From Prochlorococcus sp. MIT 1300 (GTDB lineage Bacteria > Cyanobacteriota > Cyanobacteriia > PCC-6307 > Cyanobiaceae), in the NCBI RefSeq assembly GCF_034092375.1, contig NZ_CP139302.1:1116001-1180000 (forward strand): 64,000 nucleotides of DNA, given 5' to 3'. Both the position numbers and the translations under genes were made by a program. Below are positions 1-64,000 of this stretch, one piece after another. The notes under the pieces were generated by a model that was not told the DNA's origin, searched no databases, and worked only from the letters and a program-made list of their open reading frames with translations. Each line of letters starts with the position of its first letter. Position 1 is the first letter of the stretch.

Positions 1-225
1 ACGTTGAATCGCCAAATCAATGCAAGCTGCTCTAGTCACAGACTTTGTAAAAACACCGGTACAAACCGCCTTGCCAGGGGCTAATAAAAGTGCCAAGTCT
101 GCCTTCCCCGAGGCTTTCAATCCAGCAGTAATTCCTGCCGCCTTAAAGCCTCTAGGAGAAGTGAGACCACCACTAACCAAAGACCATAAAGATCTATTGA
201 GATGGGTCACAGCTTTCACAGACAC
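1..225 (-). CDS. argJ: Glutamate N-acetyltransferase / amino-acid acetyltransferase ArgJ, N-terminal fragment
   Basis: The reverse strand encodes the start of the bifunctional ornithine acetyltransferase of arginine synthesis, which makes N-acetylglutamate and recycles the acetyl group from N-acetylornithine. The translated stretch shows the family N-terminus: GGLTSPRGFKAAGITAGLK, then a region with LALLLAPGKAV and GVFTKSVTRAA. The gene runs off the left edge, so the catalytic Thr of the autocleavage site is not visible. GTG codons at 225, 219 and 210 are all possible starts; an upstream in-frame stop lies at 235-237. It is divergent from coaE. Arginine feeds the speA gene a few kb downstream. 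Confidence 0.85.
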   Translation of the reverse strand, partial: MSVKAVTHLNRSLWSLVSGGLTSPRGFKAAGITAGLKASGKADLALLLAPGKAVCTGVFTKSVTRAACIDLAIQR

Positions 226-246
226 ACACTGACCTCATACTGAGCC

Positions 247-879
247 ATGATCAGCAAGCTAGAAACCCCGATCATGAATAATCCAGAAGTACAACGACGC
301 ATCGGGATAACAGGTGGTATCGCAAGTGGCAAAAGCAGTGTGGCCAACTACCTTGCGAAAACTTATTCGATTCCACTATTAGACGCTGATCTATTTGCAC
401 ATGAGGCATTGGCCCCTGGGACAGAAGCCAGCACAAAAACGATACGCAGATATGGAAACTCAATTCTTCAAAAAACCAACAGTTTCATCCCAGAGATAGA
501 CCGTTCTGCCCTTAGTGAAATTATTTTCAAGGATAAGACAGAGCGATTGTGGCTTGAGCAGCTTATACACCCCAAAGTGGAGCAACATTTGATTAATGAC
601 CTGGAAAAATATAAGAACTACCCTATTGTTTTGCTAATGATTCCTCTACTATTTGAGGCAAAATTTGAAGTATTTTGCAGCGAAATATGGCTAGTAAGTT
701 GCGAGCCAAAGCAACAGCTAGAGCGCCTCATTCATCGTAATAAGATCACTTCTGAAGAAGCTCAAAGACGTATAAATTCTCAATGGCCTTTGGAACAAAA
801 AAAAGAACTTGTAGATATATTAATTGATAACAGCAATGCAAAAGAAGCCTGGATTAACCAGGTCAAAGAACTTATTTAG
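247..879 (+). CDS. coaE: Dephospho-CoA kinase
   Basis: This cytosolic kinase does the last step of coenzyme A synthesis, phosphorylating the 3'-hydroxyl of dephospho-CoA. A P-loop GGIASGKSS lies at residues 23-31, followed by LLDADLFAHEAL, the Asp-containing acceptor-site region of the family. The length of 210 residues is near the usual 200. An ATG at 274 (MNNPEVQRR) lies only nine residues before the P-loop strand and may be the true start; neither ATG has a clear Shine-Dalgarno. The gene is convergent with gatB and overlaps its 3' end by 8 nt. Confidence 0.93.
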   Translation: MISKLETPIMNNPEVQRRIGITGGIASGKSSVANYLAKTYSIPLLDADLFAHEALAPGTEASTKTIRRYGNSILQKTNSFIPEIDRSALSEIIFKDKTERLWLEQLIHPKVEQHLINDLEKYKNYPIVLLMIPLLFEAKFEVFCSEIWLVSCEPKQQLERLIHRNKITSEEAQRRINSQWPLEQKKELVDILIDNSNAKEAWINQVKELI

Positions 880-2359
880 GCTCTTCTCCTTTTAGCTTCA
901 TAACCAGGAGTTGGTTGGCAAGTTTTGGATCAGCTTTGCCCCCTGTCCTCTTCATAAGTTGCCCCACAAAGAATCCTTGTAACTTGGTTTTCCCATCACG
1001 ATAGTCTTGAACCTCCTTTGAAAACTGATCTAGCAACTCATCAATAACCACTAGCAGAGCGTTTGAATCACTAATCATTCCAAGCCCCCGCTCGTCAATC
1101 ATTCTCCTTGGGGATCCACCTTGAGCCAATAAATCTGGAAGAATTTCCTTCGCAATTTTGCCACTAATTTTACCTTCCTCAATCATCTGCACCATCTCTG
1201 CCAAACCCTCAGGTTTCAATGGTAACTTTGTATAGTCCAACCTGTTTGAGTTTACGTAAGCAGCTATATCCCCTGTAATCCAGTTAGATGTCACTTTGGG
1301 ATTTGCTCCTCCTGCAACTGTCTCCTCAAAAAATCTAGCCATAGAAAGCTCATCAGTTAATACTCTTGAGTCATAAGCGGAAAGGCCATACTCAACGGCA
1401 TAACGATGCCGCTTTTGGGCTGGCAACTCTGGAAGTTCAGACAACCATTTCTCTTTCAACTCAGGAGCGACTTCAATAGGGCCAAGATCTGGATCAGGAA
1501 AATATCGATAATCACTACTGCCTTCTTTAGAGCGCATACTCTTAGTCAACTGCTTTCCCTCATCCCATAAACGTGTTTCCTGTACTACTGGCTCATTAGC
1601 CTCATAAGCCTTAATTTGACGCTGAACCTCATATTCACAGGCTTTTTGAATTGCGGAGAAAGAATTCATGTTCTTAATCTCTACCTTTGTGCCAAAAGGA
1701 GCCTTTGGGCCACGGCGCACAGAAATGTTGACGTCACATCGCAATGAACCCTCCTGCATATTTCCATCCGAAACACCTAAATAACGAACAATTCGTCGAA
1801 TCTCAGATGCATATTCAGCCGCTTCCCTACCAGTCCTTAAATCTGGCTTACTAACAATTTCAGCCAAAGCAACTCCTGCGCGATTGTAATCAACTAACGA
1901 ATGAGTAGATCCTGCTAATCGATCACTACCCGCATGGACTAACTTGCCAGCGTCCTCCTCCATATGCAGCCGCTCTATTCCAATCTTTTTCAAGTAGGTC
2001 TCTTTCCCCTTCTCAGCGACCTCTACTTCAATCCAACCATCTTCAGCAATAGGTTCATCAAACTGTGAAATTTGATAGTTCTTTGGCAGGTCTGGATAAA
2101 AATATTGCTTGCGATCAAACTTACTATGCATTGCGATGTTCAAATTCAGAGCCATCGCAGCTTTAACGGCATACTCCAGCACCTTCTGATTTAAAACTGG
2201 CAAAGTGCCTGGTAAACCACATACAACAGGGTCAATATGGGTATTGGGATCATCACCAAACGTTGTGGAGGCATTGGTAAAGATCTTGCTTTTCGTACCT
2301 AATTGAACATGGGTTTCAAGACCAATAACAGCCTCCCAATCTGACTTATCTGTTGCCAT
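872..2359 (-). CDS. gatB: Aspartyl/glutamyl-tRNA(Asn/Gln) amidotransferase subunit B
   Basis: GatB is the tRNA-binding kinase/transamidation subunit of GatCAB, which converts misacylated Glu-tRNA(Gln) to Gln-tRNA(Gln). The 495-residue protein opens with the signature WEAVIGLETHVQLGTKSKIF, contains YPDLPKNYQISQFDEP and DYRYFPDPDLGP, and ends with a YqeY-like helical tail typical of GatB. gatA and gatC are not in this window. The ATG at 2359 fits the family start. The gene is convergent with coaE and divergent from the oxidase at 2469, with about 109 nt between their starts. Confidence 0.95.
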   Translation of the reverse strand: MATDKSDWEAVIGLETHVQLGTKSKIFTNASTTFGDDPNTHIDPVVCGLPGTLPVLNQKVLEYAVKAAMALNLNIAMHSKFDRKQYFYPDLPKNYQISQFDEPIAEDGWIEVEVAEKGKETYLKKIGIERLHMEEDAGKLVHAGSDRLAGSTHSLVDYNRAGVALAEIVSKPDLRTGREAAEYASEIRRIVRYLGVSDGNMQEGSLRCDVNISVRRGPKAPFGTKVEIKNMNSFSAIQKACEYEVQRQIKAYEANEPVVQETRLWDEGKQLTKSMRSKEGSSDYRYFPDPDLGPIEVAPELKEKWLSELPELPAQKRHRYAVEYGLSAYDSRVLTDELSMARFFEETVAGGANPKVTSNWITGDIAAYVNSNRLDYTKLPLKPEGLAEMVQMIEEGKISGKIAKEILPDLLAQGGSPRRMIDERGLGMISDSNALLVVIDELLDQFSKEVQDYRDGKTKLQGFFVGQLMKRTGGKADPKLANQLLVMKLKGEEPK

Positions 2360-2468
2360 AGCTGATTTTCTAGATGACTGAGTCCTTTGGAAATGAAAAA
2401 TTTAGAGATTTGCCTCTGAACTTTAAAAAAATGCCGAGAGTCAAGCAAACCAATTTACTAGAAAGATA

Positions 2469-3587
2469 GTGAAAGCTAGCAAGCCCTTGTTAATTCTTGG
2501 CGGTGGCCTAATGGGTCTTGCGATAGCTCACGCGCTAGCCAAGAGGGGCCGTACTGTAGAAGTTCTTAGTAGAAATAGAAGTGAAGCCGCAGGCTTTGTA
2601 GCAGCGGGCATGCTTGCACCACATGCCGAGGGATTAAGCAACGAGCTTCTAAAGCTGAGCCAATTAAGTCTTAAAGCCATTCCTTCATGGGTGGAAAGCA
2701 TTGAAAAAGACAGTGGAATAGGTTGCGACTTAAGGAATTGCGGAATTGTGGTGCCGTTTAGGTCGTATAGCGAACTAGAGACATATTCGACTGCATCCTT
2801 TGGTGAACACCTAAACCGAAAAGACTTAGAAAAAGAAATTCCTGGACTTGCCTCAAAATGGCAGGCAGGATTATTTTTTCCACAAGACGGACAAATCGAT
2901 AACAGAAGAAGACTAATGCGAGCGCTAGAAAAGGCCTGCGCTGAATTGAATGTGCATTTTCAAGAGGGAGTAGAAGTGCTGGAAATCATCCATGACAACC
3001 ACTTTTTCACAGGTGCAAAGGTGCGCAATGCAGAAGGGAAAGTTACTATTCTTCCAGCAAAAGAAGCGGTGTTGTGCAGTGGGGCATGGAGTAGCAACTT
3101 ATTAAAGGAGTTGCCAATCTTTCCCGTCAAAGGACAAATGTTGTCCATCCAGGGACCTAAGGCTGCATTGAAACGAATTATTTTTGGCCCAGGTACTTAT
3201 TTGGTCCCTCGAGATGATGGACTGATTGTCGTGGGAGCAACTAGTGAAAGAGGGGCTGGTTTTAGAGAAGGCCTTACACCATTTGGTCAAACAGAACTAC
3301 AAAAAGGGATCAAGAACCTTTTACCCAACGCAATTACATGGCCTCCCATGGAACGATGGTGGGGTTTCCGGCCATGCACCCCAGATGAGAAACCTTTATT
3401 AGGACCATCATCAATTCAAGGGCTCTGGCTTGCGACTGGACACCACCGAAATGGGGTACTTCTAGCGGCAATTACAGCAGAACTAATCAGCAAATCTATT
3501 TGTGAGATTCCACTCAAGAACGAACTAAAGGTACTAATGAAAGCATTCTTGTGGAATCGCTTCCATACTCAGGCCAAAGACTCATGA
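2469..3587 (+). CDS. thiO: FAD-dependent amine oxidase, glycine oxidase (ThiO)-like
   Basis: This is a DAO-superfamily flavoenzyme of 372 residues. The dinucleotide-binding motif GGGLMG lies at 11-16, and the C-terminus contains WWGFRPCTPDEKPLLGPS followed by a WLATGHHRNGVLLA segment, as in ThiO/glycine oxidases. ThiO supplies the imine of glycine for the thiazole half of thiamine in oxygenic bacteria, but no thiamine gene lies nearby, so a D-amino-acid or sarcosine-type oxidase is possible. The start is GTG at 2469, since no ATG precedes the Rossmann strand in frame. It is convergent with ndk. Confidence 0.8.
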   Translation: MKASKPLLILGGGLMGLAIAHALAKRGRTVEVLSRNRSEAAGFVAAGMLAPHAEGLSNELLKLSQLSLKAIPSWVESIEKDSGIGCDLRNCGIVVPFRSYSELETYSTASFGEHLNRKDLEKEIPGLASKWQAGLFFPQDGQIDNRRRLMRALEKACAELNVHFQEGVEVLEIIHDNHFFTGAKVRNAEGKVTILPAKEAVLCSGAWSSNLLKELPIFPVKGQMLSIQGPKAALKRIIFGPGTYLVPRDDGLIVVGATSERGAGFREGLTPFGQTELQKGIKNLLPNAITWPPMERWWGFRPCTPDEKPLLGPSSIQGLWLATGHHRNGVLLAAITAELISKSICEIPLKNELKVLMKAFLWNRFHTQAKDS

Positions 3588-3619
3588 TAGGTAACTAAAA
3601 GAGAGAAATATCTCAGGAA

Positions 3620-4078
3620 TCATGCCTCAACTCGCCAGACCTGATCTGAAGGGAGCCAATCATTTAACTCAGCAGCCTGGAACCAAAGCCCAATTTCAAA
3701 TTGAGCTGTTTCTGCCCCATCAGAGCCATGGATGACATTGCGTCCAATATTCACAGCCAAATCACCACGAATCGTCCCAGGTTCCGCCTCTAAAGGTTTA
3801 GTAGCCCCAATTAATTGACGAGCACTTGCAATCACACCATCTCCTTCCCAAACCATTGCAACTACAGGACCACTTGTAATGAAATCAACTAAACCATTAA
3901 AAAATGGACGTTCACGATGTACCCCATAATGTTGTTCAGCCAACGCTCGGCTAGGAGTCAACTGTTTCAAGCCAATCAACTTGAATCCTTTGCGTTCAAA
4001 GCGTCCAAGAATCTCACCCACTAGCCCTCGCTGAACGCCATCTGGCTTAATAGCAATAAAGGTCCTTTCAACAGCCAT
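3620..4078 (-). CDS. ndk: Nucleoside diphosphate kinase
   Basis: Ndk balances NTP and dNTP pools by ping-pong phosphate transfer through an active-site histidine. The protein is 152 residues, the family norm. It starts with [20 protein letters not shown] and carries the active-site stretch [10 protein letters not shown] with the catalytic His at 117. The ATG at 4078 is unambiguous. It is transcribed towards the thiO-like gene and divergently from speA, with about 116 nt between the two starts. Confidence 0.97.
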
Positions 4079-4194
4079 GAAACAAACAGATCAAAACAAA
4101 GCCATAGTCTTCTTTCTGATACCCACTTGGCAAGCGAGCGGCTGGCAGTCATTCAAACGGTCCTTAAATTTCATTTAAAGAAACAAAGCTGCTA

Positions 4195-6138
4195 ATGCCA
4201 CTGGCCAACACTGCTAAAAACAAAAAATGGACAGTCTTAGACAGCGCTGCTTTGTATGGACTGGATAAGTGGGGAGAGCAGTATTTTTCGATAAATGAAT
4301 TAGGTCACATATCTGTACAGCCAAAAGGTGCAGGGGCCGGCTCCCTAGACCTAATAGATCTAGTCAAGGGGCTAGAAACTCGCAATCTTCAACTACCGCT
4401 TTTAATTCGTTTTGACGACATTCTGGAAAATAGACTCGAACAAATTCATACAGCTTTTGACGAAGCAATCAAGGAATATAAATATGCCGGTAGTTATCAA
4501 GGCGTCTTTCCTATCAAATGCAACCAACAACGTCATGTTGTCGAAGAATTAATCTCGTCTGGGGAAAAATGGCATTTAGGCCTCGAAGCTGGTAGCAAAG
4601 CAGAGCTGCTTATAGCTTTATCTCTTTTAAATGATCCAAAAGCACTTTTAATTTGCAACGGCTACAAAGATCAACGCTACATAGAAACAGCTATACTTGC
4701 TCGCCAGTTAGGTCGCCAACCTGTAGTAGTCATTGAACAAGCTGATGAAGTTGAAAGAATTATTTCTAGCAGTCGTGAATTAGGCGCAGCCCCCTTAATC
4801 GGTATTCGCGCAAAACTCGCCAGTCGAAGTAGTGGAAAATGGAGTAATTCTGTTGGGGAGACAGCAAAGTTTGGTCTTTCAATACCCGACATTCTTGCAA
4901 GCTTAGAAGCTCTCCAGTCTGCTGGACTTATTAATGATCTTCGGCTATTGCATTTTCACCTAGGAAGCCAAATCAATGATATAGCTGTTTTAAAAGATGC
5001 CCTACAAGAAGCCAGCCAAATATATGTAGAGCTAACCAAGCTAGGAGCACCTATGGGCTACCTTGATGTAGGTGGCGGCTTAGGAGTTGACTACGACGGA
5101 AGCAAAACTGCTACCACAGCATCAACAAATTACTCATTGCAGAATTATGCCAACGATGTTGTTGCCACAATAAAAGAATGCTGTGAATCGAATCAAGTAA
5201 ACGTACCTACTTTGATAAGCGAGAGTGGGAGAGCAATTGCCAGCCATTTTTCAGTTCTTTTATTCAATGTTCTAGGCACAGAAGGGAGACACAAAAAGGC
5301 ACCATCGAGCAGCCCAAAAGAATGCTTAAGCATTAGCAACCTAAGAGAGACATTAGCCAAAATTACGGCGACCTCACGCGAATCCGAAATTGCTATTCCC
5401 AACCTCCAAGAGGCATGGAACGACGCAATCAAATTTAAAAATGATGCACTCGCCGCATTCCGCCTAGGTTACCTTCGCATGCACGAAAGAGCTCTGGCCG
5501 AGCAATTAACTTGGGCATGCGCAAGAGAAATCGTGCAAAAACTGCCTATCGAAAAAAACATTCCAGATGAACTCAAAAATTTACGGTCCAATTTTGCCCA
5601 CACCTACTACGCCAATCTTTCCATATTTCGCTCAGCCCCAGACACTTGGGCCATTGATCAAGTATTTCCTATCATGCCAATTCATAGATTGAATGAAGAG
5701 CCTACTGAATTAGGACATTTTGCAGATCTTACTTGTGATTCACATGGAAAAATAACAAGGTTTATAGACAATGGAGAAGTAAAATCTCTGCTTGAACTTC
5801 ACCAATTAAAGCCTAACGAAACCTACATAATAGGCATGTTTCTAGGTGGAGCTTATCAAGAAGTCATGGGTAATCTGCATAACTTATTTGGAACTACAAA
5901 TGCCGTACATATTCGCCTAGCCACGAATGGCAACTACCAAGTAGACCATGTTGTACGTGGGGACACAAATGCCAATGTGCTCGAGGCTATGGAACATGAC
6001 CCAGAACAACTACTGGAAAAATTACGAATAGCCAGTGAGTCGGCAATACACCGAAAAAGCCTAAAAATCAAAGATGCACAACGTCTAATGGATCACCTTG
6101 AAACCAGTCTTCGTCAAAGCACATATTTACAGCAATAA
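4195..6138 (+). CDS. speA: Biosynthetic arginine decarboxylase
   Basis: SpeA converts arginine to agmatine with pyridoxal phosphate, the first step of polyamine synthesis through agmatine. The 647-residue length matches the large SpeA family. The PLP lysine is K108 in GVFPIKCNQQRH, and the phosphate-binding glycine region is YLDVGGGLGVDYDGS. The C-terminal domain contains AIDQVFPIMPIHRLNEEP. Downstream enzymes speE and speB lie about 38 kb away in this window. The gene is convergent with alaS; the two stops are only 4 nt apart, so no room exists for a separate terminator. Confidence 0.95.
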   Translation: MPLANTAKNKKWTVLDSAALYGLDKWGEQYFSINELGHISVQPKGAGAGSLDLIDLVKGLETRNLQLPLLIRFDDILENRLEQIHTAFDEAIKEYKYAGSYQGVFPIKCNQQRHVVEELISSGEKWHLGLEAGSKAELLIALSLLNDPKALLICNGYKDQRYIETAILARQLGRQPVVVIEQADEVERIISSSRELGAAPLIGIRAKLASRSSGKWSNSVGETAKFGLSIPDILASLEALQSAGLINDLRLLHFHLGSQINDIAVLKDALQEASQIYVELTKLGAPMGYLDVGGGLGVDYDGSKTATTASTNYSLQNYANDVVATIKECCESNQVNVPTLISESGRAIASHFSVLLFNVLGTEGRHKKAPSSSPKECLSISNLRETLAKITATSRESEIAIPNLQEAWNDAIKFKNDALAAFRLGYLRMHERALAEQLTWACAREIVQKLPIEKNIPDELKNLRSNFAHTYYANLSIFRSAPDTWAIDQVFPIMPIHRLNEEPTELGHFADLTCDSHGKITRFIDNGEVKSLLELHQLKPNETYIIGMFLGGAYQEVMGNLHNLFGTTNAVHIRLATNGNYQVDHVVRGDTNANVLEAMEHDPEQLLEKLRIASESAIHRKSLKIKDAQRLMDHLETSLRQSTYLQQ

Positions 6139-6142
6139 GTAA

Positions 6143-8806
6143 TTATTGCAGTAACACAGCAAGTTCTTTTTCAGCAGTTCCCAAAGCTCGATCCAAGGCT
6201 GCGCCATCTCTACCTCCCGCTTGAGCCAAATTGGCTCGCCCTCCTCCTCCTCCTCCACAAATCTTGGCAATTCGACCAATAAACTTGCCTGCTTGCAGTC
6301 CACTGGCCACAACATTGTCTCCAAATGCCGCAACTAATATCACTTTTTGAGTATCGCCTGGATCTGGCAAACCACCTAGAACCACAACACCGCTTGCACC
6401 AAGTTGTTCCACAAGACCTTGAGCTGCAAGTTGAAGCGCATCACCTTGAGCTCCATCAAGTCGAGTGACTAACAATTGGTTTTGGCCAACAACTAAAGCC
6501 TGGTTCAACATTGCAAGAGCCTTGGCTTTAGCCAATTCTTCTCTTGTAGCAGCTAAGACCTTACTAGTGGCTTTTAAATCATTCTGAAGAGACAAAACTC
6601 TGTCAACAATTTCTAGAGGCTTTGCCTTAAAAACTTTGCCAAGATTTTTTACTACCAAATCACGTTCATTGAGGTAGTCGAGCACTGCATGACCTGCAAC
6701 TGCCTCAATCCGTCGAATACCTGCTGCAATTCCACTTTCGCTAACAATTTTAAAAAGGCCTATTTCTGAAGTGTTCTTGACATGTGTACCACCACAAAGC
6801 TCCATTGAGACACCAGGCACATCAACAACTCGCACCACATCGGCATATTTTTCACCAAACATTGCCAACGCACCAGAAGCTTTAGCGATATCAATATCCA
6901 TATCTTTAACAACTAAGGCATGAGCATCAACAATCCAACTATTTATTAAATTTTCAATCTGATCAAGTTCCTGCAAAGTAACTGACCTAGAAAAATGAAA
7001 GTCAAATCTTAAATGATCAAAATCAACCAAGGACCCAGCCTGGCTAATATTGGCATCAACAACTTTTCTTAATGCAGACTGCAATAAATGAGTGGCAGTA
7101 TGATGAGCCTGAGCCATTCTACGAAAAACATGATCTACAACACCTTGAACTAGATCACCAACTTCTAAAGTACCGCTCTCTATCTGACCACAATGAATAA
7201 AAACCCCTTGACTGCGTGTGACTGTATTCACAGAAACTTTTAAATCCTTATTAATTAGATAACCACAATCACCTACCTGACCACCACCTTCTCCATAAAA
7301 ACAAGTTGCATCTAGCAAAACTTGAACAGAGTCTCCTGCTTTGGCCATATTTCCAGACTTTCCATCTACAATTAATGCTAATACTTGACTGCTTTGTTTT
7401 AGGGATTGATAACCTGAGAAATTTGTTTCATCAAGCTCAAGAGTTATTTGATTAATAACATCTTGAACAGTCAAGTCAATACTTACAGCAGCTGCCTTAG
7501 CCCTCTCCTTTTGAGCATTCATCTCCTCATCAAAGGCATCTACATCTACTTTTAATCCATGTTCACTAGCAATTTCCTGAGTTAACTCAAGGGGAAATCC
7601 ATAAGTATCATAAAGCTCAAAAGCTTGCTGACCTGTTATTTGCTCTGGATTTTGAATAAGCAAGTCCTTAATTAAACTCTCACCGCGAGCGAGAGTTGCT
7701 AAAAAACGGGATTCTTCAAGTTTTAACTCTTTAATAATCACCTCTCTCCGATCCTGTAGCTGTGGGTGAACCTTCTTCATCAAGTCAATAGCAACTTTAC
7801 CCATCTTTTCCAAAAAAGGTTCATGTATTCCCATTAAACGGCCATGTCGGACGACTCGTCTTATCAAGCGACGCAGAACATAACCTCTTCCTAAATTACT
7901 TGCTATAACTCCATCACCAATTAACTGAACTATTGCACGACTATGATCACCAATAACTTTAAGGCTCGTTTTGCTTTGTTCATTTAATTTGTAGTAATCA
8001 ACTTCAGCTAAATCTGCCGCTTTTTCAAGTAACGGGAAAATTAAATCTGTTTCATAATTATTAGGAACATTTTGAAGAATTTGAGCCATACGCTCTAGGC
8101 CCATACCTGTATCAATGTTGCGGTTTTCAAGCGGTGTTAATCGACCATCTCCATCACGGTTGTGCTCCATAAATACAAGGTTATAGAACTCAATAAAACG
8201 TGTGTCATCTTCCAAATCGATCAGTGCATTGCCCAATTCAGGTCTGAAGTCGTAATACATCTCAGAGCAAGGCCCACAAGGTCCTGTAGGTCCTGCAGCC
8301 CAAAAGTTATCTGCTTCACCCATCCGAATGATTCTCTTGGGATCAACTCCAATCAAATCCCTCCAGATCGTCTCAGCCTCTTCATCTTCTCGAAAAACAC
8401 TGACTACTAAATTCTTCGGATCTAAACCAAATACATCAACACTTAACTCCCAAGCCCACCGAATTGCCTGCTCTTTGAAATAATCACCAAAAGAGAAGTT
8501 GCCAAGCATCTCAAAAAAAGTGTGATGCCTCGCAGTGCGTCCAACGTTATCTATGTCATTTGTCCGTATACATTTTTGAGAACTTGTTGCCCTTGGTGAA
8601 GGAGGTTCACTCTGCCCCAAAAACACCGGTTTAAAAGGCAACATCCCTGCGATGGTAAGCAAAACAGTTGGATCCTCTGGTACCAAAGAAGCACTAGGAA
8701 TTAGCTTGTGATCCCGCTGGGCAAAAAACTGCAGGAAAGCGCTTCTTATTTCATCCCCAGTACGAGGTCGCGACTCTCTTGAACCCGACTTTTTTGCAAC
8801 GGGCAT
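6143..8806 (-). CDS. alaS: Alanyl-tRNA synthetase
   Basis: Class II synthetase with an editing domain. From the N-terminus it shows RSAFLQFFAQRDHKL and FFEMLGNFSFGDYFK (aminoacylation core), HHTATHLL and CGGTHV (zinc/editing site), and a DHHA1 C-terminus with a glycine run near ICGGGGGGRANLAQAGG. The reading frame is open to 8842, but the ATG at 8806 (MPVAKKSGS) gives 887 residues and a more typical N-terminus than the upstream hydrophobic stretch, so 8806 is preferred. Confidence 0.95.
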   Translation of the reverse strand: MPVAKKSGSRESRPRTGDEIRSAFLQFFAQRDHKLIPSASLVPEDPTVLLTIAGMLPFKPVFLGQSEPPSPRATSSQKCIRTNDIDNVGRTARHHTFFEMLGNFSFGDYFKEQAIRWAWELSVDVFGLDPKNLVVSVFREDEEAETIWRDLIGVDPKRIIRMGEADNFWAAGPTGPCGPCSEMYYDFRPELGNALIDLEDDTRFIEFYNLVFMEHNRDGDGRLTPLENRNIDTGMGLERMAQILQNVPNNYETDLIFPLLEKAADLAEVDYYKLNEQSKTSLKVIGDHSRAIVQLIGDGVIASNLGRGYVLRRLIRRVVRHGRLMGIHEPFLEKMGKVAIDLMKKVHPQLQDRREVIIKELKLEESRFLATLARGESLIKDLLIQNPEQITGQQAFELYDTYGFPLELTQEIASEHGLKVDVDAFDEEMNAQKERAKAAAVSIDLTVQDVINQITLELDETNFSGYQSLKQSSQVLALIVDGKSGNMAKAGDSVQVLLDATCFYGEGGGQVGDCGYLINKDLKVSVNTVTRSQGVFIHCGQIESGTLEVGDLVQGVVDHVFRRMAQAHHTATHLLQSALRKVVDANISQAGSLVDFDHLRFDFHFSRSVTLQELDQIENLINSWIVDAHALVVKDMDIDIAKASGALAMFGEKYADVVRVVDVPGVSMELCGGTHVKNTSEIGLFKIVSESGIAAGIRRIEAVAGHAVLDYLNERDLVVKNLGKVFKAKPLEIVDRVLSLQNDLKATSKVLAATREELAKAKALAMLNQALVVGQNQLLVTRLDGAQGDALQLAAQGLVEQLGASGVVVLGGLPDPGDTQKVILVAAFGDNVVASGLQAGKFIGRIAKICGGGGGGRANLAQAGGRDGAALDRALGTAEKELAVLLQ

Positions 8807-8995
8807 GGCGCAATTAGGTATGAGAAAAGACTTACAAACCATGATCGCCTTTCAAGCCCCCAAAGGGGAATCACAAAGATTTAACTTCCCATCACCAAGC
8901 CTAAGATCCCTTACAGTCACAAGGTTTAGTACTATTCGCGAGCTTTTTACAAGTCTCATCATTCGTGGGATTGATATAGAGGAGAACCTCCCGAA

Positions 8996-9014
8996 ATAGC
9001 TTTTAAAGAGCTAT
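8996..9014 (-). terminator. Weak hairpin after the small ORF at 9019
   Basis: The six-base arms ATAGCT and AGCTAT flank a 7-nt loop immediately downstream of the reverse-strand ORF stop. No convincing U-tract follows on that strand, so termination is only a guess. The position is its main support. Confidence 0.2.
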
Positions 9015-9018
9015 CTAC

Positions 9019-9207
9019 TTAAAACGGAAAGAAAATTTGCAACCCAAAGAGGAAGTAATACAACTCTTTAAGGTGACGAAGAGACCAAGTACCTGCCATC
9101 ATTAACAGTAGAGATGATCCAAAGTAGTTGCCTCCCATAGGCACCGAGCTTTTGATTGAAGGCACCCAACGAATGATTTTCGCGTCGCGGCCATGAGCCT
9201 GCTGCAC
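9019..9207 (-). CDS. Possible small hydrophobic protein
   Basis: A 62-residue reverse-strand ORF fills most of the gap between alaS and the SNF2 gene. Its second half (from about residue 24) is rich in Leu, Met, Phe and Tyr and could form one or two membrane segments, ending QIFFPF. The GTG at 9207 overlaps the 5' end of the SNF2 gene; internal GTG 9165 or ATG 9138 would avoid this. A small inverted repeat (8996-9001 with 9009-9014, 7-nt loop) lies 5 nt past its stop. I do not recognise the family. Confidence 0.4.
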   Translation of the reverse strand: MQQAHGRDAKIIRWVPSIKSSVPMGGNYFGSSLLLMMAGTWSLRHLKELYYFLFGLQIFFPF

Positions 9208-12200
9208 GCCACCTGGCTTCCAGCCATAAGAACACCGACCAATTCCGGTCGCCCAGCCCTATTAGTATGGGCGGACACTTGGCGAGTTGCGAATCCTTCA
9301 GGGCCAGGGAGCACCCCAGCCCCTCATCCTTTTACACTTAACCCACAAGATCTTCGAGCTTGGCTAACACAAAGAGATCTTCTACCGGATAACATTATTG
9401 ATGCCACAGCTTGTCTCACACTTCCTAGTAGATACGTAAAAACACCAATAAAAACTGACGATTCAACAGAAAATCTTGAATATCTCTGGCAGGGATTCCC
9501 ACTACAAGCGGGAGAACCCATTCCTACAAAGTGTGAGTGGTGGCCCTGGCAAGTAGACGGACTAGCAATTGAAGCCAGTGCGGCTACCACCTGGTTATCC
9601 AAGCTCCCCCTGTCTGGGAATCACCCTGATCTAGGCGATGAATTGCGTTGGTGGAGTCATCTCCAGCGTTGGGCTTTAAGCCTAATTGCGAGGGGGAGAT
9701 GGTTGCCCAAAGTTGAGCTCAGCAGAGGAGAAGGATATCCACACCGAGCCAGATGGGTACCAATACTTAATCGAGAAGAGGACAGGCAAAGGTTAGAAGA
9801 ACTGGCAGCAAAACTACCTCTCGTTGCTACATGTGCTCTCCCATGGAGAGAACCAACTGGTAAAAGAAGTAATCGAACAACAAGGTTACGTCCAGAGGCA
9901 ATGCGAGCAGCTAATCCAGTCGCCTCCTGCCGACCGAGAAGTGGCCGATTAAGGGTAGCCAATCTTTTAGAAGACCTTCTAGACGCACAAATTAGACAAG
10001 GTTTTGAAGTAAATACCAACGGTCTTGATCCTCTCTTGGCAACTTGGCAAGAGGCACTTGGATCTGAAACAGGAGTGCTCACTTTGCCTGACGAAGAAGC
10101 AGAGCGCATCTCAACTGCCAGTCATCACTGGCGTGAAAGTGTCGTAGGCAATGTTGCTCCTGCGCGAGCATGCCTAGAGCTTTTTACTCCAATAGAAGGA
10201 GAAGATCTATGGGAGCTGCGCTTCGCCTTACAAGCTGAAGCAGACCCAACATTAAAAGTTCCAGCGGCTATAGCTTGGGCAGCAGGATCTCAAGTGCTAC
10301 AGCTGGGAGAGATCCGAGTAGAGCAACCAGGAGAAATCCTTTTAGAAGGCATGGGAAGAGCCCTAACCGTGTTCGAACCAATCGAAAGAGGTCTTGATAC
10401 AGCTACGCCAAAATCAATGCAACTAACACCTGCAGAAGCTTTTGTTTTAGTACGAACTGCAGCTAATAAATTAAGGGATGTTGGAGTTGGTGTAGAGCTA
10501 CCGGCAAGCCTTTCTGGTGGTTTAGCCAGTCGCCTTGGCCTGGCAATACAAGCGGAGCTCTCCGAAACATCCATAGGTTTCACCCTAGGCGAAAGTCTTG
10601 AGTGGTCTTGGGAGCTCATGATCGGCGGTGTCAAACTCAATCTCAGAGAATTAGAGCAACTCGCAGAGAAAAAAAGTCCGTTGGTTCGCCACAAAGGTGC
10701 ATGGATCGAATTACGTCCAAATGATTTAAAAAATGCAGAACGTTTTTGCAGCGCCAAGCCCGAGTTAAACCTTGATGACGCTTTAAGGCTCACTGCCACC
10801 GAAGGGGACACTCTGATGCGCCTACCCGTACATCATTTTGAGGCTGGGCCAAGACTCCAAAATGTTTTAGAGCAATATCATCAACAAAAAGCCCCAGACC
10901 CTTTACCTGCCCCAGAAGGATTTTGTGGTCAGCTGAGACCGTATCAAGAGAGAGGATTAGGTTGGCTTGCCTTCTTACATCGTTTTGACCAAGGTGCATG
11001 CTTGGCTGATGACATGGGGCTAGGAAAAACAATTCAGCTCTTGGCGTTCCTACAACATCTCAAAATCGAAAAAGAATTAAAAAGGCCCGTTTTACTCATT
11101 GCTCCAACTTCTGTGCTCACAAACTGGAAGCGAGAAGCACACTCATTTACACCAGAATTGGATGTCAAAGAACACTATGGTTCACGTCGTCCTTCAGACA
11201 CTACATCGCTACATAATGCACTAAAAGGAGTTGACCTTGTATTAACAAGTTATGGCCTCATGCAAAGAGATAGTGAGCTTCTCGAAACAATCGACTGGCA
11301 AGGCATAGTGATTGATGAAGCCCAAGCAATCAAAAACCCTATTGCGAAACAAAGTCAGGCAGCTCGAGATATTGCGAGGCCTCAAAAAAGCAATAGATTC
11401 CGAATAGCTCTTACTGGTACACCAGTAGAAAATCGCGTAAGTGAATTGTGGGCATTAATGAACTTTTTAAATCCTAGGGTTCTTGGTGAAGAGAACTTTT
11501 TTCGACAACGTTATCGGCTCCCAATCGAACAATACGGAGATATGTCATCTTTAAAAGACTTGAAAAGTCGCGTTAGTCCTTTTATTCTTCGACGTTTAAA
11601 AACTGACAAAGCAATTATCTCCGACTTACCCGAAAAAGTGGAACTTAGCGAGTGGGTCGGACTCAGCAAAGAGCAATCACGACTCTATAAGAAAACTGTA
11701 GAAGAAACTCTTGATGCAATTGCGATTGCACCTCGTGGCCAAAGGCATGGCAAGGTACTTGGCCTTTTGACTCGCCTCAAGCAAATTTGCAATCACCCTG
11801 GCTTAGCTCTTAAAGAAGAAGGGGTGAATGATGATTTTGGGTCCCGTTCAGCAAAGTTAGAAAGATTAGAAGAAATTCTCGAAGAAGTCATTGAAGCAGG
11901 AGACAGGGCATTACTATTCACGCAATTTTCCGAATGGGGTCATCTGCTTCAGCAATACCTACAAAAACGATGGGGTTGTGAAGTGCCATTCCTACATGGC
12001 GGCACAAGAAAAGCTGAACGGCAGGCAATGGTTGATCGTTTTCAAGCAGATCCACGAGGACCCCAACTATTTCTGCTTTCCTTAAAGGCAGGAGGTGTTG
12101 GTCTTAATCTCACACGAGCTAGTCATGTTTTTCATATAGATAGATGGTGGAATCCTGCAGTGGAAAACCAAGCCACAGATAGGGCCTATCGTATTGGGCA

Positions 12201-12378
12201 AGTAAATAGGGTAATGGTTCATAAATTCATTACAAGCGGCTCCGTAGAAGAAAAAATTAATCGCATGATTCTGCAGAAATCGCGACTAGCCGAGGACATC
12301 ATCGGCTCAGGAGAAGACTGGCTAGGAAATCTTGGGGTTGATCAATTAAGAGAACTGGTTTCTCTAGAAGAAACCTAA
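9193..12378 (+). CDS. SNF2-family ATPase/helicase (HepA-like)
   Basis: This is a large 1061-residue SWI2/SNF2 protein. The first ~590 residues form a bacterial SNF2-associated region; the ATPase core follows, with Walker A ADDMGLGKT near residue 606, the DEAQ box VIDEAQAIKN near 704-713, ALTGTPVENR, and the C-terminal helicase motif QATDRAYRIGQ near 992. Such proteins translocate on duplex DNA and may remodel protein-DNA complexes or recycle RNA polymerase, but the target is unknown. It is followed after 13 nt by a SWIM zinc-finger gene, a common partnership in cyanobacteria, so the two likely act together and are co-transcribed. Confidence 0.92.
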   Translation: MSLLHATWLPAIRTPTNSGRPALLVWADTWRVANPSGPGSTPAPHPFTLNPQDLRAWLTQRDLLPDNIIDATACLTLPSRYVKTPIKTDDSTENLEYLWQGFPLQAGEPIPTKCEWWPWQVDGLAIEASAATTWLSKLPLSGNHPDLGDELRWWSHLQRWALSLIARGRWLPKVELSRGEGYPHRARWVPILNREEDRQRLEELAAKLPLVATCALPWREPTGKRSNRTTRLRPEAMRAANPVASCRPRSGRLRVANLLEDLLDAQIRQGFEVNTNGLDPLLATWQEALGSETGVLTLPDEEAERISTASHHWRESVVGNVAPARACLELFTPIEGEDLWELRFALQAEADPTLKVPAAIAWAAGSQVLQLGEIRVEQPGEILLEGMGRALTVFEPIERGLDTATPKSMQLTPAEAFVLVRTAANKLRDVGVGVELPASLSGGLASRLGLAIQAELSETSIGFTLGESLEWSWELMIGGVKLNLRELEQLAEKKSPLVRHKGAWIELRPNDLKNAERFCSAKPELNLDDALRLTATEGDTLMRLPVHHFEAGPRLQNVLEQYHQQKAPDPLPAPEGFCGQLRPYQERGLGWLAFLHRFDQGACLADDMGLGKTIQLLAFLQHLKIEKELKRPVLLIAPTSVLTNWKREAHSFTPELDVKEHYGSRRPSDTTSLHNALKGVDLVLTSYGLMQRDSELLETIDWQGIVIDEAQAIKNPIAKQSQAARDIARPQKSNRFRIALTGTPVENRVSELWALMNFLNPRVLGEENFFRQRYRLPIEQYGDMSSLKDLKSRVSPFILRRLKTDKAIISDLPEKVELSEWVGLSKEQSRLYKKTVEETLDAIAIAPRGQRHGKVLGLLTRLKQICNHPGLALKEEGVNDDFGSRSAKLERLEEILEEVIEAGDRALLFTQFSEWGHLLQQYLQKRWGCEVPFLHGGTRKAERQAMVDRFQADPRGPQLFLLSLKAGGVGLNLTRASHVFHIDRWWNPAVENQATDRAYRIGQVNRVMVHKFITSGSVEEKINRMILQKSRLAEDIIGSGEDWLGNLGVDQLRELVSLEET

Positions 12379-12391
12379 AGCAAACAAGCAA

Positions 12392-13288
12392 ATGACTAAT
12401 TCAAACAACAATTCTGAAATTACAACGGCCTTAAGTGAGCAAGGGCTAGGGCAACAGCCATGGTGGGTAGAGCAATGGATGGAACTAATAAATTCCTATC
12501 GTTTCAAAAAGCGATTAGAACGGGCATGGAGCTATGCCAGAGAAGGCAAAGTCACTTCAATTAGATTTGAAGGTCGCAGAGTGCATGGACGGGTCCAGGG
12601 GACTGATGAAGAGCCCTACAAAGTAAAACTCTGGCTTGATGTTCTCAATGATGAGGATTGGAGCTATGTCATAGAAGCTTTAACCCAAAAAGCACGATGG
12701 TCAGCACAACTTTTGGCTGGGATCATGCCCTCAGACATTGAAAGAGCCTTTGCAGCAAGTGGTCGAAGACTGTTCCCTTTCAAACTACAAGAAGTACGAA
12801 GTGAATGCAGTTGTCCTGATAAAGCAAACCCCTGTAAACATATCAGCGCTATATATTTTCTGATGGGTGATCGATTTAGTGAGGATCCATTTGTACTTTT
12901 TCAACTCCGGGGACGAACACGTGCCAAATTAGTTGCAGATCTAGCAGAGTTACGCAGAGCCAAATTGGCAGAGCTTGCCCAATCAACAACGAAGGATTCT
13001 TCAGCTAATGAAAAGTCAATCATTCATCCGGGTGTGCCAAACCAACCCCATCCAGCTGTTATTGAACCCAGTTTATGGTGGCGCTATGAATCCAATCTAA
13101 ATGCGGATCTAGTAGTCATAACACCTGCCCTAGAAGGTGAAACAGGTCTGGACGCTGCTGGAGATTTGCCCCTAGCAGAAGAGCCTCGTTTCCCAAAAGC
13201 ACGGCAACTATTTATAAATCATCTGCGAGAGCAAGGGCAGCAACTTGCTCAGAAAGCAATGCTCCAAGCCATGTCTTCCAGTACCTGA
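12392..13288 (+). CDS. SWIM zinc-finger protein, partner of the SNF2 ATPase
   Basis: A 298-residue protein with a SWIM-type zinc motif C-S-C-P-(x5)-C-K-H beginning at C139. The family uses this CxCxnCxH fold to bind DNA or protein. The N-terminal half (WWVEQWMELINSYRFKKRLE and the following RFEGRRVHGRVQG) is the usual lead-in to the SWIM domain in such proteins. The gene starts 13 nt after the SNF2 stop and ends 1 nt before the next ATG, which points to a three-gene operon. The biochemical role has not been established to my knowledge. Confidence 0.88.
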   Translation: MTNSNNNSEITTALSEQGLGQQPWWVEQWMELINSYRFKKRLERAWSYAREGKVTSIRFEGRRVHGRVQGTDEEPYKVKLWLDVLNDEDWSYVIEALTQKARWSAQLLAGIMPSDIERAFAASGRRLFPFKLQEVRSECSCPDKANPCKHISAIYFLMGDRFSEDPFVLFQLRGRTRAKLVADLAELRRAKLAELAQSTTKDSSANEKSIIHPGVPNQPHPAVIEPSLWWRYESNLNADLVVITPALEGETGLDAAGDLPLAEEPRFPKARQLFINHLREQGQQLAQKAMLQAMSSST

Positions 13289-13289
13289 T

Positions 13290-13769
13290 ATGCCTCCTTG
13301 GCTAACAACTGAAAAACGTCAACTCACACATCATATTTTACAGTCCCACCTCTCGACATTTGGCCATCCATTATTCAAATGCAATTGTGGTAATGATAAC
13401 TATCAGCTACAGAGCCAAGAGCTTTTCACAATGAATATGCCATTAATGGCACATAACATTGATCGCGACCCCCGCCTAATTTACGCCAATGCAGCTGCAT
13501 TGACTCTCTGGTGTAGACAATGGAAAGACATGGTAGGCATGCCTTCAAGGCTTACAGCGCCTGAAAGTGAAACCCAAACCAGAAAACTTGCCCTAGAACA
13601 ATCACTCCACAAGAATGCAAGCAAAAATTACTATGGAATACGAATAGACAGCAGGGGGACGAAATTCACTATTAACAACGCACGTATTTGGACAGTCTGG
13701 GATAATGAAATTAATTTGTTAGGGCAAGCAGCAACTTTTAATGACTGGTCATATCTATATAAACAGTGA
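13290..13769 (+). CDS. MEKHA-domain (PAS-like) protein
   Basis: The 159-residue protein has the MEKHA/PAS-like pattern: LMAHNIDRDPRLIYANAAAL, then LWCRQWKDMVGMPSRLTA, and near the end YYGIRIDSRGTKFTINNA plus a GQAATF stretch. MEKHA is a predicted ligand-binding domain related to PAS, found in plant HD-ZIP III proteins and as stand-alone cyanobacterial proteins; the ligand is unknown. The frame is open upstream to an ATG at 13245, but ATG 13290 lies 1 nt after the SWIM stop and removes a cysteine-rich stretch that is out of character, so 13290 is preferred. Confidence 0.8.
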   Translation: MPPWLTTEKRQLTHHILQSHLSTFGHPLFKCNCGNDNYQLQSQELFTMNMPLMAHNIDRDPRLIYANAAALTLWCRQWKDMVGMPSRLTAPESETQTRKLALEQSLHKNASKNYYGIRIDSRGTKFTINNARIWTVWDNEINLLGQAATFNDWSYLYKQ

Positions 13770-13902
13770 CTACGTCTTTAAGAAGTTGTTTGCCAAAGTT
13801 TTCTAATCGAATAGATACTAAAGCTCGCTGACCTTCCCAACCCAAACGATCAAGAAACCTAAACCCTTTCCCTAAGAAAGCTTGGCTAAGGTAAAAACTG
13901 CT

Positions 13903-13944
13903 CAGAATTGAAGTTCATTCTGAAGGCGATTTTCGCCGCAGAAT
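13903..13944 (+). promoter_or_regulatory. Leader with mutually exclusive hairpins upstream of the TRAP operon
   Basis: Three related six-mers lie in order: CAGAAT (13903-13908), ATTCTG (13917-13922) and CAGAAT (13939-13944). The middle one can pair with either flank. The downstream pairing encloses a GGCG/CGCC inner stem and is the stronger. A purine-rich AAAGGAAAAG sits just before the ATG at 13964. The alternative pairing is seen in the sequence; any attenuation role is inference. Confidence 0.3.
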
Positions 13945-13963
13945 CCAACTAAAAGGAAAAGAC

Positions 13964-15088
13964 ATGAAAAGAAGAGAACTCTTAGGGACTGGTGCAACAG
14001 CAATTACAGCAGCTCTAGGTGCAGGAGTTTTAGGCTCCTGTACTATCCGAAAAAATGACGAGATAAGTGAACCTGGTCGCCCAAAAGTTAAATGGCGTAT
14101 GGCCACTAGCTGGCCTCTATCATTAGATACTATTTATGGAGGCGCAGAAACTATTAGCCAACGGGTCCTTGAACTCAGCGGGGGGGGCTTTCAGATTAAA
14201 CCCTATGCTGCCGGGGAACTAGTTCCTGGTCTAGAAGTTTTAGATGCTGTGCAAGCAGGCTCGGTGGAATGCGGACATACTGCTAGCTACTACTACATAG
14301 GTAAAAATCCTGCTTTTGCATTCGGCACTTCCGTACCATTTGGCCTCACAGCCCAACAACAAAATGCTTGGCTCTATGAAGCTGGTGGCAACACACTACT
14401 TAACAACCTCTACTCAGACTTCGGCGTAATTGGGTTCCCTGCAGGTAACACCGGAGCTCAAATGGGAGGCTGGTTTAAACGAAAGTTAGATGGACTCCAA
14501 TCCTTACAGGGGTTGAAAATGCGTATACCTGGTCTAGGTGGGAAGGTCATGGCCGAGTTAGGCGTGAATGTTCAAGTATTGCCAGGGGGTGAGATATATC
14601 TAGCTCTTGACCGCGGCGCCATAGATGCAGCGGAATGGACGGGTCCATATGACGACGAAAAATTAGGTCTTTATCGAGCAGCTAAGTTCTACTACTACCC
14701 AGGCTGGTGGGAACCAGGACCAACACTCTCAGGACTAGTCAACAAAAAAGCCTGGAACAAACTGCCTAAGGAATATCAAGAAATCTTCATTAGCGCCTGT
14801 TACGAAGCAAACCTCACCATGTTGAGTCGTTACGACAATCTCAATGGTGCTGCTTTACAAAATCTCTTAGCGAAAGGTACAGAACTAGTACCCTACGAAG
14901 ACAGCATTCTGCAAAGTGCTCAAAACGCCTCATATCAAATGTATTCAGATCTAGCCATAAAGAATCAGGACTTTCGCAAAGTCTTTACGGAATGGAAAAA
15001 ATTTCAAAACGAGATCTTTGGCTGGAACCAAATCAATGAATTTTCTTACTCGAGATTTAATTACAAGCTGCCAGAGAACAAACAATGA
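13964..15088 (+). CDS. TRAP transporter substrate-binding protein (DctP/TakP type)
   Basis: A 374-residue extracytoplasmic solute receptor. The N-terminus has a twin arginine (R3, R4), a hydrophobic stretch and GVLGSC with Cys26, so Tat export and lipid anchoring are likely. The mature part carries the DctP-family region GGEIYLALDRGAIDAAEWTG followed by PYDD, which resembles TakP-type receptors for 2-oxo acids. The substrate could therefore be a keto or other carboxylic acid; this is inference from family resemblance. The ATG follows a strong purine-rich ribosome site. It is the first gene of a three-gene TRAP operon and overlaps the next gene by 4 nt. Confidence 0.92.
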   Translation: MKRRELLGTGATAITAALGAGVLGSCTIRKNDEISEPGRPKVKWRMATSWPLSLDTIYGGAETISQRVLELSGGGFQIKPYAAGELVPGLEVLDAVQAGSVECGHTASYYYIGKNPAFAFGTSVPFGLTAQQQNAWLYEAGGNTLLNNLYSDFGVIGFPAGNTGAQMGGWFKRKLDGLQSLQGLKMRIPGLGGKVMAELGVNVQVLPGGEIYLALDRGAIDAAEWTGPYDDEKLGLYRAAKFYYYPGWWEPGPTLSGLVNKKAWNKLPKEYQEIFISACYEANLTMLSRYDNLNGAALQNLLAKGTELVPYEDSILQSAQNASYQMYSDLAIKNQDFRKVFTEWKKFQNEIFGWNQINEFSYSRFNYKLPENKQ

Positions 15089-15633
15089 AACGATGGATTG
15101 ATCTAGCAACTCGAATCGACAACATCAATAAAGCTGCGGCCAAGGTTGCACAATTAGCTGTCCTACTAATGCTTAGCCTCGGACTCTGGAATGTTGTTGG
15201 TCGCTATCTCGGGGTAGCCATAGGAAATAATCTTAGTTCCAATGGATTAATTGAAGGACAGTGGTACTTTTTTGACCTTATTTTTCTGTTGGGAATGGGA
15301 TGGACCTTACAACGGCAAGGTCACGTCAGAGTAGATGTTCTTCAAAGCTATTGGGGCGGTAGACAAAGAGAAAGAAATGAACTTTTTGGCACACTCTTCT
15401 TACTATTACCATTCGCCATTGCCGTAATGGCGCTTTCTATCGAACCTGCTCTACTCTCAATAGCCATCAATGAAGCATCGCCTGATCCAAATGGCTTACC
15501 TCGTTATCTAGTAAAAGTCTTCATTCCTCTTGGCTTCTTTCTTCTAGTGCTACAAGGGATTGCCGAGGCAATTCGTTCATATACAAAAGTTCAAGGACAA
15601 AGCAAGACAGATGAGAGGAGGCACAAAACTTGA
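15085..15633 (+). CDS. TRAP transporter small permease (DctQ type)
   Basis: A 182-residue inner-membrane protein with four hydrophobic segments (about 22-42, 66-77, 101-125 and 148-166). WYFFDLIFLLGMGWTLQRQG followed by HVRVDV is the conserved DctQ stretch. It pairs with the large permease and the periplasmic receptor in sodium-driven uptake. It starts in an ATGA overlap with the receptor gene and ends in a TTGA overlap with the large permease, so all three are translationally coupled. Confidence 0.92.
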   Translation: MKRWIDLATRIDNINKAAAKVAQLAVLLMLSLGLWNVVGRYLGVAIGNNLSSNGLIEGQWYFFDLIFLLGMGWTLQRQGHVRVDVLQSYWGGRQRERNELFGTLFLLLPFAIAVMALSIEPALLSIAINEASPDPNGLPRYLVKVFIPLGFFLLVLQGIAEAIRSYTKVQGQSKTDERRHKT

Positions 15634-17000
15634 TTGAGCTTGAGGCGCTTGGTTATGTGATCAGCTTTGACCCTGTTTTGGTACTGGGTCCAACAATGTT
15701 CTTGGCACTAATAATAGTCCTCTTGACTGGTTATCCCGTGGCATTTTGCCTGGGTGGAGTGGCAGTTTTATTCGCCTTCATAGGCATTGGACTAGGAGTA
15801 ATTGAACCTGTATTTGTGAAAGCCCTACCCCAAAGAATTTTGGGCATTATGGGCAATTTCACGTTGTTAGCGATACCTGCTTTTGTCTTTATGGGATCAA
15901 TGTTAGAAACATCCGGAATAGCTGCAAGACTTCTTGAAAGCATTAGCCAACTACTGGGCAGACTTAAAGGTGGCCTTGCAATTGCAGTAGTTCTTGTAGG
16001 TGCCTTACTTGCAGCGACGACAGGAGTCGTAGCCGCAACGGTAACCACTATGGGATTAATTTCTCTACCTGCAATGTTGAAAGCTGGCTATAACCGATCA
16101 TTAGCAACTGGAGTAATAGCTGCCTCAGGCACCCTTGGCCAAATAATCCCACCAAGCATTGTCCTGGTAGTACTGGGGGATCAACTTGGAATCTCAGTAG
16201 GAGACCTCTTCCTTGGGTCTGTTATCCCTGGGCTAATGATGGCAGGTGCATTTGCAGCCTATGTATTAGTAATTACTGCATTAAAGCCTGAACTAGCTCC
16301 TCAACAAAATTGGGAAGAACTTGGTCAAATCAAATTTCTTGAAGTGCTTCAGACAATCATTCCACCATTAGGGCTAATACTCTTAGTTCTAGGAAGCATA
16401 TTCATAGGAATAGCAACTCCAACCGAAGCAGGCACTTTAGGTGCAATCGGAGCAATATTCCTCGCTGGTCTCAATGGTGGATTCAGTCGTTCAGCTTTAA
16501 CAAAAGTCTGCGACGAAACCGTACGCACTACCTCTATGGTGATGGGCATCTTGCTCGGCTCTACTGCATTCAGTTTGGTCTTTAGAGGGATAGAAGGTGA
16601 TGATTTAATTGCTGAATTATTGCTAAATCTGCCAGGAGGAAAATTGGGATTTATCGCTTTCAGCATGCTAATCATCTTTATTCTTGGCTTCTTCATTGAC
16701 TTCTTTGAAATAGCTTTTATAGCTGTCCCACTACTGCTTCCTACAGCTCGCGAATTACTTGGCCCTGAAGCAATCGTTTGGCTAGGTGTTGTAATTGGCG
16801 CAAACCTACAAACCTCCTTTTTAACGCCTCCCTTCGGATTTGCCCTGTTCTACCTAAGAGGCGTTGCACCTAAATCAATAACTACAAAAGAAATTTATAT
16901 GGGCGCTTTACCATTTGTAGGGCTCCAAGTTGCTGTTCTAATGGTCATTCTCACCTTTCCAGGTCTCGTTAGCTGGCTTCCTAATCTTGCCTACTCTTAA
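15630..17000 (+). CDS. TRAP transporter large permease (DctM type)
   Basis: A 456-residue polytopic membrane protein with about a dozen hydrophobic helices. Family stretches include FLALIIVLLTGYPVAFCLGG, GTLGQIIPPSIVLVVLG and IATPTEAGTLGAIGA, which are DctM hallmarks. It forms the transport channel of the TRAP system. The start is TTG at 15630, inside the stop of the small permease gene. The operon suggests uptake of an organic acid, consistent with limited mixotrophy in marine picocyanobacteria. A 5-bp hairpin (CCACT/AGTGG) lies just after the stop. Confidence 0.93.
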   Translation: MIELEALGYVISFDPVLVLGPTMFLALIIVLLTGYPVAFCLGGVAVLFAFIGIGLGVIEPVFVKALPQRILGIMGNFTLLAIPAFVFMGSMLETSGIAARLLESISQLLGRLKGGLAIAVVLVGALLAATTGVVAATVTTMGLISLPAMLKAGYNRSLATGVIAASGTLGQIIPPSIVLVVLGDQLGISVGDLFLGSVIPGLMMAGAFAAYVLVITALKPELAPQQNWEELGQIKFLEVLQTIIPPLGLILLVLGSIFIGIATPTEAGTLGAIGAIFLAGLNGGFSRSALTKVCDETVRTTSMVMGILLGSTAFSLVFRGIEGDDLIAELLLNLPGGKLGFIAFSMLIIFILGFFIDFFEIAFIAVPLLLPTARELLGPEAIVWLGVVIGANLQTSFLTPPFGFALFYLRGVAPKSITTKEIYMGALPFVGLQVAVLMVILTFPGLVSWLPNLAYS

Positions 17001-17058
17001 AAAAATCCACTTCTAGTGGTCAATATTCCTAGAGTTGACTTATTCAGAGACACAGTCC

Positions 17059-18834
17059 ATGGCAGCTGATCAGCCTGATGCCAAAGTTGCAACGATTAAT
17101 TTAGAGGACAGACTTTCACTACAATATGCTGCCCTTGCAACTGACACTCACACAATAAGGTCCCTGGACTGGGAGCGAAATCGTTTTGATATTGAATTCG
17201 GCTTGCGTAACGGAACTACCTATAACAGCTTCATTGTCCAAGGCGCAAAAACAGCCTTAATAGACACCAGTCACAAAAAATTTGAGTCGGCATGGCTTTC
17301 TCTACTTCTCGAACATTTGGATCCAACTGAAATTGATTACTTAATTGTTAGCCATACTGAGCCTGACCATTCAGGATTAATAGGCAACCTACTAAATTTA
17401 AATCCAAATATTGAAATCGTCGCTTCCAAGGTTGCAATTCAATTTCTAGAGAATCAAATTCACAGGAGTTTTCGCTCTAGAGCTATTAAAAGTGGCGAGG
17501 TACTAGACCTAGGGCAAAACCCTCAAAGCGGCGTGGAGCACTGTTTTGAGTTCATTAGTGCCCCAAACCTTCACTGGCCAGATACAATTTTTTCCTTCGA
17601 TAAAGGAACTGGAATACTTTTTACTTGTGATGCATTTGGCCTCCACTACTGCTCCGATGAACTATTCGACAAAAATCCTGAAGTCATAGCAGCTGATTTC
17701 CGTTTCTATTATGAGTGTCTGATGGGTCCAAACGCCCGTAGTGTTCTGCAAGCATTAAAAAGAGTTGATAAGTTGCCTCAATTATCGATTATCGCTGTAG
17801 GGCACGGACCTATTTTAAAAAACAATATCAATCTATGGCTAAATCAATATCGCGAATGGAGTACCCAACGCAGTAAAGGCGAAAACTATGCAGCTATTTG
17901 TTATCTGAGTCAATACGGTTTCTGTGATCGCCTAAGTCAATCAATTGCTCATGGAATAGGGAAAACTGAAGCACAAGTACAACTAGTTGACCTTAGAGGT
18001 TCTGACCCCCAAGAACTCAGTAGCCTAATCGGAGAAGCAAAAGCAATTGTCGTACCAACCTGGCCAGAAAATCCTAATCCTGATTTACAAAGTTCTATAG
18101 GCACACTTATTGCCGCCTTAAAACCTAGCCAATGGGTAGGCGTTTATGACTCTTATGGCGGTAATGATGAGCCGATTGACTCGATTGCAAGCCAACTCAG
18201 AAAACTTGGCCAAAAAGAGGCTTTCCAAGCACTGAGAGTTAAAGAAACTCCTAATAGCAATACATACCAACGTTTTGAAGAGGCAGGAACTGACCTAGGT
18301 CAGTTACTAACACGTGCCAAGTCAATAGCTCTAATGAAAAGTCTAGATAGTGATCTAGATAAAGCTCTTGGACGTCTTAGTGGAGGTCTATATGTAGTGA
18401 CAGCGAGTCAAGGTAAAAACAAAAGCAAGCGAAGAAGTGCAATGATTGCGAGTTGGGTCAGCCAAGCAAGTTTCAATCCTCCTGGGTTAACAGTTGCAGT
18501 TGCCAAAGACCGTGCAATTGAAACCTTAATGCAAGTAGGAGACAATTTTGTAATCAACGTACTGCGTGAAGACAACTATCAACACTTACTACGCCACTTC
18601 CTAAAGCGCTTCCCACCTGGAGCTGATCGATTTGAAGGAATAAATATTTTAGAAGATGTAGCTCGAGGTGGTCCTATCCTCACCGATGCACTCGCCTACT
18701 TGAATTGTAGGGTTGAACAAAGACTCGAAACCCCAGACCATTGGATAATATATTCAGTTGTCGAGCAAGGTAATGTCGCTGACTCAGAAGCAATTACAGC
18801 CATACATCATCGCAAGGTTGGCAACCACTACTAA
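17059..18834 (+). CDS. flv3: Flavodiiron protein, Flv3 type
   Basis: The 591-residue protein has three domains: a metallo-beta-lactamase-like diiron domain, a flavodoxin-like FMN domain and a C-terminal flavin-reductase domain. This three-domain form is specific to oxygenic phototrophs, where Flv1/Flv3 reduce oxygen to water at the acceptor side of photosystem I. The diiron ligands are intact: H99-T-E101-P-D103-H104, and a later GHGPIL. Intact ligands identify it as Flv3 rather than Flv1. The frame is open to a TTG at 17035, but ATG 17059 is preferred. It is followed 3 nt later by its degenerate partner. Confidence 0.9.
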   Translation: MAADQPDAKVATINLEDRLSLQYAALATDTHTIRSLDWERNRFDIEFGLRNGTTYNSFIVQGAKTALIDTSHKKFESAWLSLLLEHLDPTEIDYLIVSHTEPDHSGLIGNLLNLNPNIEIVASKVAIQFLENQIHRSFRSRAIKSGEVLDLGQNPQSGVEHCFEFISAPNLHWPDTIFSFDKGTGILFTCDAFGLHYCSDELFDKNPEVIAADFRFYYECLMGPNARSVLQALKRVDKLPQLSIIAVGHGPILKNNINLWLNQYREWSTQRSKGENYAAICYLSQYGFCDRLSQSIAHGIGKTEAQVQLVDLRGSDPQELSSLIGEAKAIVVPTWPENPNPDLQSSIGTLIAALKPSQWVGVYDSYGGNDEPIDSIASQLRKLGQKEAFQALRVKETPNSNTYQRFEEAGTDLGQLLTRAKSIALMKSLDSDLDKALGRLSGGLYVVTASQGKNKSKRRSAMIASWVSQASFNPPGLTVAVAKDRAIETLMQVGDNFVINVLREDNYQHLLRHFLKRFPPGADRFEGINILEDVARGGPILTDALAYLNCRVEQRLETPDHWIIYSVVEQGNVADSEAITAIHHRKVGNHY

Positions 18835-18837
18835 ATC

Positions 18838-20694
18838 ATGAGACTTTTTGGCTCAAAACATTCCCAACAGGGATCAGATCAACTCAAAGTAATTAAAATT
18901 CCTATTGACGATGGATTGATCAGCCTCAGGGGATTAAGTCCGAAACGGTTGAGGTTTGAAGTTGAATATGGATTAGAACGCGGAAGTACAGACAATAGTT
19001 TTTTGTTTTCTGATGTAAATACAGGAAATTCAGATCACAATTATCAAACAGCAATTCTTGTACATCCACCTGGTGCAACATATTCGAAAGAATTCATACC
19101 TGCTCTGAAAAATGCATTAAAAGAGCGAATCGAAAAGCTACAAATTATCGTTGGCCATGTCAATCCAAATCGCGTTAATCTGCTCAGAGAATTAGCAACT
19201 CTTTTCCCAGAGGTAGAACTATTTAGTTCAAATCCAGGCGCAAAATTGCTAAAAGAGCTATGGAACCAGCAAAAACCCAATGCATTCAAAAATAATTCAA
19301 AAGGTCAACAAGATATTCCAAGTCTCCCAAAAATTCAAATAGTACGCCAAGAAAAAGAAATTTCTACAAGCTCCGGCCACACCATCTGTTTAATTGCAGC
19401 CCCAACCCCCAGATGGCCAGGAGGGCTTATCGCATTTGAGAAAAAATTAGGCTTATTAATGAGCGACAAATTCTTTGCAGCACATCTATGCGCTCCTGAA
19501 TGGGCAGAGGCGAATTCAAATAATACAGAAGAAGATCGACGTCATTTTTATGAATGTCTAATGGCCCCTATGGCCACGCAAGTAACAACTCTTGTCGACA
19601 AACTGGAAACCTTAGATATTCAGACTCTTGCACCAGGACATGGGCCAGCAATTAGCACCAGCTGGCGTAGCTTACTTAATTCCTATCAAAGATGGGGAGA
19701 AGCCCAACAACAAGGCTCACTCACAGTAGCTTTATTGTTCGCCAGTGCCTATGGCAATACAGCCGCAATCGCAGATGCACTCGCCCAAGGTGTCAGCAGA
19801 ACTGGTGTGTTAGTGGAAAGTCTTAATTGCGAATTCACTCCAGCTGATCAATTACTAAAAACAATTCAAAGAGCTGACGGATACCTTATAGGCTCTCCAA
19901 CACTCGGAGGCCATGCACCAACTCCAATAGTGTCTGCACTAGGAACCTTGCTCTCAGAAGGGGATAGAAGCAAGCCTGTAGGTATATTCGGCAGCTTTGG
20001 ATGGAGTGGTGAAGCATTAGATTTATTAGAGAGCAAACTACAAGATGGTGGATTCAAATTTGGCTTCGAGCCAATTAAAATTAAATTTAGTCCTGATATG
20101 ACAACGCTAAAAACAATTAGCGAAACAGGAACGCAATTCGCAAGAGAGCTAAAAAAACAAAAACGTCTACTTCAAAAACGTACAAAAGGGGGGCTCACAG
20201 AAAGTCGCAGCGATCCAGCAGTTCTCGCTTTAGGAAGAGTGGTGGGTTCACTCAGCGTTCTAACAGCTCGAAAGAATACAGAGAAAGAAACACTTAGTGG
20301 GGCAATGGTTGCTAGTTGGATTAGTCAAGCAAGCTTTACTCCTCCAGGCCTGACGGTTGCAGTAGCCAAGGACCGAGCCATCGAAACACTGCTCCATCGT
20401 GATGACTCATTTACTTTGAATGTCCTTAGTGCAGGCAACGAACAAAAAATCATGAAGCAATTTCTACAACCATTTGCACCAGGTGCAGATCGCTTCTCTG
20501 GAGTCGTACTTGAACACAGCCCGGGAGGACACCCTATTCTTCCAAAAGCATTAGCCTGGCTGGAATGCACCGTACGTCAAAGAATTGAATGTGGAGATCA
20601 TTGGCTGATCTACGCAGAAGTAGATCATGGGAAAGTACTTGACAAAGAAGGTGTAACAGCTGTACACCATCGGAAATCAGGAGCAAATTATTGA
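18838..20694 (+). CDS. flv1: Flavodiiron protein with degenerate diiron site, Flv1 type
   Basis: This 618-residue paralogue has the same three-domain layout as the preceding gene. At the first ligand cluster it reads H107-V-N-P-N-R where Flv3 has H-T-E-P-D-H, so Glu and Asp ligands are Asn and the second His is Arg. Loss of canonical ligands is a known trait of cyanobacterial Flv1, which works as a hetero-oligomer with Flv3 in photoreduction of oxygen. The C-terminal flavin-reductase domain closely resembles that of flv3 (SWISQASFTPPGLTVAVAKD versus SWVSQASFNPPGLTVAVAKD). Spacing of 3 nt implies co-transcription. Confidence 0.9.
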   Translation: MRLFGSKHSQQGSDQLKVIKIPIDDGLISLRGLSPKRLRFEVEYGLERGSTDNSFLFSDVNTGNSDHNYQTAILVHPPGATYSKEFIPALKNALKERIEKLQIIVGHVNPNRVNLLRELATLFPEVELFSSNPGAKLLKELWNQQKPNAFKNNSKGQQDIPSLPKIQIVRQEKEISTSSGHTICLIAAPTPRWPGGLIAFEKKLGLLMSDKFFAAHLCAPEWAEANSNNTEEDRRHFYECLMAPMATQVTTLVDKLETLDIQTLAPGHGPAISTSWRSLLNSYQRWGEAQQQGSLTVALLFASAYGNTAAIADALAQGVSRTGVLVESLNCEFTPADQLLKTIQRADGYLIGSPTLGGHAPTPIVSALGTLLSEGDRSKPVGIFGSFGWSGEALDLLESKLQDGGFKFGFEPIKIKFSPDMTTLKTISETGTQFARELKKQKRLLQKRTKGGLTESRSDPAVLALGRVVGSLSVLTARKNTEKETLSGAMVASWISQASFTPPGLTVAVAKDRAIETLLHRDDSFTLNVLSAGNEQKIMKQFLQPFAPGADRFSGVVLEHSPGGHPILPKALAWLECTVRQRIECGDHWLIYAEVDHGKVLDKEGVTAVHHRKSGANY

Positions 20695-20736
20695 ATAAGA
20701 CAGTTATTTGCTCAGCTGACTAACCCTATAAAACCT

Positions 20737-21267
20737 ATGCCAACAAAATCTCAAACAAAGCTTTTAATCATTGCCGCCAGCAATGGTGAAAACCTAAAAC
20801 TCGCTGAACGTTTTATCAAATTAGGAAATGAGTTAGGTGCGCAATCAGAACTCCTGGACTTAACCGAAGTCAATTTGCCCCTTTACAACCCAAGAACTCA
20901 TGCTTCTGAAGGCATTCCAGATTTGGTAAACACTTTGAGTCAAAAATTGTCCGCAAACACTTACTGGGTAATTTGCGCTCCGGAATACAACGGATCAATT
21001 CCACCCGTCCTCACCAGTGCAATTGCTTGGTTATCAGTTCAAGAACAAGAGTTTCGCTATTTGTTTAATGGAAGACCAATTGCAATGGCAAGTTTTTCTG
21101 GTGGTGGTGGGATGGAATTATTACTGTCATTACGTATCCAACTCACTCACCTAGGGGCTCAAGTCGTAGGGAGGCAGCTAATGAGTAACCATGCAAAGCC
21201 TCCAAAAGATGAATCAATCAAAGATGTTCTGACTCGACTCCTACAAATGAAAAAATTAGCAATTTAA
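20737..21267 (+). CDS. NAD(P)H-dependent FMN reductase-like flavoprotein
   Basis: A 176-residue flavodoxin-fold protein of the NADPH-dependent FMN reductase / azoreductase family. It shows the phosphate-loop region IIAASNGENLKLAERF and the family motif CAPEYNGSIPPVLTSAIAWL. It lies 42 nt after flv1 in the same orientation, so it may supply reduced flavin or take part in the same redox response; this is inference from context. It could equally be a quinone reductase. Confidence 0.85.
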   Translation: MPTKSQTKLLIIAASNGENLKLAERFIKLGNELGAQSELLDLTEVNLPLYNPRTHASEGIPDLVNTLSQKLSANTYWVICAPEYNGSIPPVLTSAIAWLSVQEQEFRYLFNGRPIAMASFSGGGGMELLLSLRIQLTHLGAQVVGRQLMSNHAKPPKDESIKDVLTRLLQMKKLAI

Positions 21268-21590
21268 AAATTCGAGCAGCTTATGACGTAAATAAAGCAC
21301 TGATTTCAAAAGGCAAAAGGACAAATCAAGTTACAAAGCCTCCACAGCTGAATCTACTCAGCCCCATATGTGGGGTGTAGTTCTCTAAACCTCAATCAAA
21401 CACCGCCTGAATCTATGTTGATTTACTGACCAGAGAAAATAGAAATAACGCAGTAATGGCAAGCATTCATCCAAAATGTATCACCTAATACAAAACGCTT
21501 CGATGCAAGTATAAAGAATTTCAGCAATTGCCTGTCACGCTAGATATTGTGTAGTGGAATAATTGCATATTTAAATCCATTAGTGCTGCG
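21268..21590. other. 323-nt intergenic region, partly structured
   Basis: No convincing gene is visible here. A CCCCA-TATG-TGGGG hairpin (21362-21375) is followed by GGTGT and ACACC arms (about 21373 and 21410), giving a compact structured segment that could be a small RNA or a terminator region after the FMN reductase. The segment does not match the tmRNA, SRP RNA or 6S RNA features I know. The last ~50 nt are AT-rich and probably hold the promoter of the next gene. Confidence 0.35.
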
Positions 21591-21797
21591 ATGAAATCGC
21601 AACCAAATCACGATTACGCAGTCCGATATAGAGGATTTCTTTTATTGCCACAAATGAACAATTCATGGTTGGTGCGTCCAGAACGCAGCCCTATGAAACT
21701 ACTACCTTTCCGAACCGAACCATGTTCCCTAACTGAGGTGAAGAAAATACTGGATGAACGACTTGCAAATCAAAAAACACTAAGCAGAGCAGCGTAG
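21591..21797 (+). CDS. Small conserved-looking protein, 68 aa
   Basis: A short soluble protein with the compact core YRGFLLLPQMNNSWLVRPE followed by RSPMKLLPFRT and a C-terminal helix (LTEVKKILDERLANQ). I recognise the pattern as one that recurs in small hypothetical proteins of marine picocyanobacteria, but no function is known to me. It starts with ATG after a long intergenic region and is convergent with the reverse-strand small gene that ends at 21800. Confidence 0.7.
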   Translation: MKSQPNHDYAVRYRGFLLLPQMNNSWLVRPERSPMKLLPFRTEPCSLTEVKKILDERLANQKTLSRAA

Positions 21798-21799
21798 TT

Positions 21800-22105
21800 T
21801 CAAGCTGCCTGAGGTGGAGGAGTTGGTTGACCCTGAGGTTGCAACGGAAGAACTAGTGTTACCAATGTTTCTGGACGCTGCGGCTTTTTTTTGCGAGATT
21901 GACGAATCCCAAATGGAACTCGAATCACATTTGTTCCAGCAACCCTCAAAGTCTCTCCAGTGCAAAGAGAGCCCTCCAAGCTCTGCGGCAAAGGAGGCAA
22001 ACTTAATTCATGCACTGTTGAAGATGATGTTTGCTTGTCCGTTGATTTGACTCTACCCATGGTGTCCCCCAAGCGAACTGAGCCGCTGCGCAACAGTGTG
22101 GTCAA
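21800..22105 (-). CDS. Hypothetical small basic, proline-rich protein
   Basis: The reverse-strand ORF encodes up to 101 residues with an ordered middle (LRVAGTNVIRVPFGIRQSRK), a beta-strand-like LVTLVLPLQPQ and a proline-rich tail. TTG at 22105 opens the ORF; ATG at 22060 (MGRVKSTDK) is an alternative start. A forward ORF at 21814-22050 is its antisense and looks less protein-like. No function is known. It is convergent with the 68-residue gene and upstream of nothing on its own strand. Confidence 0.55.
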   Translation of the reverse strand: MTTLLRSGSVRLGDTMGRVKSTDKQTSSSTVHELSLPPLPQSLEGSLCTGETLRVAGTNVIRVPFGIRQSRKKKPQRPETLVTLVLPLQPQGQPTPPPQAA

Positions 22106-22160
22106 AACACTGAGTTAGTCGGCAAAATTAAACCAAAAATTCGGTTTTCGATGAAAATTT

Positions 22161-22192
22161 ACCTCCTTAATGAGGTTTACACCAGGGTGTAA
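22161..22192 (-). terminator. Tandem hairpins downstream of gcvP
   Basis: Two adjoining small hairpins lie just past the gcvP stop: TTACAC/GTGTAA (22177-22192) and ACCTC/GAGGT (22161-22176). Read on the gcvP strand they are followed by AAATTTT. This fits a Rho-independent type of end for the gcv transcript, though the stems are short. Confidence 0.4.
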
Positions 22193-22202
22193 CTGAAATT
22201 GC

Positions 22203-25124
22203 TTAAGCAACAAAGTCTTCAATTGAAGGGCAGCTGCAAATCAAATTCCTATCCCCATAAGCATTATTAATCCTTGAAACAGCCGGCCAGTACTTAGTTT
22301 CTTGCTGAGAAGACAGGGGAAAAGCAGCCTGCCTGCGCGAATAAGGGCGCTCCCATATATCTGCTGTAACGGCAGCCAAAGTATGAGGAGCTTTTTTTAA
22401 TGGATTGTTGAGAGCATCCATTTGACCAGATTCAATCAACGCCACCTCTGCCCTAATCGCAATCATTGCCTCACAAAAACGATTCAACTCATCAAGACTT
22501 TCACTTTCAGTTGGCTCAACCATTAATGTTCCAGCAACAGGCCAACTAACTGTTGGAGCATGAAATCCATAATCCATCAACCTCTTTGCAATATCTTCTA
22601 CATCAATCCCTGTAGTCCTCTTGAAACCACGGAGATCCAAAATGCATTCATGTGCAACTAAAGCATTCAAACCACGAAACAGAACTGGAAACGAAGAATC
22701 AAGCTTCTGAGCAACATAATTAGCTGAAAGCAAAGCTATGGAACTTGCATGGCGCAAGCCAGTAAAACCCATCATCCTCAAATACATCCAACTAATTGCA
22801 AGAATTCCTGCACTTCCCCATGGAGCTGCGGAAACAGCTCCAATAGCTTTTTGGCCACCACAAAAAGAAAGAGGGTGTCCTGGCAGAAAAGGCACCAAAT
22901 GATCTGCTACTGCAATTGGGCCAACACCAGGGCCTCCTCCTCCATGAGGGATACAAAATGTCTTATGAAGATTTAAATGGCAAACATCAGCTCCATAAAC
23001 TCCTGGCCTACATAAACCTACCTGGGCATTTAAATTAGCTCCATCAAGATACACTTGACCTCCATGTTTATGAATTAAATCACATATATCTCGGATCTGC
23101 GGCTCAAATACGCCATGAGTAGAAGGGTAAGTGACCATTAAAGCTGCAAGGCTTAAAGAATATGTTTCAGCCTTACTGAGTAAATCATTAAAATCAATAT
23201 TCCCTGCTTCATCACAAGCAACTGGAACAACCTTGAACCCAGCCATTACACAGCTTGCTGGATTTGTACCATGAGCGCTAGAAGGAATTAGGCAAATATT
23301 ACGATGCTGTTCTTTACGAGATTTATACCACTCCTTTATAACTAATAATCCTGCAAACTCTCCCTGGGAACCAGCATTAGGCTGTAAAGAAACTCCCGCA
23401 AACCCTGTCAAAGTCGCCAACCAATTCTCTAAATCTGCAAAAAGATGTATATAGCCTTCTGCCTGATTAGCTGGAGCGAATGGATGCATTGAGGCAAATG
23501 ATTTCCAGCCTACTGGTATCAATTCTGCGACTGCATTGAGCTTCATAGTGCAACTACCCAAAGGAATCATCCCATCTACTAATGAAAAATCCTTTCTCGC
23601 TAGTCTATAGATATAACGCAGCATTTCAGTTTCACTATGAAACTTATTAAAAACAGATTGCTGCAGCCATTTCTTCTGACGGAGTGGTATTCCAAATAAA
23701 AGAGCAGCAGCATCAAGAGTTTCGTGATTTTGCAATCCATCAAATTCCTGGCCCAAGGCACTTGCGCAAACCTTCAGCAACTGATCTAGCTCATCTAAAG
23801 TACTTAATTCATCAAAACTAACTCCAAAACCTTTGGCTTGATCTATGTCTGCACCCAAAGGCAAAATGCGCAAATTAAATCCTCTACTAACTGCTATTTT
23901 ATGAACGTCGGGAGCATTTTCAGCAAAAATCTCGACGGTATCAAAACGGGCTATATCATCAATTTGATATCCGAGTTTAATCAATTCTTGTTGAAATAGT
24001 GCACGTAATTTGATAATCCGAGACGCAATATTCTTCAAGCCATTGGGCCCATGATAAACAGCATAAAAAGCAGCTATTACAGCTAGCAAAACCTGCGCTG
24101 TACAAATATTGCTAGTTGCCTTATCTCTGCGAATATGTTGTTCACGTGTCTGCAAAGCCAATCGCAATGCGGGCTGACCATCAGCATCAACCGATTGACC
24201 TACTAAACGACCTGGCACCTGTCGTTTAAATACTTCATTAGTGGCAAAAAAAGCGGCATGTGGTCCACCAAAACCCATCGGGACTCCAAAACGCTGGGCA
24301 CTGCCAATAGCAATATCTACACCTAAGTCACCAATAGGTCTCATCAATACTTGCGCCAAAGGGTCTATCGCAGCAGTGACTAGAGCACCAATCTGATGGC
24401 AATGTTCCACCAAAGTTTCAGGGTCCCAGATGCATCCATTCGCCCCAGGTAGTTGCAAAAACGCTCCAAAAATATCTGAGTCGTAGCAAAAGGAAGTCGG
24501 CTTTTTCACATCCAGAACTACACCCAACGGCTCTGCTCTAGTACGCAGAACAGCAAGGGTCTGAGGCAAAACTTGCTCATCCACTAAAAAGCGGTTCGCA
24601 CCATTTCGTTTACATGCTGCGAAGCTCAAACTCATCGCCTCAGCAGCAGCAGTCGCCTCATCAAGTAAAGAGGCATTCGCAATAGGTAGACCAGTTAATT
24701 CGCTGATCAGTGTTTGAAAATTGAATAAAGCCTCAAGCCTTCCTTGCGCTATTTCTGATTGATAGGGGGTGTAAGCGGTGTACCAGGCAGGGTTTTCAAA
24801 CACATGTCGCTGTATACAAGCTGGCAATGCTGTGGAGTAATAACCAAGTCCTATCAAAGACCTCAACACCTTATTTTTCTCGGCTATAGACCTGATGTGA
24901 TTAAGCGCATGAACCTCATCACACCCAACCGGTAAAAAATCCTCATAATCAGGATCTACCTCGAGAATGTCTGCTGGAATTACTGCCTTAACAAAATCCT
25001 CCAAGTCATCATGGCCAAGTTCCTTAAGCATTTGATCTATATCCTGAGAGCTAGGACCTAGATGACGCTTTAGGAAAGGCGAAGACTCAACGAAAGAGGT
25101 CTCATTAGAGACTTTGTCAAGCAC
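22203..25124 (-). CDS. gcvP: Glycine dehydrogenase (decarboxylating), P-protein
   Basis: P-protein of the glycine cleavage system decarboxylates glycine and passes the aminomethyl group to lipoyl-GcvH. The single-chain form of 973 residues has the N-terminal half starting [20 protein letters not shown] and the C-terminal half with the PLP lysine K721 in [17 protein letters not shown]. In cyanobacteria the system handles photorespiratory glycine. It lies 66 nt downstream of gcvH on the same strand. gcvT is about 22 kb away and lpd is not in the window. Confidence 0.97.
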
Positions 25125-25190
25125 GTTGGGTATTTAGCTAACTAAGTGTCCAGACTAAAAAATCGCCAAGCATCGCTTAACAATTCTGGA

Positions 25191-25580
25191 CTAATTAGCT
25201 GCGACCTTATTCGCATAAGACGAAGCATCCATAAGCTCTTGCAACTGAGAAGGCTCTGAAGGACGTACAAGCAATAGCCACCCCTCCCCATGCGGATCAT
25301 TTTGCAATTCCTCAGTACTAGAAAGAACTGATTCATTCCTTCTAACAACCTCACCACTAATCGGTGAATACATATCCTCGACTGCTTTTACTGATTCAAC
25401 AGATCCAAAAGTTTGCCCCTTAGTAACAACATCACCCACTTCAGGAAGGTCAACAAAGACAATGTCACCTAGCTGGTCAACAGCGAATGCACTGATGCCC
25501 ACTCGAACCAAATCCTCCTCTAGGAAGGCATATTCATGACTATCAGCAAAGCGATACTGCTCTGGAAAATTGAAGGCCAT
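25191..25580 (-). CDS. gcvH: Glycine cleavage system H protein
   Basis: GcvH is the lipoylated carrier between the P, T and L proteins. The protein is 129 residues. The lipoyl-lysine is K65 within the motif FGSVESVKAVEDMYSP, and the fold opens with YRFADSHEYAFLEEDLVRVG. It sits directly upstream of gcvP and 22 nt after the PLP enzyme gene, so the three may be one transcript. No glycine-riboswitch-like leader was seen upstream. Confidence 0.97.
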   Translation of the reverse strand: MAFNFPEQYRFADSHEYAFLEEDLVRVGISAFAVDQLGDIVFVDLPEVGDVVTKGQTFGSVESVKAVEDMYSPISGEVVRRNESVLSSTEELQNDPHGEGWLLLVRPSEPSQLQELMDASSYANKVAAN

Positions 25581-25602
25581 TGAAATTTAGGGCCAAACGA
25601 AT

Positions 25603-26901
25603 TCAACCAGTTTGGGACATTTCAAGCAAACCTGCTTTAACCAAGCCAATCAACGCTCTCTTTAAAGCCAATTTGATATGAATATGATGAGTACCACCTT
25701 GAACATACAAATTGTAAGGAGGCTTTAAAGGGGCATCTGCCGAAAACTCACTAGTACTTCCATCAATAAAAGTGCCGCCAGCCATTACTAATTCATTCGC
25801 ATAACCAGGCATAGGTGCAGGTACAGGATCAAGATATGAACCCACAGGGGAGGCAGCCTGAAAGCTCCGGCACACAGATTTTAAAAGCTCTGGATTCCCT
25901 AAACGAACAGCTTGAATCACATCTCCTCTTAATTCTCCAGGCAATGGCCGTACTGGGAAACCCAAGCCTTGAAAAACAGTTGCTACAAGGTCTGCACCAA
26001 TCAAAGCCTCTGTGACCATCTGAGGCGCTAAAAATAGACCTTGCAAGATTAGACGGTTCAAATCAAAACCAATACCTGCTTGCGAACCTATTCCTGGTGC
26101 AGTCAACCTATAACAAGCTTTTTCAACCAAATCAGCTCTTCCGGCCACGTAACCACCAGTAGGTGCAATCGTGCCACCGAGATTTTTAATTAGTGATCCT
26201 GCAATTAGATCAGCACCTACCTCGCAGGGCTCCTGCTCAGCAACTAACTCTCCATAGCAATTATCTACAAAACAAACACAGTCAGGTTGATGAGAATGAA
26301 TCAACGCACAGATTTCTGCAAGTTGATCAATAGTCAATGATGGACGCCATGAATACCCGCAACTCCGCTGAATAAATACCATTCGCCTTGGAACTCTTAA
26401 AGCTTGTTTCAGAGCAAAAAGATCAACAGATCCATTCTGAAAACAAGAGCATTCCTGATAATCAATACCAAAGTCCTTAAGAGAGCCCTGACCAGATCCA
26501 CGAATGCCGATTACCTCCTCAAGAGTTTCGTAAGGCGCTCCTGTAGCAGTCAAAAGAGCATCGCCAGGTCGAAGAACCCCAAATAGAGCTGAAGTGATTG
26601 CATGCGTCCCACTCACAAACTGAACCCTTACTGCTGCTTTTTCAGCGCCTAAAACCCTTGCAAAAACACGATCAACCACTTCTCTGCTTTGGTCGTCATG
26701 TCCATAACCGGTTGAGGAAGCAAAATGTTGAGTCCCAACACGCTCCGCAGCAAAAGCCTCTAAAACCTTCTGGAGGCGAACCATAAGCATTTGAGCGTGA
26801 GCTTCAATTAGTGGATTGAAGCCCTCCATCTGGGAGTTGAGATACTCACTGGCCCAGGTCTCAACTGCTTTTTCACAATCTTCAGCAACAAATCTCTGCA
26901 C
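25603..26901 (-). CDS. PLP-dependent enzyme of the aluminium-resistance / methionine gamma-lyase family
   Basis: A 432-residue cystathionine-synthase-like PLP protein. Family stretches are HFASSTGYGHDDQSREVVDR, VSGTHAITSALFGVLRPGD and DLIAGSLIKNLGGTIAPTGG; the lysine in SLIKN is the probable PLP attachment site. The family is annotated after a plasmid-borne aluminium-resistance protein, but the reaction in cyanobacteria is not known to me; a C-S lyase activity is possible. It is the first gene of the strand pair leading into gcvH-gcvP. The start is at 26901. Confidence 0.82.
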   Translation of the reverse strand: MQRFVAEDCEKAVETWASEYLNSQMEGFNPLIEAHAQMLMVRLQKVLEAFAAERVGTQHFASSTGYGHDDQSREVVDRVFARVLGAEKAAVRVQFVSGTHAITSALFGVLRPGDALLTATGAPYETLEEVIGIRGSGQGSLKDFGIDYQECSCFQNGSVDLFALKQALRVPRRMVFIQRSCGYSWRPSLTIDQLAEICALIHSHQPDCVCFVDNCYGELVAEQEPCEVGADLIAGSLIKNLGGTIAPTGGYVAGRADLVEKACYRLTAPGIGSQAGIGFDLNRLILQGLFLAPQMVTEALIGADLVATVFQGLGFPVRPLPGELRGDVIQAVRLGNPELLKSVCRSFQAASPVGSYLDPVPAPMPGYANELVMAGGTFIDGSTSEFSADAPLKPPYNLYVQGGTHHIHIKLALKRALIGLVKAGLLEMSQTG

Positions 26902-27009
26902 AAAAATGAAGGCGAGGTTTACAGTTCCTTTAGATTCTTACTCTTAATTGCCCAAACGTTCCTCTTGAAAAATTGAACAAACGGCACGCGCTAACCAAAG
27001 GAGTTCATC

Positions 27010-27924
27010 TTGGTTTCAAATATTTCTACGACCTCATTAAACAACCGTGAGGCACAACTCAGGCAAGGGATGGTGACCCCAAGAGAACCTCTCCCGCCCA
27101 GTCAAAGCAAGTTCCGAGTAGGAACAACTAGTTTCATGCTTGCAATCCATATTGGAGCCAGCTTCGCTTTGCTCCCAGCCTTCTGGAGCTGGCAGGGACT
27201 GGCATCTTTTGCAGTTCTTTACTGGATAACAGTTTTAGGAGTCACTCTGGGGTTGCATCGACTAGTAGCTCACAGAAGTTTTGTCGTCCCAAGCTGGGTC
27301 GAAAAGGTTCTTGTAGTTATGGGAAGTCTTGCTTGCCAAAGCGGACCCATCGAATGGGTTGCACTTCATCGCCATCATCATAAATTCTCTGATCAACCCA
27401 ATGATCACCATGATGCCGGGCGAGGCTTTTGGTGGAGTCATAGCGAGTGGATGCTCCATGAAATCCCTGCACTAGAACATACCGATCGATTAGCCAGTGA
27501 TCTACTTGCAGACCCGTTTTATCGCTGGCTAGATCATTGGTTCCTACTAATGCAAATACCTCTCGTACTTGGTCTTTACTGGTATGGGGAACTCAACCAA
27601 GTTAATGGAGGAGGACTCGGATTAGTCCTTTGGGCAATACCTTTAAGACTTGTAGTTGTGTATCACGTGACATGGTTCGTGAATTCAGCCACACATACCT
27701 TTGGATACCGCAACTTTGACACTCCAGACCTGTCAAGGAATTGCTGGTGGGTTGCCTTACTTTCGTTTGGAGAAGGATGGCACAACAACCATCATGCCTA
27801 TCCACACAGCGCTCGACATGGCCTGAGATGGTTCGAATTTGACATTACCTGGCAGCACATCAAACTCTTAAAGCGCTTTGGTTTGGCCCGTCAAATTCGT
27901 CAAACCAAATACAGCAGCTCCTAG
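27010..27924 (+). CDS. desC: Acyl-lipid Delta-9 fatty acid desaturase (copy 1)
   Basis: A 304-residue integral membrane desaturase that introduces the first double bond into acyl chains on membrane lipids. The three histidine boxes are intact: HRLVAHR (H-x4-H), HRHHH and HNNHH. Hydrophobic segments lie around 42-62, 65-85 and 180-220. The start is TTG at 27010, supported by an AAAGGAG ribosome site six bases upstream; the first in-frame ATG (27070) is less well placed. It lies close to a second desaturase, with an unknown reverse-strand gene between. Confidence 0.92.
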   Translation: MVSNISTTSLNNREAQLRQGMVTPREPLPPSQSKFRVGTTSFMLAIHIGASFALLPAFWSWQGLASFAVLYWITVLGVTLGLHRLVAHRSFVVPSWVEKVLVVMGSLACQSGPIEWVALHRHHHKFSDQPNDHHDAGRGFWWSHSEWMLHEIPALEHTDRLASDLLADPFYRWLDHWFLLMQIPLVLGLYWYGELNQVNGGGLGLVLWAIPLRLVVVYHVTWFVNSATHTFGYRNFDTPDLSRNCWWVALLSFGEGWHNNHHAYPHSARHGLRWFEFDITWQHIKLLKRFGLARQIRQTKYSSS

Positions 27925-27930
27925 CAATCC

Positions 27931-28704
27931 CTATTGAATACCCAAGTTATTAGCGCGAGTTCTAAGTTCTTCCAGAAAACCATCGGCTTTCATCGATTTC
28001 TCCCCGAAAAGAATTTGCTGAGTGGTACACAAATCCAATAATTCACCATCTAACTCTTCAGCAGTGAAATCTCTTAACCCAGCCATCACCTCTGCAAAAC
28101 GCTCTCTTCTCGAAATCTTCTTAACCGGATAGGCATTTAAAACATGATCACGGCATTTTCGCCAGGTTTTACCTTGACAGAAAAAATCTGCTAAAGCAGC
28201 ACTTAGACCTGCCGCCTCTTCATCTTCAATAAACCAGTTGTAACAAGCTGGCAAAGGAGCTAAGCCAACGAAGATCTCAAAAAGATCGCCAGTACCAATA
28301 GCTTTGCCATCATCTCCCTCGAGAGACAAGGAAGATTCTCTAAGAACTTCGAGTAATTCAGGATGGACTTCAGCCAATCGATCTTGCACATGCTCCAATC
28401 CCTTGTGAAGAATTAAATTCGCCTGAGCAAGCGCTAAAAAAACTTCTGGCCCTGGGGCAGCAAGCTTGGCATTTCGAAGATTAGATATCTGAGAATTATG
28501 AACACGGCCCAAACTCAAACTTTCAACCAAGGCTGGAAGCACTCGATGAGACCAGCCATTGCGCTCATGCCAAACATGAATCAGATGAGCCATTGCTCTC
28601 CGGCCATTTGAAAGTCGATCGCGGTAATCAATAATCAAAAAATCACACTCAATATCAAAGAGAGCAAGACGATATGGATCCGTATCATCTATGTTCTTAC
28701 ACAA
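27931..28704 (-). CDS. Conserved hypothetical protein between two desaturase genes
   Basis: The protein of up to 257 residues looks soluble and mostly helical. The most ordered part reads WHERNGWSHRVLPALVESL, then HNSQISNLRNAKLAAPGPEV. That stretch could act as a small DNA-binding-like helical domain, but I do not recognise a family. There is no ATG before residue 38 (28593); TTG at 28704 or 28638 are possible starts. If 28704 is right, the gene overlaps the longest version of the divergent desaturase ORF. It ends 7 nt from the stop of the convergent first desaturase. Confidence 0.65.
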   Translation of the reverse strand: MCKNIDDTDPYRLALFDIECDFLIIDYRDRLSNGRRAMAHLIHVWHERNGWSHRVLPALVESLSLGRVHNSQISNLRNAKLAAPGPEVFLALAQANLILHKGLEHVQDRLAEVHPELLEVLRESSLSLEGDDGKAIGTGDLFEIFVGLAPLPACYNWFIEDEEAAGLSAALADFFCQGKTWRKCRDHVLNAYPVKKISRRERFAEVMAGLRDFTAEELDGELLDLCTTQQILFGEKSMKADGFLEELRTRANNLGIQ

Positions 28705-28718
28705 TGGAACTGATCACC

Positions 28719-29651
28719 ATGTTATCCATTGTAAATAAACCTCTCGCAACCCCAAGCAGACCCGCGTCTGCTGGCAAGGCACTGAGCATGTCTTCAAATC
28801 TTCAAATGCTCCCAGGGGCAGGATCAAGCTATCAACCAAATAAACAGCGGCGCTGGGGAACAATCCTGTTCATGATCACCATCCATGCTTTATCAATATT
28901 TGCCTTAAATCCAGCTTTTTGGAGCTGGGAGTCAGTCACAACCCTATCCATTCTCTATTGGATTACAGCTTGTTTAGGTGTCACTCTTGGCTACCACAGA
29001 CTTCTTTCACATAGAGCTTTGCGTGTACCCCTTTGGCTGGAACGTTTTTTTGCAACATGTGGTGCCTTAAGTTGCCAGCACGGTCCAATCGACTGGGTAG
29101 GACTTCATCGACACCACCACAAATTTTCAGATACCGACGCTGATCACCACAACAGCAATAAAGGCTTTTGGTGGAGCCATATGGGATGGATGTTCAAACC
29201 AATTCCAGCTATGCAAGCAGTACCAACGTTGACTGGGGATCTACGTAAAGACCCTTACTATCGCTGGCTTAATAAGAATTTTCTATTACTTCAGGTACCG
29301 CTTGCGATGTTGCTCTTTTTGCTGGGCCAAATTACTAACGTGGGTGGGTGGGAATTAATTCTTTGGGGAATACCACTCCGCTTAGTTCTTGTGTATCACG
29401 TGACATGGCTGGTTAATTCAGCAACACACTGTTGGGGAACAGTTGCTTTTGAGAGTGGAGATGGTTCACGCAACAATCCCTGGGTGGCAGCCTTAACTTT
29501 TGGAGAGGGATGGCATAACAATCACCATGCATTCCCTTACTCAGCAAAACAAGGCCTTCAAAAAGGTCAAATTGATCTCACCTGGCAACATATACGCCTT
29601 TTAAAGGCAATAGGATTAGCAAACAAGGTCCGGCTACCAGCCGCATCGTAG
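28719..29651 (+). CDS. desC: Acyl-lipid Delta-9 fatty acid desaturase (copy 2)
   Basis: Second Delta-9 desaturase, paralogous to the one at 27010. The histidine boxes are HRLLSHR, HRHHH and HNNHH, with similar spacing. The reading frame is open to 28674; ATGs at 28674, 28704, 28719 and 28788 are available. ATG 28719 is chosen because it gives an N-terminal leader close in length to copy 1 and lessens overlap with the divergent gene. Two copies may differ in acyl position or in temperature response; that is inference. Confidence 0.9.
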
Positions 29652-29692
29652 GGTTAACAACCAACCAACTTTTTAGCCGCACCGATATAGCC

Positions 29693-30151
29693 ATGGCAAA
29701 GCGTGTAAAAGTCGTTCTCAATGAAGACATCCTCAGTCTTGGCAAAGATGGAGATCTTGTAGAAGTTGCACCCGGATACGCCCGCAACTTTCTTCTCCCT
29801 TACGACAAAGCATTACCAGTCACACCAGCCGTTTTAAAGCAAGTCGAACATCGGCGAGCTAAACAAGCTGAGCTTGAGGCGTCACTCAAACAGGAAGCAA
29901 TTGATTTCCAAACAGCCCTAGTCACTATTGGGCGTTTTACGGTGAAAAAACAAATCGGAGAAGACGAGGTTCTATTTGGAACCGTTACCAATGGCGATGT
30001 TGCCGAAGCAATAGAAGAGGCGACAAAAAAAGAAATTGATCGCAGAAACATTACTGTTCCTGAAATCCATCGCACTGGCAAATACAAAGTACAAGTAAAG
30101 CTGCATAGTGAAGTCACCGCAGAAATCAATCTTGAGGTCCTTAGTTACTAA
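29693..30151 (+). CDS. rplI: 50S ribosomal protein L9
   Basis: L9 binds 23S rRNA near the L1 stalk and steadies reading frame. The 152-residue protein begins with the typical [18 protein letters not shown] and has the N-terminal signature [13 protein letters not shown], a long connecting helix and a C-terminal domain. It lies upstream of dnaB in the same direction, a conserved pairing in many bacteria. ATG 29693 is unambiguous. Confidence 0.97.
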
Positions 30152-30212
30152 CAGGTTGCAAAGCTTCAAGAGACAGTCAAAGTAAGTCCCCCCTTTACTC
30201 CTTTAGCTCTAT

Positions 30213-31625
30213 ATGGTGAGCGCCCCCCTTCCTGATAACGGCGGTGATACACGCAAGGGATCTAGACCCTTCCACAAGTCCAATAGTTCAGAGCCTCGCT
30301 TTGAAGCTCTTCCTGATTCCATACCACCACAAAACCTAGAAGCAGAAGAGGCAGTACTAGGTGGGGTTTTGCTGGATCCGGATGCAATTAGTCGAGTAGC
30401 AGACTTACTCCAACCCGAAGCCTTTTATATCAATGCTCACAAAGAAATTTATAGAACAGCCTTAATGCTCCACAGCCAAGGCAAGCCTACTGATCTCACA
30501 GCAATGAGTGCCTGGCTGGCAGACACGGGTGCTTTGGAAAAAATTGGTGGCGCCAATCGACTGGTGGAATTAGTTGATCAAGTTGCATCAACAGCATCAA
30601 TCGAGCAAGTCGCAAGATTAGTAATGGACAAATTTCTCCGTCGTCAGCTAATTCGTTCTGGAAATGAAGTGATTCAACTTGGTTTTGATCAAAAAATGCC
30701 CATGGAAGAGGTTTTAGATAAGGCCGAGCAAAAAGTTTTTGAAATTAGTCAAGAAAAACCCTCTAAAGGACTGACACCAACCTCAGAGATTCTCACAAGC
30801 ACATTCAATGAAATAGAAAGTCGATCTTTAGGAACTTCGGTTGCAGGTATACCTATCAATTTCTATGACCTTGACGCTATGACTCAGGGCCTTCAAAGAA
30901 GTGATCTGGTAATAGTTGCAGGACGTCCTGCCATGGGGAAAACATCCATAGTCCTCAACATGGCCAAAAATGTAGCTCAACTGCATGATTTACCAGTTTG
31001 TATCTTTAGTTTGGAAATGAGTAAAGAGCAACTTACCTATAGACTTCTGTCAATGGAAGTGGGTATTGAAAGTGGAAGGCTAAGAACAGGGCGATTACAA
31101 CAAGATGAATGGCCTCTCCTAGGCCAAGGAATTAATACGCTAGGTCAACTACCGATATTTATCGATGACAAACCCAATTCCGGGGTTTTAGAAATGCGCT
31201 CTCTTTGTCGACGACTGATGGCCGAACAAGGGAAAGAACTTGGATTAATAGTTATTGACTATCTTCAACTAATGGAAGGTACCACTCCAGATAATCGAGT
31301 CCAAGAGCTTTCCAGAATTACCCGAGGCCTGAAAGGCATGGCAAGAGAGTTAAAAGTACCTGTAATAGCTTTGTCCCAACTAAGCCGTGGAGTGGAGTCC
31401 AGGACTAACAAACGGCCAATGTTGAGCGATTTACGTGAATCAGGTTCAATCGAACAAGACGCAGACCTAGTGTTAATGATTTACCGAGATGACTACTACA
31501 ACCCAGACACCCCTGATAGGGGCATTGCTGAGGTAATTGTGACGAAACACCGAAATGGGCCAGTAGGAACAGTCAAACTATTGTTTGAACATCAATTCAC
31601 TCGATTTAGGAATCTCGCGGCGTAA
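30213..31625 (+). CDS. dnaB: Replicative DNA helicase
   Basis: DnaB is the hexameric 5'-3' helicase of the replication fork. The 470-residue protein has the N-terminal helical domain (PPQNLEAEEAVLGGVLLDPD) and a RecA-like C-terminal domain with Walker A AGRPAMGKTS at 236-245 and the Walker B-like LGLIVIDYLQLM. Further motifs are LSQLSRGVESR and LRESGSIEQDADLV. There is no sign of an intein, which some cyanobacterial DnaB proteins carry at these loops. It lies between rplI and mnmG. Confidence 0.97.
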   Translation: MVSAPLPDNGGDTRKGSRPFHKSNSSEPRFEALPDSIPPQNLEAEEAVLGGVLLDPDAISRVADLLQPEAFYINAHKEIYRTALMLHSQGKPTDLTAMSAWLADTGALEKIGGANRLVELVDQVASTASIEQVARLVMDKFLRRQLIRSGNEVIQLGFDQKMPMEEVLDKAEQKVFEISQEKPSKGLTPTSEILTSTFNEIESRSLGTSVAGIPINFYDLDAMTQGLQRSDLVIVAGRPAMGKTSIVLNMAKNVAQLHDLPVCIFSLEMSKEQLTYRLLSMEVGIESGRLRTGRLQQDEWPLLGQGINTLGQLPIFIDDKPNSGVLEMRSLCRRLMAEQGKELGLIVIDYLQLMEGTTPDNRVQELSRITRGLKGMARELKVPVIALSQLSRGVESRTNKRPMLSDLRESGSIEQDADLVLMIYRDDYYNPDTPDRGIAEVIVTKHRNGPVGTVKLLFEHQFTRFRNLAA

Positions 31626-31657
31626 AAAGAACCTAACCAAATCCAAGAAATTGGTTT

Positions 31658-33586
31658 ATGAGTATTCCAGACAAACCAATCGAAACTTTCGAAATAATTG
31701 TTGTTGGAGGAGGACATGCAGGTTGTGAAGCTGCTATTACCTCTGCCCGTCTTGGCCTCTCTACTGCACTTTTCACGCTCAACCTTGATCGAATCGCCTG
31801 GCAACCATGTAATCCTGCCGTAGGAGGACCTGCCAAAAGTCAACTGGTACATGAAGTAGATGCATTAGGTGGCGTCATTGGACGACTAGCTGATGCAACA
31901 GCTATTCAAAAAAGAATTTTGAATGCAAGTCGAGGTCCTGCTGTATGGGCATTGAGAGCTCAAACCGATAAACGCCAATATTCACGCGAAATGCTGCAAT
32001 TACTTCAAAACACGCCAAATCTGGCTTTACGAGAAGCCATGGTTACTGGCCTTGAAGTTGAGGGGGATCCAAAAGGAGGTGGGAAAGAATGGAAACCAAT
32101 TAACGGACCTGCCTCCCAAATCAAAGGTATACGAACCTATTTCGGCAGTATTTACCATGCAAAAGCCATCATTCTCACAACAGGAACATTTTTAGGGGGT
32201 CAAATATGGGTAGGCAATCAATCAATGCCAGCAGGCAGAGCTGGTGAACCTCCTGCTCAAGGTCTCACAGAAGCCTTAAATGAATTGGGCTTCGCAACCA
32301 ACAGGCTCAAAACAGGAACTCCAGCGAGGGTTGACCGAAGAAGTATTCGCCTAGATCAACTAGAAGAACAGCCAAGCGATGCAAGTAATCGCTTCTTCTC
32401 TTTTGATCCAACTGCCTGGATCAAAAGAGAACAAATCAGCTGCCACATCACACGTACGACAAATGAAACACACAAATTAATCAAAAACAACCTTCACCTA
32501 TCTCCTGTTTATGGAGGATTTATCGATAGCAAAGGCCCACGCTATTGTCCATCAATAGAAGACAAAATTGTTCGCTTCTCAGATAAGCCATCTCACCAAA
32601 TCTTTCTAGAACCAGAGGGCTTAGAAACGCCAGAAATTTATGTACAAGGCTTCTCGACAGGACTACCCGAGAGACTTCAACTGGAAATGCTTAGAACGCT
32701 TCCTGGACTAGAACAATGCCTAATGCTAAGGCCTGCTTACGCTGTTGATTATGACTACTTACCAGCCACCCAGCTCTTGCCTTCCCTAGAAACTAAAAGA
32801 ATCAAAGGTCTATTTAGTGCAGGACAACTAAATGGTACAACTGGATACGAAGAAGCTGCTGCACAAGGCCTTATAGCAGGGCTTAATGCAACTCGATATG
32901 TCAAAGGAAAAGAAACAATCCATCTATCTCGCGAGAGTAGTTATATAGGAACCATGATTAATGATTTGGTAAATCAAGATTTGCGAGAACCCTATCGAGT
33001 ACTCACCAGTCGCAGTGAATATCGACTAACTCTGCGTGGAGACAATGCAGATCGTCGACTAACACCACTAGGATATGAGTTAGGCCTTATTGATGAACGG
33101 CGTTGGAAATTATTTAATGCAAAACAGAAAGCCTTAGAAGAAGAAAAACTACGCTTAGAGAAACAACGAGTAAAAGAAAGTGCTCCTGAAGCGAAACTAA
33201 TAGTGAAACAAACCAATGCACCCATAAAAGGATCAATCACTTTGGCTGATTTACTACGTCGACCTGGCATGCATAGTGAAGATTTAATTAGATTAGGCTT
33301 GGCAGATTCACATTTACCCTTAGACGTGAGAGAAGGGGCTGAAATTGATATTAAATATAGTGGATATCTAGATAGACAAAAAAAACAAATCAATCAAATA
33401 CTTAAACAAAGTCAGAAGAAATTTCCTACTGAAATTAATTATTTGACCATCAATACAATCTCAAAGGAGGCAAGAGAAAAACTTGCATTAGCTCGACCCT
33501 TGAACTTGGGCCAAGCCGCAAATATTCCAGGTGTTAGCAAAGCAGACTTGAGCGCATTAGTTCTATGGCTCAAGCTGCATGGCTAG
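31658..33586 (+). CDS. mnmG: tRNA uridine-5-carboxymethylaminomethyl modification enzyme MnmG
   Basis: MnmG (GidA) works with the GTPase MnmE to modify U34 of certain tRNAs using FAD, NADH and folate. The protein is 642 residues with the FAD-binding [12 protein letters not shown] (GGGHAG at 17-22), the [19 protein letters not shown] stretch and [20 protein letters not shown]. It follows dnaB after 32 nt. A hairpin (GAGGAAG/CTTCCTC, 33639-33669) lies downstream and may mark the transcript end. Confidence 0.96.
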
Positions 33587-33638
33587 GAGCATCTCGTTTA
33601 CTCTGCAGAGGAACAATAAAATCTCTTGAATGTCATTG

Positions 33639-33669
33639 GAGGAAGTTAGCTGCTAAAGGAATCTTCCTC
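33639..33669 (+). terminator. Hairpin after mnmG
   Basis: Seven-base arms GAGGAAG and CTTCCTC enclose a loop that itself can form a short TTAG/CTAA stem, followed by ATTATT. It lies between the mnmG stop and the TTG start of the chorismate-lyase-like gene, so it could end the upstream transcript or affect translation of the next gene. Confidence 0.35.
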
Positions 33670-33673
33670 ATTA

Positions 33674-34249
33674 TTGAGCTCTCCACACAGTATCTGGAAA
33701 GCTTCCACGCATTCTGTGCTGTCAGGCCAAGGGCCTTCACAGCTACCAGGCCCTTGGCGACTAATGCTCTTAGGTGATGGAAGTCCCACTCGCCATCTGC
33801 GCCTACTAACTGGTTACGAAGTTGAAGTAAAGCTAATTGCAATGCAATTGGAACCATCAATAGACCAAGAAGCCCCTAAAGAAATCGAAGAGTTGAGACC
33901 GCCTTTAATAAGACGTCAAGTGTGGCTAAATTGCGGCACTGATACCCTGGCATGGGCGGAAAGCTGGTGGAACCAAAATGAAGCTGAAAAGCACCTGCAA
34001 GATAGAAATCAACCTATTTGGAAAAGTCTTACCCAAGGCCGTTCAGAACTGTTTCGAGAAGTGGATGGGCTTGCATTAGTTACCGCAAAATGGTTGGAAT
34101 CAGGCTTCAACCAAGAAGGGCCTTTTTGGAGTCGCCATTACCGGTTCTTTCGAGAAGAACGAGAACTAACTGTCATACGAGAAGTATTTAGCCCAAAACT
34201 AGAGAAATGGCTGGGATCAACTCCTAGAGAAAAATTAAAAATCGATTAA
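33674..34249 (+). CDS. Chorismate lyase-like protein (DUF98 family)
   Basis: A 191-residue protein resembling the cyanobacterial chorismate pyruvate-lyase family, which makes 4-hydroxybenzoate, the head-group precursor of plastoquinone. Recognisable parts are QLPGPWRLMLLGDGSPTRHL, LLTGYEVEVKLIAMQLE and WSRHYRFFREERELTVIREV. No ATG precedes the domain: TTG 33674 or GTG 33716 must be used. The gene follows mnmG with a hairpin in between. Family assignment is by pattern recognition only. Confidence 0.75.
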   Translation: MSSPHSIWKASTHSVLSGQGPSQLPGPWRLMLLGDGSPTRHLRLLTGYEVEVKLIAMQLEPSIDQEAPKEIEELRPPLIRRQVWLNCGTDTLAWAESWWNQNEAEKHLQDRNQPIWKSLTQGRSELFREVDGLALVTAKWLESGFNQEGPFWSRHYRFFREERELTVIREVFSPKLEKWLGSTPREKLKID

Positions 34250-34339
34250 TACATTAATTACATAATTTGCAGCATTTTAAACTTGACAACTTGCCAACTT
34301 CTGTGCTTGGTGGATGATAGAGCAGCGGTTCCCTTATTC

Positions 34340-34564
34340 ATGGCACCCTCCTCAAGTCGAGCATTGCAAATCGAACAATGGGCTCAATTACTTGAAGCCC
34401 TAGATGTTGGATCCCCATCCATCGATACAACAGCAGATCAAATGGCCGAAGACCTGCCTTCAGAACTAGTCCCTGAAGTTAACAACCAATTGGCAGAACG
34501 AGGATGTCATTTCCGTGTAAAACAAGGTCAAAAATCAATCCTATGTAAACCTTCTTCGCATTAA
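34340..34564 (+). CDS. Small hypothetical protein, 74 aa
   Basis: A short acidic protein with a helix-rich middle (ALQIEQWAQLLEALDVG) and a basic end (HFRVKQGQKSILCK). The frame is open to TTG 34283, which would give 93 residues; ATG 34340 is preferred because it begins the ordered part. It follows the chorismate-lyase-like gene by about 90 nt in the same direction. I do not recognise it. Confidence 0.55.
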   Translation: MAPSSSRALQIEQWAQLLEALDVGSPSIDTTADQMAEDLPSELVPEVNNQLAERGCHFRVKQGQKSILCKPSSH

Positions 34565-34602
34565 TAGAAACCAAAAACGATCACCATAAGTACAAAGAAA
34601 AA

Positions 34603-35121
34603 TCACTGTCTTCGGCGCGTAGACCGAGGCAAAGGTCTATTTACACCGCCATTTGATCTGGGGATTTTTATAGTCTCATCTAAAGATTGTCGAGAATTAG
34701 ATGATGTGCGTTGCCAGCGATCCAACTTAAACATATCCTCATCTGGCCATTGATCATGGTCTTGCAAGAAAGTGTCTACCTGTTCTTTATTTGAGAAGTC
34801 AGGCCTAGAGACTCTTCGCGAAATAGCTCCTAAAGGCCTCTTGGAACCTGAAGCATTCCTTTGAGAATCAACCTGCCAAGGCTCTAACCAATCGTCGTCG
34901 TCTTCTAATAGCCACTCCAACTTGTCACCTACCCATTTACCAACATTTTCTAAATTGGAGCCTGAACGCCGATCACTACGACCTGTTCTACGTTGTCCAG
35001 GACGTGTACCCGATACGCCATCAACAAACTGTCGTCCGGTTTCAATCCATTGATCTACTCGGCGATCCAAAGAGTCAATGGATCGTTGGCGAGGTAAACG
35101 ACGTTGGCGAGCTGAATCCAT
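34603..35121 (-). CDS. Hypothetical arginine-rich protein, 172 aa
   Basis: The protein is highly charged. It starts with a basic stretch (RQRRLPRQRSIDSLDRRVDQ), has an acidic middle (LEWLLEDDDDWLEPWQVD), and ends in a very basic tail (RPLPRSTRRRQ). This mix suggests a nucleic-acid- or ribosome-associated protein of low structural order, but no domain is recognised. The ATG at 35121 is the first in frame. The gene is on the same strand as, and downstream of, the SprT-like gene. Confidence 0.7.
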   Translation of the reverse strand: MDSARQRRLPRQRSIDSLDRRVDQWIETGRQFVDGVSGTRPGQRRTGRSDRRSGSNLENVGKWVGDKLEWLLEDDDDWLEPWQVDSQRNASGSKRPLGAISRRVSRPDFSNKEQVDTFLQDHDQWPDEDMFKLDRWQRTSSNSRQSLDETIKIPRSNGGVNRPLPRSTRRRQ

Positions 35122-35242
35122 TTCTTGACCTTAATGGAGCTGTATACGCTCAACCAATTTTTCGTTCATAACGAAGTAAAGCCTATCGATATAAAAAACT
35201 CAGGCATCTCTAATGCTCAAGGGTCAAGGACCTTCCTGTACC

Positions 35243-35791
35243 TCAATCAACTAATGAAACTGGCTCAAACACAAGCAAGCAACTTGGATGCCATTTGCCC
35301 TCGTAATGCTGGTTGCAACAACGTCTGCATGCAACACCACTTACTTTTCTGTAGTACTTAGATCTTTGACCACAAATAGGACATACTGCGGACCACTTGG
35401 CTGGTTTAATCGGAACTGGAAATCTGTGGCGCACAGTTACCTGAAATTTATTCTGTGCAGAATTAATTTTTCGCATCCGAGCATGAAAGTTCTTGCCATG
35501 TCCCTCTGGGATTTTTAAAACAAGGTCGATCCATGCATGAATCATTTCATGGCATAAGGTGCTTTCTATAGCCTCCTGGGGCAGCAATTCCAACAAAGGC
35601 CTAGACAAAACAATTTCGCTGGCAAACACTCCAAGCAAATTGGACCTACGACGATACAAGCCAGCGGTTTTTCTCAAACGTCCATCACTCCATCTCACTG
35701 TCAACAAAGGCTGGGACGCAACAGTCAAAGTCTCATCAAAATATGCTCTATTAAATCGATGAAATAACGGAAGCAAAGGCACCAAAGGCAT
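35243..35791 (-). CDS. SprT-like zinc metalloprotease
   Basis: A 182-residue SprT/Spartan-family protein. The zinc protease motif HEMIH lies at 81-85, with a likely third ligand His in EGHGKNF (H98). A C-terminal zinc ribbon follows: C137-x2-C140 and C155-x2-C158. Eukaryotic SPRTN cleaves DNA-protein crosslinks; the role of short bacterial SprT proteins is not settled. ATG 35791 fits the family. It is divergent from the membrane-anchored gene at 35913. Confidence 0.85.
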   Translation of the reverse strand: MPLVPLLPLFHRFNRAYFDETLTVASQPLLTVRWSDGRLRKTAGLYRRRSNLLGVFASEIVLSRPLLELLPQEAIESTLCHEMIHAWIDLVLKIPEGHGKNFHARMRKINSAQNKFQVTVRHRFPVPIKPAKWSAVCPICGQRSKYYRKVSGVACRRCCNQHYEGKWHPSCLLVFEPVSLVD

Positions 35792-35912
35792 TTCAGCTGT
35801 TTAGGAGGAGAAAAATCTGAGGCAAACCCAGTCTGCCCACAACTAATCGATTCTCAAGTGTGCGTCTTCGACTAGTGGTAAGTCAGAATCCTTACTAAGT
35901 TGCTTGCAATCG

Positions 35913-36335
35913 ATGGATGGGGTTCTTGTAAAAGAGATAGGGACAAAAGCCCTATTGGCAGGTGTGGCGGTACTGGTCCTCTACTGGACAGTTAATGCTG
36001 CGAGATTAGTTATAGGGGCTAGGGGCCTCAACCCATTGGTGAAGCAATTTTTCACCCAAATAGCTTCAGGGCGAATAGATGCGGCGTATTTGCTGACAAC
36101 AAAAACCTATAGACAACACGTCAACCGGCAGCAATTTGTCAATTTTCTAGCTGGTCTCAAATTAAGCCGTTACAGCAATCTTAAGTCAGGTCGACCTCGG
36201 CTTGAAGAAGGACAGATCATCCTCACTTTAAAACTCAAATCCGAAGATAAGAAAAACGAGTTACCCTTGGATTTCACATTCACCAAAGTCGATGATGTTT
36301 GGAAAATTGACCGTATAACGGAGGTAAAGGCTTAA
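35913..36335 (+). CDS. Membrane-anchored hypothetical protein with NTF2-like domain
   Basis: 140 residues. One N-terminal hydrophobic segment (about 10-30, ALLAGVAVLVLYWTVNAARL) is followed by a soluble domain with a pattern like small NTF2/cystatin-type folds (FFTQIASGRIDAAYLLT ... FTKVDDVWKIDRI). TTG 35904 also opens the frame; ATG 35913 is preferred. It ends 25 nt before ligA and may be co-transcribed. Function unknown. Confidence 0.72.
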   Translation: MDGVLVKEIGTKALLAGVAVLVLYWTVNAARLVIGARGLNPLVKQFFTQIASGRIDAAYLLTTKTYRQHVNRQQFVNFLAGLKLSRYSNLKSGRPRLEEGQIILTLKLKSEDKKNELPLDFTFTKVDDVWKIDRITEVKA

Positions 36336-36342
36336 TCATTGA

Positions 36343-38436
<2,094 letters not shown>

Positions 38437-38471
38437 AATCAGAGTCATCTTCATTGTATTAACTCGCAATT

Positions 38472-38630
38472 ATGAATGAAAAAATAATCTTCAATTGGAT
38501 AAAGACTCCTTGCGGGAGAAGCAAGTATAAACAACTTGAATCAAACAAAGGGCTTTTATCTAAAGTAAGACTGTACTGGTTTATTTTTTGGGCTGCTGTG
38601 AAAGATTTTAGGATACCGAATCCAGATTAA
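38472..38630 (+). CDS. Candidate 52-aa protein downstream of ligA
   Basis: A short ORF starting at ATG 38472 and ending TAA 38630. It reads as a small basic protein with an aromatic, possibly membrane-associated middle (LYWFIFWAAVKDF) and a C-terminal RIPNPD. It overlaps the stop of the convergent TVP38-type gene by 4 nt and fits snugly in the gap after ligA. No family recognised; coding status rests on layout and composition. Confidence 0.5.
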   Translation: MNEKIIFNWIKTPCGRSKYKQLESNKGLLSKVRLYWFIFWAAVKDFRIPNPD

Positions 38631-39253
38631 TCAACAGGTTCAAACTCTTTGAGCGCACTTCTAGCGGAGCGGGACACAATAAATATCACAGCGAAAGTAG
38701 CAACTAAGCCAAATATTCTCAGCACAGAAATACCAACATTTGTATTTCCTGAAATAATTTCATTAAACCTAGCTAAGTCCCCAGCTAAAGCACCTAAGCC
38801 ACAAAAAAGAATGGTTCCGGGTAGGATGGCTATTAAACCAATTGAATAATCACGCCAACTTACCTGACTAACTCCAAACATAAAGTTTAACAAGCTAAAT
38901 GGAAAAGCTGGTGAAAGTCTCGTAAGAAGAACAAGTTTAAGACTTTCCCGAGTCATGGCCTTCTCAATTGCCTGCAACTTAGGAAACCCAGCTAATTTTT
39001 TTTGTACGAAGCCTTTTAAGAGTGTTCTGGATAGAAAAAAAGATATTTGTGCACCAAGTGATGCTCCAAGAAATACTAAGATGCTACCGTGGAATGTTCC
39101 ATACAAGGCGCCTGCAAGCATAGAAGCCCATGCTCCTGGCAATAAAATAGTTACCCAAATGGCATATATAGGAACAAATAAATAAACCCCTAATGGACTC
39201 CTTAAAAAAGAAAGCCAAGTATCAAGAGAGAACAAGATTTCAAACATAATCAA
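38627..39253 (-). CDS. TVP38/TMEM64-family (DedA-like) membrane protein
   Basis: A 208-residue polytopic membrane protein with the VTT/SNARE-associated core: PIYAIWVTILLPGAWASMLA, GALYGTFHGSILVFLGASLG and LTRLSPAFPFSLLNFMFG. These domains are linked to membrane lipid scrambling or transport in related families. The last 40 residues hold another hydrophobic segment. It is transcribed in the same direction as valS upstream, about 105 nt away. Confidence 0.85.
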   Translation of the reverse strand: MIMFEILFSLDTWLSFLRSPLGVYLFVPIYAIWVTILLPGAWASMLAGALYGTFHGSILVFLGASLGAQISFFLSRTLLKGFVQKKLAGFPKLQAIEKAMTRESLKLVLLTRLSPAFPFSLLNFMFGVSQVSWRDYSIGLIAILPGTILFCGLGALAGDLARFNEIISGNTNVGISVLRIFGLVATFAVIFIVSRSARSALKEFEPVD

Positions 39254-39358
39254 CTAGGAATCAGAAACTAAATTGCTCTTGCTATATGGCTAAAATTTGT
39301 GGGCATTTGAAAGTAAATAAAAATGAACCTCAATTAGATCATTCTAACAAGCCGATAC

Positions 39359-42169
39359 TCAATTTAGATCGTCAAGTCGTTTACGAGCCAAAGCTGATTG
39401 AGATTGAGCCTCAGCCAACTTTGATCTACATTCAGCAACTACAGTAGTAGGTGCTTTATCTGTAAAATTTGGATTAGCCAATCTTTCTGACAAAGCTTGA
39501 ATTTCCTTATTCGCCTTAGTCATATCTTTATTTAAACGTTCACAAAGAGCTCCTAGGTCTACAAAGCCTTCGATTGGAAGTATCACTTCCAATTCACCAC
39601 TGACAGCAGCTAGAGCTCTTGGAAGTGGCTGTAATAATGCCTGCTTTGGATTAAGCACCTCAACGTCCTCAGCCCATGTTAAAGCTTGTATATCAGCTCG
39701 CGATTCGCTCAACATCTTAATTAAATCTTTGCGAGAAGTAATAAATCTCACAGGAACATTTTGTGTGCGTTTTAATCCTGCTACTGCACGTAAATTACGA
39801 ACCATACGAATAGATTCAAACAAATCAGAAAAAGAAGACTCTAGTGAATCATCTAGATGATCCTCATTACATTCAGGCCAAGATTGTAATGCAAGAAAAG
39901 TTTGTTCTGAGGCACCAGTCAATGCATGCCATAGCTCCTCAGTTAAATGAGGCATTAATGGATGTAACATAATCAACAATTGACTAAGCGAATTAAAAAG
40001 AATTTGGCGGGCTACTTTTTGATCCTGAATAGCTAATTCAGTAAGCGGCTGATCTGACTGGAGACGACGCTTTATTAGTTCTAAATACCAATCACAAAAA
40101 TCATTCCATGCAAATTCATATAAACCTTTAGCCGCCTCACCCAGAGCGTAAGTCTTGTACTTCTTCGTCGTTTGTTGATTTAATCTCGCAAGCCGAGACA
40201 AAATCCATTTATCAGAAGGTTGCAATATTGAATAATCTATTTTATCTAAAACTTCATTAGAGTTAGAGCCAATATTAATCATCGCAAAACGGGTTGCATT
40301 CCAAAGCTTATTAGCAAAGTTCCTAGCCGCTTCAACAGTGGCAGAGGTCTCCTTTTTACGGTCATAATCCAGTCGAATATCCTGACCTGCCCCTGCAACT
40401 TCGCGAACTAATGCAAAGCGTAAAGCATCAGTACCATATCTATCAATCAACAATAATGGGTCAATCCCATTACCTAAGCTTTTGCTCATTTTTCGATTTT
40501 GCTCATCACGTACCAGGCCATGAATATAAACATCTTGGAAAGGAATTTGACTCGTAAAGTGACCAGCCATCATCGTCATCCTTGCCACCCAAAAGAAGAT
40601 TATGTCAAACCCAGTTACTAGAGTAGAAGTCGGATACCAACATTTGAAATCTGCATTATTTTCATCCGGCCAACCCAAAGTAGAGAAAGGCCAAAGGCCA
40701 CTAGAGAACCATGTATCAAGCACATCCTCATCTTGTTGAATATCTATAAGGTCTCCAAACTGTTCGCAAGCTTTAAGTCGAGCTTCATCCTCAGATCTAG
40801 CAACAACATATGGTGTCTTTTCAGTTAATCTGCCACCTGTTTCACTAACAACAAACCAAGCAGGAATCCGGTGCCCCCACCACAACTGTCTACTGACACA
40901 CCAATCACGAATATCAGTAAGCCAATCTCGATAAACTTTTTCCCAGCGATTTGGCACAAAGCAGGGTTGCTGTTGTTCAAGATATTCACGGCAACTTGCA
41001 GCCATTGAATGCATGCGAACAAACCATTGCGTAGACAACAATGGTTCAACTGGAACCTTACCCCTATCGGAATAAGGAATGCTATGGCGATGATTTTCGA
41101 CCTTGACAAGTAAACCTTGTTTTTTCATTTCCTCCACTACAGCCTTTCGAGCCTCAAATCGATCAAGGCCTGCAAAGCAACCCGCTTGATTATTCATCTT
41201 GCCATCTTTATTCATAACAGTAATTTGCGGAAGATTATGTCTCTGACCTATTGCAAAATCATTAGGATCATGAGCTGGAGTGACCTTGACACAACCCGTA
41301 CCAAAAGATTGATCAACATGTTCATCTGCTACTACCGGAATCTTGCGTCCAGCAAAGGGCAATGTGAGCTCTTTGCCAACTAAATCTCGATACCTTTCAT
41401 CCGAAGGATTTACAGCAACTGCCACATCGCCCAACATCGTTTCAGGACGAGTCGTCGCAACTTCTAAAAAGGCTGTGCCATTTGCCAAAGGACCCTCAGT
41501 CAGGGGATATCGAAAATGCCAAAGATATCCATCAACCTCCTTCATCTCAACTTCTAAATCACTAACTGCGGAACCAGAAGCAGGACACCAATTCACTAAA
41601 TATTCACCTCTATAAATCAAACCCTCTTCATGCAAGCGCACGAATGCTTCAGAAACCGCTGCACTCAAACCCTCGTCCAAAGTAAATCTCTGTCGGCTCC
41701 AATCAACCGAATATCCCATCCTTCTAAGTTGATCAACTATCCGTCCGCCACTCTCTGCTTTCCAATCCCAAGCTCGACTTAAAAAAGCTTCCCTCCCCAG
41801 TTTTTCAATACTTTTACCCTCCTTTTTCAACTGTTTTTCCAGGATGGATTGAACAGCAATTGAAGCGTGATCTGTTCCCGGTAAACAAAGAACGTTCTTC
41901 CCTTGCAAACGCTGATAACGAACAATCGTGTCAATCAAAGATGTATTAAAAGCATGCCCCATGTGAAGGCTGCCTGTCACGTTGGGAGGAGGTATGACCA
42001 CAGCGAATGGTTCCCCAGATGCACTTGGGTCTGGGGTAAAAATGCCGTTCTCCTCCCACAAGTTTTGCCAACGACTTTCCGTACCGACAGGGTCATAGGT
42101 TGTCGATAAAACCACGGAATTGTCAGCAATGTCTGCTGCAGCTTTTACCTCGCTCACGGGAAAATGCAC
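39359..42169 (-). CDS. valS: Valyl-tRNA synthetase
   Basis: Class I synthetase of 936 residues. The HIGH-type motif HMGH is at 69-72 and KMSKS at 560-564. An editing (CP1) domain lies between, and a C-terminal coiled-coil arm, as in bacterial ValRS, closes the protein ([20 protein letters not shown]). GTG 42169 opens the frame; GTG 42157 is another possible start. The tRNA-Val gene lies about 900 nt away on the same strand. Confidence 0.96.
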
Positions 42170-42218
42170 ACTCTCTCAAACCATGCTCGCAAAAGGTTGC
42201 AGAAAAATCTTTGCGACT

Positions 42219-42689
42219 TCAATCTGAACTCTCAGAATCATTCCAAGGAATTGCCAACAACCCATTTTCATGGGACTTCCAAAGCGTTCTATCAAAAGCA
42301 ACTCTTTCTATCAAACCAACCTTCGACAGGGCTTGAAATGTTGTTTCCTCTGTAACGAGAGTGACTGCCTGAATTGGCATCACCAAAACCTGTGAATCAG
42401 CAGGATCAGCAAGAATATGAATCTGAAGGTCTTCGAGAATCCTTTCAAAAAAGAGCTTTCTCATTCGTACTGTCAAGGAAGAGCCCATAGCTTTCGCAAA
42501 TGTCTCTAAACTCTCTCTATCTCCTGACAAGCCACAATTTAGGGACACCCAGATGAGAAACTTCACCCAACTATCAACTGTCCAAAGAGGCTGAAAACGA
42601 TCTCTATGGATAAGCACTAATTCTGCGATGGCAAAATCAAAGGCTTTTGCCTGAATGGTGATTTCGGTTGGGTCTTGAATAGAAGACAT
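42219..42689 (-). CDS. Conserved hypothetical protein, 156 aa
   Basis: A soluble, mostly helical protein without an obvious catalytic motif. The N-terminal part reads TIQAKAFDFAIAELVLIHRD and the central part SWVKFLIWVSLNCGLSGDRE. The ATG at 42689 follows a plausible leader. It lies upstream of valS on the same strand and is divergent from the acidic small gene at 42745, with about 55 nt between. I do not recognise the family. Confidence 0.75.
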   Translation of the reverse strand: MSSIQDPTEITIQAKAFDFAIAELVLIHRDRFQPLWTVDSWVKFLIWVSLNCGLSGDRESLETFAKAMGSSLTVRMRKLFFERILEDLQIHILADPADSQVLVMPIQAVTLVTEETTFQALSKVGLIERVAFDRTLWKSHENGLLAIPWNDSESSD

Positions 42690-42744
42690 CTTTCCATTTA
42701 AGAGTCAGACTGATGTCGCCTCTGAACCAGCAGCGGACAAAATC

Positions 42745-42996
42745 ATGGATCTAAATGACCCCGAACTCGAATTTGCTGATCTGGTATATGCCTACCAAAG
42801 CTGGGTAATGGCTGTCATCAATGATGAAAAACTGGACAGTGAAGACACACTACTAACCGATGAGATTACAGAGGAAGCTCTAGATGCAATGCGTTTCCTT
42901 CCTGGTGAAGTCACAAGCGCTATTGAAACCAGCTTGGCTCGTGTATATGACGTAGACGCTGAAGAACTAGCAGAACTCCTATTCCCTGAGGAGTAA
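42745..42996 (+). CDS. Acidic small protein, 83 aa
   Basis: The protein is strongly acidic, with two helix-like regions (LEFADLVYAYQSWVMAVIND and the following LTDEITEEALDAMRFL) and a C-terminal DVDAEELAELLFPEE. The pattern is that of a small adaptor-type or regulatory protein, but I cannot place it in a named family. It is divergent from the 156-residue gene and ends 36 nt before the tRNA. Confidence 0.75.
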   Translation: MDLNDPELEFADLVYAYQSWVMAVINDEKLDSEDTLLTDEITEEALDAMRFLPGEVTSAIETSLARVYDVDAEELAELLFPEE

Positions 42997-43032
42997 GCAA
43001 AAATTTTTGCCCTCATTAGAAGGCTATAAAAA

Positions 43033-43104
<72 letters not shown>

Positions 43105-43159
43105 ATATACACAATTCTGCACCAAAGAAGGAACCAAATCACTATCAACTCCAAAAACC

Positions 43160-43630
43160 ATGTCGTCCGGAAAGGAACATGACAAGGCAACATTGATTAT
43201 CAGCGTGCCTTTTGGGGTCAGTGTTGGATTATTTCTGGGAGCAGACCTTGGCATCTTAGGTGGTCTTAGCTTTTTAGTGGGTGGTCTTTGGCTATCTCCA
43301 GACTTGGATACACATTCAAACTCCCTGAAGAGATGGGGGTTTCTCAAGTGGATGTGGTGGCCCTATAGAAAATCAATCAAACATCGCTCAATTTTTTCTC
43401 ATGGACCTTTCATTGGAACAGTTCTGAGAACTACATATTTGATGACTTGGCTAATTTTAATGTTAGCTACACTACAGCTTTTAGGAGTTATAGAATTGAT
43501 TCCAATTGTCCAAAAGTTAACCAACCTAATAAAGAATAATCCCATCCAAATATTCACTGTAATTTTAGGTTTTGAATCAAGTGCAATGCTTCATCTCATA
43601 AAAGATGGAGACCCTTGGTTGCTAAAGTGA
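43160..43630 (+). CDS. Putative metal-binding membrane protein (DUF2227 family)
   Basis: A 156-residue protein with hydrophobic segments near residues 15-40 and 88-110. It has conserved-looking polar positions: WLSPDLDTHSNSLKRWG followed by KHRSIFSHGPFIGT. This Asp/His pattern matches a small cyanobacterial membrane family annotated as metal-binding (DUF2227). The catalytic role is unknown. The gene lies between tRNA-Val and mazG in the same direction as mazG. Confidence 0.78.
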   Translation: MSSGKEHDKATLIISVPFGVSVGLFLGADLGILGGLSFLVGGLWLSPDLDTHSNSLKRWGFLKWMWWPYRKSIKHRSIFSHGPFIGTVLRTTYLMTWLILMLATLQLLGVIELIPIVQKLTNLIKNNPIQIFTVILGFESSAMLHLIKDGDPWLLK

Positions 43631-43668
43631 TTAGATTGCAACAATAAAATAAAGCAATTAAAGATTGA

Positions 43669-44466
43669 ATGAGCAAAAAAGCCCAATCGATCAACAAGTT
43701 GATCGAAATTGTTTCCAGACTTCGTGATCCGAAAGATGGATGTCCTTGGGACCTAACACAAACGCATCACTCCTTAATTCCATATGTTATCGAAGAAGCT
43801 TATGAAGTGGCAGATGCCATCAGGAATGGTAATGACACGAATTTAATTGAAGAGCTAGGGGATTTATTATTTCAAATCATAATACATTCGCATATTGCCA
43901 GTGAAGAAGGACGTTTTTGTCTCGAAGATATCATCATAAACATCTGCCAGAAGATGATAAGAAGACATCCTCATGTTTTCGAAAATTCAACCCATAAAAG
44001 CAGTGAATACAGTCCACAGGATTGGGAGAAGATAAAAGCATCTGAAAAGGCATTTCAAAAATCTAAAACACCTATTAGCGACAAACTAAGAAGAAAGATT
44101 CGTACACAACATCCAATAACAGGTGCAATTAATATCTCCCAAAAAGTTGCAGAACAAGGTTTTGAATGGGATTCAATTGATAGGGTATGGGAAAAAGTTG
44201 ATGAAGAATTAAACGAACTAAAAGAGGCTATTAGGACTAAAAATTCGACTGATGTACAAAATGAACTTGGGGATGTCTTTTTTACACTAATAAATATTGG
44301 AAGATGGTGCAGTATAAATGTAGAGGAAGGCATAGCAGGGACCAATAAACGTTTTTTAGATCGCTTTTCTTATTTAGAAACAAAACTAGGAAATAGATTA
44401 ACTGAAACATCTCACTACGAACTGAGTAAGTTATGGGAAAACGCAAAGAAAAAGTGTAACAATTAA
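43669..44466 (+). CDS. mazG: Nucleoside triphosphate pyrophosphohydrolase MazG
   Basis: MazG hydrolyses (d)NTPs to monophosphates and may clear damaged nucleotides or affect ppGpp levels. The 265-residue, two-domain form shows RDPKDGCPWDLTQTHHSLIP, EEAYEVADAI and EELGDLLFQIIIHS in the first half, and a second MazG repeat with DEELNELKEAI and ELGDVFFTLINIGRW. The start ATG lies 38 nt after the DUF2227 gene. Downstream is speE. Confidence 0.94.
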   Translation: MSKKAQSINKLIEIVSRLRDPKDGCPWDLTQTHHSLIPYVIEEAYEVADAIRNGNDTNLIEELGDLLFQIIIHSHIASEEGRFCLEDIIINICQKMIRRHPHVFENSTHKSSEYSPQDWEKIKASEKAFQKSKTPISDKLRRKIRTQHPITGAINISQKVAEQGFEWDSIDRVWEKVDEELNELKEAIRTKNSTDVQNELGDVFFTLINIGRWCSINVEEGIAGTNKRFLDRFSYLETKLGNRLTETSHYELSKLWENAKKKCNN

Positions 44467-44533
44467 TCTTTCAAAGATGTATGAGAGTCAATCCACTATA
44501 TTTCTCCATAACAGAAATTAGCAGGAGACATTA

Positions 44534-45421
44534 GTGAAAGAGACCCAAAAGACAACACACATGAATAAGCCAATTCAAGACGGCAACTGGATTGATGAAT
44601 ATCACAATGGAGTGCGCTATGGACTTGAGGCAAAACTTTTAATAGAAGAACAAAGCAAGTTCCAAAAGATCACAGTTATTGAGAGCAGCCGCTATGGCAA
44701 AGGGCTTTTACTAGATGGATGCTGGATGACCGCTGAAAAACAAGAAAAGCATTATCACGAATGCTTAGTTCAACCCGCGATGTGTAGTGCTAAAGAAATC
44801 CAAAAAGTTCTTATTATTGGCGGTGGAGATGGAGGGACAGCAAAAGAATGTCTACTGCACAAGGAAGTTGAACAATTAGATTTAGTGGAAATAGACGAAA
44901 CAGTGGTTGAAATCTGCAAAAAGCAACTACCTACAATTGGCGGACAAGCTTGGCAAGACCCAAGGCTAAAAGTGAAGATTGAAGATGGGATTCATTGGAT
45001 AGCGAACGCATCTTCTAATTACTACGACGTCATATTTGTAGATGGGTCTGATCCGGCTGGCCCGGCGAAAGGTCTCTTTAACAAAGTTTTTTTTGAAAAT
45101 TGTCGCAGAGTTCTAAAGCCTGGGGGCATTTTTGCTACTCAAAGTGAATCTCCAGAGGCCTTCAGGGAAATTCACATCGATACAGTCAAAATTCTCCGTG
45201 AAGTTTTCGAATATGCGGACCCTTTATATGGCTGGGTGCCCATGTACCCAAGTGGATGGTGGAGTTGGACATTTGCAGCTATAGATAATCCCAGATACCT
45301 GAACCCAATTAAACAAAGGGTCATTCAAATAGAAGAAAATTGCGAAATATGGAGTCCAAGATGGCAAAGCGGAGCCTTTGAAGCAATGCCTGCTTTTGTA
45401 GAGAGAGGTCTAAGCAAATGA
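44534..45421 (+). CDS. speE: Spermidine synthase
   Basis: SpeE transfers an aminopropyl group from decarboxylated SAM to putrescine. The 295-residue protein has the fold's start [15 protein letters not shown], the SAM-binding [18 protein letters not shown], and the catalytic [16 protein letters not shown] 44534 is supported by an AGGAGA ribosome site at 44523-44528; ATG 44561 is an alternative. It overlaps speB by 4 nt, which indicates a speE-speB operon. The dcSAM source (speD) is not in the window. Confidence 0.94.
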
Positions 45422-46311
45422 GTGAATTAAATACAAGCAAATTGCAGGAATTTGATGATGACGGTGCAATTTTTATGGCTGCGAGTCGAAATCATGAAAA
45501 TTGCAAGGTAGGGCTTTTTGGAGTTCCCTATGACGGCACAACTTCTTTCCGGCCAGGCACTCGATTCGGCCCTTCAGCTATCCGAGAAATAAGCAAGGGA
45601 ATTGAAACATATTGCCCCGAGCTAAACAGAGATTTAGAGGATTTGACCTTTAAAGACTTTGGATCCCTTGACATTCCATTCGGAGCACCAGAGCCAGTTA
45701 TTCAAATCATCAAGCAAGCAACCGAAAAACTCATAAATTTAAACCTGAAGCCACTCATGCTGGGAGGCGAGCATTCAATTAGCTCAGGCGCCGTAGCAGC
45801 TTTAACAAAGAAATATCCCGACCTTATGCTGGTTCAACTAGATGCGCATGCTGATCTCCGTGAAGAATGGCTTGGTTCCAAATACAGTCATGCCTGTGCA
45901 ATGCGCCGCTGCTTAGAAGTTTTGCCAAGTGGACAGTTATTCCAAATCGGAATTAGAAGTGGCACCAGAGAAGAATTTGCAGAGCTTCTTTCAACCAAAA
46001 GACTGATTCCTTTTGAAGCTGGAAAAACTGCAAAAGCTCTCGAACAAGCTCTTCAACCACATCTTGGAAACCCTATGTATCTCACTATTGATCTGGACTG
46101 GTTTGATCCAAGTGTTCTACCTGGAACAGGGACACCTGAACCAGGTGGCTTTTTTTGGCAAGACTTTGCGGAGGTGGTAAAGGTAATTCGCAATCATCAT
46201 TTAGTCGGCGCAGATATTGTTGAACTATCTCCTCAACTAGATACTTCTGGCATTAGCACCATACTGGCTGCAAAAATCACCAGAAGTCTCATAATGCTTC
46301 TGAGCAAATAA
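45418..46311 (+). CDS. speB: Agmatinase / ureohydrolase
   Basis: The 297-residue arginase-family protein has the binuclear manganese motifs [14 protein letters not shown] and [20 protein letters not shown]. Coupling to speE and the presence of speA in the window support agmatine as substrate, giving putrescine and urea. Related ureohydrolases can use guanidinobutyrate or guanidine, so the substrate is inferred from context. The ATGA overlap with speE implies coupled translation. Confidence 0.9.
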
Positions 46312-46331
46312 AAAGGCATCAAACACTAAAA

Positions 46332-46577
46332 TCAGGAATCAGAAACACCTGTTACTACAACACCCCGACCAAGTTCAAGCTGAAGATCTCTAGAGGATTC
46401 CGTTGCAGAATTACTCAAAGTAGGGAGAACAGGCTCTCTCTCGGTCCAATGATGACAAAAAGCAAATTGAGCAACTTCAGAATGAAGGCTTAATTGCCTT
46501 AAACAGCACCAACCTCCTAGCTCAGTGCGGCTATCAGCACAGTGTTGACAGGTTCTACAGCATGGTTGGGGGGACAT
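46332..46577 (-). CDS. Cysteine-rich small protein, 81 aa
   Basis: The small protein opens MSPQPCCRTCQHCAD and continues with GWCCLRQLSLHSEVAQFAFC then HHWTER. The eight cysteines and paired histidines suggest a zinc- or iron-binding mini-domain. GTG 46598 would add seven residues; ATG 46577 is preferred. It is convergent with speB (20 nt between stops) and divergent from gcvT. No family recognised with confidence. Confidence 0.62.
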   Translation of the reverse strand: MSPQPCCRTCQHCADSRTELGGWCCLRQLSLHSEVAQFAFCHHWTEREPVLPTLSNSATESSRDLQLELGRGVVVTGVSDS

Positions 46578-46713
46578 AGGCAATGTCCTAAGACGCACAA
46601 GCTAATGAAACTTCTCGTTTGGAACCACGAATCAGCACAAATCTCCGCCTTTCCTTCCAGTTCTGAAATCATTCCCAGAATCAAAACCTAGAGCGCATCC
46701 CCTTTCATCAGCT

Positions 46714-47835
46714 ATGGAACAACTTCGAACTCCTCTGCACGACTTGTCACTTAAGGCTGGTGGGCGAATGGTCCCTTTCGCAGGCTGGGAAATGCCAGTT
46801 CAGTTTTCCGGGTTGATTCAAGAGCACAATTCAGTCAGAAACAACGCAGGGGTTTTCGATATATCTCACATGGGAGTTCTGCGTATCGACGGGCAAAATA
46901 TCAAAGATACATTTCAAAGACTCATCCCAACAGATTTACATAGGATCAGCGAAGGAGAAGCCTGTTATTCAGTCCTATTAAACGACAATGGGGGAATTAT
47001 CGATGATCTCATAATCTACGACTTAGGCGGCAACAAGAACGGCAATGAAAGCCTCATAATCGTTATAAATGCTGCTTGTTTTGAGCAAGACCTAAAATGG
47101 TTAAATACACATCTACACGAGAAAAGTATATCTATAAAAAACATTAAAAAAGAAGGGGTACTACTAGCTGTTCAAGGTCCAAAGTCACTTTCATATCTTG
47201 AGCAAATCAGCGAAATCTCACTAACTGATATTCCACGATTCGGACACCGCTTCATCACACTAAAAGGCACATCATTCAATAATGAAAACGAAACATTTAT
47301 AGCTAGGACTGGGTACACTGGAGAGAACGGTTTTGAACTTTTGTTATCACAAGAAAATGGTCGAATACTTTGGTCTGAATTAATTAATAATGGGTTAAGC
47401 CCCTGCGGACTAGGCTCCCGGGACACTCTTCGTTTAGAGGCAGCTATGCATCTCTATGGGCAAGACCTAAATGAAGAAACAACACCTTTTGAAGCAGGCC
47501 TTGGATGGCTCGTCAATCTTGAAGCCCCAATCCAATTCATTGGGAGAAAAGCACTAGAAACACAAGCCGAAAAAGGCATAGCGAAAAAATTGATTGGTTT
47601 AAAAATGAAAGGCAAAGCAATTGCAAGACAAGGGTATCCAGTTTTCGAGTCAGGAAAACAAATCGGAGAAATTACTAGCGGTACATGGTCTCCAACCTTG
47701 GAAGAAGCCATAGCACTTGCCTATGTGCCACCAACCACTAGCAAACTAGGTACTCAGGTTGCAGTAAACATCCGAGGCGTAAATCATCCAGCCATAGTGG
47801 TCAGACGTCCCTTTTATCGCACTCAAAATCCCTAA
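46714..47835 (+). CDS. gcvT: Glycine cleavage system T protein (aminomethyltransferase)
   Basis: GcvT moves the methylene group from lipoyl-GcvH to tetrahydrofolate and releases ammonia. The 373-residue protein has the folate-binding start AGGRMVPFAGWEMPVQF, GVFDISHMGVLRI, and later GLGSRDTLRLEAAMHLYGQD. gcvP and gcvH lie about 20 kb upstream on the opposite strand. No glycine riboswitch was seen in the 115-nt leader. Confidence 0.96.
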   Translation: MEQLRTPLHDLSLKAGGRMVPFAGWEMPVQFSGLIQEHNSVRNNAGVFDISHMGVLRIDGQNIKDTFQRLIPTDLHRISEGEACYSVLLNDNGGIIDDLIIYDLGGNKNGNESLIIVINAACFEQDLKWLNTHLHEKSISIKNIKKEGVLLAVQGPKSLSYLEQISEISLTDIPRFGHRFITLKGTSFNNENETFIARTGYTGENGFELLLSQENGRILWSELINNGLSPCGLGSRDTLRLEAAMHLYGQDLNEETTPFEAGLGWLVNLEAPIQFIGRKALETQAEKGIAKKLIGLKMKGKAIARQGYPVFESGKQIGEITSGTWSPTLEEAIALAYVPPTTSKLGTQVAVNIRGVNHPAIVVRRPFYRTQNP

Positions 47836-47903
47836 AAACCAACTAATAACCCTTCTCAAGCAGGTCTTGTGGGAAACTCGCTTATCGGTATGAAGTCTTT
47901 GTA

Positions 47904-49724
47904 ATGCGCAGCAATGGTTGCGGCGAACTGCGAAATGGTCACATTGGCTCAGAGGTTGAACTCTGTGGCTGGGTAGATCGTTGTAGAGACCATGGTGGGG
48001 TTATCTTTCTAGATCTAAGAGATACAACTGGAACAGTTCAAATCACTATTGACCCTGATGAAGGTCAAGAAATGTTTTCTATCGCTGAAAGCCTTAGAAA
48101 TGAAACCGTTTTACAAATAGCTGGACTGGTTCGCCAAAGGCCTTCCGAAGCAATCAATAAAAAGCTAACAACGGGGGAAATAGAGGTGCTCGCGAAGCAT
48201 TTGCATGTACTCAACTCCGTCAAAGGAACATTACCTTTTACAGTCTCAATTCATGATGAGGAAAACATAAGAGAAGAAATTCGCCTACGTCACAGGTACT
48301 TAGACCTGCGAAGGGAACGAATGAGCAAAAATCTACGTCTTAGGCATCAAACAATTAAAACAGCACGACAATTTCTCGAAGATGAAGGTTTTATAGAAGT
48401 AGAAACTCCACTTTTGACTCGTTCCACGCCTGAGGGTGCAAGAGATTATCTGGTCCCTTCACGTGTCTGCGGTGGCGAATGGTTCGCGCTACCTCAATCA
48501 CCACAACTATTCAAACAATTGCTCATGGTGGGGGGGTTAGAACGGTATTACCAAATTGCAAGGTGTTTCCGTGATGAAGATCTAAGGGCTGATCGTCAAC
48601 CAGAATTCACTCAACTAGATATAGAAACCAGCTTTATGAGTCAAGAGGATATTCTCTCTCTAAATGAAAAACTTATTTCAAAGATTTGGAGGGAAATAAA
48701 AGGCATAAACCTATCAAAACCCTTCCCAAGAATGACTTGGCAAGAAGCTATGGATAGATATGGGACTGACAGGCCAGACACAAGGTATGGAATGGAATTA
48801 AAAGATGTGAGTCACATCGTAAAAAATATTGGTTTCAAAGTTTTCTCTGGAGCAATTGCAGCAGGAGGGTCTGTGAAATGCCTCACAGTTTCAGGCGGAA
48901 ACGACTCAATCAGCAATGTCAGAATCAAACCTGGCGGTGATATTTTTAGTGAAGCTCAAAAAGCAGGAGCTGGAGGCTTGGCTTTCATTAGAGTGCGAGA
49001 AGATAAAGAAATAGACACTATTGGAGCAATTAAAGACAACCTAAATGCCCAACAAAAAGAAGATCTTTTAAATGAAGTTCAAGCTAGTTCAGGAGACCTA
49101 ATTCTTTTTGGCGCAGGTGATACTCCAACTGTAAATAAAGCTCTTGATCGAGTTAGACAATTCTTAGCTCGCGAACTGAATCTGATTCCTTCTACAACAG
49201 CCAATGAATCTTGGCAATTCCTATGGATCGTAGATTTCCCAATGTTCGAATTGAACAAAGATGAAAATCGTTTCGAAGCCTTACACCATCCCTTTTGCGC
49301 GCCTAATCAAGAAGACATCGGCACCGATCCAAACTCTTGGAAAAACCAACTCCCCAAAGCCAGAGCACAAGCTTATGACCTAGTACTCAATGGTCTTGAA
49401 TTAGGAGGAGGCTCATTAAGGATTCATAACTCAGCTCTACAAAAACAAGTACTGGAAACAGTTGGACTAGCCAAAGAGGAAATACGCAAACAATTTGGAT
49501 TCTTAATCGAAGCACTAGATATGGGTGCGCCTCCACATGGCGGAATAGCTTTTGGTCTGGACAGACTTGTGATGCTGTTGTCTGGTGAAGACTCAATAAG
49601 AGACACCATTGCCTTCCCTAAAACCCAACAAGCCAGATGTTTGATGACCGATGCACCTTCCCAGGTCTCTAACAATCAACTTGAAGAACTAAATGTTGCT
49701 AGTACATGGATCGATCCCGAATAG
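47904..49724 (+). CDS. aspS: Aspartyl-tRNA synthetase
   Basis: The 606-residue class II enzyme is the bacterial type with an anticodon-binding OB fold at the N-terminus ([20 protein letters not shown]), motif 2 [19 protein letters not shown], a GAD insertion domain, and motif 3 [14 protein letters not shown]. Because gatB is present, this may be the non-discriminating form that also charges tRNA(Asn), but that depends on whether asnS is in the genome. Start ATG 47904. Confidence 0.95.
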
Positions 49725-49792
49725 ATTCCAAGCATTCCAATTAGCTGGGCGATTCTCGATAGACCCTATAGATATAGCTAGAGGGCAAGCTT

Positions 49793-50923
49793 TTGAAAAA
49801 AAGCTCATCGAAAATCAAATCCCCTCCATCTCGCAATAGAGGAACCAAAGATTTAGTGCGCCTTTATCTGCAAGATATTGGCAAAGTTGACCTACTCAAT
49901 AGTGAAGACGAAGTCATACTCGCAAGGCTGGTACAAAGACGTGAAACACTGCTCAAGGAAGAAAAAAAGCTCGCATCCCAGCACCAGGAAATTAAAGAGC
50001 TCATGCATCTAGAACAGCTGCAACAACAAAAAGCCAATCATCTGTGTCACTGGCCTACCAAACAAGAATTGGCAATTGCTTCTGAATTAACAGTTTCTGA
50101 ACTAGAACAAAAACTAAATCGCGGCTACCACGTTTGGGGAAAATTATCCAAACTTGATCCTAAAGAACTCAAAAAAGCTTTACGAGAAGGGCGAAGAGCA
50201 AAGAACCAAATGATTCAAGCAAACCTCAGGCTTGTAGTTGCAGTTGCCAAAAAGTATCAACAACGAGGAATGGAACTGCTTGATTTAGTTCAAGAAGGTA
50301 CTTTGGGACTAGAAAGAGCCGTGGAAAAATTCGATCCAACCAGAGGATTTCGGTTCAGTACTTATGCCTATTGGTGGATTAGGCAAGGAGTTACTAGAGC
50401 AATCGCAACTCAAAGTCGCAATATTCGCCTACCAGTTCATATCACCGAAAAACTCAACCGAATTAAAAGAATTCAACAAGAAATTGCTAGTGCAGAAGGG
50501 AGATTTGCTTCTATAAATGATCTGGCAAAAGCATTAAAACTCAAAGAAGACACTGTTAGAAATATCCTTTCAAGTATTCCCCGCTCAATTTCTTTGGAAA
50601 CGAAAGCAGGACTGGAGCAAGGCACACAGTTGATTGACTTATTAGAAGATATAAACGCAACGCCCGAAGAAACTTTAACCCGTAATCAACTACACCATGA
50701 TCTTGAAATCCTATTAGCCGAACTTTCAAGCAGAGAAGCGACAGTAGTAAGACTAAGGTTTGGCTTAGACGACGACACCCCTAAAACACTCGTAGAAATT
50801 GGGGAACAACTAAACTTATCAAGAGAAAGAGTTCGACAAATAGAGACGGGAGCATTATTAAAATTGAGACAACCACAAGTGCGCAAGAAAGTTGCGGACT
50901 ATAAAGACAGCCTCGACTCCTAA
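49793..50923 (+). CDS. RNA polymerase sigma-70 factor, group 2
   Basis: The 376-residue sigma factor has region 1.2 (DLVRLYLQDIGKVDLLNSED), region 2 with DLVQEGTLGLERAVEKFDPT and YAYWWIRQGVTRAIATQS, region 3 and region 4 with a helix-turn-helix ending LNLSRERVRQIETGALLKLR. Absence of a long N-terminal region 1.1 and the length fit cyanobacterial group 2 factors used in stress and light responses. A 49-residue charged segment with coiled-coil character lies between regions 1.2 and 2. The start is TTG, preceded by an AGAGGG site. Confidence 0.88.
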   Translation: MKKSSSKIKSPPSRNRGTKDLVRLYLQDIGKVDLLNSEDEVILARLVQRRETLLKEEKKLASQHQEIKELMHLEQLQQQKANHLCHWPTKQELAIASELTVSELEQKLNRGYHVWGKLSKLDPKELKKALREGRRAKNQMIQANLRLVVAVAKKYQQRGMELLDLVQEGTLGLERAVEKFDPTRGFRFSTYAYWWIRQGVTRAIATQSRNIRLPVHITEKLNRIKRIQQEIASAEGRFASINDLAKALKLKEDTVRNILSSIPRSISLETKAGLEQGTQLIDLLEDINATPEETLTRNQLHHDLEILLAELSSREATVVRLRFGLDDDTPKTLVEIGEQLNLSRERVRQIETGALLKLRQPQVRKKVADYKDSLDS

Positions 50924-51042
50924 CAACCCCCAACAAAATACCTAAGAAAAACCTAAAAAAGTTATAAAGAAATTGAAGCACTAAAGCACATTGAATTTTG
51001 CCTCGCCTACAAAAGGGTGAGCTAGCTTAAAAGGTCAACTAA

Positions 51043-53390
<2,348 letters not shown>

Positions 53391-53579
53391 AACTATAAGT
53401 TATTCTTAGAAGTAGTTTTGTAAATGCCATGACTAAGCAACAAAATCTAGTTGGGACTATTTTACACAGCTTATTTACAACCTCAAAGCAAAAGCCTAAT
53501 TAACTATAAGCTCATCCACCCATGAGGATACTAATAGGAATAAATCAGAAACTCTCCCCCAAAATTGCACCATATTATT

Positions 53580-54284
53580 ATGAATGAATTTAAAACTATT
53601 GCCTTGCTTTCAGGAGGTCTTGATTCAGCTACGGCAACTGCATTAGCAATTGAAGCGGGGCACATTGTCATAGGACTATCAATAGATTATGGCCAACGAC
53701 ACCGGAAAGAATTAGAAGCAGCTAAGAAATTAGCGAATGAACTAGAGATAAAAGAACATCATATAATTAAAGTAAATTTAGCTGCTTGGGGTGGTTCATC
53801 GCTCACAGATAAAAAACAAGCCTTACCTGTGGAAGGTGTGCAAAAACAGACTATTCCCAACACATATGTTCCTGGAAGAAACACAGTTTTTATTTCGATT
53901 GGCCTCAGCCTGGCAGAAGCAAAAGGAGCCAAACGTATTGTACTAGGAGTGAATGCAATTGACTATTCAGGTTATCCAGATTGTCGACCTGATTATCTAA
54001 ATGCCTTTCAAAGTTTAGCAAACTTAGCAAATAAAGCAGGACGGGAGGGTAATGGAATAAAGCTTTGGGCGCCTTTGGTTAATTTAAACAAAGTTCAGAT
54101 TATTCATGAGGCTATACGGCTAGGTGTACCACTGAAAGAAACCTGGAGTTGCTATAGCGACCATGAAACACCCTGTGGGATATGTGATAGTTGTAGAATC
54201 AGAGATGAGGCACTGCTAAAGGCTGGTAGAAAAGATCTTTGCAGCAATTGGTTCAATGATTACACCTCAAAAAAAATTATGTGA
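53580..54284 (+). CDS. queC: 7-cyano-7-deazaguanine (preQ0) synthase
   Basis: QueC converts carboxydeazaguanine to preQ0 with ATP and ammonia. The PP-loop [10 protein letters not shown] is at residues 11-20, and the C-terminal zinc site is formed by [18 protein letters not shown] 53565 also opens the frame; ATG 53580 is preferred. The gene overlaps pabB by 29 nt, so the two are likely co-transcribed. Confidence 0.94.
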
Positions 54285-55593
54285 CTGGAAGGAACCAATT
54301 TTAATAGTAAAAAAACTAAGAGAATTATGGGGTGAAGCTGGTTTAATTTGGCTAGACGGAGATGGAAGCAGACTTGGTAGATGGATAACATTGGCAGTTG
54401 ATCCTCTACAACAAATTTGTTGCAGAGGCCTTCCTCAGTCTCCCAAAGCATCAAACCCTTTTGAAGCGCTACGAAATCTAGACCCAGGGCATTGGACAGG
54501 TTGGCTTAGTTACGAAGCTGCAGCATGGATAGAACCACAAGGTTTTTGGAAGCCAGATCAAATGGCAACACTCTGGATTGCAAGACATGATCCATTAATA
54601 CGGCTAGATCTAGAAAAGCATCAATTATGGATCGAAGGTTACGATCTCAAACGATTAGAAGATATGGTCAATTGTATAGAGGCAATTAACTCAAAAGGTG
54701 AAGAAAGTAATACGGAGCGAAGAAGACTATTCACAAAACAATTAAGTGTCCCAATCACAGATTGGGAATGGAAAACCAAGAAAACGGACTACGCTATGGG
54801 AGTACAAAATATCAAAGAATTCATTGCAAATGGAGATATTTTCCAAGCAAATCTAAGTAGTTGCTGCACTACTTATATACCTAAGGACATACTCAATCTA
54901 GAAATCTTCCAAAAGCTACGGAAAAAATGTCCGGCCCCATTCGCAGGTCTGGTGGTAGCTGGAGGTGATGCAAAAGGTGAAGCAATAATCTCAGCGTCAC
55001 CAGAACGTTTTATCAAAACGCTATCCAATGGTCAAATTGAAACGAGACCCATCAAAGGCACAAGACCAAGAAATCCAAATCCATTAATAGATGCAGATTT
55101 AGCGGCTGATTTAGTGTGCAGTCCAAAAGATCGTGCTGAAAACATCATGATAGTTGATTTACTACGTAACGACATAGGCAAAGTTTGCAAGCCAGGTTCT
55201 ATTCATGTACCTCAACTTGTGGGATTAGAAAGTTATCCTCAAGTACATCACCTCACTTCTGTTGTTCAAGGTGAACTTAGAGAAAAGCAATCATGGGTTG
55301 ACTTGTTAGAGGCTTGCTGGCCAGGAGGGTCCATAACTGGGACTCCTAAGCTACGAGCCTGTCAAAGACTCAGTGAACTGGAACCAACCTCACGCGGCCC
55401 TTACTGCGGATGTTTATTACGAGTCAATTGGGATGGGGAACTAGATAGCAGCATCATAATTAGATCACTAATACGTCAAGCAGATACCCTCAGAGCCCAT
55501 GCAGGATGTGGCATAGTTGCCGAATCAGAGTCCCAAGCAGAAGCAGAAGAACTTAGCTGGAAACTACTACCAATGATGAAGGCGCTGCAATGA
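54256..55593 (+). CDS. pabB: Aminodeoxychorismate synthase component I
   Basis: PabB makes 4-amino-4-deoxychorismate from chorismate for folate. The 445-residue protein has the chorismate-utilising domain with [22 protein letters not shown] (PIKGT is typical of PabB), [15 protein letters not shown] and [13 protein letters not shown]. The start inside queC (29 nt overlap) is the first ATG in frame. The partner glutaminase pabA is not in the window. It overlaps pabC by 4 nt. Confidence 0.9.
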
Positions 55594-56438
55594 TCAAAAA
55601 AGAAAATAAAAGTATTGCTTGGTTTGATAATCAATGGGATAAAATTGCGAACTTACAGTTTCCATTACAGGACCGCGGTCTTCACTTAGGGGATGGTATT
55701 TTTGAAACCATTCTTATACATCAAGGCTACCCACAACATCTACAATCACATATAAAACGCTGGGAAAAAAGTGCATTATTGCTAGGAATGGCAAATCCAC
55801 CAGAAGCTGATTGGATAGAAGAACTAATCAATCAAGCAGTGCAACGTTGCAACGCCTCAGAAACTGATGCGGCTTTAAGAATTAATTGGAGTCGCGGTTG
55901 CTTAGAAACAAGGGGAATTAACATACCTATTACTTCTACACACCCCTCAACGCATCGCTTTTGGTTAGAGTTCAACTCCATTTCACCATCCTTTCAACCA
56001 ATAACAACTCTAATTAGTAGGCATGAGCGTAGGAATCCATGGAGTAATTTAAGTCAATGCAAAACATTCGGCTATGGGCAATCCATTCAAGCTCGTCGAG
56101 AAGCTCAACTTGCAGGCTTTGATGATGCGTTACTACTATCAACAAACAATGAATTATGTTGTGGTAGTACGGCAAATATACTGATCTTTCGCGAAGGCAA
56201 ATGGCTAACACCACACTTAAAAAGTGGATGCTTGCCAGGAGTAATGAGACAACAAGGTCTGAACAGAGGCTTATTTAAAGAGGCTGAATTAAGTGCAATT
56301 CCTCAAAGCAAAGATCAATGGGTACTTATAAATAGTTTAGGTTGCCACCCAATTCAAAAGTTAAATAATACACAGCTAGAAATCTTTCCCAAATCTTATG
56401 AGTTATGGCAATCACTACTCATGCCTAAAAGGCAATAG
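55590..56438 (+). CDS. pabC: Aminodeoxychorismate lyase-like class IV aminotransferase
   Basis: A 282-residue fold-type IV PLP protein. The start region has QDRGLHLGDGIFETILIHQG; the PLP lysine is K158 in SQCKTFGYG, and a later GFDDALLLSTNNELCCGSTA carries the phosphate-binding part. Coupling to pabB by a 4-nt overlap supports the 4-amino-4-deoxychorismate lyase role rather than a branched-chain or D-amino acid transaminase. It is convergent with cobA and overlaps it by 14 nt. Confidence 0.88.
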   Translation: MIKKENKSIAWFDNQWDKIANLQFPLQDRGLHLGDGIFETILIHQGYPQHLQSHIKRWEKSALLLGMANPPEADWIEELINQAVQRCNASETDAALRINWSRGCLETRGINIPITSTHPSTHRFWLEFNSISPSFQPITTLISRHERRNPWSNLSQCKTFGYGQSIQARREAQLAGFDDALLLSTNNELCCGSTANILIFREGKWLTPHLKSGCLPGVMRQQGLNRGLFKEAELSAIPQSKDQWVLINSLGCHPIQKLNNTQLEIFPKSYELWQSLLMPKRQ

Positions 56439-57210
56439 GCATTGTGACATTCGCAGGGGTTGGTGCAGCAGCTTCTATCTGAGTATCTACTACTCTTCCA
56501 ACAACCACAATTGATGGAGATATAAAACCTTCTTCTTTGACCTTCCCAACCAACTCATCCAAAGAGCTCTTTAAATAACGCTGTCCTACCACTGTGCCTT
56601 GCTGAATAACTGCTGAAGGTGTCATTGGATCTAAGCCCCCAGTCAAAAGAGCGTCAACAATACTTTCTAAATTATGCAAGCCCATATATATCACTAAAGA
56701 ATCAGAAGCATGAGCAAGAGCTTGCCAATTAACAGCGGGTCGTTTTTTATCAATTTCTTCATGACCAGTGACAAAAGTCACAGAACTACCAACCACTCGA
56801 TGAGTTACTGGAATACCTAAATATGCTGGGGCAGCAATACCTGCAGTAACACCTGGAACAACCTCGACGTTGACGCCATGTCGACTCAAATATGCAGCCT
56901 CTTCTCCTCCGCGACCAAAAACGTAAGGATCTCCGCCCTTTAAACGCACTACACATTCATAACGACTAGCCAAGTCCAGAAGGATTGCGTTTGTTTTCGC
57001 CTGAGGAACTGAATGGTGACCCCTACGCTTTCCAACAAATTTAGAGTCACAAGAGTCAGGTACCAAACTCAGAATTTCGTTAGGGACCAGTGAGTCATAT
57101 ACAAGAGCATCACACTGTGATAGGAGGCGACTAGCTTTAAGTGTTAGCAAATCAGGGTCTCCAGGTCCTGCACCTACGAGGTAAACCTTTCCTAATTTCA
57201 TCTGGTTCAT
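56425..57210 (-). CDS. cobA: Uroporphyrinogen-III C-methyltransferase
   Basis: This SAM-dependent enzyme makes precorrin-2, the branch point to siroheme and cobalamin. The 261-residue single-domain form has VYLVGAGPGDPDLLTLKASR and RLKGGDPYVFGRGGEEA. No CysG fusion is present. It overlaps the CbiX-like gene by 4 nt, and both lie divergent from nirA, which needs siroheme, so the pair may serve nitrite reduction, although sulfite reductase and cobalamin also draw on it. Confidence 0.95.
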   Translation of the reverse strand: MNQMKLGKVYLVGAGPGDPDLLTLKASRLLSQCDALVYDSLVPNEILSLVPDSCDSKFVGKRRGHHSVPQAKTNAILLDLASRYECVVRLKGGDPYVFGRGGEEAAYLSRHGVNVEVVPGVTAGIAAPAYLGIPVTHRVVGSSVTFVTGHEEIDKKRPAVNWQALAHASDSLVIYMGLHNLESIVDALLTGGLDPMTPSAVIQQGTVVGQRYLKSSLDELVGKVKEEGFISPSIVVVGRVVDTQIEAAAPTPANVTMPIAF

Positions 57211-57896
57211 GGTAATGCCATCAACAAATTGGCCAAGGAAACATACAAAAAGTCAATCTCTAACAAGGAAGATATACCATCAAATTCATTCATTGAATCT
57301 GCCATGTGATTTGGCGCTAATGCTAAAGGTATTGGATAATATTGTTTCTTAGTTAACAAGTCATAGGAATTCCAGTTCTCAAAAGGAATAATTTGAGTTT
57401 TTAAAAACTGCTTTAAAGAGCTTATATATCGATCACCCAGTCCTTGCCTAATAGGGTGATGGATCAAAGCTACAGATCCGTGACACACTTTACTAGTCAA
57501 AAACTCCAACAATAAACGGTTCCAGGAATACCAAGCACCCAAAAATGGCAACAAATTCACCTTGACTCCAAGGTGATGCAATCTATCCCTTATCAAAGGG
57601 ACATCATGTCTTACATGATGTCCAGGGAGTAAAAATAACGGAATCAACCAAGCGGACTTGGAGCTAGTTATCGGCAAGGAATCCGCAGTTAAAGCCTCAA
57701 CAACGACTGAAGACCCTCGACGCGACCTTAGTGAGCTCGCAAGATCCATCAAGCAAGACTCTACAAAGCCACCAGGACGCCCATGGACAATCAAATGCAA
57801 AGGCCTTGGTCTGTCAAAAATTGAATTCCGTAACAACGGCCACGGATCTTCGGCAGAGGAAACTGCTGTAGTCGTTTTAATTGTTTGAAAATTCAC
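57207..57896 (-). CDS. CbiX-like sirohydrochlorin chelatase family protein
   Basis: The protein is 229 residues. The family start HLIVHGRPGGFVESCL and the second histidine region LFLLPGHHVRHDVPLIRDRL match the CbiX/SirB chelatase family, with metal-binding His residues in each. The C-terminal ~90 residues are less conserved-looking. It would insert iron or cobalt into sirohydrochlorin. It is translationally coupled to cobA. Confidence 0.82.
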   Translation of the reverse strand: MNFQTIKTTTAVSSAEDPWPLLRNSIFDRPRPLHLIVHGRPGGFVESCLMDLASSLRSRRGSSVVVEALTADSLPITSSKSAWLIPLFLLPGHHVRHDVPLIRDRLHHLGVKVNLLPFLGAWYSWNRLLLEFLTSKVCHGSVALIHHPIRQGLGDRYISSLKQFLKTQIIPFENWNSYDLLTKKQYYPIPLALAPNHMADSMNEFDGISSLLEIDFLYVSLANLLMALP

Positions 57897-57902
57897 GGAA
57901 CA

Positions 57903-58091
57903 ATGGCATACAGAGGTAACAAAAGACAGCAGCCGAGAAAAAGGGCATTTACAGCGAATAGCTCAAATAGCAAAAGAGCAAGCCACACAAATAATTTATT
58001 TCAAAGAGACTTGGTTGCTATGGCCAGGGTTTGGAAGATGTTGAGACAAGGGGCTATTCGATGGATTGGAGAAGCTGGTCGACAATACTGA
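57903..58091 (+). CDS. Small basic protein upstream of nirA, 62 aa
   Basis: ATG 57903 opens a basic protein with an Arg/Lys/Ser-rich disordered start (AYRGNKRQQPRKRAF) and an ordered helix (LVAMARVWKMLRQGAIRWIG). It starts 6 nt from the divergent CbiX-like start, so the two share a short promoter region. Function unknown. The frame also opens at 57885, inside the neighbour. The helix-like end suggests a real small protein rather than chance. Confidence 0.5.
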   Translation: MAYRGNKRQQPRKRAFTANSSNSKRASHTNNLFQRDLVAMARVWKMLRQGAIRWIGEAGRQY

Positions 58092-58143
58092 ACCACACAA
58101 AAAGGGTGAAATTGATTTAAACCCCCATTCAATTACTTTTTTT

Positions 58144-58157
58144 GTATTGATAATTAC
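58144..58157 (+). promoter_or_regulatory. NtcA-type binding site 1 upstream of nirA
   Basis: The sequence GTATTGATAATTAC is an exact match to the NtcA consensus GTA-N8-TAC. NtcA is the CRP-family activator of nitrogen genes in cyanobacteria. It lies 116 nt before the nirA ATG. Confidence 0.72.
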
Positions 58158-58183
58158 ATTTCTTTTGATCAATTTGCCAAAAC

Positions 58184-58197
58184 GTAATTCTCGATAC
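58184..58197 (+). promoter_or_regulatory. NtcA-type binding site 2 upstream of nirA
   Basis: GTAATTCTCGATAC is a second exact GTA-N8-TAC match, centred 40 bp from the first. A TAATAG hexamer at 58222-58227 lies 24 nt downstream and is a possible -10 element (one mismatch from TAN3T), the spacing expected for NtcA-activated promoters. Confidence 0.75.
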
Positions 58198-58272
58198 ATT
58201 GGATGGCTTAGAAAAAGTGGTTAATAGTCATCGACATCACAACTAGGAACATTTTCAAAAAACTTTAATACG

Positions 58273-59895
58273 ATGACTGAGGAATTCACACTTAAGCCTT
58301 ATTTGCAAGGCAAGAAATTGAATAAGATTGAGCAAATGAAATCAATTAAAGATGGGTTGGAAATAGGCAAAGACATTGATAAATTTTCAAAAATCGGTTG
58401 GCAAGAAATGGATAAGACTGATTTAGAATTAAGGTTGAAGTGGTATGGGATGTTTTGGCGCCCAAAATCCCCGGGTCAATTCATGCTAAGGCTAAGAATT
58501 CCCAATGGAATCATCAATTCTACCCAACTAAATATTGTTGCCTCTATAGTTGCAAGATATGGTGAAAATGGCAGTTGTGATATAACAACAAGACAGAACC
58601 TTCAACTGCGAGGGGTTTTAATAAGTGACCTGCCAGAAATAATAAAGCGACTTAACGAAGCAGGTATTAGCACTATACAATCAGGTTTTGATAATCCAAG
58701 AAATGTTACTGGTAACCCTTTAGCGGGAGTTGACCCTGAAGAAATAATAGATACAAGACCTTATACAATTGAATTGCAGAACTATCTTACAAATAATGGA
58801 AAGGGTAATTCAGATTTTTCCAACCTTCCAAGAAAATGGAACACTGCTATAGCCGGTTCCCAAGACAATTTCCTTCTACACAATGACCTGATATTTCACC
58901 CTGTAAAGCATCAAGGCGAATTAGGATTTGGAGTGTGGGTTGGAGGGGTACTTTCTGCGCAGCTCAATGTATATGCTGTACCATTAAATGTTTGGATTAA
59001 AGCTAATCAAATATGCAAGCTAACTGGAGCTATTCTAGGTCTATGGCGTGATAATGGAGAAAGGGACAAACGCCCCAAAGGCCGATTCAGGTTTTACTTA
59101 GATAGTATTGGAATTGATGTATTTAGGAAACTACTAGAGAATAGATTTGGACCACTTATTGAAGACCCTGGTTCAGAGTTTAGCAAGGACACACGCTCAT
59201 TATTTGGAATACATCCACAAAAACAGGCCGGTGAGTTTTACGCAGGGATACATGTTCCTGTTGGCAGGTTAACTGCTGAAGATCTTCAAGACCTTTCTAC
59301 AGTTGCATATGAATATGGAAGCAGTGAAATTCGATTAACAGAAGACCAAAATATAATCTTCATCGGCATACAAAAAGCTTCACTCGAAAAATTTAAAGAG
59401 AATCACCTTTTAAAGCGATTCCCTCTAGCGCCACAAGCAATAGCTGCAGGAACCGTGTCTTGCACTGGAAATACCTATTGCAGTTTTGCACTAACCAATA
59501 CTAAGGATGTAGCTTTCAAAGTTTCTAGCCAACTCGACAAGGAACTTGAGCTTCCTAAAGAAGTAAAAATTCACTGGACTGGATGTCCAAATAGTTGTGG
59601 ACAAGCCTATATGGGAGGCATAGGTCTAACAGGCACAAAAGCAAAGAATAAACAAGGACAAATGGTAGAAGCATATCAAGTGACTGTAGGGGGCTCTCAA
59701 GGTAAAATTAAAAATATTGGTACAGTCCAACACAAATCTGTTCCCAAAGATGAAGTAAAAGCGGTCATAAAGCAAATACTAATAAGTGATTTCGGAGCCT
59801 CACCAAAAAAAACAAATAAGAAAAGAATTAGGAATTTAGTTTCTACTGTTCTTAATTATTTGTTTCAGAAGGATAAAAGCTGTTATATACAATAA
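58273..59895 (+). CDS. nirA: Ferredoxin-nitrite reductase
   Basis: NirA reduces nitrite to ammonium with six electrons from ferredoxin. The 540-residue protein has two nitrite/sulfite-reductase halves. The siroheme/4Fe-4S ligands are C397-x5-C403 and C438-x3-C442 (GCPNSCG). FGVWVGGVLSAQ and NPRNVTGNPLAGVDPEEIID are further family marks. The last ~27 residues after GASPKK form a basic tail beyond the usual end, and part of it is encoded within a 20-bp perfect inverted repeat. Two exact NtcA boxes upstream indicate nitrogen control. No ferredoxin domain is fused. Confidence 0.95.
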   Translation: MTEEFTLKPYLQGKKLNKIEQMKSIKDGLEIGKDIDKFSKIGWQEMDKTDLELRLKWYGMFWRPKSPGQFMLRLRIPNGIINSTQLNIVASIVARYGENGSCDITTRQNLQLRGVLISDLPEIIKRLNEAGISTIQSGFDNPRNVTGNPLAGVDPEEIIDTRPYTIELQNYLTNNGKGNSDFSNLPRKWNTAIAGSQDNFLLHNDLIFHPVKHQGELGFGVWVGGVLSAQLNVYAVPLNVWIKANQICKLTGAILGLWRDNGERDKRPKGRFRFYLDSIGIDVFRKLLENRFGPLIEDPGSEFSKDTRSLFGIHPQKQAGEFYAGIHVPVGRLTAEDLQDLSTVAYEYGSSEIRLTEDQNIIFIGIQKASLEKFKENHLLKRFPLAPQAIAAGTVSCTGNTYCSFALTNTKDVAFKVSSQLDKELELPKEVKIHWTGCPNSCGQAYMGGIGLTGTKAKNKQGQMVEAYQVTVGGSQGKIKNIGTVQHKSVPKDEVKAVIKQILISDFGASPKKTNKKRIRNLVSTVLNYLFQKDKSCYIQ

Positions 59896-59911
59896 CAGCT
59901 TTTATCCTTCT
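59867..59911 (+). terminator. 20-bp perfect hairpin across the nirA stop
   Basis: The arms 59867-59886 and 59892-59911 are perfect inverted repeats with a 5-nt loop (ATACA). The left arm encodes the last nirA codons and the stop lies in the right arm. The stem is AT-rich and lacks a clean U-tract. It may act as terminator, transcript stabiliser or partial attenuator between nirA and focA. Confidence 0.6.
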
Positions 59912-59933
59912 TATATCGCTTAACTTTTTCATC

Positions 59934-60077
59934 ATGACTAACACAACACAAAGCAAAGATCTATTTTCAAGGTTTGTAAATTGGTTGAGTGAATTAGGCA
60001 AAGAGAAACCTATTTCTAATAATGAAAATGGAGGACAAGATCCATTTTCAAAGTTAATGAACCGTATTAGCGGATAA
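59934..60077 (+). CDS. Candidate 47-aa protein with internal repeat, between nirA and focA
   Basis: ATG 59934 to TAA 60077. Residues 8-19 (KDLFSRFVNWLS) and 35-46 (QDPFSKLMNRIS) are two copies of a D-x-F-S-[RK]-x2-N-x-[LI]-S motif, also visible as an 81-nt-offset direct repeat in the DNA. The spacer between is polar and Asn-rich. No Shine-Dalgarno is evident. It could be a small regulator or adaptor of nitrite uptake or reduction; function is unknown. Confidence 0.55.
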   Translation: MTNTTQSKDLFSRFVNWLSELGKEKPISNNENGGQDPFSKLMNRISG

Positions 60078-60106
60078 AAATTTCCTCAACACAAAATCTG
60101 AAACTC

Positions 60107-61018
60107 ATGAATCAAACAACTTCTCAAATGGACTATGTCCTGCCCAATGAACTAGTAGATGGGATGATTGCCGCAGGAGGCAAAAAGGCAACAGTCAGTG
60201 CTAAGAATCTCTTAGTTCGAGGATTCTATTCTGGTGCGATTCTTGGGCTAGCAACTTGCTTAGCAATTACTGTAGGTATACAGTCTAAAATGCCTTTTCT
60301 TGGATCATTTCTATTTCCTTTTGGGTTTGCAAGTATAGTTCTTTTTGGGATGGAGCTAGTAACAGGAAACTTTGCCCTTTTGCCAATGGCAACATGGGCC
60401 GGTAAAAGCACTTGGAGATCTACATTTAGGAATTGGACATGGGTATGGATTGGGAATTTTATAGGTACATTACTCGTAGCTATTTTATTATCAATTAGTC
60501 TCACAAGTGCTGGAACAGTAGAGCCATTGGCGGCTTCAGATGGTGGCAAAGGGTGGGCTTTGATTGCAGCCAAAATAATCTCAATTAATAAGGCTAATGT
60601 TTTAGTCAAATACGAAGCTCTTGGAAGTACTGGATTCTTTCTTGCATTTCTAAGAGGAGTCATCGCAAACTGGCTGGTATGTTTAGGCGTAACGATGGCG
60701 CTTGTTAGTAAAAGCGTGCCAGGCAAAATACTTGCTTGTTGGTTGCCAATCACTGCTTTCCAGACTATGGGAATGGAACATATAGTTGTTAATATGTTCT
60801 TGCATACTGCGGGCCCACTTCTTGGATCTGGTGTTCCTTTTACAAAAGTAATCTTTTGGAATTTCCTACCAGTTACCATAGGCAATATCGTTGGAGGAAT
60901 GGTATTTATTGGCATGCTCTTCTATAGCACCCATAGAACCAAGATGTCTAACGTGCTCCCAAGTATTCACGATGAAAAACTTGAACGTGAACTCGCTGCA
61001 GAACTAGGCGCCAGATGA
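60107..61018 (+). CDS. focA: Formate/nitrite transporter (FNT) family channel
   Basis: The 303-residue membrane protein has about six helices and FNT signatures: LFGMELVTGNFALLPMA, GNFIGTLLVAILL, and the region HIVVNMFLHTAGPLLG with the conserved central histidine. Its place after nirA and the NtcA sites points to nitrite as substrate. It is convergent with the unknown gene ending at 61004 and overlaps it by 15 nt. Confidence 0.92.
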   Translation: MNQTTSQMDYVLPNELVDGMIAAGGKKATVSAKNLLVRGFYSGAILGLATCLAITVGIQSKMPFLGSFLFPFGFASIVLFGMELVTGNFALLPMATWAGKSTWRSTFRNWTWVWIGNFIGTLLVAILLSISLTSAGTVEPLAASDGGKGWALIAAKIISINKANVLVKYEALGSTGFFLAFLRGVIANWLVCLGVTMALVSKSVPGKILACWLPITAFQTMGMEHIVVNMFLHTAGPLLGSGVPFTKVIFWNFLPVTIGNIVGGMVFIGMLFYSTHRTKMSNVLPSIHDEKLERELAAELGAR

Positions 61019-61360
61019 TTTAATTAGGGAATTCCCAGAAGAATATTTTCTTCTGGGAATTCCGCCCCTAAACGTGATAAATAGTTCATCAGCCTCACAC
61101 ATAGATTGATTATCTTCATGAAAACTACATTTATACATCAAATTAATAATCCTTTTCTCGTCAATTTTTCGATCTGCTACTTCTCGCCAGAGACGGTTGG
61201 TCAACTCATCATCAGCGAGGCAGAACTGCGCATGAACAAGCTGTCTAGCAAGATCAAATATCATTTCTTGTTCAGACGTAAGGCCAACTTCTAAAAACTT
61301 GCCAGGCGATTTGCCCTGGTAACGCAATTCTGACTTATTAGATATAAGGTCTCTAATCAT
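61004..61360 (-). CDS. Conserved hypothetical protein in the nitrite island, 118 aa
   Basis: A soluble, helix-rich protein. The middle reads SEQEMIFDLARQLVHAQFCL and the acidic end ADDELTNRLWREVADRKIDE. The last ~20 residues (GGIPRRKYSSGNSLIKSSGA) are encoded across a 16-bp hairpin that also serves the 3' end of focA, so the natural protein may have an unconserved tail. The family is not recognised. It is divergent from the HEAT-repeat-like gene, with one exact NtcA box between. Confidence 0.68.
   Translation of the reverse strand: MIRDLISNKSELRYQGKSPGKFLEVGLTSEQEMIFDLARQLVHAQFCLADDELTNRLWREVADRKIDEKRIINLMYKCSFHEDNQSMCEADELFITFRGGIPRRKYSSGNSLIKSSGA
61028..61063. terminator. 16-bp perfect hairpin after focA
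   Basis: Arms 61028-61043 and 61048-61063 (GGAATTCCCAGAAGAA and its complement) with a 4-nt loop TATT. It lies 10 nt after the focA stop and within the end of the convergent gene. This is a good candidate for the focA transcript end, though the following U-tract is poor. Confidence 0.6.
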
Positions 61361-61470
61361 GAATTCTGTATGCAGGGTATGACTATGTCTAGATCCTATG
61401 CCAGGCCTGTCTTTCTAAATTAATAAAAATTCAATAATTATGCCCTTTAATGTTAAGCTTAAGGATAAGG

Positions 61471-61484
61471 GTATTCACTATTAC
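61471..61484. promoter_or_regulatory. Third NtcA-type site, between divergent genes
   Basis: GTATTCACTATTAC is an exact GTA-N8-TAC match in the 146-nt gap between the unknown gene (starting 61360, reverse) and the HEAT-like gene (starting 61507, forward). It is too close to 61507 for a usual activator position on the forward strand, so it may act on the reverse-strand gene or as a repressor site. Confidence 0.5.
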
Positions 61485-61506
61485 AAAGCCAATCTCTTTC
61501 TAAACA

Positions 61507-62235
61507 ATGACAGGCATTGAATCAGAGATCTGGGAAAGACTTTGCAATACTAAGATAATTCCAATAGAAGTTACCTGGCTTGCTGATAAATACTCTCCAA
61601 CACTATCCAAAGAACTAAAAATTGCAATATGTGAACAGCTGGGCATGAAATCGCAAGAAGGCTGGAAGGCAATAAAAAATCTAATTAAAAAATATGGAAA
61701 ACAACCTGAACTAATTCTTGCCAGTGGGCTTTGTCATCAGGATGAAGCCAAAGAACTTCTTCTCAACACTATAAAAGAAGAGGATGGAAAGTTTAATATA
61801 ACAACAATTAGGGCACTTAACTGCTGGGGCGCAGAACTGCCAATAAGCTTGCTAAAGCAAATTCTTGAATCTCTAGAACAAGAAATTAGACTTGCAGGAA
61901 TTGATTTGCTAAAGTTTAAATTACATACACTTAGTGAAAAAGAAATTTTAGAATTAACCAAAAACCTGCTTATTGACATACGTGATCCAATATTAGTTGC
62001 GACTATCAGGGTATTACAACGCCGAGACGAAGAATCTATTAGCGAAAAGCTAAGAATTTTAGTTGAAGAGGGTTCTGATGTTGTTGCTAAATCAGCGTTA
62101 ATTGCTTTAGGTTCAATAGGGACCCATAAAAGTTATGAAATTCTTACTTGCCTATTTAAAACACTACCTCCAGGGATTAAAAGGGATCTAACCAACAAAC
62201 AACTCAAGAGCCAATATAGATTTGCAAATACTTAG
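61507..62235 (+). CDS. HEAT-repeat-like protein, nitrite-island
   Basis: The 242-residue protein is all-helical by pattern, with repeating short helices such as ELILASGLCHQDEAKELLLN, TIRALNCWGAELPISLLKQI, and AKSALIALGSIGTHKSYEIL. This is typical of HEAT or PBS-lyase-type repeats. In cyanobacteria such proteins serve as scaffolds, including some linked to phycobilin attachment, but its location between focA and a CnaT-like gene suggests a role in nitrite use. Function is inferred from context only. ATG 61507 lies 22 nt after an NtcA box. Confidence 0.75.
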   Translation: MTGIESEIWERLCNTKIIPIEVTWLADKYSPTLSKELKIAICEQLGMKSQEGWKAIKNLIKKYGKQPELILASGLCHQDEAKELLLNTIKEEDGKFNITTIRALNCWGAELPISLLKQILESLEQEIRLAGIDLLKFKLHTLSEKEILELTKNLLIDIRDPILVATIRVLQRRDEESISEKLRILVEEGSDVVAKSALIALGSIGTHKSYEILTCLFKTLPPGIKRDLTNKQLKSQYRFANT

Positions 62236-62316
62236 GTTATCAAGATAAAACCATGATCTAAGCAACACATCTTAGATATAATACAAACAATTATTTAAAT
62301 AGCAGGGCAATTACCA

Positions 62317-63390
62317 GTGACTTTCGATATCCATATGGAAGAAGCTATCGAAAAGCGCTTCAAAAATTATCTCCGCAAAATAGCAAGTGGTGAAAAAACA
62401 AGTCGAGGACTGAGTAGAGAAGAGTCTGCAGATGCTTTAAAAGCAATTCTTACTGGCAAAGCAAGTCCAGCTCAAATAGGAGCATTCTTCATTGCTCATC
62501 GTATTCGCCGACCGGAACCACAAGAACTTGCTGGAATGCTTGATACTTACCTATCACTTGGCCCAAAGCTTAAATCAGTGAATAATCAAAGAGCTCCCAT
62601 TTGTTTTGGGATGCCTTTCGATGGACGTAAAAGAACCACACCAATCTATCCATTGACAACCCTTGTATTACTAAGCGCAAATCAGCCAATTGTGTTACAA
62701 GGTGGAGGAAAAATGCCAATTAAATATGGAATAACTACATCTGAGCTTTTCAAGAGTCTTAGTCTAAATGTCACAGGATCAACAATCCATCAAGTTCAAA
62801 CTGGGTTCGATAAGAATGGGTTGGCAATTATTCACCAACCAGACCATTTCAAATTAGCCGAAGGAATAATCAATTATCGAGATGAAATAGGCAAACGTCC
62901 ACCTATAGCAAGTATGGAACTAATCTGGACAGCTCACCAAGGAAAGCATATTTTGATTAGTGGCTATGTACATCCACCTACTGAAGCAAGAGCCTGGAAA
63001 GCGCTTGATATTATTGGAGAAAACAATATTATAACTATAAAAGGTTTAGAAGGAAGTATAGATTTACCCACAAGTCGTGCATGTATTACAGCTCGCGTTC
63101 AGAACAAAAATATTGAAAGATTGATCTTGCACCCTCGAGATTACAATTGCCACTCAAGTGACATTGAATGGAAAAGTGTACCAGAATGGAGTGCACACGC
63201 ATTGCAAGCACTTGAGAATAAAGGCCCTTTAAAAACAGCTCTTTATTGGAATGCAGGCGTATACCTATGGTTTTCTGGGTTAACAAAGACTTTAAAAGAA
63301 GGCATCGAACTTACAGAGTCTCTTCTCTCTTCTGGAGAAACATTGAAGAAGCTCAGTGAACTAATTAAATGGGAAAACTTGAGACAGTAA
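62317..63390 (+). CDS. TrpD-like (anthranilate phosphoribosyltransferase family) protein, CnaT-like
   Basis: The protein is 357 residues with the TrpD fold: N-terminal helical domain (LSREESADALKAILTGKASP, then QIGAFFIAHRIR) and the nucleoside-phosphorylase-like core. The PRPP/Mg motif expected as GTGGD is replaced at about 97-108 by FGMPFDGRKRTT, and the usual KHGN region reads GGGKMPIKYGIT, so TrpD activity is unlikely. In Anabaena the TrpD-like CnaT is required for expression of the nirA operon. Location next to nirA fits that role. GTG 62317 or ATG 62335 may be the start. Confidence 0.82.
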   Translation: MTFDIHMEEAIEKRFKNYLRKIASGEKTSRGLSREESADALKAILTGKASPAQIGAFFIAHRIRRPEPQELAGMLDTYLSLGPKLKSVNNQRAPICFGMPFDGRKRTTPIYPLTTLVLLSANQPIVLQGGGKMPIKYGITTSELFKSLSLNVTGSTIHQVQTGFDKNGLAIIHQPDHFKLAEGIINYRDEIGKRPPIASMELIWTAHQGKHILISGYVHPPTEARAWKALDIIGENNIITIKGLEGSIDLPTSRACITARVQNKNIERLILHPRDYNCHSSDIEWKSVPEWSAHALQALENKGPLKTALYWNAGVYLWFSGLTKTLKEGIELTESLLSSGETLKKLSELIKWENLRQ

Positions 63391-63568
63391 TCTATAGCAT
63401 AAAATTTGATTGGTTTTGTCACACCTAAGGCCAAAGAACAAGTGTCCAACTCAATCCGTTTCTAAAAGGTTCCTGAAACATTCAAAAAAATTGATATTAA
63501 AACACTAGAAGCTATATGGATAGTGATTTGACTGAGCCTACGTAAAGTATTTGAATGAAGTATTTGAG

Positions 63569-64000
63569 ATGGTGAGATCGAACATGACTCAATTGAAAAT
63601 GCGTAGATTTAAAGCTCCAGTACTTCTGTGTGCATTCATAACATTGTTGAACGACAGGTTAAGTGAAACAATCCTCCTTCCGCTTTTACCCAAACTCAAA
63701 CAACTTTTTGACTTCAGCGCAACAAATCTAGGACTGCTTGCAGGCACTTATGCGTTAGCCCAATTTGCAGTAGCACCACTTATAGGTGCATTAAGCGACC
63801 GGTATGGTCGCAAACCCATAATGACAATCTGCGTTGGCGGATCAGTCATAGGGCTAGGGCTTTTTAGTTTGACAGTCGGATTGAATTGGAACTCTCTACT
63901 CCCAGATTGGAAAAATCTCACATCATTACTACTCGGTTTATTGTTTCTATCAAGAATTATTGATGGTGCAAGCGGAGGAACCGTAGCTAGTGCAACTGCT
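63569..64000 (+). CDS. Major facilitator superfamily transporter, N-terminal fragment
   Basis: The ORF runs off the right edge. From ATG 63569 (or 63584) it encodes at least four hydrophobic segments and the MFS motif A GALSDRYGRKPIM between helices 2 and 3. The start FKAPVLLCAFITLLNDRLSE followed by LPLLPKLKQLFDFSATNLG is like TetA/multidrug-type MFS proteins. The substrate cannot be judged from the fragment. It is downstream of the CnaT-like gene, after a 178-nt gap in which I saw no gene. Confidence 0.85.
   Translation, partial: MVRSNMTQLKMRRFKAPVLLCAFITLLNDRLSETILLPLLPKLKQLFDFSATNLGLLAGTYALAQFAVAPLIGALSDRYGRKPIMTICVGGSVIGLGLFSLTVGLNWNSLLPDWKNLTSLLLGLLFLSRIIDGASGGTVASATA

Follow-up and report, generated by a model that had tools for sequence, protein, structure and literature searches.

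To our knowledge, the mechanism by which CnaT acts has been an open question since 2003. The stretch of DNA that we analysed (the window; 64,000 nucleotides of a complete genome of 1.86 Mb in one contig) bears on this question, as it places a gene for a TrpD-like protein that lacks the PRPP-binding signature among the genes for nitrite assimilation. Is this protein an enzyme of tryptophan biosynthesis, or is it the counterpart of Anabaena CnaT, and does it control nirA? The requirement of CnaT for expression of the nirA operon is known for Anabaena only (Frias et al. 2003, cited in PMC9430850); the citing paper names a cnaT gene in marine Synechococcus WH7803, with a reported NtcA site. The features of the locus are listed in Table 1.

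The cluster is located between pyrG and ppk, where the nitrite and nitrate genes of LLI Prochlorococcus have also been placed (PMC6370341). It begins with two minus-strand genes, cobA and a CbiX-like one, which are followed by nirA, a 47-aa ORF, focA, the gene for a HEAT-repeat protein, cnaT, an MFS gene and ppk. The nitrite-cluster setting proposed by a sequence-only reading of this DNA is real, with cobA, nirA, focA, the HEAT gene and cnaT in this order. Perfect GTAN8TAC boxes of the NtcA type occur three times in 3.6 kb, with about 0.35 expected (p = 0.006, for a stretch picked after the boxes had been seen), and nine Synechococcus-type genomes have an NtcA-type box about 80 bp upstream of cnaT. 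The 47-codon ORF has counterparts of 51–65% identity at the same place in several Synechococcus-type genomes; its assignment as NirP1 or PirN was rejected, as both are reported absent from Prochlorococcus. The 118-codon ORF opposite the gap between focA and the HEAT gene may be spurious; it had no relative in any related locus compared, and its weak Pfam match lies below the cut-off. Several Synechococcus-type genomes (L120, L126, L135) have what we judged by eye to be a cyanase (CynS)-like ORF on the minus strand between the HEAT gene and cnaT. Querying the window's genome with a proteobacterial NasA to find NarB gave no match; run without a positive control, this search is uninformative.

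Table 1. Features of the nitrite cluster and of the cnaT-family gene (positions in the window)
Feature	Position	Strand	Basis or remark
cobA, uroporphyrinogen-III C-methyltransferase (siroheme branch)	56425..57210	-	PF00590 168 bits, synteny
NtcA-type box GTATTGATAATTAC	58144..58157	+	upstream of nirA
NtcA-type box GTAATTCTCGATAC	58184..58197	+	upstream of nirA
nirA, ferredoxin-nitrite reductase	58273..59895	+	NF007125 829.5 bits, cut-off 594
47-codon ORF	59934-60077	+	between nirA and focA
focA-type nitrite transporter	60107..61018	+	PF01226 216.8 bits
118-codon ORF	61004-61360	-	
NtcA-type box GTATTCACTATTAC	61471..61484	+	upstream of HEAT-cnaT
HEAT-repeat protein	61507..62235	+	Pfam HEAT_2
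cnaT-family gene (PRK07394)	62317..63390	+	GTG start, 357 aa, intact ORF
Alternative cnaT start, in-frame ATG	62335	+	
Re-lined PRPP loop G-M-P-F-D-G-R-K-R-T-T-P	62608..62643	+	TrpD: GTGGDG....N
Second loop Q-G-G-G-K-M-P-I-K-Y-G	62698..62730	+	TrpD: K-H-G-N-R-S-x-S-x-K-x-G
G-K-R-P-P-x-A	62890..62910	+	at TrpD R..LG.RT anthranilate-site stretch
H-P-P-T-E motif	62971..62985	+	in nearly all CnaTs (YbiB: H-P-E)
K-G-L-E-G-S-I-D-L-P	63040..63069	+	in place of TrpD Mg-binding D-E motif

The product of the cnaT-family gene scores 522.9 bits against the NCBIfam equivalog model PRK07394 (NF005635, cut-off 287), which all 17 members of our set A1 likewise match, and 63.6 bits against the TrpD model TIGR01245, whose cut-off is 199. 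One could still assume a functional TrpD with unusual loops, as the fold is the same. Both Pfam domains of the TrpD superfamily are found (helical bundle PF02885, 1.1e-14; a/b domain PF00591, 2.2e-10), the AlphaFold model (pLDDT 71, pTM 0.75; moderate confidence) has the AnPRT fold, and the best PDB matches to this model are TrpDs (E = 3e-15, TM 0.63–0.74 by query length), as are all of the top 50. With a model of moderate confidence and nothing but TrpDs among these matches, the fold alone cannot separate TrpD from YbiB ancestry. However, the TrpD cut-off is missed by 135 bits, the ligands for PRPP and Mg are gone, and a second, canonical TrpD (374 bits) is encoded elsewhere in the same genome (G000:C1:75 kb). 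In a 59-row tree the CnaT sequences form one clade (support 100/100) separate from the TrpD clade (100/99), and the window protein falls into the former, together with heterocyst-former cnaT products that are encoded behind ntcB and near nirA. The model scores, the tree and the second trpD rule out a functional TrpD, the chance of which we put at practically nil. The phylogeny and the search for a separate trpD had both been named as checks by the sequence-only reading, and both came out in its favour: since the protein lies outside the TrpD clade and a canonical trpD is present, the contrary case, a protein nested within functional TrpD in a genome with no other trpD, does not hold here. The gene encodes a TrpD paralogue that is old, vertically inherited and found across the cyanobacteria; it has the AnPRT fold and lacks what tryptophan biosynthesis needs. 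We rejected a phage-borne cnaT, as phage records gave distant TrpD-like matches only.

Besides the fold, one Asp-Gly in the phosphate loop and the Arg at the anthranilate site are common to the protein and TrpD; unlike TrpD, CnaT has neither the PRPP loop, nor the Asn of KHGN, nor, in the alignment, the Mg-binding D-E pair. The GTGGDG motif, present in 16 of 16 reference TrpDs, aligns with G-M-P-F-D-G of the window protein, in which T-G-G of the phosphate loop is gone and D and G are retained. This alignment agrees with the earlier claim that FGMPFDG replaces GTGGD and, together with the model scores, confirms a TrpD-like protein without a PRPP signature. KHGN had been said to be replaced by MPIKYG; it is indeed lost, but its counterpart in the alignment is L-Q-G-G (in VLQGGGKMP). 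M-P-I-K-Y-G lies opposite the TrpD stretch that follows, S-x-S-K-x-G, and the placement was thus one motif off. The motif P-[FY]-D-G is found in all 25 aligned CnaTs, which makes the loop changes a property of the family. Invariant residues, counted over 17 diverse cyanobacterial sequences, make up 34 of the 57 positions in the former active-site loops and 48 of the 288 other positions (odds ratio 7.4, p = 1e-10). The conservation of the replacement loops PFDGRxR, MPxKYG, GKRPP, HPPTE and KGLEGxxDLP shows that the cleft was re-lined and did not decay; the PRPP and Mg loops were replaced by a strongly conserved set of basic, proline-rich loops.

In Nostocales loci, the cnaT-family gene comes after ntcB, which encodes a LysR protein, and nirA lies upstream in divergent orientation; all0601/all0602/alr0607 of Anabaena PCC 7120 have this arrangement. 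Among 100 non-picocyanobacterial loci whose flanking DNA was examined, 88 have ntcB on the cnaT strand, mostly directly upstream. The comparison used other Nostocales in place of the PCC 7120 all0601 sequence, and the orthology therefore rests on the family model, the tree and synteny. On these sequence-based grounds, this LLI-Prochlorococcus-like genome carries the ortholog of Anabaena CnaT, and the identification as its counterpart made from the window alone is borne out by the PRK07394 match, the CnaT clade and the Nostocales synteny; we consider the CnaT orthology and the non-TrpD status of the gene next to certain. The window protein is 40–45% identical to the Nostocales members of the family, and it resembles CnaT of PCC 7120 (all0601) in its PRK07394 family and clade, in having nirA nearby and in the NtcA-type promoter boxes. 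Unlike the situation in Anabaena, the window's genome lacks NtcB, the gene lies downstream of a nirA-focA-HEAT cassette and not behind ntcB, and cnaT is kept in relatives of the window's genome that are without nirA.

Across 291 cyanobacteria, 253 have both cnaT and nirA, 12 only cnaT, 11 only nirA and 15 neither (odds ratio 29, p = 2e-11, uncorrected for relatedness). Within the family to which the window's genome belongs, cnaT and nirA are only loosely linked, with corresponding counts of 21, 3, 4 and 8. All 12 genomes (1.6–1.7 Mb) of one genus, which is probably high-light Prochlorococcus, are without cnaT, and four of these 12 carry nirA; clade names such as this one were deduced from genome size and gene content. 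The six cnaT-less genomes examined (L219–L224) have cobA and the MFS gene divergent and about 70–95 bp apart, with the flanks kept; cnaT was cleanly lost from between these two genes. Three low-light genomes without nirA retain cnaT in place, with dN/dS of about 0.2. NtcB was not found in the window's genome, and NtcA is present; this genome's single LysR protein, with only 29% identity to NtcB, resembles the Rubisco regulator. The HEAT gene, whose product is probably the published 'nirX' (PMC6370341, PMC10119275), is present in 9 of 9 picocyanobacterial genomes with nirA and in 0 of 4 without it among those tested, and it touches nirA in high-light genomes. The sequence-only reading had inferred that CnaT-type control survives in a streamlined genome. 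The gene does survive and co-occurs strongly with nirA, but its survival as a control of nirA is not supported: NtcB is absent, cnaT and nirA dissociate in both directions in related genomes, and it is the HEAT gene that tracks nirA. Because the presence of cnaT is not strictly tied to nirA, its role is probably wider than that one operon, and CnaT probably does more than switch it on. Homology of the HEAT protein to the larger Nostocales HEAT protein beside nirA/ntcB (possibly Anabaena NirB) was rejected after a few-sequence profile comparison gave a probability of 1.9%; given this lack of profile support, we claim HEAT repeats only.

A clue to what the re-lined cleft may bind comes from the TrpD2 proteins, which also have the AnPRT fold without GTGGD, carry a basic loop Y-x-G-[RK]-x-[RK], and bind DNA without a PRPP motif (PMC9835598; for YbiB also PMC10123104). 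As [YF]-x-G-[RK]-x-[RK], this loop occurs in every CnaT and in nearly all of the standalone TrpD2s that we examined, and is absent from all TrpDs (YbiB has Y-N-G-A-R-K); in the alignment, PSYNGARKQ of E. coli YbiB corresponds to MPFDGRKRT of CnaT. Arg92 and Arg123 of YbiB belong to the conserved residues of the TrpD2 groove (PMC10123104); all 25 CnaTs, with the PRPP motif gone, have a G-R-x-[RK] loop and a Lys at or next to these positions; Lys136 in the second loop is invariant and aligns with Arg123. The basic loop common to CnaT and TrpD2 narrows the likely ligand of CnaT towards anionic compounds, such as nucleic acids, acidic peptides or other phosphate compounds.

The same alignments, and the binding of DNA by YbiB and TrpD2, would suit a CnaT that is a YbiB-type, non-sequence-specific binder of nucleic acids or of acidic tails like the one on ObgE, and acts as a nucleic-acid-associated helper. 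However, CnaT is only about 19% identical to YbiB, and the window protein stays below the equivalog cut-offs for YbiB (PRK08136, 79 of 185 bits) and PRK09071 (88 of 257 bits). CnaT also has its own motifs GKRPP, HPPTE and KGLEGxxDLP, with CnaT-specific invariant motifs not seen in YbiB. YbiB is SOS-linked, unlike CnaT. The window protein is basic (charge +9, pI 9.3), whereas the average net charge of the CnaT family is about zero; for this reason we rejected a strongly basic DNA-binding groove as a family trait. On balance, we regard a YbiB-type helper as unlikely. A tree rooted with the very long E. coli DeoA, the sole nucleoside-phosphorylase outgroup, favours CnaT with TrpD2 (90/73), but the alternative of CnaT with TrpD is not rejected (p-AU 0.24), and we do not treat the sister relation to TrpD2 as established.

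An enzyme would be compatible with the conserved pocket as well. With the same fold, CnaT might still act as a transferase or phosphorylase on another anionic substrate, and its product would be the signal behind the nirA effect in Anabaena. The former active-site loops are conserved beyond the need of a non-specific DNA binder, and cnaT is retained in genomes without nirA; set against this are the loss of the PRPP loop, the KHGN Asn and the Mg-binding D-E pair, and the finding that, in the cyanobacteria sampled, cnaT is not constantly accompanied by any metabolic gene. We consider an enzyme a serious candidate, but an unlikely one.

Some TrpD2 members resemble CnaT in their location as well, since they lie in nitrate-assimilation clusters; the proteobacterial gene context comes from plasmid records only. 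A PRK09071 protein is encoded in the order nirB-nirD-nasA-TrpD2-cysG on a Ponticoccus plasmid, Sulfitobacter has the same order (as do three more records by overlap), Catenovulum has nasA-TrpD2 near cobA-nirBD-narK, and Vibrio has nasA-cobA-TrpD2 near nirB. The nas-cluster TrpD2 loci of marine proteobacteria are L176, L177, L184 and L189. In these plasmid records, standalone PRK09071-type genes are nas-linked in four of six genera, the copies in Acinetobacter and Photobacterium having no nitrate-assimilation neighbours; of the 229 plasmid records with nasA, most yielded no TrpD2 relative, against four genera with the linkage. The nas-linked copies do not form one clade in the 59-row tree. Such copies would fit a maturation role too, in which CnaT delivers a cofactor (siroheme, Fe-S or Mo) to nitrite or nitrate reductase or helps it mature, and the loss of nirA transcription in the Anabaena mutant would be indirect. 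The position of proteobacterial TrpD2 genes between nasA and cysG, or adjoining cobA, and the closeness of picocyanobacterial cnaT to nirA and cobA are consistent with this explanation. Nevertheless, four genomes have nirA without cnaT and three have cnaT without nirA, and the HEAT protein fits the part of a nirA companion better; it is probably the better candidate for NirA maturation (9/9 versus 0/4). A maturation role for CnaT therefore appears improbable.

Nine alphaproteobacterial proteins have a TrpD2 domain preceded by an HTH_1 domain of the LysR type, which is complete in eight of them and partial in the ninth. These fusions have no LysR substrate domain and are usually encoded beside siderophore ABC transporters or TonB receptors (loci L179, L180, L181, L182, L186, L187, L188, L190 and L193); they are possibly an undescribed architecture of an iron-related regulator. 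Their likeness to CnaT is that a LysR-type DNA-binding domain is joined to a TrpD2 domain, which for cyanobacterial ntcB and cnaT holds by position only. Unlike CnaT, the fusions are single polypeptides, usually with siderophore or iron uptake genes as neighbours, and have not kept the basic loop, and NtcB, unlike the fusions, has its own LysR substrate domain. Their existence supports a regulatory role.

The reading that we favour, with a probability of about 0.5, is that CnaT is not a TrpD but an anionic-ligand-binding accessory or regulatory protein of nitrogen-oxide assimilation, with a role wider than nirA. The re-lined cleft would bind not PRPP but a different anionic ligand (nucleic acid, an acidic protein tail or another phosphate metabolite), as in TrpD2/YbiB, and CnaT would serve as a nitrogen-status-dependent accessory or co-regulator and not as a housekeeping enzyme. 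Its partner on nirA in filamentous cyanobacteria would be NtcB, an activator of the LysR type. Picocyanobacteria have lost NtcB, so CnaT would have to work without it there, and the target for which it was retained would be broader than nirA.

Tentatively, and with more doubt than confidence, we suggest that CnaT, the nas-cluster TrpD2s of marine proteobacteria and the LysR-TrpD2 fusions may belong to a single superfamily. Its phosphoribosyltransferase cleft, retired from catalysis, would act on the genes for uptake of nitrogen oxides and iron, as a module that either binds a signal or co-regulates; cyanobacterial ntcB-cnaT would then be the split form of the alphaproteobacterial LysR-TrpD2 protein, and in Prochlorococcus the module would work without any LysR partner. 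The comparison supplies CnaT with structural kin (TrpD2), with a clue from fusions (LysR-HTH::TrpD2) and with a context that crosses phyla (nasA-nirBD-cysG/cobA), and the four nirA genomes without cnaT and the three low-light cnaT genomes without nirA amount to a natural experiment. Together these make the role of CnaT directly testable, and they argue against a dedicated nirA switch in Prochlorococcus.
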